A stretch of 36,817 nucleotides of DNA, taken from the NCBI GenBank assembly GCA_017432725.1, contig JAFRIQ010000012.1, positions 1 through 36,817 on the forward strand, in the 5' to 3' direction. The position numbers and the translations under genes were made by a program. The stretch comes from Bacillota bacterium (lineage in GTDB: Bacteria > Bacillota > Clostridia > Peptostreptococcales > Anaerovoracaceae). The number at the start of each line of letters is the position of its first letter. Position 1 is the stretch's first letter. The notes under the pieces are model-generated. The model did no database searches, was not told the DNA's origin, and saw nothing but the letters and a program-made list of their open reading frames with translations. Positions 1 through 36,817 of this stretch are shown here, one piece after another.

Positions 1-1
1 G

Positions 2-154
2 AATACGGCACCCTATGAAGCCATAGGAAGTTTCGGACTCGGAGCCGCCTTCGGAATGGTGATCATCGGCATCATCTTTACGGGAAGGAACGCGGCGAAG
101 ATCAGAGAGTACAAAATGAGACTGCTGAAGAAGGCGGCGGGAGGCGAGAGATGA
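2..154 (+). CDS. C-terminal fragment of an unidentified membrane protein
   Basis: An open frame enters from the left edge and ends at TGA 152-154, leaving 50 residues. It holds one hydrophobic stretch (GLGAAFGMVIIGIIF) followed by a basic, probably cytoplasmic tail rich in Lys and Arg. The start lies outside the window and I recognise no family. The next small gene starts at ATG 151, overlapping this stop as ATGA, so the two are probably translated together. The reading frame is well supported by this coupling; the function is unknown. Confidence 0.55.
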   Translation, partial: NTAPYEAIGSFGLGAAFGMVIIGIIFTGRNAAKIREYKMRLLKKAAGGER

Positions 155-309
155 ATGCAAGGACCTTAGCCGGCCTGGCGCTGGGCGGAGGGACCATGGC
201 TTTCGACCGCCTGATTTGTGAGGTTCCGGACAAACTGGCCATAGCGCTGTATGCCGCTGCCGTCATCCTTCTGATATTAGGCATGGTCTCAAAAAAGAAG
301 AGCGGCTGA
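151..309 (+). CDS. Small hydrophobic protein, 52 residues, unknown function
   Basis: ATG 151 overlaps the preceding stop (ATGA) and the frame runs to TGA 307-309, just before a terminator. The protein has a Gly/Ala-rich N-terminal part (LAGLALGGGTMAF) and one clear C-terminal membrane segment around residues 30-46 (LAIALYAAAVILLILGMV), then a KKK tail. It is the last gene of an operon that begins outside the window. I do not recognise a family. The translational coupling and the terminator support a real gene. Confidence 0.55.
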   Translation: MNARTLAGLALGGGTMAFDRLICEVPDKLAIALYAAAVILLILGMVSKKKSG

Positions 310-310
310 C

Positions 311-336
311 AAAAGGGCTTTTTGCCCTTTTTTTTG
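311..336 (+). terminator. Rho-independent terminator of the upstream operon
   Basis: An 8-bp stem (AAAAGGGC/GCCCTTTT) with a short T loop runs straight into a T tract. It starts two bases after the stop of the 52-residue gene. It separates that operon from the his promoter, whose -35 box begins at 337. Confidence 0.85.
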
Positions 337-373
337 TTGACTTTATCACTTTAGCGTGCTAAATTGATAAAGT
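337..373 (+). promoter_or_regulatory. his operon promoter inside a 34-bp palindromic operator
   Basis: TTGACT (337-342) and TAAATT (360-365) are spaced by 17 bp, a good sigma-A promoter. A near-perfect inverted repeat lies over both: left arm ACTTTATCACTTTAGC (340-355), a GT centre, right arm 358-373, with 15 of 16 positions paired. Its first base overlaps the end of the -35 box and it spans the -10 box, so a bound protein should block RNA polymerase. The gene directly downstream encodes a TrpR/YerC-type DNA-binding protein, the obvious candidate ligand. Autoregulation in response to histidine is inferred, not shown. A ribosome binding site AGGAGGA (385-391) follows. Confidence 0.75.
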
Positions 374-397
374 AATTTCAAATCAGGAGGACCTATC

Positions 398-691
398 ATG
401 CCCGCATATATGAACGACCTAATAAAACAGCTCATGGAAGCTGTATCCAAAGTAGAAAGTCCGGAGGAGTGCGCCGCGCTTTTCGACGACCTCTGCACCA
501 TTAAGGAAATACAGGATATGGCCCAGCGCTTCGAGACTGCGCTGCAGCTTTCCGAAGGCAGGAACTATAAAGAAATAGCAAAGGACGTGGGCGTAAGCAC
601 CGCTACCATAAGCCGCGTGAGCCGCTGCCTGAACTACGGTTCCGGCGGCTACAGGAAGGCCATCGAAAAGATGGCAAGAGGAAAGAAATGA
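398..691 (+). CDS. TrpR/YerC-family regulator, probable histidine repressor
   Basis: A 97-residue protein of the TrpR-like YerC/YecD family. The core EEIxDMAQRF-type helix and the helix-turn-helix (YKEIAKDVGVSTATISRVSRCL, about residues 57-78) are clear. ATG 398 lies 6 bases after AGGAGGA. It is the first gene of the his operon and overlaps hisZG by 4 bases. Family members placed in front of his genes in Firmicutes have been proposed to act as histidine-responsive repressors (HisR). The 34-bp palindrome over the promoter fits that role. The family is certain; the effector and regulon are inferred from position. Confidence 0.9.
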   Translation: MPAYMNDLIKQLMEAVSKVESPEECAALFDDLCTIKEIQDMAQRFETALQLSEGRNYKEIAKDVGVSTATISRVSRCLNYGSGGYRKAIEKMARGKK

Positions 692-2262
692 TAATCGACG
701 ATTCCATTTTGCAAAAAGGCGAACGCATCAATCTGACGCTCCGTTCCCTCTTTTCGGAATACGGTTACGAAGCCTACAGGATGAGCAAGTTCGAGGAGTA
801 CGATCTCTATGCAAAGAACAAGGATTTTCTCGTCTCGGACAACGTCATTACCTTTACGGATACCGGCGGAAAGCTCATGGCTCTTAAGCCCGACGTGACC
901 CTTTCCATCATAAAGAACAGCAAAGACGTTACTGAAGGGTGCCGGAGGGTCTATTACAGCGAGAACGTATACAGGGTGTCAAGGAGCACGGGTTCCTTCA
1001 GAGAAATAATGCAGACCGGCCTGGAATGTTTCGGCGCCGTAGGTATGAAAGAGACAGCTGAAGTCATTGAGATCGCTGCAAGGGCTCTCAAAGCCCTCGG
1101 CCGGAAAGCCGTGCTGGACGTATCATCCCTCGCCCTGGTCGAAAGGCTTGCCGAAGACCTGGGTATAGGGGCGGAGAAAAGGGAGAGCTTTTTCAAAGCC
1201 CTGGGAGAAAAGAACGTATCGGGATTGAAGAACGCATGCAAAGGCTGCGAAGAAAAAACTCTCGGACTTCTCACGGAGCTGCTCGGTACCTACGGGTCAG
1301 TCAAAGACGTTTCCGCAAAACTTAAGGATCTGCTTTCGGGATACTCTGAAGAAGGATACTGCAGGGAGTTCTTTTCCCTTCTTGAGGAGCTGAAAAAGAG
1401 CGACGTCTCGGATATCGTCAACGTGGATCTCTCCGTTATAGGGGATATAAATTACTACAACGGAATAGTCTTCAAGGGCTTCATAGGCGGCATACCCGAA
1501 GCCGTTCTCTCCGGAGGGCGCTACGACAGGCTCATGAGAAAAATGGGAAGGAAGTCCTCCGCCATAGGCTTTGCGGTATACACGGACCTTCTGGAACAGG
1601 AGGATGAGAAAGAGGAAAGCGGGGGCGAATGGATAAACGTGGCCCTTCCCAAAGGAAGACTGGGCGAAAAGGTATACGCCATGTTCGAAGGAGCCGGATA
1701 CGAATGCCCCGGCATACTGGATCCGGGCAGGAAGCTCATCTTCGAAAATCCTGATAAGAAGATACGCTACTTCTGGGTAAAGCCATCGGACGTCGCGGTA
1801 TACGTGGAAAGAGGCACGGCGGATATAGGGGTGGCCGGAAAAGACATACTCCTTGAGACGGAAGCGGACATCTACGAACTGCTGGACCTTGGTACGGGGA
1901 AGTGCAGAATGTGCGTGGCGGCGCCCAAAGGATACGAAGAGGATGCTTCCGGGACCCTGAGAGTAGCCACTAAGTTTACGAACATCACGAAAAAATATTA
2001 CCAGTCCAAGGGCAGGGATATAGATATAGTTCATCTCAACGGTTCCGTGGAGATAGCCCCCATACTCGGCCTTACAGACGTGATACTGGATATAGTGGAG
2101 ACAGGGAATACTTTAAGAGAAAACGATCTTGAGATCGTGGAGACCGTGATCCCCGATATAAGCGCAAGGCTCATAGCCAACAAGTCCTCGTTCAAGTTCA
2201 AAACGAAGAGCATAGAAAAGCTTGCGGAAAGCTTAGGCGCGCAGGCGGAGGAAAGATCATGA
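688..2262 (+). CDS. hisZG: Fused HisZ-HisG ATP phosphoribosyltransferase
   Basis: One 524-codon frame carries both subunits of the short-form ATP phosphoribosyltransferase, the first and feedback-controlled step of histidine synthesis (ATP + PRPP to phosphoribosyl-ATP). Residues 1 to about 302 are HisZ, a catalytically dead histidyl-tRNA synthetase homologue. It shows the class II-like segments FTDTGGKLMALKPDVT and SGGRYDRLM. A charged linker (about 303-314) leads to HisG, about 315-515, starting INVALPKGRL and carrying the PRPP-binding loop DIVETGNTLREND (468-480). HisG is the short type without its own C-terminal regulatory domain, which explains why HisZ is needed. These are normally two genes, usually forming a hetero-octamer. 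The frame is continuous with no stop or frameshift. It overlaps both neighbours by 4 bases. Confidence 0.95.
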   Translation: MIIDDSILQKGERINLTLRSLFSEYGYEAYRMSKFEEYDLYAKNKDFLVSDNVITFTDTGGKLMALKPDVTLSIIKNSKDVTEGCRRVYYSENVYRVSRSTGSFREIMQTGLECFGAVGMKETAEVIEIAARALKALGRKAVLDVSSLALVERLAEDLGIGAEKRESFFKALGEKNVSGLKNACKGCEEKTLGLLTELLGTYGSVKDVSAKLKDLLSGYSEEGYCREFFSLLEELKKSDVSDIVNVDLSVIGDINYYNGIVFKGFIGGIPEAVLSGGRYDRLMRKMGRKSSAIGFAVYTDLLEQEDEKEESGGEWINVALPKGRLGEKVYAMFEGAGYECPGILDPGRKLIFENPDKKIRYFWVKPSDVAVYVERGTADIGVAGKDILLETEADIYELLDLGTGKCRMCVAAPKGYEEDASGTLRVATKFTNITKKYYQSKGRDIDIVHLNGSVEIAPILGLTDVILDIVETGNTLRENDLEIVETVIPDISARLIANKSSFKFKTKSIEKLAESLGAQAEERS

Positions 2263-3539
2263 TAAGGATATACAGATACGGCGAGATAGCGAATGAAGAG
2301 ATATTCGCAAGGACCTCTCCCATGGCGGACGTGGAAGACATTGTGGCCGGCATCATAGCAGACGTAAGAAAAAGGGGCGACGAAGCCCTGTACGAATACA
2401 GCCTTAAGTTCGACAAGGCTTCCCTTGGCAGCCTCGAAGTCAGCAAAGAAGAGATGGAAGAGGCTATCGGAAAAACGGAGCCGGAGTTCCTTGAGATCTT
2501 AAGAAAAGCAGCGGCCAATATAAGAGTTTTCCACGAGAAGCAGAAACGGAGCGGCTTCATAGTAAACGAACAGGAAGGCATAGTGCTTGGGCAGAAGGTT
2601 ATCCCCGTGGAAAAGGCAGGGATATACGTTCCCGGAGGCACTGCGGCCTATCCTTCCACTGTGCTTATGGACGCCATTCCCGCAAAGATAGCGGGCTGCG
2701 GAGAGATAGTCATGGTAACACCGCCCGGAAAGGACGGAAAAGTGAACCCGGACATACTCGCAGCCGCGTCGGTAGCCGGAGTGGACAGGATATTCAAGAT
2801 GGGCGGAGCCCAGGCCGTAGCGGCCCTTGCCTACGGGACACAGAGCATCCCCAAGGTAGACAAGATAGTAGGACCCGGAAACGCCTATGTGGCCGAGGCC
2901 AAGAAGCAGGTCTTCGGACAGGTCTCCATAGACATGATAGCGGGTCCCAGCGAAATACTTGTGGTGGCAGACGGAAAGTCAGACCCGTCTGTCGTAGCGG
3001 CGGATATGCTTTCCCAGGCTGAGCACGACAAAAATGCAAGCGCGGTGCTGGTCACCGATTCCCAGAGCCTTGCCCGGGCTGTGGCAGAGGAGATCGAAAG
3101 ACAGCTTCTCCTTCTTGAAAGGGAAGAGATAGCCAGGGCTTCTGTGGAAAACAACGGAAAGATAATAGTGGCGGAAAGCATTGCTGACGCCGTAGACATT
3201 GCCAACGAGATAGCTCCGGAGCACCTTGAGCTTTGCGTAGACGATCCCTTCGGGCTCTTAGACAGCATAAAACATGCAGGGTCCGTGTTCCTCGGAAGGA
3301 ACTGCCCCGAGGCCATAGGAGACTATTTCGCAGGTCCAAATCACACCCTTCCCACCGGCGGGACTGCCAGGTTCTCAAGTCCTCTTTCGGTGGATGATTT
3401 CGTAAAGAAGACCCAGTTCATATACTATTCGGAAAAAGCGCTTGAAAAGGCGGCGGAGCCCGTAGCTTACTTCGCGAGGAAGGAAGGCCTCACGGGACAC
3501 GCAAAAAGCGCCCTCATAAGAGGGGAGGAAAAGGAATGA
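2259..3539 (+). CDS. hisD: Histidinol dehydrogenase
   Basis: 426 residues, the usual length. The enzyme oxidises L-histidinol twice with NAD to L-histidine, the last step of the pathway, and uses zinc. Family signatures visible in order are GIYVPGGTAAYPSTVLM, GGAQAVAALAYGT, DMIAGPSEILVVAD, the zinc-site segment LSQAEHDK, PEHLEL, and GPNHTLPTGGTARFSSPLSV near the C-terminus. The start ATG overlaps the hisZG stop (ATGA) and the stop overlaps the hisC start, so expression is tightly coupled. Nothing appears missing. Confidence 0.97.
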   Translation: MIRIYRYGEIANEEIFARTSPMADVEDIVAGIIADVRKRGDEALYEYSLKFDKASLGSLEVSKEEMEEAIGKTEPEFLEILRKAAANIRVFHEKQKRSGFIVNEQEGIVLGQKVIPVEKAGIYVPGGTAAYPSTVLMDAIPAKIAGCGEIVMVTPPGKDGKVNPDILAAASVAGVDRIFKMGGAQAVAALAYGTQSIPKVDKIVGPGNAYVAEAKKQVFGQVSIDMIAGPSEILVVADGKSDPSVVAADMLSQAEHDKNASAVLVTDSQSLARAVAEEIERQLLLLEREEIARASVENNGKIIVAESIADAVDIANEIAPEHLELCVDDPFGLLDSIKHAGSVFLGRNCPEAIGDYFAGPNHTLPTGGTARFSSPLSVDDFVKKTQFIYYSEKALEKAAEPVAYFARKEGLTGHAKSALIRGEEKE

Positions 3540-4600
3540 GCGTATTTTTAAGCAAAAGATATGAAGGCCTTACCCCGTATACTCCGGGAGAGCAGCCTCA
3601 GGATCAGCAGTACGTAAAACTGAATACCAACGAATCGCCATTCCCGCCCTCGCCCCTTGCCCAGAGGCTGGCAAGGCAGGCGGCGGGAGATCTTCAGCTC
3701 TATTCGGACCCCGAATGCAGGAAACTCATCCCCGTAGCTGCAGAAGCCATGGGCGTAGAGGAAGACCAGATCCTTTTCTCCAACGGTTCCGACGAGATGC
3801 TGGGCTATGCCTTCATGGCTTTCTGCGATGAGGATACGCCTGCGGTGTTCCCGGACATATCCTACGGTTTCTATACCGTACTTGCAGACGTCTGCAGAGT
3901 GCCGCAGAAGCAGATCCCCCTTACGGAGGATTTCCGCATAGACCCAAAAGACTACTTCGGAGCCGGAGGCACGGTGATCATAGCAAATCCCAACGCTCCC
4001 ACGGGCATAGCTCTTAGCCTCGGGGAGATAGAAAGCATAGTGAAAGAGAATCCCGGCAGCGTCGTCGTAATAGACGAGGCCTACGTGGACTTCGGCTGCG
4101 AGAGCGCCGTTGGGCTCATAGATAAATACGATAACCTGCTGGTGGTCCGGACCTTCTCCAAATCAAGATCTCTTGCTGGCGGAAGGCTGGGCTTTGCCAT
4201 GGGAAACGCGAAGCTCATCGGGGACCTGAATACCATAAAGTATTCCCTGAATCCCTACAACGTGAACAGCATGACCATGGCGGCCGGCATAGGGGCTTTC
4301 CTGGACAGGGAATACTTCGATATGTGCAGGAACAAGATCATAGAGACGAGGGCATATACGAAAAAGGCCCTCGAGGATATGGGCTTCGAGTGCCTGGATT
4401 CGAAGAGTAATTTTATATTCGCCAAGCATCCTATGCTGGACGGTGAATTCCTCTACAGGCGCTGCAAGGATAAGGGCGTGCTCATACGCCATTTCACCCA
4501 GGAGCGCATAAAGGATTTCAACCGCATCACCGTCGGAACGAAGGAGCAGATGGATATACTTCTGAAGACCGTAAAAGAGATAATGGAGGAATGCAGATGA
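3536..4600 (+). CDS. hisC: Histidinol-phosphate aminotransferase
   Basis: 354 residues, a fold-type I PLP aminotransferase that converts imidazole acetol phosphate and glutamate to histidinol phosphate. Visible features are the N-terminal substrate segment NTNESPFPPSP (31-40), the NPNAPTG motif (151-157), the PLP-contacting IDEAYVDF, and the Schiff-base lysine K209 in TFSKSRSLAGGRLGF. It starts inside the hisD stop (4-base overlap). A second, related enzyme in this window (35350-36399) is CobD of cobalamin synthesis. The position inside the his operon settles which is which. Confidence 0.96.
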   Translation: MSVFLSKRYEGLTPYTPGEQPQDQQYVKLNTNESPFPPSPLAQRLARQAAGDLQLYSDPECRKLIPVAAEAMGVEEDQILFSNGSDEMLGYAFMAFCDEDTPAVFPDISYGFYTVLADVCRVPQKQIPLTEDFRIDPKDYFGAGGTVIIANPNAPTGIALSLGEIESIVKENPGSVVVIDEAYVDFGCESAVGLIDKYDNLLVVRTFSKSRSLAGGRLGFAMGNAKLIGDLNTIKYSLNPYNVNSMTMAAGIGAFLDREYFDMCRNKIIETRAYTKKALEDMGFECLDSKSNFIFAKHPMLDGEFLYRRCKDKGVLIRHFTQERIKDFNRITVGTKEQMDILLKTVKEIMEECR

Positions 4601-5184
4601 GGACCGCGGAAATATCGAGAAAAACGGCGGAGACCGATATACGGCTCTTCCTGGATCTTGACGGCAGCGGAAAAAGCAGCGTGGATTCAGGCTGCGGTTT
4701 CCTTGACCATATGCTGACCCTTCTTGCTTCCCACGGACGCTTCGATATACAGCTGAAGTGCGCCGGAGATACCTGGGTCGATTACCACCACACGGTGGAG
4801 GATATAGGGATAGCGCTGGGAGAAGCCTTCAGCAAAGCCCTGGGCGACAAGAAAGGTATACAGCGCTACGGAGATACTGTCATTCCCATGGATGAGACCC
4901 TCATACTTTCTTCCGTGGACTTTTCGGGAAGGGAATTCCTTGGATACAGGCTATCCATACCCACTGAAAAGGTAGGCGACTTCGACACAGAGCTCTGCGA
5001 GGAATTCTGGCTTGGTTTCGTAAGGAATGCGAAGTGCTCCCTGCACCTGGTTCAGCTTGCGGGACGCAATTCCCACCACATCATAGAAGGGGCATTCAAG
5101 TCGGCGGCAAGGTCCCTCAGGCAGGCCGTAGCCATCGATCCGCGCTTTGCGGATGAGATCCCTTCCACAAAAGGAGTGCTCTAA
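4597..5184 (+). CDS. hisB: Imidazoleglycerol-phosphate dehydratase
   Basis: 195 residues, the monofunctional dehydratase without a phosphatase domain, which matches the separate hisK in this operon. It turns imidazoleglycerol phosphate into imidazole acetol phosphate at a di-manganese site. The two metal-binding repeats HHTVEDIGIALGEA and SHHIIEGAFKSAARSL are intact, as are FLDHML and SHGRFD. An in-frame ATG at 4591 abuts the GGAGGA site (4585-4590) with no gap. ATG 4597 sits 6 bases after it and forms ATGA with the hisC stop, so I chose 4597. The 4591 start would add two residues. Confidence 0.95.
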   Translation: MRTAEISRKTAETDIRLFLDLDGSGKSSVDSGCGFLDHMLTLLASHGRFDIQLKCAGDTWVDYHHTVEDIGIALGEAFSKALGDKKGIQRYGDTVIPMDETLILSSVDFSGREFLGYRLSIPTEKVGDFDTELCEEFWLGFVRNAKCSLHLVQLAGRNSHHIIEGAFKSAARSLRQAVAIDPRFADEIPSTKGVL

Positions 5185-5808
5185 ATGATAGCTATAGTTG
5201 ATTACGGAGTTGGCAACCTCTTTTCTCTTGGCTGTTCCTTCAGTGCCGTTGGGGCAGAGGCAACAGTCACGTCGAACCCTGCGGTCATAAGGAATGCCGG
5301 AAAGCTGGTGTTGCCGGGAGTGGGCGCCTTTAAGGACGCCGCGGACAAACTGAAGTCTTCGGGTCTTGATCTGGTGCTGAAAGAAGAGTGTGCCAAAGGA
5401 AAGATACTCCTTGGGGTGTGCCTTGGCATGCAGCTCCTCTTTGACAGAAGCTATGAATACGGGGAATGGGAAGGGCTTTCCCTCATCCCCGGAGAGATCA
5501 GACCCATATCGGAAAGGATACCTGAAGGGCTCAAGATACCTCACATGGGCTGGAACGCTCTTTCCCTTAAGGAGCATCCTCTTTTTAAGTATCTTGGGGA
5601 TCCTTCGTATGTGTATTTCGTTCATTCCTACAGCGCCGTCTGTCCGGAGGAATACGTCATAGCGAGCGCCGAATACGGAGCAGAGCTTACCGCAGCAGTT
5701 GCAAGAGGCAACGTGCTGGGATGCCAGTTCCACCCTGAAAAGAGCGGTGAAACGGGCCTTGCCATACTCAGAGCCTTCTGCGAACTTAAGGAGGGAGAGC
5801 TATGCTGA
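5185..5808 (+). CDS. hisH: Imidazole glycerol phosphate synthase, glutaminase subunit
   Basis: 207 residues, a class I glutamine amidotransferase that feeds ammonia to HisF. The catalytic triad is visible: nucleophile C79 in GVCLGMQLLF, then H183 and E185 in CQFHPEKSG. The N-terminal IVDYGVGNL and the oxyanion-strand LPGVGAF are typical. ATG 5185 follows the hisB stop directly, with GGAG just upstream inside hisB. The end overlaps hisA by 7 bases. HisA lies between hisH and hisF here, a common Gram-positive order. Confidence 0.97.
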   Translation: MIAIVDYGVGNLFSLGCSFSAVGAEATVTSNPAVIRNAGKLVLPGVGAFKDAADKLKSSGLDLVLKEECAKGKILLGVCLGMQLLFDRSYEYGEWEGLSLIPGEIRPISERIPEGLKIPHMGWNALSLKEHPLFKYLGDPSYVYFVHSYSAVCPEEYVIASAEYGAELTAAVARGNVLGCQFHPEKSGETGLAILRAFCELKEGELC

Positions 5809-6515
5809 TCTATCCGGCCATTGACCTTATGGACGGACAGGCCGTCCGTCTTCTTAAAGGCGATTACGGCAAAAAGACCGTATACAGCGAAGATCCTTTA
5901 TCGGTGGCGGCAGCCTTCAAAAAAAGCGGAGCAAAGCAGATGCACATAGTGGATCTTGACGGAGCAAGGAACGGAGGCACGCCCAATATAGGTACCATAC
6001 TGGATATAAAGGAAAGCTGCGGGCTCTTTTGCGAAGTGGGCGGCGGCATAAGGGATATGAAGACCGTAGACAGCTATCTCGGAAAGGGGATAGACAGGGT
6101 CATCCTGGGAACAGCCGCCGTTACGGAAGAAGGCTTCGCAGAAGAGGCTGTAAGAGAATTCGGAGAAAGGATAGCCGTAGGCATAGACGTAAGAGACGGC
6201 TTCGTTGCAGTAAAGGGCTGGACCGAAAACTCAGGCTGTACGGTCATGGACTTCTGCAAAAAGATGGAGGATACGGGGGTGTCGACGGTGATATGCACCG
6301 ACATATCCAAGGACGGCGCCATGAAGGGAACTAACCTTGATCTATACAGGATGCTTTCGGAACACTTCTCATTCAGGATAATAGCTTCGGGAGGAGTCTC
6401 CTCCATGGAAGACGTAACGGCTCTTAGGGAAATGGGGCTTTACGGAGCCATCATAGGCAAGGCCTGGTATACGGGAGCCATCTCCCTTTCAGAGGCCATA
6501 GAGGCGGCAAGATGA
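5802..6515 (+). CDS. hisA: ProFAR isomerase (HisA)
   Basis: 237 residues, a (beta/alpha)8 barrel that isomerises ProFAR to PRFAR by an Amadori rearrangement. The general acid/base D8 in YPAIDLMDG, the first phosphate-binding segment VGGGIRD, and the second-half Asp in TDISKDGAMKGTN are present, together with ASGGVSS near the C-terminus. It overlaps hisH by 7 bases and hisF by 4. Half-barrel similarity with HisF is expected. No TrpF-type dual function is suggested by anything I can see. Confidence 0.96.
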   Translation: MLIYPAIDLMDGQAVRLLKGDYGKKTVYSEDPLSVAAAFKKSGAKQMHIVDLDGARNGGTPNIGTILDIKESCGLFCEVGGGIRDMKTVDSYLGKGIDRVILGTAAVTEEGFAEEAVREFGERIAVGIDVRDGFVAVKGWTENSGCTVMDFCKKMEDTGVSTVICTDISKDGAMKGTNLDLYRMLSEHFSFRIIASGGVSSMEDVTALREMGLYGAIIGKAWYTGAISLSEAIEAAR

Positions 6516-7270
6516 TAACGAAAAGGATAATACCCTGCCTGGACGTAAGAGACGGACAGGTGGTAAAGGGCGTCAACTTCAAAGGACTTAAAAACGTGGC
6601 GTCCCCCGTGGAACTGGCAAGGCAGTACAGCCTCCTGGGGGCTGACGAGCTGGTCTTTTACGACATAACGGCATCGGCGGAGGGCAGAAAACTCTTTACT
6701 GACATACTTAAAGAGACCGCCGCCAACGTGTTCATACCCCTGACGGTCGGTGGCGGCATAAACAGCCTGGAGGATTTCGACAGGGTGCTCAAAAGCGGAG
6801 CTGACAAGGTCAGCGTCAATTCCGGAGCCATCAAGGATCCGGGGCTGATACCCAAGGCGGCGAAACTCTACGGAGACCAGTGCGTGGTGCTGTCGGTGGA
6901 TATAAAGAGAGTGGACGGGGCTTTCAGGGTCTTCGCTAAAGGAGGCAGAGAGGACACGGGGCTCGAGGCTATAGAGTGGATAAAAAGATGCACGGGAGAA
7001 GGCGCCGGCGAGGTGGTGGTCAATTCCATAGACACAGACGGGGTGAAGAAGGGCTTCGATCTCGAGATGCTGGATGCCGTATGCAATGCGGTGACTGTAC
7101 CGGTCATAGCCTCCGGCGGAGCCGGATGTATAGAGGATTTCATAACATTGTTCAAGACCCTTACCAAAGTGGACGCAGGGCTGGCGGCCTCCATATTCCA
7201 TTTCGGGGAGGTATCCATAAAGGAACTTAAGGAAGAGATGGCCGGGGAAGGTATCCCGGCCAGGATATGA
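6512..7270 (+). CDS. hisF: Imidazole glycerol phosphate synthase, cyclase subunit
   Basis: 252 residues, the barrel partner of HisH. It uses ammonia and PRFAR to make imidazoleglycerol phosphate and AICAR. The catalytic D11 in IIPCLDVRDGQVVKG and the second Asp in VVLSVDIKR are present. Phosphate-binding segments LTVGGGI and IASGGAG are clear. The start overlaps the hisA stop (ATGA). The AICAR released links this operon to purine synthesis. Confidence 0.97.
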   Translation: MITKRIIPCLDVRDGQVVKGVNFKGLKNVASPVELARQYSLLGADELVFYDITASAEGRKLFTDILKETAANVFIPLTVGGGINSLEDFDRVLKSGADKVSVNSGAIKDPGLIPKAAKLYGDQCVVLSVDIKRVDGAFRVFAKGGREDTGLEAIEWIKRCTGEGAGEVVVNSIDTDGVKKGFDLEMLDAVCNAVTVPVIASGGAGCIEDFITLFKTLTKVDAGLAASIFHFGEVSIKELKEEMAGEGIPARI

Positions 7271-7279
7271 GGAAGCGTC

Positions 7280-7927
7280 ATGGTAGATATAGAGGAACTG
7301 AAATTTGACGAAAAGGGACTGATCCCGGCAATAGTGGTGGATGCGGTCTCAAAGAGGGTCCTTACCCTTGCGTATATGAACGAGGAGAGCCTCAGGATAT
7401 CCATGGAAAAGGAGCTTAGCTGCTTTTACAGCCGCTCGAGGCAGGAGCTGTGGCTCAAAGGAGAGACCAGCGGCAACTACCAGCACATAGTATCCATTAC
7501 GGCGGACTGCGACAGGGACGCCCTGGTGGTCATGGTGGAGCCGGACGGGCCCGCCTGCCACTTAGGGACCTTCTCATGTTTCGAGTATCCGGTCTTTGAA
7601 AGCAGCGAAAGGCAGGAGTTTTCCTACGGGCAGCTCATGGAGCTCATAAAGGGAAGAAAAGAGGAGATGAAGGAAGGATCCTATACATCCTATCTCTTCG
7701 AAAAGGGTCTGGACAAGATACTCAAAAAAGTGGGAGAAGAGTGCACGGAAGTGGTCATAGCGGCAAAGAACGAGGACAAAAGGGAGACGGTCTACGAAAT
7801 AGCTGACCTTGCCTATCACGTCATGGTGCTCATGGCGGAGACGGGCATTTCCCTCGAAGATATATTCAGGGAACTTGCTTCCAGGCACGTCATAGACAAA
7901 AAGGTGAAACAGGAGAAAATGGTATGA
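7280..7927 (+). CDS. hisIE: Bifunctional PR-AMP cyclohydrolase / PR-ATP pyrophosphatase
   Basis: 215 residues carrying two enzymes in the usual HisI-HisE order. Residues 1 to about 108 are the cyclohydrolase, with [18 protein letters not shown] and the metal-binding segments [11 protein letters not shown] and [12 protein letters not shown]. Residues about 112-205 are the all-helical pyrophosphohydrolase, with [17 protein letters not shown] and a MazG-like helix [20 protein letters not shown] site overlaps the hisF stop, 9 bases downstream of which this gene begins. It overlaps hisK by 4 bases. Fusion of these two domains is common, unlike the HisZG fusion upstream. Confidence 0.96.
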
Positions 7928-8676
7928 TAAAAGCTGATCTGCACATGCACACGACTTACAGCGACGGAGATTCTTCTCCTGAGGATATGATACTCAAAGG
8001 GATATCCCTGGGGCTCGAGGAGATAGGCATATCCGATCACTCGTATACTTTCTTCGACACCAGCTACTGCATGCAGGAAGACAGGATAAAAAGCTACAAT
8101 GAAGAACTGGAAAGCCTTAAGAAAAAGTACGCTGGAAAGATAAAAGTGGTAAAAGGTATAGAGCAGGATTACTATTCGACCGCTCCGGCTGAGGGCTACG
8201 ACTGTGTCATAGGCTCTGTCCACTATATCTTTACGGAAGGATACTACATACCCATCGACGAGTCGCCGGAGCTTTTAAGAGGCGCCGCGGATCAGTTCTT
8301 CGGAGGAAATATGCTGTGGATCTGCAAGATGTATTATGCCAATGTCTCCGATGTGGTGAGAAAGACGGGGGCAGACATAATTGGACACTTCGACCTCATA
8401 TCCAAGTTCAACGACGGCGGAAAGCTTTTCGATCCGGAGGATCCGAGATACAAAGCCCTGTGGAAAGCGGCTGCTGATAAGCTTCTTGAAACGGGAGTCC
8501 CCTTTGAGATCAATACGGGAGCCGTGAGCAGGGGCTACAAGACAGCGCCCTATCCTTCTCCGGAGCAGATAGAGTACATAAGGGAAAGAGGCGGCCGCTT
8601 CGTCTTAAGCAGCGACGCCCACAGCCCCGAGGGCATAGCTTTCGGGTTTGATAAGTACGAGGAACTTGTGAGATAA
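7924..8676 (+). CDS. hisK: Histidinol-phosphate phosphatase, PHP family
   Basis: 250 residues. This is the PHP-type histidinol phosphatase, unrelated to the HAD-type found in HisB of enterobacteria. The metal-binding motifs are [12 protein letters not shown] (H7, H9), [26 protein letters not shown] and a final [10 protein letters not shown]. With this gene the operon encodes all ten steps from PRPP to histidine. ATG 7924 overlaps the hisIE stop. No terminator is visible after 8676, so transcription may continue into the phosphatase gene at 8711. Confidence 0.94.
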
Positions 8677-8710
8677 TATGCCTGTATATGAGTGAGAAAG
8701 GACTGTTTGT

Positions 8711-9211
8711 ATGACAGGTATATTATTCGTTTGCCACGGCAACATATGCCGAAGCCCCATGGCGGAGTTCATCATGAAGGATATGGCCGGAAAGGCCGGT
8801 CTATCGGATAGTTTTGAGATCGCTTCAGCTGCAGTCAGCCGTGAGGAGATAGGCAACCCCGTATATCCTCCCGCAAGAAGGAAACTCGCCGAGCACGGGA
8901 TCTCCTGCGAAGGAAAGACCGCAAGACAGATGACGAAGAGCGATTACGGACGCTACGATATGATCATCTGTATGGACGCATGGAACGTAAGGAACGCTTT
9001 GAGGATAACGGGCGGCGACCAGGATCGTAAGATATCGCTGCTTCTTGACTTTACTGACAGGGCCGGAGAAGACATATCGGACCCCTGGTATACGGGAGAT
9101 TTCGACGAAGCTTTCAGCGATATACGTCTCGGATGCGAGGGCCTTCTCAGACATCTTTTGGAAAATGCGGAAATAGGGTATAATGGAAAAGAGCAGCCGG
9201 ACAGAAGATAA
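8711..9211 (+). CDS. Low-molecular-weight protein tyrosine phosphatase
   Basis: 166 residues. The N-terminus has the CX5R phosphate loop VCHGNICRSPMAE (C8, R14) and a later general-acid Asp in SDPWYTGDF, the standard catalytic pair of this family. It begins 34 bases after hisK with an AAAGGA site and no intervening terminator. No tyrosine kinase or capsule genes are nearby, so its substrate is not suggested by context. Relation to histidine synthesis is not implied beyond possible read-through. An arsenate reductase role is less likely because the ArsC-specific C-terminal cysteines are absent. Confidence 0.92.
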   Translation: MTGILFVCHGNICRSPMAEFIMKDMAGKAGLSDSFEIASAAVSREEIGNPVYPPARRKLAEHGISCEGKTARQMTKSDYGRYDMIICMDAWNVRNALRITGGDQDRKISLLLDFTDRAGEDISDPWYTGDFDEAFSDIRLGCEGLLRHLLENAEIGYNGKEQPDRR

Positions 9212-9236
9212 GGCCGGCGATTAGAAAGGAAACGAT

Positions 9237-9698
9237 ATGGAAATAGAATTCAGATACACTCAGCCCAGAGACGTCGATACTCTGTATGACTTCTTCGAGG
9301 CCTACGACGCGGAGCCCGCGGAATCCAACAACAACTTCTACTTTGGCTGGGAGATAGAGTCCATACAGAAAGACGCTGTGGAATACTATCAGAACTGCTG
9401 GCTTGGAGCCTTCGACGGAGACAAGATCATAGGCATTTGCTGGATAGGCGAGGCCGAGGACGAATACGACAGGAACGGGGACCCGGCTGTCATCCAGTCC
9501 GACGTATACGTGCTCCCGAACAGAAGGGGCCAGGGCGTAGGAACGGAGCTCATAAAGACTGCTCTTGAGCTTGCTAAAGAGGAATACGGCGGCAGAGACG
9601 TGCACATCACACTTCTGGACGACGACCTCGTGCCTTTTTATGAAAGGCTCCATTTCGTATTCGAAACACCGGGACTGGGCCGTCTGTATTACGAATGA
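9237..9698 (+). CDS. GNAT-family N-acetyltransferase
   Basis: 153 residues. The acetyl-CoA binding motif A is clear (VYVLPNRRGQGVGTELIKTA), followed by a C-terminal FYERLHFVFE strand typical of GNAT enzymes. An AAAGGAAA site precedes ATG 9237. The acceptor cannot be told from sequence; neighbours give no pathway. It is one of three GNAT genes between 9237 and 13022. Confidence 0.87.
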   Translation: MEIEFRYTQPRDVDTLYDFFEAYDAEPAESNNNFYFGWEIESIQKDAVEYYQNCWLGAFDGDKIIGICWIGEAEDEYDRNGDPAVIQSDVYVLPNRRGQGVGTELIKTALELAKEEYGGRDVHITLLDDDLVPFYERLHFVFETPGLGRLYYE

Positions 9699-9792
9699 GT
9701 ATACAAACTGAGATCTGCGAAAACTTAAAGAAAAGTAATGTGATATCGGCGCGGAAAGGCAGTCACGCCCTCCGCGTTGAAATATATTAAAT

Positions 9793-9893
9793 AAGGAGTG
9801 TGCTTTTTGAAGTACGACACAACGGCAATTGTGGGCTGACCGGGAGGTTTGTCTGCAATCAAAAGAAAACCTCCCGCTTTTTTAGGCAATTGA
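9793..9893 (+). pseudogene. Probable remnant of a flavoprotein N-terminus (or leader peptide)
   Basis: A site AAGGAG (9793-9798) precedes TTG 9807, which opens a 10-codon frame KYDTTAIVG ending at TGA 9837-9839. Reading on past the TGA in the same frame gives PGGLSA and 11 more codons to TGA 9891-9893. Together these resemble the dinucleotide-binding start IVGxGPGGLSA of FAD-dependent oxidoreductases, with a codon lost and a stop at the GxG. The rest of such a gene is absent. It could instead be a short leader peptide in an attenuator, since a terminator overlaps its second half. Upstream, 9699-9792, I see only an imperfect hairpin (CGCGGA/TCCGCG, 9754-9780 region) and AT-rich sequence. Confidence 0.5.
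9841..9883 (+). terminator. Terminator between the two GNAT genes
   Basis: A perfect 10-bp stem, CGGGAGGTTT (9841-9850) with AAACCTCCCG (9867-9876), a 16-base loop and the tail CTTTTTT. It overlaps the second half of the flavoprotein-like remnant. It should end transcription from the 8711-9698 region before the next gene. Confidence 0.8.
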
Positions 9894-9921
9894 CAGTCGA
9901 CAATTTTCAGGAGGAAAAACA

Positions 9922-10548
9922 ATGAATAAAAACGGCTTTACCATTCGTTTGGAAAGAAAAGAAGAATACAGAGAAGTAGAAGAACTCGTAAGGGAATCGT
10001 TCTGGAACGTATATATGCCGGGATGCAGCGAGCATTACGTCATACACGTATTAAGGAACGATCCGGCCTTCGTCAAGGAACTGGACTTCGTCATGGAACA
10101 GGGCGGCAGGCTCATAGGACAGAACATGTTCATGAGGACAGTCATCGAATCCGATGACGGAAGGGAGATCCCCGTGCTGACCATGGGGCCCATATGTATA
10201 GCGAACGATCTGAAAAGACAGGGCTACGGCAAGAAACTTCTGGACTATTCTCTGGAGCAGGCTGAGGCCATGGGTTTCGGGGCAGTGCTTTTCGAAGGCA
10301 ATATACTGTTCTACGGCAACAGCGGCTTTAGGTATTCTTCGGAATTCGGCATAAGGTACCACGACCTGCCGGAGGGGGCGGATCAGTCCTTCTTCCTCTG
10401 CAGGGAACTTAAAGAGGGATACCTAAAAGGCATCACCGGAGTCTATCAGACGCCTAAAGGGTATTACGTGGACGCTGCCGAAGTGGAGGAATTCGACAAA
10501 GACTTCCCGTCCAAAGAGAAGCTGAAGCTTCCCGGGCAGATATTCTAA
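9922..10548 (+). CDS. GNAT-family N-acetyltransferase, YhbS-like
   Basis: 208 residues with a strong AGGAGGAAA site 7 bases before ATG 9922. The N-terminal RLERKEEYREVEELVRESF is typical of the larger YhbS-like GNAT proteins. Motif A reads NDLKRQGYGKKLLDYSLEQA, then GFGAVLFEG and FYGNSGFRYSSEFG. The C-terminal 50 residues (about 150-208) extend beyond the minimal GNAT fold. It stands between two terminators, so it may be a single-gene transcript. A promoter is not obvious. The acceptor is unknown. Confidence 0.85.
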   Translation: MNKNGFTIRLERKEEYREVEELVRESFWNVYMPGCSEHYVIHVLRNDPAFVKELDFVMEQGGRLIGQNMFMRTVIESDDGREIPVLTMGPICIANDLKRQGYGKKLLDYSLEQAEAMGFGAVLFEGNILFYGNSGFRYSSEFGIRYHDLPEGADQSFFLCRELKEGYLKGITGVYQTPKGYYVDAAEVEEFDKDFPSKEKLKLPGQIF

Positions 10549-10560
10549 ACGGAAAACAGG

Positions 10561-10590
10561 GAGCGAAGGCATAGGCCTTCGCTCTTTTTT
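10561..10590 (+). terminator. Rho-independent terminator after the GNAT gene
   Basis: A perfect 10-bp stem GAGCGAAGGC/GCCTTCGCTC around the loop ATAG, followed by six T. It begins 12 bases after the stop at 10548. Confidence 0.92.
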
Positions 10591-10598
10591 CGTGCCTC

Positions 10599-10654
10599 TT
10601 GACAGGGTTAAAAAGGAGTAGTATATATCTATTTAGAAAGTTATCTAAATAGAT
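10599..10654 (+). promoter_or_regulatory. Promoter and palindromic operator of the sdpR-like operon
   Basis: TTGACA (10599-10604) and TATATA (10622-10627) are 17 bp apart. A perfect 11-bp inverted repeat, ATCTATTTAGA (10627-10637) and TCTAAATAGAT (10644-10654), with a 6-base spacer, begins at the last base of the -10 box and covers the start of transcription. ArsR-family repressors typically bind such repeats, so the gene product at 10667 probably represses its own operon. Confidence 0.85.
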
Positions 10655-10666
10655 TCGAGGTACGAT

Positions 10667-10942
10667 ATGGCTTTCGCTGAGACATTCAAGGCACTGTCCG
10701 ATCCCGTGAGGCGCAGTATACTGGAACTGCTGAAGAAGGGCCCTCTTTCCGCAGGGGAGATAGGCTCTCATTTTGATATGACAGGCGCCACCATATCCTA
10801 TCATCTGAAAATGCTCAAGCAGGCCGACCTGGTCTTCGAGAGCAGAGAAGGGAACTATATATATTATCAGCTCAATACTACGGTGCTGGAAGAGATAATG
10901 CTGTGGTTCTCGGAGCTGAAAGGAGGAGATCAGGATGCTTAA
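10667..10942 (+). CDS. ArsR/SdpR-type winged-helix repressor
   Basis: 91 residues. The sequence FKALSDPVRRSILELLKKGPLSAGEI followed by the recognition helix region TGATISYHLKMLKQADLV is the classic ArsR-family winged helix. The beta-wing is FESREGNYIYYQL. There is no CxC metal site, so it is of the SdpR/autorepressor type and not a metal sensor. It overlaps the SdpI-like gene by 8 bases, the usual SdpR-SdpI arrangement. In Bacillus subtilis SdpI sequesters SdpR at the membrane when toxin is present. That mechanism is only inferred here. Confidence 0.92.
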   Translation: MAFAETFKALSDPVRRSILELLKKGPLSAGEIGSHFDMTGATISYHLKMLKQADLVFESREGNYIYYQLNTTVLEEIMLWFSELKGGDQDA

Positions 10943-11576
10943 AGAAAACAAAAGGACTTTGATCATGGCGAGCATAGTGACGATACTTCCCGTCTTCATA
11001 GGGCTGTATTTCTGGAACAGGCTGCCGGACGTGATGGTGACCCATTTCGGCATGGACAACAGCGGGGACGGATACAGCAGCAAAGCTATAGCGGTTTTCG
11101 GGCTCCCACTCCTGTGCCTTGCTCTGCTCTGGATAGTAGCAGTGGTTATGGCAAACGACCCAAGAAAAAAGAACATCAGTCCAAAGATGTTTTCTCTCGG
11201 TCTTTGGGTCATTCCCGTAGTTTCCCTCATAATGGCGGCGACGGTCTACCCCGTGAATCTGGGATATACGGTGGACATCACGTATATAGCCGGACTGTTC
11301 ATGGGCGTGGTCTTCACAGTCATAGGGAACTACCTTCCTAAGGCAAGGCAGAACTATACCATAGGCATAAAACTGCCATGGACACTCGCAAACGAAGAGA
11401 ACTGGAACAGGACACACCGCCTTGCCGGATATCTGTGGATGGCCGGAGGCATACTGATCATGGTCCTCACGTTCTGCCGGTGCACGGAGATAGTGTGGTA
11501 CGCAGGGGTATTCGCCGCGATGGTGCTGATCCCCACGGCGTATTCCTTCTGGCTCCACACAGCCAGGGATCTTTAG
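10935..11576 (+). CDS. SdpI-family membrane protein (DUF1648-type N-terminus)
   Basis: 213 residues with about six membrane segments. The N-terminal DUF1648-like part has the signature LPDVMVTHFGMDNSGDGY (about residues 27-44). The SdpI part has VIGNYLPKARQNYTIGIKLPWTL and EENWNRTHRLAGYLW (about 115-155), which is diagnostic. ATG 10935 lies 7 bases after AGGAGGA. SdpI proteins give immunity to SdpC-type toxins and signal to SdpR. No sdpC-like toxin gene is present in the window, so the role could be defence against a toxin from other strains, or something unrelated. Confidence 0.9.
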   Translation: MLKENKRTLIMASIVTILPVFIGLYFWNRLPDVMVTHFGMDNSGDGYSSKAIAVFGLPLLCLALLWIVAVVMANDPRKKNISPKMFSLGLWVIPVVSLIMAATVYPVNLGYTVDITYIAGLFMGVVFTVIGNYLPKARQNYTIGIKLPWTLANEENWNRTHRLAGYLWMAGGILIMVLTFCRCTEIVWYAGVFAAMVLIPTAYSFWLHTARDL

Positions 11577-11589
11577 AGATAGAGGTGAC

Positions 11590-12516
11590 ATGATGATAAG
11601 CGAAAAGATCGTTGTAGGCGAGGGAACGGAATACCCTCTGAACGGACTCCTGACTCTTCCTGAAGGGCTTTCAGGACCTGCGCCTGCAGTAGTGATGGTA
11701 CACGGTTCTGGACCCAGCGATATGGATGAAAAGGTGATGAAGCTCACTCCTTTCAAAGACCTGGCGGAGGGCCTGGCGGAGAGGGGCGTTGCTTCCGTGC
11801 GCTACGATAAGCGCACCTTCGCATATGCCAGAGAGCTCATGAAGAACGTGGGCAAGGACATGAGCGTATGGGAAGAGACTGTGGAAGACGCCATACTGGC
11901 GGCATGTCTATTGAAAAACGATCCGAGGATAGACAGTGAGCGCATATATATACTGGGCCACAGCATGGGAGCTATGCTGGCCCCAAGGATCGACGCGGAA
12001 GGCGCAGATGCTGCCGGCTTCATTCTCATGGCCGGATCACCCTGCCGCCTTGAGGACATAGTCATAAGGCAGCTTGGACAGTCCGGAGGCAAAGGCCTCA
12101 AGGGAAAGATAGTCGAACTGGCAAAAAGGAATCTTTCAAAGAAATTCGAAGGGCTCTACGAAATGAGCGACGAAGAGGCGAAGAAAAAGAAAGCCTCCGG
12201 TCCCGTCACCCTCTACTATTTCAAGGAGATGGGGAAAAAGACCGCAGCCGATTATCTTCTCGAAAGCAGCAAGCCTTGCTTCATAATGCAGGGAGAGAAG
12301 GACTTCCAGGCTCTTGCGGACGAAGATTTCGCAGCATTCAGGGAGCTTCTTAAAAACAGACCCAATACCAAGTTCAAACTGTATCCGGGCCTTGATCACA
12401 GCTTTGTGGAAGCCATATATGATGATATACTTTATGCGTCCAAGGAATATGCCGCAGAAAGACATATACAGGCTGAGGTCCTGGACGACATAGCAGGATT
12501 CATCAGCGGTAATTGA
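11590..12516 (+). CDS. Alpha/beta hydrolase
   Basis: 308 residues. The fold is shown by VVMVHGSGPSDMDE (oxyanion region), the nucleophile elbow ILGHSMGAML with S125, a later Asp, and H in GLDHSFVEA near residue 273. The insert of about 60 residues after the nucleophile (145-210) would form the lid. It starts 13 bases after the SdpI gene with a GAGGTGA site, so it belongs to the same operon. ATG 11590 and ATG 11593 are both possible. It resembles acyl-CoA thioesterase/BAAT-like or DUF3887-linked hydrolases; the substrate is unknown. Confidence 0.88.
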   Translation: MMISEKIVVGEGTEYPLNGLLTLPEGLSGPAPAVVMVHGSGPSDMDEKVMKLTPFKDLAEGLAERGVASVRYDKRTFAYARELMKNVGKDMSVWEETVEDAILAACLLKNDPRIDSERIYILGHSMGAMLAPRIDAEGADAAGFILMAGSPCRLEDIVIRQLGQSGGKGLKGKIVELAKRNLSKKFEGLYEMSDEEAKKKKASGPVTLYYFKEMGKKTAADYLLESSKPCFIMQGEKDFQALADEDFAAFRELLKNRPNTKFKLYPGLDHSFVEAIYDDILYASKEYAAERHIQAEVLDDIAGFISGN

Positions 12517-12527
12517 CAGGTAATACA

Positions 12528-13022
12528 GTGCTAGAGATAAGGAAAGCGGTCCTGGAGGATATACCGTCGCTGAAAGAGATATTCGCTTCGGCCAGGAAGT
12601 TCATGGCTACGAGCGGGAATCCCAATCAGTGGCCTGAAACCTATCCTCCCGAGGATCTCATAAAATACGACATAGAAAGAGGCGCGTGCCATGTTGTCCT
12701 GGAGGACGGGACCGTGCACGGCGTTTTTGTTGCTATAGAAGGAAGGGACCCGACCTACGACGAGATAGACGGGGCCTGGCCAAATGACGGGCCCTACGTC
12801 ACCATACACAGGATAGCAAGCGACGGGAAGGTCCGGGGCATATTCGACAGCGCGGTGGAATACGTAAGGGGTTATGCGGAGAATATACGCATAGACACCC
12901 ACGAAGACAACCTGCCCATGCAGAGGCATATCCTTAAGCAGGGTTTCGTTTACTGCGGGATCATAATCACCCACGACGGGACCCCAAGGCTTGCCTATCA
13001 GTGGAGCAGGGAAAGATCTTAA
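12528..13022 (+). CDS. GNAT-family N-acetyltransferase
   Basis: 164 residues from GTG 12528. Translation gives LEIRKAVLEDIPSLKEIFASA, the typical GNAT N-terminus, so I prefer this start with an AGG 7 bases upstream. An in-frame TTG at 12513, inside the preceding stop, would add five residues. The C-terminal half has VTIHRIASDGKVRGIFDSAVEY and IRIDTHEDNLPMQRHILKQGFVYCG, a GNAT pattern in which the Q/RxxGxG loop is atypical (SDGKVRGI). It closes the sdpR-sdpI-hydrolase operon. Its stop overlaps that of the convergent cupin gene in the sequence TTAA. Confidence 0.85.
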   Translation: MLEIRKAVLEDIPSLKEIFASARKFMATSGNPNQWPETYPPEDLIKYDIERGACHVVLEDGTVHGVFVAIEGRDPTYDEIDGAWPNDGPYVTIHRIASDGKVRGIFDSAVEYVRGYAENIRIDTHEDNLPMQRHILKQGFVYCGIIITHDGTPRLAYQWSRERS

Positions 13023-13492
13023 TCTTCTTCGAAGGCGAGACGGAGCACGTCTTCAGGAAGATCGGAGCAGACGGAAAGAAGGGCTTCCCTTCCCAGAAGT
13101 TCGAAACCGCTGTAGCTGAACTTGGGCGCGGTGGCGCAGGAGATGAAGGTATATCCTTCGGGATCCAGGTTTTCAGCAGCGAAGACGGAGCCTTTGGGTA
13201 TAAGGACCATGGCTCTTTGCCCTTTGGAGAGGTCGTTTCCCAGGTAGCATTTTTTGGGGCCTTCACTGTCGACTAAAGTCAGCTCGAGGCCGCAGCCTTC
13301 GTGGAAATACCAAAGCTCGTCGCAGTCTATACGGTGGAAATGGGAGACTTCTCCTTTGTCCAGAAGAAAGTAGATGCTGCCGGCAATGGGGCGTCCGTCC
13401 GATAAGTCTCTTGAAGTGTACACCTCGCTGAACCATCCTCCTTCGGGGTGTTTTTCGAGAGCATAAGTCTGTTTAAGTATATCGGTCCTCAT
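13019..13492 (-). CDS. DUF985-family cupin
   Basis: 157 residues on the minus strand. The start LKQTYALEKHPEGGWFSEVY and the core SIYFLLDKGEVSHFHRIDCDELWYFHEG define the DUF985 (cupin_5) family of small beta-barrel proteins. The cupin metal ligands are weakly kept (HFHRID, E in DELW). The function of this family is poorly known; some members are linked to carbohydrate binding. It is convergent with the GNAT gene, sharing 4 bases at the stops, and divergent from the nucleotide hydrolase gene at 13559. Confidence 0.88.
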   Translation of the reverse strand: MRTDILKQTYALEKHPEGGWFSEVYTSRDLSDGRPIAGSIYFLLDKGEVSHFHRIDCDELWYFHEGCGLELTLVDSEGPKKCYLGNDLSKGQRAMVLIPKGSVFAAENLDPEGYTFISCATAPKFSYSGFELLGREALLSVCSDLPEDVLRLAFEED

Positions 13493-13558
13493 ATCAATAT
13501 ATAGCTCCTTACGCTGGTATTATCTCACTAAGGGGAAAGGAATTCAAAAGGTGATTCT

Positions 13559-13963
13559 ATGAAAGTATATTTTGCAGGTTCCATACGCGGTGGAAGATCC
13601 GACGCGGCCCTTTATCACCGCATAATAGAATATATCAAGAAGACGGCGCCGGTGCTGACCGAGCACGTGGGCAACATGGACCTTCAGGAGATGACTACGC
13701 CCGAAGAGATCTACGCTCAGGATATGGCATGGCTCAGGGAATCCGACGTGCTCATAGCGGAATGCACCAATCCTTCCCTGGGGGTGGGATACGAGCTTGC
13801 AGCCGGAGAAAAGCTGGGAAAACCCTGCCATATCTTCTATGACAGAAACAGGACGGTCCTTTCGGCCATGCTTTCAGGAGACCCATATTTCATACTGCAT
13901 CCTTACGAAAAGGAAGAGGAAATATATCCGCAGATAGACGAAATACTCGCGTCTCTTCGATAA
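13559..13963 (+). CDS. DNPH1/RCL-like 2'-deoxynucleoside 5'-phosphate N-hydrolase
   Basis: 134 residues of the nucleoside 2-deoxyribosyltransferase superfamily. The opening KVYFAGSIRGGRSDAALYHRII and VLTEHVGN match the DNPH1/RCL branch, which cleaves the N-glycosidic bond of deoxynucleotides. Likely catalytic residues are Y4, D55 and E79 (in VGYELAAGE); the 24-residue gap between D55 and E79 equals that in mammalian RCL as I remember it. It is cytoplasmic, in nucleotide sanitation or salvage. A plain nucleoside deoxyribosyltransferase is the alternative. An AAGGTGAT site precedes ATG 13559. Confidence 0.88.
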   Translation: MKVYFAGSIRGGRSDAALYHRIIEYIKKTAPVLTEHVGNMDLQEMTTPEEIYAQDMAWLRESDVLIAECTNPSLGVGYELAAGEKLGKPCHIFYDRNRTVLSAMLSGDPYFILHPYEKEEEIYPQIDEILASLR

Positions 13964-14005
13964 TGGTTAAAACTGTATATTTTTCATCAAAAACATGCAA
14001 AAATG

Positions 14006-14037
14006 ACGCTTATCTTGGCAAAAGATAGGCGTTTTCT
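14006..14037 (+). terminator. Terminator after the DNPH1-like gene
   Basis: An 11-bp stem ACGCTTATCTT/AAGATAGGCGT (14006-14016, 14022-14032; one G-T pair) with loop GGCAA and the tail TTTTCT. A weak -10 candidate TATAAT (14062-14067) follows for the next gene, with no convincing -35 box. Confidence 0.85.
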
Positions 14038-14137
14038 ATAGTATAGACATATAAAAGCGAATATAATTGGAGGCAGAAGTAATAGTTGTTCATACATACG
14101 ATGTAGTTTTCAGTTTGAAAGAAAGAGAGTTACCGAT

Positions 14138-15337
14138 ATGGATGTGAAACAGTTAAGCGAAGAGAGGTTCCAGATCTATCAGGACGTTTACTCCGGAAAG
14201 ATCCCGAAAAGGATACCTGTGACTACCGGACCCGCCTTCGAGGCGACCATACAGTATGCCATCACCAAAGGGGTAGTCCCCGCGGGGAAGACAAGAAGAG
14301 ACGTTTACTGGGAGCCGGAATCCTGGTACGACATCCTGGATTTTGCCAACAGCGAGTTTTACGGTGATACGCCCATAAGCACGGGCGCCATACGTCTGCC
14401 CATCCTTTACCAGATCCTCGATGCTAAGAGCATAATGCAGAGCGAATCGGGAGTCATGCAGCATCCGGAAGTCCACTGCCTGGAACCGGAAGAATACGAC
14501 GATTTCATAAAGGACCCCATGACATATATGATAGAGGTCCTGATGCCAAGGCTCTACCCGGCCCTCGATACGACTCCTGGAAGAAGGGCCATGATCTTTG
14601 CCCAGGCCGTGAAAGCCAACGCGGATCATATGGGAATGATAGGTGCCGCCATGGCTAAGATAAACGCCAAGTACGGCTTCCCGAAATCAGCTTCGGGGCG
14701 TTCCACGGCGCCTTTCGATTACATGGCCGATTTCCTAAGATCCTTCTCGAACATAAACAAGGATATGAGGAGATGCCCGGATAAACTTCTCGCCGCCTGC
14801 GATGCCATCGTTCCTCTGATGCTGAGAGAAGGCCTCGGAACGGATCCCGCGGCGAATCCGCCCTATTACAGGATATCGATACCTCTTCATATGGGAAGCT
14901 TCATAAGCAACCAGCAGTTCGAAAAGTTCTGGTATCCTTCAATGAAGAAGGTCATGGACGGTCTTGTTGCCTACGGTCACGGCGTGGACCTTTTCGTGGA
15001 AGATGACTGGATGAGGCATATGGAATATATGAACGAGTTCACGGGTTCCATCAGATACCAGTTCGAAAAGGGAGATCCGGTCTACGTCAAGAAACTGTTC
15101 ACGGAAAGCACTCCCAAGGGTAGCGTCCATACCATAACCGGTTTCTATAAATCGGACAATCTGCGTTACTTAAACGCCGAGCAGTGCATAGACGAGGCGA
15201 AGAAGCTCTTCGACATCGTTGCTGCAGGCGGCGGATACGTATTCAACTTCGACAAGGGCCTGTTCTCACTGGAAGAACCGGTGGCTACGAATCTCAAGGC
15301 TCTGACGGAATGGATCAGGGACAATACGGACTATTAG
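14138..15337 (+). CDS. Uroporphyrinogen decarboxylase-family protein (MtaA/CmuA-like), substrate unknown
   Basis: 399 residues, a (beta/alpha)8 barrel of the UroD superfamily. The pattern (Y/W-rich N-terminus, GAIRLP, MGMIGAAMAK, GSFISNQQFEKFWYPSMKKV, HGVDLFVEDDW and a C-terminal GGGYVFNFDKG) fits the broad UroD/methyltransferase group and not HemE, whose RQAGRY motif is missing. Members of this group in anaerobes transfer methyl groups to or from corrinoid proteins. No corrinoid-binding protein gene lies beside it. Its stop is 13 bases before a 46-residue gene with a strong site, and an unusual ABC transporter follows, so a shared substrate is plausible but inferred. A classical zinc HxC-C set is not evident. 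Confidence 0.82.
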   Translation: MDVKQLSEERFQIYQDVYSGKIPKRIPVTTGPAFEATIQYAITKGVVPAGKTRRDVYWEPESWYDILDFANSEFYGDTPISTGAIRLPILYQILDAKSIMQSESGVMQHPEVHCLEPEEYDDFIKDPMTYMIEVLMPRLYPALDTTPGRRAMIFAQAVKANADHMGMIGAAMAKINAKYGFPKSASGRSTAPFDYMADFLRSFSNINKDMRRCPDKLLAACDAIVPLMLREGLGTDPAANPPYYRISIPLHMGSFISNQQFEKFWYPSMKKVMDGLVAYGHGVDLFVEDDWMRHMEYMNEFTGSIRYQFEKGDPVYVKKLFTESTPKGSVHTITGFYKSDNLRYLNAEQCIDEAKKLFDIVAAGGGYVFNFDKGLFSLEEPVATNLKALTEWIRDNTDY

Positions 15338-15350
15338 GGAGGACATTCAA

Positions 15351-15491
15351 ATGGAATTCAAGACTCAGGATTACGTTAGCTGGGAAGAGTATCTGAAGAA
15401 GCATCCGAACATCGCAGACGTCCCGGGAGCAAAAAGGATACAGAGCTATGAGGACCAGGTATTCTCCCTGGTCATGAGACTGTTCAGATAA
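15351..15491 (+). CDS. 46-residue protein cotranscribed with the UroD-like gene
   Basis: ATG 15351 follows GGGAGGA (15338-15344) at a good distance and runs to TAA 15489-15491. The protein is soluble and charged, with aromatic residues (YVSWEEYLKKHPNIADV, SYEDQVFSLVMRLF), no membrane segment and no cysteine. I recognise no family. The strong ribosome binding site and the 13-base gap to the UroD-like gene argue that it is real. It might be a small partner subunit of the UroD-like protein. Confidence 0.72.
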   Translation: MEFKTQDYVSWEEYLKKHPNIADVPGAKRIQSYEDQVFSLVMRLFR

Positions 15492-15512
15492 TACTGAAAA
15501 CCAATGGGGAAG

Positions 15513-15562
15513 CTTGGCGGCTGCATAAATAAAAAAACAGTTGCCAAGAACCCCCGAAGGGG
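15513..15562 (+). other. Two hairpins after the 46-residue gene
   Basis: An 11-bp stem CTTGGCGGCTG/CAGTTGCCAAG (15513-15523, 15538-15548; two G-T pairs) with an A-rich loop, then a short CCCC-GAA-GGGG hairpin (15552-15562). Neither is followed by a T tract, so they are not standard terminators. The second arm of the first overlaps the -35 box of the downstream promoter. They may stabilise the 3' end of the upstream mRNA. Confidence 0.5.
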
Positions 15563-15569
15563 CTATACT
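15541..15569 (+). promoter_or_regulatory. Promoter for the structured leader and ABC transporter
   Basis: TTGCCA (15541-15546) and TATACT (15564-15569) are exactly 17 bp apart. The predicted start near 15576 places the structured RNA at 15601-15716 in the 5' leader of the transporter mRNA, about 230 bases ahead of the ATG. The promoter is predicted by pattern only. Confidence 0.6.
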
Positions 15570-15600
15570 TGCCTTAATTTACAGATAGTGTCAGGCTTCC

Positions 15601-15716
15601 GGCAGGGACCGGGATCGCCGCTTCAGAGGAGTTGATAGTTCCAAAATGAAAAGAAAAACTCAATACTTTAAACCTGAAGCGGGAATGAGGAACTCCGCAG
15701 CAGCTTGGTCGCTGCC
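15601..15716 (+). ncRNA. Structured leader RNA with pseudoknot, class not recognised
   Basis: Three complementary pairs fold together. The outer stem is GGCAGGGACC (15601-15610) with GGTCGCTGCC (15707-15716), 9 of 10 paired. The inner stem is GGAGTT (15628-15633) with AACTCC (15691-15696), extended by TTCC (15639-15642) with GGAA (15682-15685). CGCTTCAG (15619-15626) pairs perfectly with CTGAAGCG (15674-15681), which lies inside the inner loop and so makes a pseudoknot. The rest of the 318-base gap between genes holds a promoter upstream and, at 15717-15795, AT-rich sequence without a clear terminator hairpin. It does not carry the hallmarks I know for lysine, SAM, glycine, T-box, cobalamin or c-di-GMP RNAs. 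It could be a riboswitch for the transported compound, acting on translation or mRNA stability. Confidence 0.6.
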
Positions 15717-15809
15717 ATGTAAAGGTTTTTGTATAGAATATCGTTAATCGGTTGGTAGTTCAGAGCTTTGCGCCTGAGCTATTTTGCGTTTTTATGGAGA
15801 AAGCACAAA

Positions 15810-16916
15810 ATGATCGAACTTCGGCACTTAAGAAAAGAATTCGATGACGTTACGCCCCTCGAGGACGTCAACCTCACGATCAATGACGGCGACGTCATCG
15901 CCGTTATCGGTCCTTCGGGTACCGGTAAGTCCACGCTTCTTCGCTGCATAAACATGCTCACGCCTCCCACTTCCGGAGATATCATCGTGAACGGTCAGAC
16001 CATCACTGACAAGAGCTGCGATATCAACGAAGTGAGAAAAAAGATGGGCATGGTTTTCCAGTCCTTCAACCTTTTCGGACACATGACTGTCATCGAGAAC
16101 ATCATGAATCCGCAGATCACTCTTCTGGGAAAGAGCCGCCAGGATGCCTATGATTACGCCATGGAGCTCCTCCACAAGGTAGGTCTCGGATCCAAGGCTT
16201 TAAGCTATCCCGACGAGCTGTCCGGCGGACAGCAGCAGCGTGTGGCCATAGCCAGGACTTTGGCCATGGACCCCGACATCATACTTTTCGACGAGCCCAC
16301 ATCGGCTCTCGACCCAAGCATGATAGGCGAGGTACAGTCCGTTATCGGAATGCTTGCCAAAACGGGACGCACCATGATGATAGTCACCCACGAGATGGAC
16401 TTCGCAAAAAAGATAGCCACCAGGGTGCTCTTCATGGACGAGGGCGGCATCTACGACGACGGTACGCCCAAACAGATATTCGACAATCCCCAGAAGGAAA
16501 AGACCAAGAGATTCATACACAGGCTCTCGACGCTCCAGTACAGGATCACAGATCCGGAATTCGACTTCGAACCCATAGTAGACGACCTGCAGTCTTACGC
16601 GGAGAAGCTCCTCATAGAGAACTCCCGTATCAGTAAGCTGCAGCTGGCTCTGGAAGGTATGGTCATGAACAACCTTCTCCGCATCTCCGACGAACCGGAG
16701 ATCTACGTGAAGGTCGACTACTCCGAAAAGAAGGACCTCCTTTCCATGGAGATACTCTACAAGGGCGAGCACTTCGATCCGAAGGAATCCGAGAACATAC
16801 TCTTCAAGTCCATACTGGAAGAGCCTACCACATATTATGAGGACGAAGCATCTGGCGATTTCGCCTACGGATGCACCAACCGTATCTACTTTGAGTTCAG
16901 ATGGGTGGAGGAGTAA
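15810..16916 (+). CDS. Polar amino acid-type ABC ATPase with GHKL-like C-terminal domain
   Basis: 368 residues. Residues 1-245 are a GlnQ/HisP-type ATPase, with Walker A GPSGTGKST (34-42), Q-loop in MVFQSFNLFGHMTV (81-94), signature LSGGQQQR (137-144), Walker B IILFDEPTSALDP (157-169) and H-loop VTHEMDF. An added domain, about 250-368, has LQLALEGMVMNNLL (278-290) and a later YKGEHFDP (317-324). It resembles the N-box and G1 region of RsbW-type GHKL ATPases in degenerate form. I know of no standard PAAT ATPase with this. ATG 15810 is preceded by GGAGAAAG; an in-frame TTG at 15768 has no such site and is rejected. The fused receptor-permease gene follows after 4 bases. Confidence 0.93.
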   Translation: MIELRHLRKEFDDVTPLEDVNLTINDGDVIAVIGPSGTGKSTLLRCINMLTPPTSGDIIVNGQTITDKSCDINEVRKKMGMVFQSFNLFGHMTVIENIMNPQITLLGKSRQDAYDYAMELLHKVGLGSKALSYPDELSGGQQQRVAIARTLAMDPDIILFDEPTSALDPSMIGEVQSVIGMLAKTGRTMMIVTHEMDFAKKIATRVLFMDEGGIYDDGTPKQIFDNPQKEKTKRFIHRLSTLQYRITDPEFDFEPIVDDLQSYAEKLLIENSRISKLQLALEGMVMNNLLRISDEPEIYVKVDYSEKKDLLSMEILYKGEHFDPKESENILFKSILEEPTTYYEDEASGDFAYGCTNRIYFEFRWVEE

Positions 16917-16920
16917 GGAA

Positions 16921-19212
16921 ATGAAAAACACTAAAAGATTTACATGTTTCGTACTTTCCGTGCTTCTGGTATTCATGGCGGCTCTGCCCGTGTTCGCAGC
17001 GGGAGATACGACGACCATAGGAGCTTCCGACCCCTCCGGAGCGATCAGGACCATCAAGGATCTGGATGGCAAGAGGATAGGAGTACAGACAGGAGTGCTC
17101 TACGAAGACCTCATCAAGGACGAAATATCCGATGAGGAGTGGCTCTATTACAAGATGCCCAACGACATGATCCCTGCTCTTCAGAGCGGAAGGATCGACG
17201 CCTACCTCATAGAAGAAGTGGGTTACTATGCCCAGAGATACGCCCATCCCGAGCTTCGCGTAATGGAAGAAAAAGCGGGATACTGCGACTTTGCCGTAAT
17301 AGTAGGCAACAACGCCAAGCAGCCCGTGCTCTTTGCCCAGATGCAGGAATTCATCAAAAAAGGCAAGGAAAGCGGCTGGCTGGATCAGCTTTACGATTAC
17401 TGGGTAAAGAACTGGGATCCCAACACCTGCCATATAGAGAACATCCCCGAGACAACGGGCGAGAACGGTTCCGTCATCATAGCCATCGAGGGCGGATACG
17501 AACCCTTCTCCTTCGAGAGCAACGGGCAGTTCTCAGGTTACGACGTGGAATTCATGATGAACTTCTGCGCCGAATACGGGTACAAATGGGATTTCCAGGC
17601 CATGGAGTTCGACTCCATAGCAGTTGGCGCCATAGCGGGCAAATACGATTTCGGAATGAACATCGTGGTCGATGAGGAAAGAGCCGAGAACTCCGTCCTC
17701 ACAGACCCCTACTACAGATGCGACATAGTATTCGTTCTTCCCGAGGAAAAGGGAAGCAGCTCTTCCGGTGAGATCGCCACTATAAAGGATCTTGACGGAA
17801 AGAGGATAGGCGTGCAGACGGGAGTCCTTTACGAGGACCTCATCAAGGATACCATAGAAGGCGAGACCTGGCTCTATTACAAGATGCCCAACGATATGAT
17901 CCCTGCTCTTCAGAGCGGAAGGATCGACGCCTACCTCATAGAGGAAGTCGGCTACTATGCCCAGAGATACGCCCATCCCGAGCTCAGAGTCATGGACGAG
18001 AAGGCGGGATACTGCGACTTTGCCGTAATAGTCGGAAACAACGAGAAACAGGAAGTACTCTTCGATCAGATGCAGGAGTTCATAAGGAACCGCAAAGCCG
18101 ACGGCTGGCTCGACGATCTTTACGATTACTGGGTAAAGAACTGGGATCCCAACACCTGCTACATAGAGACCGTGCCTGAGACTTCCGGTGAGAACGGTTC
18201 CGTCGTCATAGCCATCGAGGGCGGATACGAACCCTTCTCCTTCGAAAGCAACGGAGAGTTCTCCGGCTACGACGTGGAGTTCATGATGAACTTCTGCGCC
18301 GAGTACGGATACAAGTGGGACTTCCAGGCCATGGAGTTCGACTCCATCGCAGTGGGTGCCATAGCGGGCAAATACGACTTCGGAATGAATATCGTAGTCG
18401 ACGAGGAAAGAGCCGAGAACTCCGTTCTTTCAGATCCCTATTACAGATGCGACATAGTATTCGTACTGTCCGACAAGACTGAGACCGAGGGCGGTTTCTT
18501 CGCAAGGATAGCCAAGAACTTCAACGACACCTTTATCAAGGATGCCCGCTGGAGACTCTTCCTTGAAGGTATAGGAACGACTATGCTCATCACGGTGCTT
18601 TCCATAATCATAGGCACGGTCCTGGGCTTCGGCATCTACATGGCCTGCCGTCACGGCAACAAGATAGCCAACGGCATCACCAACGTGTTCAACTGGTTCA
18701 TAGAAGGCGTTCCTACGGTAGTGTTCCTGATGCTCCTTGCCTTCGTCGTATTCAGCAAGAGCAACATGAACGTCACCTGGGTATCCATCATAGGTTTCTC
18801 CCTCATATTCGCGTGCCAGATGTACGACATGCTCTGCGTGGGCTGCAACGCCATACCCAGAGGCCAGACAGAAGCTTCGAGAGCTCTCGGATACAGCGAC
18901 AGGCAGTGCTTCTTCAAGATCATACTGCCCCAGGCTGCAAGGCACTTCATGCCCATATACAAGAACGACGTCGTATCCCTTATCAAGGAAACGGCCATAG
19001 TCGGATACATAGCCGTAAGAGATCTGACCAAAGCGGCAGACCTGGTAAGGTCCAGAACATATACGGTCTTCTTCGCGCTTATAACGGTGACCATAATCTA
19101 CTTCCTGCTGGAAGGCATACTCACCGGTATAGTGAAGAGAGTACAGCTCAAGGTAGAGCCTGAGCACAGGACCAAGGAAGAGATACTAAAAGGTATAGTC
19201 GAAAGCGAATAA
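16921..19212 (+). CDS. Fused duplicated substrate-binding protein and ABC permease
   Basis: 763 residues. A signal peptide (1 to about 27, ending VFAAGD) leads to a 243-residue unit present twice (44 to about 274, 287 to about 517), with nearly identical protein and strongly similar DNA. Each unit has lobe II first (IKDLDGKRIGVQTG, ALQSGRIDAYLIEEV) and lobe I second (IAIEGGYEPFSFESNG, SGYDVEF, DPYYRCDIVFVL). A canonical receptor is I-II, so only the middle lobes form one in order. Residues about 530-763 are a HisM/GlnP-type permease, with TM helices, an EAA loop (EASRALGYSDRQ...ILPQAARHF) and VSLIKETAIVGYIAV. ATG 16921 follows GGAGGA. Together with the ATPase it makes an importer for a polar amino acid-like compound; the ligand is unknown. 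Confidence 0.93.
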   Translation: MKNTKRFTCFVLSVLLVFMAALPVFAAGDTTTIGASDPSGAIRTIKDLDGKRIGVQTGVLYEDLIKDEISDEEWLYYKMPNDMIPALQSGRIDAYLIEEVGYYAQRYAHPELRVMEEKAGYCDFAVIVGNNAKQPVLFAQMQEFIKKGKESGWLDQLYDYWVKNWDPNTCHIENIPETTGENGSVIIAIEGGYEPFSFESNGQFSGYDVEFMMNFCAEYGYKWDFQAMEFDSIAVGAIAGKYDFGMNIVVDEERAENSVLTDPYYRCDIVFVLPEEKGSSSSGEIATIKDLDGKRIGVQTGVLYEDLIKDTIEGETWLYYKMPNDMIPALQSGRIDAYLIEEVGYYAQRYAHPELRVMDEKAGYCDFAVIVGNNEKQEVLFDQMQEFIRNRKADGWLDDLYDYWVKNWDPNTCYIETVPETSGENGSVVIAIEGGYEPFSFESNGEFSGYDVEFMMNFCAEYGYKWDFQAMEFDSIAVGAIAGKYDFGMNIVVDEERAENSVLSDPYYRCDIVFVLSDKTETEGGFFARIAKNFNDTFIKDARWRLFLEGIGTTMLITVLSIIIGTVLGFGIYMACRHGNKIANGITNVFNWFIEGVPTVVFLMLLAFVVFSKSNMNVTWVSIIGFSLIFACQMYDMLCVGCNAIPRGQTEASRALGYSDRQCFFKIILPQAARHFMPIYKNDVVSLIKETAIVGYIAVRDLTKAADLVRSRTYTVFFALITVTIIYFLLEGILTGIVKRVQLKVEPEHRTKEEILKGIVESE

Positions 19213-19228
19213 AAGCTGAAACAAGCTG

Positions 19229-19260
19229 CGGCTGCCGCAAATGCGGCGGCCGTTTTATTT
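19229..19260 (+). terminator. Terminator of the ABC transporter operon
   Basis: A 10-bp G+C-rich stem CGGCTGCCGC/GCGGCGGCCG (19229-19238, 19243-19252, one G-T pair) with loop AAAT, followed by TTTTATTTT. It begins 17 bases after the stop at 19212. Confidence 0.9.
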
Positions 19261-19278
19261 TGCCCAAAAGTGGCGCGG

Positions 19279-19308
19279 TTGACGAAGGATAAATAAAAGG
19301 CATAAAAT
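19279..19308 (+). promoter_or_regulatory. Promoter for the MATE exporter operon
   Basis: TTGACG (19279-19284) and TAAAAT (19303-19308) are 18 bp apart, just after the preceding terminator and 35 bases before the TTG start of the exporter gene. No repeat that would mark an operator is visible. Confidence 0.6.
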
Positions 19309-19342
19309 ACCTGGGTAAGAAGTATCGCAAAGGAGGAGCAGG

Positions 19343-20743
19343 TTGGCGGACAGACAGGCGATAAGCAGCGAAAGACATAAGATGATGATGGAGATGCCTG
19401 CGAACAGACTGCTGTTCAGGATGGCCATACCCACCATCATTGCTATGGTAGTGGATTCGCTCTACAATCTGGCCGATACTTTCTTCGTAAGCTCCATAGG
19501 AGAAACGGCTACGGCAGCCGTGGCGGTCAACGATTCCTTCATGAACATACTTGTGGCCGTCAGCGGAGCCTTCGCCTTCGGACTGTCCAGCTACGTGTCC
19601 AGGCTCCTCGGCGCAAAAAGAGACGAGAGAGCCTCTTCCGCCGCATCCACGACCCTTTTTATAGGGGTGCTGGTCTCCATCGTGATGATACTTATCCTGT
19701 GGCCCTTAAGGGCGCAGGTAGTGGAGCTCTTCGGAAGCACCGAGGAAGCCGTCAGGTATTCCGTCGACTATGCCACGTATATACTTCTTGCTTTCCCGTT
19801 CACCATGTGCAACGGCATGCTGAACCAGCTTTTGAAAAGCGAAGGAAACACCACCCTTGCCATGGTCGGCACCGTTTCCGGCTGCGTTATAAACTGTTTC
19901 CTGGATCCGCTTTTCATATGGAAGTTCAGATGGGAAGTGGCCGGCGCGGCAGGCGCCACGGCGCTGTCCAAGGTCATCAGTTTCCTGGTGCTCATATATC
20001 CTTTCGTAAGGCAGAAGACGGTGGTCCACCTTTCGGTAAAGAACATAGCTTTCAGAAAGGAAGACTTCCTGGAAGTTATGAAGATAGGATTTCCCGCGTT
20101 CCTCAGGATGTCGCTCCTGTCCTTCGGAGGCATACTCACCAACAGGGCGGCTAAGGTCTACGGGACCGCAGTGCTTGCGGCCATATCCATATCGAACAAG
20201 ATATACAGGTTCATAGGTTCAGCCATAATGGGCTTCAGCCAGGGCTTCGCTCCCTGCGCCGGCTACTGCTGGGGAGCCAAGAGCTACAAAAGGACCAAGG
20301 AACTGTATTTTGCCACCTGCAGGATAGGCTGCATAGCGGGGATAGCATTAGGCATACTGATGTTCGTATTCGCGGAGCCTCTCATCGGGGTCTTCAATCA
20401 TTCCGCCAATCCCATGGTGACGGCAATAGGCATGTACAAACTCCGCTGGCTATGCATCGGCATGGTGCCCCATTTCTTCACCATGATCACCAACGGTTTC
20501 TATCAGGCTCTCGGAAAACCCGTCGGAAACACCATCCTCGGTCTTTCCCGCCAGATACTCTTCCTGATCCCGCTGGTGAAGATACTTCCGGTATACTTCC
20601 ATGAGTACGGCGTAGCGGCCGCTCAGGGGGTGTCGGACATATGCTCGGGGCTCCTTCTTGCCCTGCCCTTTGCCGTAAGCATAGTAAGACAGATAGACAG
20701 AAAAGACAGAGAAGAGAATATATCAAAAGGAGAAGAAAAATGA
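19343..20743 (+). CDS. MATE-family efflux transporter
   Basis: 466 residues and 12 predicted membrane helices, the usual MATE size. N-terminal features FRMAIPTIIAMVVDSLYNLADTFFVSSIG and the repeat in the second half (IGFPAFLRMSLLSFGGILTNRAAKVYG) are typical of the MepA/NorM group, which exports cationic drugs with Na+ or H+. The start is TTG 19343, chosen because AGGAGGAG (19331-19338) sits just before it. ATG 19382 lacks such a site. The substrate cannot be read from sequence. It overlaps the small gene at 20740 by 4 bases. Confidence 0.93.
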   Translation: MADRQAISSERHKMMMEMPANRLLFRMAIPTIIAMVVDSLYNLADTFFVSSIGETATAAVAVNDSFMNILVAVSGAFAFGLSSYVSRLLGAKRDERASSAASTTLFIGVLVSIVMILILWPLRAQVVELFGSTEEAVRYSVDYATYILLAFPFTMCNGMLNQLLKSEGNTTLAMVGTVSGCVINCFLDPLFIWKFRWEVAGAAGATALSKVISFLVLIYPFVRQKTVVHLSVKNIAFRKEDFLEVMKIGFPAFLRMSLLSFGGILTNRAAKVYGTAVLAAISISNKIYRFIGSAIMGFSQGFAPCAGYCWGAKSYKRTKELYFATCRIGCIAGIALGILMFVFAEPLIGVFNHSANPMVTAIGMYKLRWLCIGMVPHFFTMITNGFYQALGKPVGNTILGLSRQILFLIPLVKILPVYFHEYGVAAAQGVSDICSGLLLALPFAVSIVRQIDRKDREENISKGEEK

Positions 20744-20970
20744 ATATATCGTCGCTGTTCAGAATAAAGGACTACCTGAAGGTCTTCAAGACGAACCACC
20801 CGAAGTTCGTGCCGGAAGCCAAGAAGGTCTTTGCCAAGGGTTTCTGCAAAGATCAGGAGATAGCCATAGCCGTCAGATATCCCGATGGTACGGAGTTCAA
20901 GATGGGCGTGAGGGTGCAGGATTCGGACCTGCCTTTCTTCGAAGCCATAAAGGAGCTCCTGACGAAATAG
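20740..20970 (+). CDS. Conserved-looking small protein, 76 residues, unknown function
   Basis: ATG 20740 overlaps the MATE stop (ATGA) and follows AAGGAGAAG. The soluble protein begins MNISSLFRIKDYLKVFKTNH and has a beta-rich middle (EIAIAVRYPDGTEFKMGVRV) and a short C-terminal helix. There is one cysteine and no membrane segment. I recognise no named family. Translational coupling to the exporter suggests it is made in step with it, but a functional link is unproven. A longer in-frame start at 20641 lies wholly within the MATE gene and is unlikely. Confidence 0.8.
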   Translation: MNISSLFRIKDYLKVFKTNHPKFVPEAKKVFAKGFCKDQEIAIAVRYPDGTEFKMGVRVQDSDLPFFEAIKELLTK

Positions 20971-21060
20971 GACGAAAAAAGATCCCCGCAGGGATCTTTT
21001 TCTTATCTTTTCTTTCAGCTTTCTGCCTGCTCCTGTTCCAGCTTGGCCTTCTCCTTTTCA
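20971..21060. repeat. Copy 1 of a duplicated gene 3' end plus terminator
   Basis: This stretch aligns without gaps to 23978-24067, an offset of 3007 bases. The first 45 bases, terminator and downstream TCTTATCTTTTCTTT, are almost identical. The remaining bases, which encode the C-terminal Lys/Glu-rich tails (KAKLEQEQAES here), are similar but diverged. The stop codons align exactly. Confidence 0.7.
20976..21001. terminator. Bidirectional terminator between convergent genes
   Basis: An A5 tract, a 6-bp stem GATCCC/GGGATC with loop CGCA, and a T5 tract, symmetric enough to stop transcription from both sides. It serves the MATE operon on the plus strand and the MoxR ATPase gene on the minus strand. 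Its sequence and flank are repeated at 23978-24067 (see the repeat entries). Confidence 0.88.
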
Positions 21061-22478
21061 AAGGCAGGGGATCTGTGCTCTGAGAGTATACCGCGGCAGG
21101 CGTCGGACGCCGCTATGTCTCCTGCAAGATAGATCGAGGCCGGGCCTCCTTCGGGGCTTTGTGACAGTATGAAGAAAGCTTTTTCCACCGCTGCCGCAAG
21201 GCCATCCTCTCTTGATGCCAGGGCTTTGAGTTCCTGCTCTTTGATACCCTGCTCATATTTCCTGAAGGGAGGTCTTTCGTCTTTTTCGAGTTTCCTCCAA
21301 CGGGCAATGTCGTCCTCGAGAGCCTCGAGGGCTTTTTTGTCTCTGATTTCATCCGGAAGTTTAAGGACTCCCGTTTCAGCCCTTTCCTCTATGGACTTTC
21401 TTAAAGAAGAGAAGAATCTCAAGGCCCATTCTTCATACTTCAGGTCGTCATCATCCGTAAGATTCGCCGCAAATACGCCCTTCCTTAAAGTAAGCGCTTT
21501 GCTGCGGTCTATGCTTTCTGCTTCAGCCTTGATGGGGCTGTAGAGCATGGAGGCAAGAGAAAGGCATTCGCTGAGGCTCAAACTTTTCAGTTCTTCGGGT
21601 TTCGAGAGCAGCATTTCCGGGAGTCTGTCTTCGTCCGTGTTCTCAGAGAAGTGTCTGTAGAGGCCGTAATAGAGCCCGAAGGACCTGGCTATATCGTCGT
21701 GCTGCAAATACTGAAGGAACCAATCCGGACCGACTTCCGTCCCGTCCTCTTCATAGGAGAGGAGCATAAGAGAGAGGTCTTCCCAGCCCCTTGCAGTAAC
21801 GAAGAGCTGCCCTCTGTCCGTATCCTTGATACTGTAGAAGTGATCGGGATAGGTGCATAGATAGGACCTTATTGCGGGATGGACGCCGTGCTCTCTTGCG
21901 TAATCCATCCATACGGAAAGATCCGCTTCTATCTCCATGTTCTTGACCCTGTCCAGGGTGACCATGTCCAGCTCCCTTACGGATCTGTTGTATTCCGGAG
22001 GGTTGCCCGCGGCTACTATGACCCAGCCTTCGGGAAGAGGGGTATTTCCGAAGGTCTTGTTCTGGAGGAGCTGCAGCATTACGGGCGCGAGAGTTTCAGA
22101 GACGCAGTTGATCTCGTCAAGGAAGAGTATGCCTTCCTTTTTGCCCGTCCTTTCCATATATTCATAAATGGAGGCCACGATCTCGCTCATGGTATATTCT
22201 GTGACGGACCAGCTCTTTCCTCCGTATTCTTTCTGGCTTATGAAAGGAAGGCCTATGGCGCTCTGCCTCGTATGGTGAGTCATGGAATAGGCTACGAGGC
22301 CGCAGCCTGTTTCCTGCGATATCTGTTTCATTATGGCCGTTTTTCCTATGCCGGGAGGTCCTATGAGGAGAAGAGGTCTCTGTTTTTCCGGCGGTATGCG
22401 CAGAGCTCCGCTTTCATCTCTTTTGGCATAGGCTCTCAGGCTGCGCTTTATCTCCTGTTTTGCTTCCTGTATATTCAT
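21015..22478 (-). CDS. MoxR-type AAA+ ATPase
   Basis: 487 residues on the minus strand. An N-terminal AAA+ module has Walker A GPPGIGKT (40-47), Walker B GILFLDEIN (about 115-123), sensor 1 VIVAAGNPPEYN and the following arginine-rich helix ELDMVTLDRVKN. The C-terminal 230 residues are mostly helical and charged, ending in a Lys/Glu tail. It overlaps its partner at 22475 by 4 bases, the standard MoxR-VWA pairing in which the ATPase remodels or activates a target held by the VWA protein. The client is unknown. The 3' end is duplicated in the ligase gene at 24022. Confidence 0.92.
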   Translation of the reverse strand: MNIQEAKQEIKRSLRAYAKRDESGALRIPPEKQRPLLLIGPPGIGKTAIMKQISQETGCGLVAYSMTHHTRQSAIGLPFISQKEYGGKSWSVTEYTMSEIVASIYEYMERTGKKEGILFLDEINCVSETLAPVMLQLLQNKTFGNTPLPEGWVIVAAGNPPEYNRSVRELDMVTLDRVKNMEIEADLSVWMDYAREHGVHPAIRSYLCTYPDHFYSIKDTDRGQLFVTARGWEDLSLMLLSYEEDGTEVGPDWFLQYLQHDDIARSFGLYYGLYRHFSENTDEDRLPEMLLSKPEELKSLSLSECLSLASMLYSPIKAEAESIDRSKALTLRKGVFAANLTDDDDLKYEEWALRFFSSLRKSIEERAETGVLKLPDEIRDKKALEALEDDIARWRKLEKDERPPFRKYEQGIKEQELKALASREDGLAAAVEKAFFILSQSPEGGPASIYLAGDIAASDACRGILSEHRSPAFEKEKAKLEQEQAES

Positions 22479-23896
22479 CTTTTATCTCCTGTTTTTCTTC
22501 TTTCGAGTATATCTCCGCCAAGAGATGCGGCTATTATCTTCGGTACTTTGGGACCTTCCATATCGAGACAAAGAGGCGTTATCCAATCGGGATGCGGAAA
22601 GGCGAGGGCTGCTCTTGTCGTAAAGACGAAGGCCGTTTCATAGGGCGTTTTCTTTTCCGGATATACGCCGTCTCCGTCCGTGAAATAGAGAAGGCCTTTC
22701 AGATTCTTAAGTTTCCCTCTTTGCCTTAAACGGTCGACCAGATCGAATACGGGATTGAAGTCGGTGCCTCCTCTTCCTTTTACGGTCAATTCCTTGATGT
22801 ACCTGGTCCATTCCTCATAGGAATGGATCTGTACGTGGGACTGCACCTTCGAATCGCACTGCACTATATGCACGTTCATCTTCTTGAAGAAGAAGTCCCT
22901 TTGCATGAGTATGCCTTCGATCTCCGAGAGGAAGCGTTCCACCGTCTCTTTCGAGCAGGAACCGGAGGTGTCTATGGCTATGACCAGATCTTCTATCTTG
23001 TGGCTTTCGCTGTATTCCAGAGGCTCTATGAGGGGCATGTTGCCGTAGCGTTTCATACCGTAGTAATAGGGGATGTAGTCAAAGGCGCCGAAGTCCAGTT
23101 TCATCTCTTCCCAGGTACTGGAGAAACGCCGCAGGTATTTCGAGAAGTCGTATTTGCCTTCCCGTCTCAGGACCATTTTTTCTTCTCTGCTGCCTGGAGC
23201 CAGGCCGTAGCGGTTGGTCTTCGTCTCGCCGGCTGCTATCTCGTCGGCTGAATACCAGCGCTCGGTGAGCATTTCTTCCAGGTACCGGTGGGAGACGTCT
23301 TCTCCTATAGACCTGTAGGGTGCAGGTTCCGATACTTCCTCTGCGTCCGCAGGAGACAGGGGGAGCTTTTCAGACAGATTTGCTATGGCACGCTCCGGAC
23401 TGTACCAGAGGCTGTGGTCATCTCTTCTGAAAAGGCCCTTTAGCCTTTCCGTATCGTCTTCGAACATGTCCATGAGAGCGCGGTATACGGACGGGGCATT
23501 CTGAGGCTTCGTTCCTTCGGGGAGTACGTCCTCTATATATGTTCTCAGCTCCCGGTCTTTTTTCTCTTCCGAAGGGAAGAGAAGGCTTCGTATATATTCG
23601 GCTGATATGTCGCAGGCCAGGTCCCAATAGAGGGGCAACGCCTTTTCCGGCGGCAGCATATGCCTGTATATGCAGTGCACGAGCAGGTGCTGCACGTCTT
23701 CGTCCGAAGGCTGCTGCTTTTCGCCGCAGTATATATCGAGACCGTCTGTTGCAAGGAAAGCGTTCTCTGAGACATAGATCTTTACAAGAGAGAGGGGCTC
23801 TCTTAAAGAGGGGTAGTTTCTTCCCGCCTTGAGGAGGCTTCTTTCTATCCTGTCTTTTGCTGTATATCCTTTTGTCCCTGATATATTTTCCATCAT
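22475..23896 (-). CDS. VWA-domain protein of the DUF2201 type, MoxR partner
   Basis: 473 residues on the minus strand. The C-terminal third is a von Willebrand A-like domain with a MIDAS motif DTSGS (309-313), GRGGTDFNPVF (about 373-383) and YFTDGDG. The N-terminal part corresponds to the metallopeptidase-like half of DUF2201 proteins. The expected HExxH reads VHCIYRH (73-79), lacking the glutamate, so peptidase activity is doubtful. Residues 100-240 are acidic and variable. ATG 23896 and the next ATG are both possible, and no good ribosome site is visible upstream. The protein and the MoxR ATPase should act as a chaperone-like pair. Confidence 0.9.
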   Translation of the reverse strand: MMENISGTKGYTAKDRIERSLLKAGRNYPSLREPLSLVKIYVSENAFLATDGLDIYCGEKQQPSDEDVQHLLVHCIYRHMLPPEKALPLYWDLACDISAEYIRSLLFPSEEKKDRELRTYIEDVLPEGTKPQNAPSVYRALMDMFEDDTERLKGLFRRDDHSLWYSPERAIANLSEKLPLSPADAEEVSEPAPYRSIGEDVSHRYLEEMLTERWYSADEIAAGETKTNRYGLAPGSREEKMVLRREGKYDFSKYLRRFSSTWEEMKLDFGAFDYIPYYYGMKRYGNMPLIEPLEYSESHKIEDLVIAIDTSGSCSKETVERFLSEIEGILMQRDFFFKKMNVHIVQCDSKVQSHVQIHSYEEWTRYIKELTVKGRGGTDFNPVFDLVDRLRQRGKLKNLKGLLYFTDGDGVYPEKKTPYETAFVFTTRAALAFPHPDWITPLCLDMEGPKVPKIIAASLGGDILERRKTGDKR

Positions 23897-23977
23897 TGAA
23901 ATACTATCACAGAAACGGGCTTCTTCTCAATGAGCAAAGTCCTCATGACCGGAAGCGGTGCCTGAAATCATCAAGGG

Positions 23978-24067
23978 GATGAAAAAAGATCCCCGAGGGG
24001 ATCTTTTTCTTATCTTTTCTTTTAGGCTTCCTTTTTCTCTTTTTCCAGTTTGGCCTTTTCCTCTTCC
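23978..24067. repeat. Copy 2 of the duplicated gene 3' end plus terminator
   Basis: Homologous to 20971-21060. Here the coding part gives the ligase tail EEKAKLEKEKKEA, against KAKLEQEQAES in the MoxR gene. The two upstream genes are not otherwise related, so the shared end must have been copied from one to the other or arisen by recombination. Confidence 0.7.
23983..24008 (-). terminator. Terminator of the acyl-CoA ligase gene
   Basis: An A5 tract, a stem GATCCC/GGGATC enlarged by one C-G pair with loop CGAG region, and a T5 tract on the other side. On the minus strand it lies 13 bases past the ligase stop. It is nearly the same as the terminator at 20976-21001. Confidence 0.88.
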
Positions 24068-25746
24068 TCGAGGACGCGGTAGGCTACCTTTCCTACCAGG
24101 GTCTTCGGAAGCTCGTCTCTGAATTCTATCTCCTTGGGGAGAGAATACTTGGCTATGTTCTTTCTGGCGTAGGCCATGATGGCTTCCTTCGTTTCGTCGG
24201 TCTTGGGTACTCCGGGTTTCAGGACGCAGAACACTTTTACTGCCTGCATCTTGTAGTCGTCGGGTATGCCTATGACGCAGCTCATGGAAATGAGGTCGGA
24301 GGCGTCGAAAACGTTTTCCAGCTGGGCGGGATAGATGTTGTATCCGGAGGATACTATCATCCTCTTGCTTCTTCCCTTGAAGTAGATGAAGCCTTCCTCG
24401 TCCATGGTGCCCAGGTCTCCCGTATATACCCAGGTGAGTCCGTCCGCATGCTTTCTCAGTGTGTTCGCGGTCTCTTCGGGATGTCCCACGTATTCCATCA
24501 TGACGGTGGGGCCTGCCAGGAGTATCTCGCCTTCTTCGCCGTAGGGGACTTCCTTGTCCGTGCCGGGTTCGACGATCTTGATATACGTGTCGGGGAAGGG
24601 AAGCCCTATGCTTCCTTCCTTGTACATGTGCCTCGGAGTAAGGCAGCATGCCGTTACGGTCTCCGTGGTGCCGTAGCCTTCTCTTACCTGTACGGGGCAT
24701 CCGCAGCCGGAGAGATATTTGTCGAGTTTCTTCTTCAGCTCTATGGAGAGGGAATCTCCGCCGGAGAATACGCCCTTGAGAGAAGAAAGGTCCGCGTGCT
24801 CCATGCCGGGAAGCCTGAGGAGGGCTTCATAGAGGGTAGGAACTCCGGCTATGAAATTGACCTTTTTCTTTACCATCAGTTTTGCGTAGGAAGCGGGCGT
24901 GAATCTGGGTACCAGTATGCAGCGTCCGCCGGAAAAGAGCATGGTGTGTATGCATACTCCAAGACCGAATCCGTGGAAGATCGGCATTGCCGCCAGCATC
25001 TTGTCTCCGGGCCTGAACATGGGGTTCGCAGCGATGACCTGCTGGGCCAAAGCGTTGAAATTGCGGTTCGAAAGGAGTATGCCCTTCGTGGTGCCCGTTG
25101 TGCCGCCTGAGTAGAGTATGACCGCCGGGTCTTCGGCTTTTCTTTCGACTTTGTAGTTCCAGAAGCATGCCTTTCCAAGCTGCATGAACTTATCCCACAT
25201 GATGACGGGAGCATCCGCGGGTATTTTCTGTATCTTTCTTCCTTCGGTGAGCATATATCCGGCTCTCATGGGCCTTGTGAGCTCGTCTTTGATCCTCGCG
25301 ATAACGATGTTGACGACCTTGGTGTTCTGCCTGATGGCCTCGAACTTTCCGTAGAACTGGTCGAGGGTCACGACGGTCACGCTGTTGGATTCGTTGATAT
25401 AGAACTCGAGTTCCTTTTCAGAAGAAAGGGGATGCACCATGTTGGCTATGCCGCCTACCAGGTTCACTGCGTAGAACATGTATATGGCCTGGGGGCAGTT
25501 GGGCAGGGCTATGGTGACCTTGTCTCCTTCTCGTATGCCTATGGTCTTGAGGGATCTGGCGCATTTTTCGATGCCCTTTATCATCTCTCTGTAGGTAGTG
25601 GATTTGCCCATGAAGTCAAAGGCTATATTGCCTGGGTGGAGCTGAGCCTGACGCTCGAGCCCTTCGAACATGGTGCCCTGAAAGTAATCGAGGGTGAAAG
25701 GCATGTCGCCGATGTGATCTTTCCAGGGGGTTTTCGCTGTTATCAT
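24022..25746 (-). CDS. Long-chain acyl-CoA synthetase-type AMP-forming ligase
   Basis: 574 residues on the minus strand, an ANL-superfamily enzyme that activates a carboxylic acid, probably a fatty acid, with ATP and CoA. The P-loop YSGGTTGTTKGILLSNRN, the motif REGYGTTET, the hinge VYTGDLG, KMIVSSGYNIYPAQLE and the C-terminal catalytic lysine region LPKTLVGKVAYRVL are all intact. A GGAGGA site precedes the start. It is divergent from a TetR regulator and an acyl-ACP thioesterase, which suggests a common fatty-acid theme. The Lys/Glu-rich extension after the catalytic domain (last 15 residues) resembles the MoxR gene's tail. Confidence 0.93.
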   Translation of the reverse strand: MITAKTPWKDHIGDMPFTLDYFQGTMFEGLERQAQLHPGNIAFDFMGKSTTYREMIKGIEKCARSLKTIGIREGDKVTIALPNCPQAIYMFYAVNLVGGIANMVHPLSSEKELEFYINESNSVTVVTLDQFYGKFEAIRQNTKVVNIVIARIKDELTRPMRAGYMLTEGRKIQKIPADAPVIMWDKFMQLGKACFWNYKVERKAEDPAVILYSGGTTGTTKGILLSNRNFNALAQQVIAANPMFRPGDKMLAAMPIFHGFGLGVCIHTMLFSGGRCILVPRFTPASYAKLMVKKKVNFIAGVPTLYEALLRLPGMEHADLSSLKGVFSGGDSLSIELKKKLDKYLSGCGCPVQVREGYGTTETVTACCLTPRHMYKEGSIGLPFPDTYIKIVEPGTDKEVPYGEEGEILLAGPTVMMEYVGHPEETANTLRKHADGLTWVYTGDLGTMDEEGFIYFKGRSKRMIVSSGYNIYPAQLENVFDASDLISMSCVIGIPDDYKMQAVKVFCVLKPGVPKTDETKEAIMAYARKNIAKYSLPKEIEFRDELPKTLVGKVAYRVLEEEEKAKLEKEKKEA

Positions 25747-25955
25747 ATCTTCCTCCGTAAACAGTAAAAGCCGCAGGAAACTCCGCCGGAAAAAAGGCTG
25801 CTTCCTGCAAGCAAAATTATTGTAATCTCCATTTGAAACTTACGCACATGTATATTATTATATGTTTGAGCCCATAACAATGGGCAAAAAGTCGGTAATA
25901 TGTAGATTAATACACAGCATTTCCGTTTTTAGTAGGATTTGGAGGAAATTACGAA
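25747..25955. promoter_or_regulatory. Divergent control region, acyl-CoA ligase / tetR
   Basis: The 209-base gap separates two divergent genes. It holds GCAGGAA/TTCCTGC (25773-25779, 25802-25808), a hairpin in the ligase leader, and GCCCATAACAATGGGC (25870-25885), a 5-bp inverted repeat. An AT-rich imperfect repeat ACATGTATATTATTATATGT (25847-25866) is a candidate TetR operator. A GGAGGA site (25941-25946) precedes tetR. Which of these binds the regulator is a guess. Confidence 0.4.
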
Positions 25956-26549
25956 ATGAAACATCAGAAACAGGACAGAAGAGTCAATAAATCGAAAAAT
26001 GCCATAACGAACACTCTTCTCAGACTTATGGAGACCAAGTCGGTTTCGGATATAACTGTTTCAGAACTCACAGAAGCTGCGGATATAAACAGAAAGACTT
26101 TTTACAATCATTACAGCAGCATAGATTCGGTCATAGACGAACTGGAGAACAACTGCTCCAACTGGGTGCTTTCCTTCGTCGACGACGTTCCCTTCGAGAC
26201 GCTCCTTGACGATCCCGCGGCCCTTTATTCGGGTATAGCGGAAGGTCTCCAAAGACACAACGATCTCCTCCACCTCCTGTATGATTCCGGGATATACGCA
26301 AGACTTTACAACAAGATCTCCGCGAACATAAAGGAAGCCATACTGAAGAAATCGGGATCGAAATTCCGCGAGGATTTCCTGCCTACGGCAAGACATCTTC
26401 TGGATTTCATCACCGCCGGCGCGGTGAGCGTCTACAACAGCATGTATGACGATGCTCATCCGGCGACCCTTGAAGAGGTGAAGGCATTCTTCGAATTCTA
26501 TTTCGAGAACAGCAATTTCCGTTCAGAACTCAGGAAGGGCCTCAAGTAA
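25956..26549 (+). CDS. TetR-family transcriptional regulator
   Basis: 197 residues. The N-terminal helix-turn-helix is classic: ITNTLLRLMETKSVSDITVSELTEAADINRKTFYNHYSSIDSVI is its span (about residues 17-60), with NRKTFYNHY as the recognition helix. The C-terminal 130 residues are a helical ligand domain of the DUF-type seen with YSIRK-like regulators. Its stop overlaps the next start as TAATG. It probably controls the divergent acyl-CoA ligase and its own operon. An acyl-CoA ligand would fit the neighbours but is inferred. Confidence 0.9.
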   Translation: MKHQKQDRRVNKSKNAITNTLLRLMETKSVSDITVSELTEAADINRKTFYNHYSSIDSVIDELENNCSNWVLSFVDDVPFETLLDDPAALYSGIAEGLQRHNDLLHLLYDSGIYARLYNKISANIKEAILKKSGSKFREDFLPTARHLLDFITAGAVSVYNSMYDDAHPATLEEVKAFFEFYFENSNFRSELRKGLK

Positions 26550-27280
26550 TGAAGGAATACGAACTGGACCGGGACATACTTCTGAGCCTGTGCGACGGGA
26601 GCGGACATTTGAGCGTCACCGGAGCCCTCGATATCTTCATGGATACGGCTACGCTCCACGAGGACGCTTTCGGCCTCGGTGTCTACAAGATGATGGACAT
26701 GGGGCTTTACTGGATCATAGGGAAGAATCGCGTAAGATTCCTTAAAAGACCTGCCATGATGGAAAGGGTCCGCGTAAGGACCTGGTTCACGGAACCCTCA
26801 CGCCTTTACGGAAACAGGGAATACGTGCTCGAGGATAAAGAGGGCAACCCTCTGGTCATAGGCGAGACCGAGTGGCTGGTAGCCACCGAAGGCTGCAAAA
26901 AAATAATGCCCATAAAAGAATACATCACTCCTGAAATAGTCTCTCCTAAGGGAAGGCTTTTTGACGACAGGATGAGAAAGGTAGCTAAGGATTTTTCGGA
27001 CGGCTTCGATGCCGGTATATATACCGTGAGTCCCACGGACGTGGATTTCGTAGGCCATATGAACAATGCGGCCTATTCAAGAGCTGTCATGAGCTTCATA
27101 CCGAGTTCGGAGCTTGCGGGGCGCGGCATAAGGGAAGTTGAGATATTCTACAGCCTGCAGTGCAAAGAAGGCGATGCGCTCAGCATAAAGAGACGGAACA
27201 CTGAAACGGGAACGGAGTTCGGCGCCTTCCTTCCGGACGGCAGCACGGTGATGACCGCAAGGTTTACCTATGAGCATTAA
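26549..27280 (+). CDS. Acyl-ACP thioesterase (FatA/FatB-like)
   Basis: 243 residues with the double hotdog fold of bacterial acyl-ACP thioesterases, which release free fatty acids from ACP. The N-terminal hotdog has GALDIFMDTATLHEDAFG and WIIGKNRVRFLKRP; the second has the family motif SPTDVDFVGHMNNAAYSR (about residues 161-178). It is coupled to tetR by TAATG. With the ligase in the divergent gene, it could form a cycle that liberates and reactivates fatty acids, or exchange acyl chains between ACP and CoA. Confidence 0.88.
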   Translation: MKEYELDRDILLSLCDGSGHLSVTGALDIFMDTATLHEDAFGLGVYKMMDMGLYWIIGKNRVRFLKRPAMMERVRVRTWFTEPSRLYGNREYVLEDKEGNPLVIGETEWLVATEGCKKIMPIKEYITPEIVSPKGRLFDDRMRKVAKDFSDGFDAGIYTVSPTDVDFVGHMNNAAYSRAVMSFIPSSELAGRGIREVEIFYSLQCKEGDALSIKRRNTETGTEFGAFLPDGSTVMTARFTYEH

Positions 27281-28205
27281 AAGAAAAGAAAACGGAAAAA
27301 ATATATTGGGAGTCGGCGGGGCCAACATGGACGTGCATCTTAAGATTTCGGGAGACTACGTGCTCCACGATTCAAACCCCGGCCGGCTTTTGCTTTCTCC
27401 AGGAGGAGTCACCCGCAACATCCTCGATAACCTTGCGAAGCTGGGCCTTTGCTGTTCCATGCTCACGGCGGTGGGGAAAGACGTTTTCGGAGACGAGATA
27501 CTGCGTTCATGCAGCGCGGCGGGAATAAAGACGGACCACGTCTTCAGGAGCGGCGAAGAGTACAGCTCCTCATACATAGCTCTCATAGACGGCGAAGGAG
27601 ATATGTTCGTAGGCGCCTGCGATGCGGAGATACTCGAACATATGCCTCTTTCATATATTGAGGCGGCGGAGACCGACCTGAAAGCGGCAGACGCCATAGT
27701 GTGCGATACCAATCTGACGGAGGAGCAGCTTAAAAGGCTCACGGAGCTTTCCGGTGATACGCCGATCTTCATAGATCCAGTATCTACGGCTAAAGCGAAG
27801 AGAATAAAAGACATAGCCGGACGCTTCTACTGCATAAAGCCCAACCGTATGGAGCTCGAGGCAATAACGGGCATGGAATGCCTTACGGACAGGGATATAC
27901 AGGCGGCATGCGAAAAGCTGCTGCGTGAAGGAGTTCGGGAAGTTGCGGTATCTCTCGGAGCGAGGGGCTGCTACTATGCTGACAGCGAAGGATATTCCTT
28001 TTTCAGGACACCGGCCGCAGTGGAAGAGATGGTCAACGCTTCAGGCGCCGGAGACGCCTTTACGGCGGGGCTCGTCTATTCATATATACAGGGGCTTTCT
28101 CCCGAGGAGACGGTCGATACGGCTCTTAGGTGCGGGAGCATAGCGGTCATGTCAGGAGAAACGATAAATCCCGCCATGAGCGAGGAACTTCTCAAGGCTG
28201 AGTAG
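27270..28205 (+). CDS. PfkB-family sugar kinase, probable pseudouridine kinase
   Basis: 311 residues of the ribokinase fold. The opening LGVGGANMDVHLKISG followed by SNPGRLLLSPGGVTRNILDNL matches YeiC/PsuK-type pseudouridine kinases more than ribokinase. The C-terminal VNASGAGDAFTAGL carries the anion hole and the catalytic Asp. It overlaps the thioesterase gene by 11 bases. The pseudouridine glycosidase that usually accompanies PsuK is not in the window, so the substrate could differ. A terminator follows. Confidence 0.85.
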   Translation: MSIKRKENGKNILGVGGANMDVHLKISGDYVLHDSNPGRLLLSPGGVTRNILDNLAKLGLCCSMLTAVGKDVFGDEILRSCSAAGIKTDHVFRSGEEYSSSYIALIDGEGDMFVGACDAEILEHMPLSYIEAAETDLKAADAIVCDTNLTEEQLKRLTELSGDTPIFIDPVSTAKAKRIKDIAGRFYCIKPNRMELEAITGMECLTDRDIQAACEKLLREGVREVAVSLGARGCYYADSEGYSFFRTPAAVEEMVNASGAGDAFTAGLVYSYIQGLSPEETVDTALRCGSIAVMSGETINPAMSEELLKAE

Positions 28206-28242
28206 GCGGCGTCAGCAGCGCCAATGAATAAAGGAAAAAACG

Positions 28243-28270
28243 GCGGAAGGCCTTGCGCTTTCCGCTTTTT
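28243..28270 (+). terminator. Terminator after the PfkB-family kinase
   Basis: GCGGAA (28243-28248) pairs with TTCCGC (28260-28265), with further G-C pairs near the loop and a bulge, followed by TTTTT. It lies 38 bases after the stop at 28205. Confidence 0.75.
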
Positions 28271-28286
28271 CTTTGCCTGCTTTTCC

Positions 28287-28315
28287 TTGACCAAGGTATA
28301 TGCAGCATATATAAT
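28287..28315 (+). promoter_or_regulatory. Promoter of the B12-controlled operon
   Basis: TTGACC (28287-28292) and TATAAT (28310-28315) are 17 bp apart, a strong sigma-A promoter. The spacer holds the inverted repeat TATATGC-A-GCATATA (28297-28311), which overlaps the start of the -10 box and could bind a repressor. Transcription would begin near 28322, at the 5' end of the riboswitch. Confidence 0.8.
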
Positions 28316-28324
28316 AAAGTACGG

Positions 28325-28490
28325 ATTTCAGTGCCGTGCAAACGGGTGAAAGGGAATCGGGTGTAAGTCCCGAGCGATCCGGTCACTGTGAGCAGGGAGC
28401 GAGCCGCGGATACCATTGTGCGTATGCATGAGAAGGTGCGGCAAGCGACGATCTGTCAGCCAGGAAACCTGCTGAGATCTAAGGTAAGAT
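28325..28490 (+). ncRNA. Cobalamin (B12) riboswitch
   Basis: The aptamer shows the expected conserved segments in order: GTGAAAGGGAATCGGGTG (28346-28363), TCCGGTCACTGTGAGCAGGG and the B12 box AGCCAGGAAACCTGC (28458-28472). When adenosyl- or methylcobalamin binds, such RNAs turn off the downstream mRNA. The region 28490-28563 contains CGGAAACA/TGTTTCCG (a hairpin, near 28517-28558), probably the antiterminator arm of the expression platform. Downstream genes for surface proteins, a BtuFCD-type importer and cobalamin synthesis all match the ligand. Confidence 0.95.
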
Positions 28491-28563
28491 GCTTCCTGTG
28501 AAAGCCCTTTGCCATACGGAAACACCGGTCTTCATGAAACGGAGGCTCCTGTTTCCGATGCGT

Positions 28564-28592
28564 TGCCGCCTTCCGGGAAGGGGGCATTTTTA
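28564..28592 (+). terminator. Riboswitch-controlled terminator
   Basis: TGCCGCCTTC/GAAGGGGGCA (28564-28573, 28577-28586) is a long stem with one G-G mismatch and a 3-base loop, followed by TTTTTATT. It lies between the aptamer and the first gene and is the likely switch element: formed with cobalamin bound, prevented without. Confidence 0.88.
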
Positions 28593-28632
28593 TTGCCCTA
28601 GTTATTAATTTTATAGGAGGGACTCATAAAAA

Positions 28633-29082
28633 ATGAAGTCTAAAAAATCTATCATGTCATCCATGACGAGGATCACGGCTATAGTCCTTATGCTGGTCAT
28701 GGTACTTGCGGCAGTGCCCGGGTTCGCTGCAACATTTGACAACTCCACTACATTCCCCGACGGTACATATACGGCGAATAGTGTGGATGGAAGCACGGAG
28801 AGAGTAACGGTCAGTTGTCTTGGTATAACCGTTTCCAACGGCAAAGCCACAGCGCAGATGCAGTTTGGTAGCAAAAGCATAACACAGGTAACTATTGAAG
28901 AAGATGATACCGTTTATGACACAGTGATTGATACACAAGAAAAGACTGCAACGGTAACGATCCCTGTCAAACTGAACGAACAGTTTACCGTCAATGCAAC
29001 TACAACTGCTATGGGTGGAGATCCCAAAATAGTGCATTACAATATAACTCTTCATGTTACCGACCCCAGTGCGAGCGAATAA
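28633..29082 (+). CDS. Secreted NEAT-like protein, cut short by an in-frame TAA
   Basis: 149 residues with a Sec signal peptide (VLMLVMVLAAVPGFAA, cut near residue 35) and one beta-sandwich domain: FPDGTYTANSVDGST, VTVSNGKATAQMQFGS and a final NATTTAMGGDPKIVHYNITL. This is NEAT-like in outline, a fold used for haem binding in Gram-positive surface proteins; the assignment is by pattern. The frame ends at TAA 29080-29082. The very next codons continue in the same frame into a FIVAR-like helical domain and an anchor, so this looks like the front of a longer protein. A GGAGG site lies 12 bases before ATG 28633. Confidence 0.8.
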   Translation: MKSKKSIMSSMTRITAIVLMLVMVLAAVPGFAATFDNSTTFPDGTYTANSVDGSTERVTVSCLGITVSNGKATAQMQFGSKSITQVTIEEDDTVYDTVIDTQEKTATVTIPVKLNEQFTVNATTTAMGGDPKIVHYNITLHVTDPSASE

Positions 29083-29133
29083 GATGCCGATTATTCAGCA
29101 GTTGACGCAGCTATTGCCAGTGTTCCTGCAGAT

Positions 29134-30138
29134 TTGAGCAAGTATACCGAGGAATCTGCGAAGGCCGTTACAGATGCTGTAGCAGCAGTTGTTCGCGGAA
29201 AGAAAGCGTCTGAACAAAGTGAAGTCGACGCAATGGCAAAGGCTATAAATGACGCAGTCGCTGCTCTTGTTGAAAAGACTGCTGAACCCGACCCACAGCC
29301 CGGTACCGATGAGATCACCAATGAGCTCAACAGCGGCGTTGAAGTGACTCTGGATCCCGGAACGTACGTTCCCGTGGATTCCGAAAAGATCACTGAAGGA
29401 AACAAGATGTTCAGATGTATCAAGGCAACTCTTGTGGTAAAAGAAGACGGCAGCGCTGTTCTCGATATGTACCTCAGCGGTACAGGGTACAATGCCATCT
29501 ACATCGGAGACAAACTTCTCCATATGCCCAACGGAGCCGTATCCAAAGAGAATACTGACCATCTGTGGACATCAGAGGAAGTAAAAGTTTCCGAAGCTGT
29601 TGCCGGACAGGCGTCAATAAATCCGGAAAATAACAAGCCGAATTATCATTTTGAGGTACCCTTTGAGAAACTTTACACATGGGTGCTTGTAGCTGGTCAT
29701 TCTGAAACCTATGATCAGTGGTCTCACAAGAAGCTGAACTTCTCCGCAGACAACTTCGTAAGGCAGTACAACTTCATCGAAGGCGCAGGAGCCGAATGGG
29801 ATGAAAAGAAGGCCGGGGACCTCGTTTTCAAAGCAGACGGCGATTTCGATAAGTTCACCGGACTCAACATCAACGGAAAGACAGTAGATCCCAAACACTA
29901 CAAGGCTGAAGCCGGAAGCACGGTGATCACCCTTTCCGGAGAATATATCGCAACTCTTAGCGGTGGAGAGCAGACTATCACAGCGTTATTCGAAGACGGA
30001 TTTGCCGAAGCCAGCTTCAGCGTCAAGAAAGTCGCTCCGAATACGGGAGATCCTGTAACGAACTACTGGATCATGCTGGTCCTCTCGTTCTCAATGTTAG
30101 TTTCAATGTATTACATCAGCAAGGAAAGATATGAATAA
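29134..30138 (+). CDS. FIVAR / NEAT-like surface protein, downstream part after the stop
   Basis: The same frame as the gene upstream, reopened after its TAA; codons from 29083 (DADYSAVDAAIASVPADLS) already read as a FIVAR domain, so the TTG start at 29134 is only the first formal start. It has no signal peptide and no ribosome site. Order: FIVAR-like helices (to about residue 45), a NEAT-like domain (VEVTLDPGTYVPVDS, YHFEVPFEKLYTWVLVAGHS), an Ig-like segment (about 225-295) and a C-terminal anchor APNTGDP, one TM segment and a short KERYE tail. The APNTG motif suggests sortase attachment. Without the first half this part could not be exported, so it is either a pseudogene or expressed by readthrough of TAA. 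Confidence 0.7.
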   Translation: MSKYTEESAKAVTDAVAAVVRGKKASEQSEVDAMAKAINDAVAALVEKTAEPDPQPGTDEITNELNSGVEVTLDPGTYVPVDSEKITEGNKMFRCIKATLVVKEDGSAVLDMYLSGTGYNAIYIGDKLLHMPNGAVSKENTDHLWTSEEVKVSEAVAGQASINPENNKPNYHFEVPFEKLYTWVLVAGHSETYDQWSHKKLNFSADNFVRQYNFIEGAGAEWDEKKAGDLVFKADGDFDKFTGLNINGKTVDPKHYKAEAGSTVITLSGEYIATLSGGEQTITALFEDGFAEASFSVKKVAPNTGDPVTNYWIMLVLSFSMLVSMYYISKERYE

Positions 30139-31084
30139 AGCTTTGAAAAAAGCGCTTAGCATCGGGGCCACTCTGGCCCTGGTGCTTTGCCTCATTTTTA
30201 CGTCAACGATTTCAGTGTTTGCCTCCTATCAGGACGGCACATATTATGTCGGAATGAGCTGCGAAGGCGGCAGCGGAAGAGGCGGCGTAGCGTCCGCTAC
30301 GGTAACAGTGAGCGGAGGATATGTTTCCACCGTCGCTCTTACTATGACCAGCGGAAACTACGATTATTGCTATGATCCCGTTACCGGGGCAAAGGTGAAC
30401 GCCGTAGGAAGCGGAAACTCCGTCTTCTATATCAACTATCCGGGAAGCACTTTCAGCTTCACGGCGGATACGACGGCTATGTCCGCGCCTCACGAGATAA
30501 CCTATACGGTCTATCTCGATCTTTCGGGAGTACCGCAGGCATCTTACGGACCTTCGCCCGAAGAGATAGCAAAGGCCGAGCTCGAGAAGAAGCTGGCCGC
30601 AGCGGACGAACTCATCGGACAGATAGGCGAGGTGAGCATAGGCTCCAAGGCTGCTATCGAAAGCGCTAGGGAAGCGGTGAACGCATTCAGCGAAGAAGAG
30701 CAGAAGGGACTTAAGAATCTCGCAGTGCTCGAAGATGCGGAAAAAGCTTTCGAAGCCATAGAAAAGAAGATAGCAGACGCAGACGCTCTCATCGAGAAGA
30801 TCGGAGACGACATAGGGCTCGAATCCGAAGCCGATATCGAAGCGGCAAAGAAAGCCGTTTCCGAACTGACGGAAGACGAGGCAAAAGAACTCAAGAATCT
30901 TTCCAAGCTCCAGAGCGCGGAAGATATTTTCAAGGAAGTGAAAGAGGCGGCTGAAAAAGCTGCTGCCGAAGCGGCCAGAAGAAGAGAGATACTCAGCTAC
31001 GTCGCGGCGGGAGCCGCGGTGGTGCTGGTACTTGGCGTCACGATATTCTTCCATCTAAGAAAAGGTAAGGAACAACAGCAATGA
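30131..31084 (+). CDS. Secreted membrane-anchored NEAT-like protein with helical repeats
   Basis: 317 residues. A signal peptide (ALVLCLIFTSTISVFAS) is followed by a NEAT-like domain (about 34-135), with SYQDGTYYVGMSCEGGSG, SGGYVSTVALTMTSGNYDY and TADTTAMSAPHEITYTVYL. Then come two helical repeats of about 65 residues (145-280, each with a pattern like IGEVSIGSKAAIESAREAV) and a single C-terminal TM helix with a basic tail, so it is membrane-anchored. It overlaps the previous frame by 8 bases, and the ABC transporter genes follow. A haem- or corrinoid-binding surface receptor feeding BtuFCD is likely by context, not shown. Confidence 0.82.
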   Translation: MNKALKKALSIGATLALVLCLIFTSTISVFASYQDGTYYVGMSCEGGSGRGGVASATVTVSGGYVSTVALTMTSGNYDYCYDPVTGAKVNAVGSGNSVFYINYPGSTFSFTADTTAMSAPHEITYTVYLDLSGVPQASYGPSPEEIAKAELEKKLAAADELIGQIGEVSIGSKAAIESAREAVNAFSEEEQKGLKNLAVLEDAEKAFEAIEKKIADADALIEKIGDDIGLESEADIEAAKKAVSELTEDEAKELKNLSKLQSAEDIFKEVKEAAEKAAAEAARRREILSYVAAGAAVVLVLGVTIFFHLRKGKEQQQ

Positions 31085-32220
31085 AGAAAACCATCGCGCT
31101 GTGCCTTGCCCTGGCAATGATATTCTGCCTTTCTTCCTGCAGCAAGCAGGAAGAGGCATCGGGAGACGTACCCCAGTTCGACGGACTCAGATACGAAGAG
31201 ACAGTCGAAACAGAGTTCGCGACCGAGTTCACTATATATAGGTATCAGGGCGGGTATTCGTATATAACAATAAACAACGGGGATAACATCTTCGTGGTGC
31301 CCGAAGGGAAGAAGGCTCCCAAGGACGTGGCTAAAGACACGGTGGTCCTCAATCAGCCCATAGAGCACATCTATCTCCCCGCCACCTCCGTAATGGCTCA
31401 TTTCAACGGTATGAAAGCGCTGGACCGCATCGCTTATTCCGGTCTTGAGGCCGGTGAATGGTCGACGGAAGAGGCCAATAAGGCTATGGAAGAGGGAAAG
31501 ATAGTATACGCGGGACATTACAGCGCTCCCGACTATGAGATCCTCATTGCGGGAAATTGCGATCTTGCCATAGAGTCCACCATGATCTATCACACCCCCG
31601 AGGTGAAGGAAAAGCTCGAGGAACTGGGCATACCAGTAATGGTGGAGCGCTCGACCTATGAGAACCATCCCATGGGAAGGACCGAATGGATCAAGCTTTT
31701 CGGAGAGATCATAGGCGAGCCGGAAGCGGCAAAGAGAGCATACGATGAGCAGGCTGAAAAAGTAAGGGACCTGGGATCCCAGCCCAACACGGGTAGGACC
31801 GTAGCGTTCTTCTACGTCAACAGCAGAGGGAACGTGGTCACCTATGCAGGCGAGGGATACATCCCCGCCATGATAGAACTTGCGGGCGGAGAATATGCTC
31901 TCAAGGATCTTGAAGTCGACTCCAAATTATCCTCGGTGAACATGAGTATGGAGGAATTCTACAGCCGCGCTGCAGACGCCGACATAATCATATACAACAG
32001 CAGTATCGCATCGGAGCTGCATACGATGGAGCAGTTCTACGATCTGAGCAACGTGCTGCCCTCGTTCAAGGCTTCCAAAGACGGCGAAGTCTGGTGCACC
32101 AGCAAGAGTATGTACCAGGAGACCGATAAGATGGGAAGCATCATAGAGGATATGAACAAGATAATCACAGGTACGGCCGGAGACGGCGAGAACCTGAACT
32201 ACATACACAGACTGAAATAA
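31081..32220 (+). CDS. Corrinoid/iron-type ABC substrate-binding lipoprotein (BtuF-like)
   Basis: 379 residues. A lipoprotein signal with lipobox LSSC (C20) anchors it outside the membrane. The two lobes have the FecB/BtuF outline: HIYLPATSVMAHFNGMKALDRI in the first half and RTVAFFYVNSRGNVVTYAGEGYIPAMIELAGGEYAL in the second. It overlaps the preceding gene by 4 bases and the permease by 1 (TAATG). Position behind a B12 riboswitch points to cobalamin or its precursors as ligand. Siderophore or haem is the alternative, as this family serves all three. Confidence 0.9.
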   Translation: MKKTIALCLALAMIFCLSSCSKQEEASGDVPQFDGLRYEETVETEFATEFTIYRYQGGYSYITINNGDNIFVVPEGKKAPKDVAKDTVVLNQPIEHIYLPATSVMAHFNGMKALDRIAYSGLEAGEWSTEEANKAMEEGKIVYAGHYSAPDYEILIAGNCDLAIESTMIYHTPEVKEKLEELGIPVMVERSTYENHPMGRTEWIKLFGEIIGEPEAAKRAYDEQAEKVRDLGSQPNTGRTVAFFYVNSRGNVVTYAGEGYIPAMIELAGGEYALKDLEVDSKLSSVNMSMEEFYSRAADADIIIYNSSIASELHTMEQFYDLSNVLPSFKASKDGEVWCTSKSMYQETDKMGSIIEDMNKIITGTAGDGENLNYIHRLK

Positions 32221-33269
32221 TGAAAACAAGCTCGTTAAAAGAAATCAAAACCGGACCGGCGGCCTATGCCAGATACACTGGCGTGTTCGTCGGTCTTGCC
32301 ATAGTTATGTTTCTGCTCGTGGTATGGAATATCAACTCCGGTTCGGTGCACATCCCCGTAAGGGAGATCGCCAGGATCATATTCCTAAGAGAAGGTGCGG
32401 GCGAAACGACGGCATACAATATCATCTGGAAGCTGAGGATGCCGAGAATGATCACGGCTGCCGTGCTCGGCGGGGCTCTGGCCCTGGCGGGCTTCCTGCT
32501 CCAGACATATTTCGGAAATCCCATCGCAGGACCTTTCGTTTTAGGTATATCCGCGGGGTCCAAGCTTTTCGTAGCGGTGATGATGATCATAGTCCTCAGC
32601 TACGTCAAAAGCGTATCTTCCATCATGATGGTGGCCGCGGCTTTTGCCGGAGCTCTCATTTCCATGGGCTTCGTGCTTCTGGCGGCCAGGTCCATAAGGC
32701 AGATGTCCATGCTTCTCGTTGCGGGCATCATGATCAGCTATATCTGCACGGCCATCACCGAATTCATAGTGACCTTCGCAAAGGACGCCGATATAGTCAA
32801 CCTCCACAACTGGTCGAGGGGAAGCTTCTCCGGTATGGACTGGGATGACGTTCTCATATCATCGGTCATAGTGCTGGCTACCTTCGCGGTGGTATTCCTT
32901 CTGGCCAAACCCATAAGCGCATACCAGATGGGCGAATCCTATGCCCAGAGCATGGGAGTCAACGTGAAGACCTTCAGGATAGTCCTCATAATGCTCTCAA
33001 GCTTTCTCGCAGGCACTGTCACGGCCTTCGCAGGACCAATATCCTTCGTAGGTATAGCGGTGCCCCATATAGTCAAGATGCTGCTCAATACGGCAAAGCC
33101 CATAGTGGTGATCCCTGCCTCCTTCATGGGCGGGGCCGTGTTCTGCATGCTCTGCGACTATATAGCCAGAGTTGCTTTCGCTCCCACGGAGCTTTCCATA
33201 AGCACGGTGACTGCCATCTTCGGCGCCCCTATAGTCATAGTCATGCTCATTAAGAAGCAGGAGAGGTAA
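32220..33269 (+). CDS. FecCD-family ABC permease (BtuC-like)
   Basis: 349 residues with about ten membrane segments. Family signatures are LRMPRMITAAVLGGALALAGFLLQTYFGNPIAGPFVLGISAG near the front and GPISFVGIAVPHIVKMLL in the second half, which contact the ATPase. It is joined to the binding protein gene by TAATG, and the ATPase gene starts 4 bases later. Two copies of this protein would form the channel. It is BtuC by regulation and position, although sequence alone cannot exclude a siderophore transporter. Confidence 0.93.
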   Translation: MKTSSLKEIKTGPAAYARYTGVFVGLAIVMFLLVVWNINSGSVHIPVREIARIIFLREGAGETTAYNIIWKLRMPRMITAAVLGGALALAGFLLQTYFGNPIAGPFVLGISAGSKLFVAVMMIIVLSYVKSVSSIMMVAAAFAGALISMGFVLLAARSIRQMSMLLVAGIMISYICTAITEFIVTFAKDADIVNLHNWSRGSFSGMDWDDVLISSVIVLATFAVVFLLAKPISAYQMGESYAQSMGVNVKTFRIVLIMLSSFLAGTVTAFAGPISFVGIAVPHIVKMLLNTAKPIVVIPASFMGGAVFCMLCDYIARVAFAPTELSISTVTAIFGAPIVIVMLIKKQER

Positions 33270-33273
33270 GGCC

Positions 33274-34377
33274 ATGGGATACTATTTCAAAACCTCAGAC
33301 CTTTCCGTAGGCTATGACGGGAACGTCCTCATACACGACATAAACATAGAAATAGAAAAGGGCGAGATACTCTCCCTCATAGGCCCCAACGGAGCGGGCA
33401 AATCCACCATACTCAAGAGCATCACGAAGCATCTTGAAATGATCTCGGGAGACGCCCACATAGCAGACGCTTCAGTACGGCACATGAGTTTCAAAGACCT
33501 GGCTAAGAAAGTGTCCGTCGTCCTTACGGAGCGTATAAAAGGAGAGCTTCTGACCTGCTACGACGTGGTTGCGACGGGCAGATATCCGTATACCAATTCT
33601 CTTGGCATACTTTCTGAGGAAGACAGGGAAAAGGTCTTCGCCGCCATGCGAAGAGTCCACGCCGAGGAACTGGCGGGAAGGGATTTCCATTCCATTTCCG
33701 ACGGCCAGAGGCAGAGGATACTCCTCGCAAGGGCCATATGCCAGGAACCCGAGATAATAGTCCTTGACGAGCCAACCTCTTTCCTTGACATAAAGCATAA
33801 ACTGGAGCTTCTTTCGATACTCCGCTCCATGTCCAAGGAAAAGGGCATCACGGTGATCATGTCCCTTCATGAGATAGATCTTGCCCAGAAGATATCCGAC
33901 AAGGTCGTGTGCGTCAAGGGCGAGACCATATCCAATTTCGGCACGCCGGAAGACATATTCAAAACGGAAATAATCACGGACCTCTACGGCATGGAAAAAG
34001 GTTCGTACAATATAGCCTTCGGAAGCGTGGAGCTTCCGAGGCCCGAAGGGGAAGCGAAGACCTTCGTCATAGCTTCCTGCGGAAACGGCATAAACGTTTT
34101 CAGAAGGCTTCAGAAGGAAGAAAAGCCTTTCTATGCCGGAATCATTTACGAAAACGATATAGACTACCACGTGGCCAGATATCTGGCTCAGGAGGTGGTC
34201 TCAGTCCCCGCTTTCACGGAAACGACTGAAGAGGATTTCGAAAGAGCAGCCGCCCTTATGGACAATTGCGACGAAGTCATCTGCGCAGGTTTCCCCAAAG
34301 GGGCAAAGATACTCGAAAGACTGGAGGAAAAGGCGAGAGCTGACGGCAAACTGGTCAGCTCGAAAGCCGGTCTGTAA
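33274..34377 (+). CDS. FecE/BtuD-type ABC ATPase with C-terminal extension
   Basis: 367 residues. Residues 1 to about 250 are the ATPase, with Walker A GPNGAGKST (37-45), signature ISDGQRQR, Walker B IIVLDEPTSFLD and an H-loop MSLHEID. The Q-loop position reads VVLTER, lacking the usual Gln, as I recall being common in Clostridial relatives. The last 110 residues (about 258-367) add a separate alpha/beta domain (FVIASCGNGINVFRRLQKEE, CDEVICAGFPKG) of unknown role, possibly regulatory. The protein drives the BtuFCD-like importer. A start 4 bases after the permease stop shows tight coupling. Confidence 0.92.
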   Translation: MGYYFKTSDLSVGYDGNVLIHDINIEIEKGEILSLIGPNGAGKSTILKSITKHLEMISGDAHIADASVRHMSFKDLAKKVSVVLTERIKGELLTCYDVVATGRYPYTNSLGILSEEDREKVFAAMRRVHAEELAGRDFHSISDGQRQRILLARAICQEPEIIVLDEPTSFLDIKHKLELLSILRSMSKEKGITVIMSLHEIDLAQKISDKVVCVKGETISNFGTPEDIFKTEIITDLYGMEKGSYNIAFGSVELPRPEGEAKTFVIASCGNGINVFRRLQKEEKPFYAGIIYENDIDYHVARYLAQEVVSVPAFTETTEEDFERAAALMDNCDEVICAGFPKGAKILERLEEKARADGKLVSSKAGL

Positions 34378-34384
34378 ACAAAGG

Positions 34385-35353
34385 ATGTACAGGATCTTTC
34401 TGGGAGCTATGCTCCTTGGCTTTCTCATAGACTGCGTGCTGGGAGACCCCGCGGGGCTTCCCCATCCGGTGGTCCTCATAGGGAAGGCGATCAGTTTCTT
34501 CGAAAAGAAATACAGGAAGCTGTTCCCCGCGACTGAAGCAGGGGAAAGAAGGGCAGGGCTGTGCATGAACCTTACGGTGCTCCTGCTGACGGCAGCGGTC
34601 TCCTCCCTTCTTGTCTTCGTTTCCAAAGCCATAAGCCCATGGCTTTGTTTTGCTGTCTGCACGGTGATGAGCTGGCAGATCTTCGCGGCGAAATGCCTTG
34701 CTGACGAAGCGAAAAAGGTCCTGAAAGCTTTGAAAGAAGAAGGACTTGAGGCCGGAAGGAAGCAGGTGGGCATGCTCGTGGGAAGAGACACCCAGGATCT
34801 TTCCGAAGAGCAGGTCGTAAAGGCCGCCGTTGAAACGGTGGCTGAAAACACCTCCGACGGCGTCATAGCGCCCATGCTGTGGATGCTCATAGGCGGGCCC
34901 ATAGGGGGTTTCGTATACAAGGCCGTCAATACCATGGACTCCATGGTAGGATACAAAAACGACAGATACATAAACTTCGGGCGTTTTTCTGCAAAGCTGG
35001 ACGACGTCTTCAACTATATCCCCTCCCGCGTATCGGCAGTTGCCATGATAGCCGCCGCGTACCTGATGAGCGGGGCCGACGGTCCCAATGCGGCCAGGGT
35101 ATGGAGAAGAGACAGAAGGAACCATTCCAGCCCCAATTCGGCTCAGACGGAAAGCGTATGCGCCGGCGCCCTCAGGGTGCAGCTTGGCGGCAACGCCTAC
35201 TATTTCGGCAAGCTTTATGAAAAACCGACTATGGGAGATCCGGACAGATCCATAGAAGGAGAAGATATATGCAGAGCATGCAGGCTCATGTACATTACCA
35301 GTATCATCTGCCTTGCGGCATTTGAGATCATAGGGATGCTTTTAACGATATGA
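34385..35353 (+). CDS. cbiB: Adenosylcobinamide-phosphate synthase CbiB
   Basis: 322 residues, membrane-bound. Motifs characteristic of CbiB/CobD (Pseudomonas naming) are IDCVLGDPAGLPHPVVLIGKAI at the N-terminus, VAENTSDGVIAPMLW in the middle and GYKNDRYINFGRFSAKLDDVFNYIPSR after it. The enzyme joins adenosylcobyric acid with aminopropanol phosphate. It follows the ATPase by 8 bases and overlaps cobD by 4, so it is in the same B12-regulated transcript. Confidence 0.96.
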   Translation: MYRIFLGAMLLGFLIDCVLGDPAGLPHPVVLIGKAISFFEKKYRKLFPATEAGERRAGLCMNLTVLLLTAAVSSLLVFVSKAISPWLCFAVCTVMSWQIFAAKCLADEAKKVLKALKEEGLEAGRKQVGMLVGRDTQDLSEEQVVKAAVETVAENTSDGVIAPMLWMLIGGPIGGFVYKAVNTMDSMVGYKNDRYINFGRFSAKLDDVFNYIPSRVSAVAMIAAAYLMSGADGPNAARVWRRDRRNHSSPNSAQTESVCAGALRVQLGGNAYYFGKLYEKPTMGDPDRSIEGEDICRACRLMYITSIICLAAFEIIGMLLTI

Positions 35354-36399
35354 TCATAGGAAACTCTTACGGTCACGGCGGTGACATCTACAAAAACAGC
35401 ATAAAGTACGATTTTTCAGCCAACGTGAATCCCTACGGCACGCCGGATGCGGTAAAGAAGGCCATAGCGGATTCTGCCGAAACCGTTTCGGTCTACCCGG
35501 ACCCCTACTGCGGCCGGTTGAGAAAGATGCTCTCCGAGCGCATAGGCGCGCCGGAAGACGAGATAGTCTGCGGCAACGGAGCCGCGGAGCTCATATTCCA
35601 GTTCGTCGAAGCTCTAAGGCCTGAGAAGACTCTGCTTCCCGTACCTTCGTTTTCCGAATATGAAAGCGCACTCAAGGTCTACGGAAAAGAGACGGAGCTA
35701 TACATGCTGGAAAGAGAGAACGGCTTCGTCCTTACGGACGACCTTCTCGGGAAGATCACGGAAGACACGGATCTTCTCATGCTGTGTAATCCCAACAATC
35801 CCACGGGACAGCCCATAGACAGGGCTCTGCTCTTCAAGATCATCACCAGATGCAGAGAGACGGGGACCTGGCTTTTCCTGGACGAGTGCTTCGTGTCTCT
35901 TTCGGAAGAGGGCAGCTGTTCTTCCGTATATACCCAGCTGAGAGACGGAGACAGGGTCTTCCTTCTCAATGCCTTCACCAAGCTTTACGGCATGGCGGGG
36001 GTGCGCCTCGGATACGGTATCTGCAAGGACAGGGATATGCTCGAAAGGATGTGCTCCATAGTGCAGCCCTGGAACGTCTCGGCCGTTGCCCAGGCAGCGG
36101 GCTGTGCGGCCCTCTGCTGCGGGAAATGGGTCAATGAAACCAGGGAAAAGATTTTCGAAGAAAAGAAATACCTGCTCCGGGAGCTTAGCGCCCTCGGGGT
36201 AAAACATATACCGGGAGCCGCCAATTTCATCATGATATGCGGACTTCCGGGGCTTTACGCAAAGATGCTGAAAAAAGGTCTCCTCATAAGGGACTGCAGC
36301 AATTATCACGGACTTGAAGACGGCGACTGCCGCATCGCGGTGAGGAGCCATGAAGAAAACGCAGTATTCATAGAAGCCCTGAAAGAGGTTCTGAAATGA
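35350..36399 (+). CDS. cobD: Threonine-phosphate decarboxylase CobD
   Basis: 349 residues, fold-type I PLP enzyme related to HisC. The opening YGHGGDIY is the CobD hallmark absent from HisC, followed by DFSANVNPYG. CNPNNPTG and FLDECFVSL contact PLP, and K211 in AFTKLYGMAGVRLGYG forms the Schiff base. It decarboxylates threonine phosphate to aminopropanol phosphate, the substrate CbiB uses, so the pair belong together. Overlaps both neighbours by 4 bases. Confidence 0.95.
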   Translation: MIIGNSYGHGGDIYKNSIKYDFSANVNPYGTPDAVKKAIADSAETVSVYPDPYCGRLRKMLSERIGAPEDEIVCGNGAAELIFQFVEALRPEKTLLPVPSFSEYESALKVYGKETELYMLERENGFVLTDDLLGKITEDTDLLMLCNPNNPTGQPIDRALLFKIITRCRETGTWLFLDECFVSLSEEGSCSSVYTQLRDGDRVFLLNAFTKLYGMAGVRLGYGICKDRDMLERMCSIVQPWNVSAVAQAAGCAALCCGKWVNETREKIFEEKKYLLRELSALGVKHIPGAANFIMICGLPGLYAKMLKKGLLIRDCSNYHGLEDGDCRIAVRSHEENAVFIEALKEVLK

Positions 36400-36817
36400 G
36401 CGGAAAAACAGGCATAGAAGAATATTACGCCGTAAAGAACGGAAAGAAGCTCCGTTTCGGATATACCACGGGCACCTGCGCAGCCGCGGCCACCAAGGCG
36501 GCCGCAACTATGCTGGCTTCCGGAAAGATACCCGAAAGAGTGAGGATCATGACGCCCAAAGGTATTGAGCTGAACCTGGAGGTGCTGGAACCCGTGCTGG
36601 AAGAAGGGAAGGCAAGCTGCGCCATACAGAAGTTCAGCGGAGACGATCCCGACGCAACGGCAGGAGTCATGGTATATTCCTCCGTTTCCTGGTCCAGGGA
36701 ACCGGGAGTGCACGTTGACGGAGGCCTTGGCGTGGGCAGGGTAACGAAGCCCGGGCTCAAGCAGGCCGTAGGCGAACCGGCTATAAACCCGGTGCCCATG
36801 GAGATGATCAAAAGAGC
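36396..36817 (+). CDS. cbiD: Cobalt-precorrin-5B C1-methyltransferase CbiD (cut by window end)
   Basis: 140 codons are visible from ATG 36396; the remainder lies outside. The start LRFGYTTGTCAAAATKAAA and the segments DDPDATAGVMVYSS and DGGLGVGRVTKPGLKQAVGEPAINPVPM identify CbiD, which methylates C1 of cobalt-precorrin-5B in the anaerobic corrin pathway. It overlaps cobD by 4 bases. Its presence shows the host uses the anaerobic (early-cobalt) route and that more cbi genes follow. Confidence 0.95.
   Translation, partial: MSGKTGIEEYYAVKNGKKLRFGYTTGTCAAAATKAAATMLASGKIPERVRIMTPKGIELNLEVLEPVLEEGKASCAIQKFSGDDPDATAGVMVYSSVSWSREPGVHVDGGLGVGRVTKPGLKQAVGEPAINPVPMEMIKR

Follow-up and report, generated by a model that had tools for sequence, protein, structure and literature searches.

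A predicted regulatory leader of an amino-acid importer operon belongs to an RNA family without a match in Rfam

T-box leaders are amino-acid related leaders that, like the leader described here, carry a terminator. Other comparable systems combine a structured leader RNA with a short upstream open reading frame (uORF), a terminator, or both. As described in excerpts of PMC11260477, expression of the gene downstream of the Mycobacterium tuberculosis ppe2 B12 riboswitch needs a translated uORF. The ilvB-II motif was at first considered a riboswitch candidate (PMC11109978, in excerpt), and its uORF in Corynebacterium has since been assigned to uORF attenuation (PMC10272879, in excerpt). The excerpt of PMC11109978 also presents the trpB motif (SRC-39-1) of Firmicutes, which lies mostly before an uncharacterised amino-acid ABC transporter and has a terminator.

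In this study we analysed a leader located in a stretch of 36,817 nucleotides of a Bacillota genome (contig JAFRIQ010000012.1), hereafter called the window. A sequence-only reading of the window had proposed a riboswitch candidate built around a pseudoknot. From the comparison with related loci we conclude that the stretch is a genuine regulatory RNA leader before an amino-acid importer, and a reduced member of a family that occurs in related gut bacteria and is unmatched in Rfam 15. The part of the riboswitch proposal that stands is that the operon of this importer has a cis-regulatory leader and that this leader is conserved; what falls is the pseudoknot, which is specific to the window, and the 5′ domain of the family is missing there as well. 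The features of the locus are collected in Table 1.

Table 1. Features of the leader and of the importer operon, in window coordinates.
Feature	Position	Strand	Remarks
Sigma-70 type promoter, TTGCCA-17-TATACT	15541..15569	+	match 10/12
Outer stem and 9-bp inner stem	15601..15716	+	pair probabilities 0.85 and 0.96-1.0; inner stem window-specific
H7, small hairpin GGAGYUGAUARUUCC	15628..15642	+	96.9% of cells paired, 16 sequences
Short open frame, 33 codons, MKRKTQYFKPEAGMRNSAAAWSLPCKGFCIEYR, conserved ATG	15646..15747	+	ATG in 28/28 leaders
H8, hairpin GCGGG-AAUGAGGAAC-UCCGC inside the short frame	15679..15698	+	CCGGG/CCCGG exchange in L026, L028
Terminator-like hairpin UAGUUCAG/CUGAGCUA, then UUUUGCGUUUUU	15756..15793	+	read from sequence
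ABC transporter ATPase, GlnQ/TcyN/HisP type, with C-terminal extension	15810..16916	+	
Fused substrate-binding and permease protein, polar amino-acid importer	16921..19212	+	

A search with the fused binding-permease protein returned 23 loci, 21 of them with an ATPase start and upstream sequence. Fourteen of these 21, plus L004 from a relative's genome, carry a block common with the window, consisting of GGAGYTGATARTTCY, ATG and GCGGGNATGAGGAANYCCGC or close variants; the remaining seven (L029, L033, L035, L038-L041) have no such block and no match to a covariance model (R1) built from 16 sequences. R1 finds one copy in the window's genome. Of 349 family genomes, 32 have a match at E up to 0.01, a count that includes two weak matches (G181 and G268, E about 0.003). 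L073 and L075, also among the matches, were discarded as false positives. When 393 genomes were drawn from the order, 10 matched R1, all in the window's family. The 44 matches in the fetched loci, less 14 identical second copies drawn from another collection and two false ones, amount to 28 distinct leaders, window included, all within one bacterial family; the same ABC importer ATPase follows 27 of them, and in the other (L062) the contig ends at a start codon. Against the 4227 models of Rfam 15, at the gathering threshold, window positions 15480-15840 reached no family and 17 related loci, four full forms among them, gave no match, while the full form L066 scanned at E up to 10 gave one chance snoRNA match only; neither T-box nor Cobalamin was matched by the leaders scanned. 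The earlier statement that the leader lacks the signature elements of common classes agrees with the Rfam result. A DNA search of phage records returned no match.

In what we call the full form, a 5′ domain precedes the block common to all members. This domain is present in 12 leaders, and in a thirteenth copy found later, and the RNA is about 350 nt long up to the gene, with the helices in the order H1, H2, H4, H5, H6, followed by H7, the ATG of the short frame, H8, H9 and the terminator. An alignment of the 12 leaders (A3) supports H4 (GAGAG/CUCUC), H5 (CAGG-GCCGC/GGCGGC-CCUG), H6 (GGU-CCCGC/GCGGG-ACC), H7, H8 and H9. The proportion of cells paired is 91.6%, vs 85.5% in shuffles and at most 47.7% in slid versions, a figure that leans towards the structure because the latter was drawn from the same 12 sequences. 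Both sides have changed in 16 of the 51 pairs (18 with the thirteenth copy), and the covariation score of 0.213, vs 0.100 in shuffles, is equalled by 0 of 500 shuffles and is almost three times as high as in the best slid version. The compensatory changes for which the sequence-only reading had called are thus present in several helices of the full-length relatives, and not in the helices that it described. A closing helix, ACCAA/UUGGU, is paired in only 62-66% of cells. Many full leaders (L054, L070 and others) begin with AUUUUGGA. This start might form a helix with UCCAAA or CCAAA in place of the weak closing one, so that the RNA may be able to switch from one pairing to the other.

The arms of H1 change completely between leaders (GGUGCCU/AGGCAUC in L045, CAUAUUA/UAAUGUG in L069, AUGCAGAA/UUCUGCAU in L067) around a loop that holds ACACA; those of H9 are equally variable, around a loop that holds UGUGU. 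Fourteen leaders (11 full ones plus L028, L042 and L062) have both ACACA in the 5′ part and TGTGT in the H9 region, and the other 14 have neither, a co-occurrence with a Fisher p of 5e-8 if kinship is ignored. L072, in which H8 and H9 are lost, is without ACACA too, and in the thirteenth copy AGCAC faces GUGCU, an exchange of one A-U for G-C; the pairs of this core otherwise rarely vary. Taken together, the sequences indicate that the H1 and H9 loops pair with each other in the full form. Beyond the constant core the pairing, examined leader by leader, is at the level of chance (972 of 5000 shuffled partners as good). A conserved, aptamer-like structure with covariation, of the kind expected from a riboswitch, is therefore found in the full form and not in the window. 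A model of the 5′ domain (R2) matches in 15 of 345 family genomes. It has no match in the window's genome, in any of the 11 genomes of the window's genus, or in 391 genomes from the class, the latter being a draw without a positive control.

H7 and H8 belong to the part that the window retains. Considered together they are paired in 96.5% of cells over 16 sequences, with two pairs changed on both sides; the proportion of cells paired and the covariation score exceed those of shuffles and of all slid versions, some of the latter being equal in the number of pairs changed on both sides. H7 and the H8 loop AUGAGGAA are also more conserved in sequence than pairing demands. H8 is absent from L071, L072 and L074. 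In the window it shares bases with a 9-bp stem, so that the two are mutually exclusive: the predicted fold assigns the stem nearly all of the pair probability and H8 none (0), and constraining the fold to H8 costs 7 kcal/mol. Since the predicted fold prefers the 9-bp stem, H8 could form there only with the help of translation or some other factor, and to this extent the prediction speaks against taking H8 at face value in the window.

That 9-bp stem is part of the structure first proposed for the window. The good promoter with a 17-bp spacer was correctly recognised, and a promoter match of at least 9/12 lies upstream of 21 of the 28 leaders, window among them; the window transcript would be expected to start at about 15576. 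The outer stem is likewise there, with 9 of 10 pairs between 15601-15610 and 15707-15716 as read from the sequence. Inside it, a perfect 9-bp stem (15618-15626 with 15674-15682), which we take to be what had been reported as an 8-bp pairing, is crossed by a 6-bp stem (15628-15633 with 15691-15696). These nested and crossing stems exist in the window, but the pseudoknot that they form is not conserved: the 9-bp stem has 9/9 pairs in the window and 1-5/9 in each of the 27 other leaders, and the crossing helix is paired in 70.8% of cells over 16 sequences vs 72.0% in shuffles, on which grounds the crossing helices were rejected as a conserved core. In several relatives the distance from promoter to H7 is 15-31 bases, too few for the 5′ arm of the outer stem at that distance. 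Of 500 shuffles of the 116 bases, 29 contain a Watson-Crick stem at least 8 bp long; the folding of 15596-15725 beats shuffles (z = −2.64, 1/200 as good), and that of 15570-15809 does not stand out from them (z = −1.61, 12/200). The pseudoknot riboswitch as first described is thus not supported by the comparison, and its pseudoknot is specific to the sequence of the window. Nor does the element end 94 bases before the gene, as had been stated; that first reading had missed the two conserved hairpins H7 and H8 as well as the open frame and the hairpin resembling a terminator. As a separate observation, made by eye, the promoter spacers of the window (15547-15563) and of L024-L026, L034, L036 and L039-L044 are rich in C, often with ACCCCC, at similar positions; this group includes the leaderless operons L039-L041. 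The C-rich stretch could be an operator.

In 28/28 leaders the ATG of the short frame occupies a constant position, 22 or 23 bases from the start of the core. The only Shine-Dalgarno-like sequence that we noticed before it is the GGAG in H7, at a poor spacing of 14 nt; this GGAG would be hidden once H7 forms, and H7 may in this way gate translation. Of the 22 leaders with a located terminator, 20 keep the frame open as far as that terminator (2 and 3 leaders for the other two frames), and in 21 of 26 leaders the frame ends somewhere from 19 nt upstream to 8 nt downstream of the ATPase start. A conserved start and an open frame ahead of the main gene, two marks of a leader-peptide attenuator, are thus present. 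The window's frame already ends at 15747, which leaves 62 bases to the gene and 8 to the terminator stem, and a ribosome would there have to act from the stop codon; it also stops before the terminator in L026, L027, L071 and the thirteenth copy. Length differences within the frame (alignment A1) are of three bases each (+3 in the window, −3 in L027). Amino-acid similarity is 1.92 in the frame vs 1.52 and 1.62 in the other two, but mismatch rates at the three codon positions are nearly equal (0.431, 0.433, 0.480), and for this reason the peptide is not clearly selected; what is kept seems to be openness and RNA structure more than the peptide. An arrest peptide was considered on account of GMRNP in the short frame, which we take to resemble the SecM motif, and was dropped because its Pro and Arg are not constant (for example in L030, L034 and L045).

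By the rule of our script, 26 of 27 leaders have a hairpin with a T tract behind it ahead of the gene, vs 79 of 540 shuffles; two of seven leaderless relatives (L029 and L038) have one too. The window is the sole leader to fail the rule: its stem has three G-C pairs only. In the predicted fold the window's terminator has a pair probability of 0.09. A putative terminator in the leader, a further mark of a leader-peptide attenuator, is therefore found across the family, the window's stem being weaker. We looked in the 28 leaders for a conserved RNA antiterminator, in the parts before H7 and from H7 on, and found none. Pairing of the part before H7 with the 3′ arm of the terminator is not above that of shuffles (mean z 0.07); the part from H7 to the terminator shows a weak lean (mean z −0.30, 20/28 below zero), with one leader of 28 better than 95 of 100 shuffles. 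A pairing of the window's own 5′ end with the terminator (z = −1.53, 14/200 shuffles as good) was set aside as not common to the relatives. As the frame stays open through the terminator and no RNA antiterminator stands out, that role may well fall to the ribosome.

The importer is similar to systems for Gln, cystine, His and Arg; among the best 25 NCBIfam models shown for each importer protein, none reaches its cut-off. In the ATPase, the approximately 118 residues past the ABC domain (16560-16916) have no Pfam match and could be a regulatory domain. The binding part of the fused protein seems to be ordered C-half, N-half, C-half, N-half before the permease: its residues 186-406 align as one normal SBP_bac_3 domain, flanked by half-domains at both ends. 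Upstream of the promoter are a gene for a URO-D family protein (14138-15337) and, between that gene and the promoter, a 46-residue open frame (15351-15491) without a Pfam match. Proteins of this kind are often linked to corrinoid methyl transfer. The only Rfam match in the window is a Cobalamin riboswitch at 28312-28490 (100.5 bits), 12 kb from the leader.

A clue to the signal comes from genome G300, where the thirteenth full copy, the second leader of this kind in that genome (L092:6092-6426, minus strand; operon region L092:1941-6426), precedes genes for an alanine racemase (TIGR00492, 293 bits vs a cut-off of 168), a protein resembling Orn/Lys/Arg decarboxylases, and a carrier of the AGCS (sodium:alanine symporter) family (439 bits vs 272.65). 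Ala is also in excess among the short-frame codons, as are Ser and Cys (figures below). Because this copy stands before racemase and Na+:alanine symporter genes, alanine is our best guess for the signal, on the thin evidence of one genome.

The copy in the window is one of several reduced forms, made of promoter, H7, short frame, H8 and terminator, without the 5′ domain. The loop-loop contact is kept without the inner domain in L028, L042 and L062; H6 is kept without the contact in L026 and L057; and H7, frame and terminator are what persists, with or without H8, in the window and its genus, L027, L043, L071 and L074. On a tree of the ATPase (31 rows) the full forms appear on several branches, the short form needs at least five changes, and leaderless operons are interspersed among leader-bearing ones; the window itself sits on a long branch, of uncertain position. 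The simplest reading of these sequences would be an ancestral full form that was repeatedly worn down. The forms thus make up a graded series: at one end stand RNAs of about 350 nt in which two loops pair, at the other a minimal set of hairpin, short frame and terminator. The series illustrates how a regulatory RNA can be eroded while its output part survives.

How might such a leader work? The importer operon leader, 15576-15809, is a reduced member of the family, and we think it somewhat probable that it acts by attenuation through translation of the short frame and the terminator. RNA polymerase would stop at the terminator unless a ribosome that has begun translating the short frame trails it closely enough to prevent the terminator from folding; most members have a frame that crosses the terminator and stops at the importer start. 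In the full members the 5′ domain, by way of H7 and the loop-loop contact, would control translation of the short frame according to a signal, possibly alanine or an amino acid related to it. The window copy, lacking the 5′ domain, would be nearly constitutive or respond to translation alone. An ordinary metabolite riboswitch, in which the RNA binds the imported compound and controls the terminator while the short frame is incidental, would account for the high conservation, the covarying helices and the loop-loop pairing of the full form's 5′ domain, and for the leader's place before importer and racemase/symporter operons alike. Nevertheless we regard it as unlikely, since no strong common pairing competes with the terminator, the frame stays open through a diverged stretch, and the window is without the 5′ domain, which would be the obvious ligand-binding part. 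Given the short frame and the terminator, direct metabolite binding is no likelier than ribosome-dependent attenuation in the window copy. The two ideas could be combined, the full form being a new class of alanine (L or D) riboswitch that acts through a short translated frame: an aptamer with a loop-loop contact would permit or block translation of the frame, the ribosome would disarm the terminator inside it, and the window would hold the output half after loss of the sensor. We offer this more specific proposal as quite doubtful.

The composition of the frame suggests instead that scarcity of charged tRNA-Ala could stall the ribosome at Ala codons in H8/H9 and so affect the terminator. Ala makes up 165 of 1242 short-frame codons (13.3%, 26 leaders) vs 8.2% in 137 crude reference ORFs, and the frame before alr is Ala-rich (MKNTYAARLADLRNSASAAGGAAAAGSSVDVPRTS, translated by eye). 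Yet Ala codons 11, 17 and 18 are part of the H8 block; after codon 18, beyond H8, the excess is modest (88/765, p = 0.001) and extends to Ser and Cys; the window frame has 4 Ala in 32; and a conserved antiterminator was not found, all of which makes this kind of attenuation very unlikely. That H7 and the H8 loop are conserved beyond the needs of pairing could also reflect a protein that binds the leader (for example at one of these two sites) and regulates it, but a candidate protein is not known and we consider the idea highly improbable. We judge equally improbable the view that the window copy is a relic without regulatory effect, the promoter alone driving the operon: the operons L039-L041, with a promoter beside the gene and no leader by R1, and the loss of the 5′ domain together with the weak terminator in the window would fit it, whereas the retention of H7, H8, the ATG and the terminator-like hairpin speaks the other way.

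Among the open-access papers listed on leader peptides, orphan riboswitches and alanine sensing we did not find the present leader described. It adds a leader-RNA family without a match in Rfam 15, the interest of which lies mostly in the full form: if the 5′ domain senses alanine, it would do so for an amino acid without a described riboswitch, as far as that limited literature goes, and would couple alanine sensing to translation in an unusual way. From T-box leaders it differs in giving no T-box match in the Rfam scans. With the ppe2 B12 riboswitch, as its excerpt describes it, it has in common a structured leader, a loop-loop contact, premature termination in the leader and a translated short frame overlapping the start of the main gene (a predicted frame in our case); unlike that system, it has no Cobalamin match, and in most members the terminator-like hairpin lies inside the frame. 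The ilvB-II motif, going by the excerpts cited, followed a similar course, from riboswitch candidate to uORF attenuation with a terminator hairpin; it has an antiterminator and a codon-enriched peptide, whereas no conserved antiterminator was found here and the present full form has a large extra 5′ domain. The trpB motif is, like ours, a Firmicutes leader with a terminator before an amino-acid ABC transporter; in the excerpt it has >900 members in Firmicutes and Fusobacteria and an antiterminator region in P1, while the present leader was found in a single family. Seen against these systems, the architecture of the family looks like a new combination of known parts.
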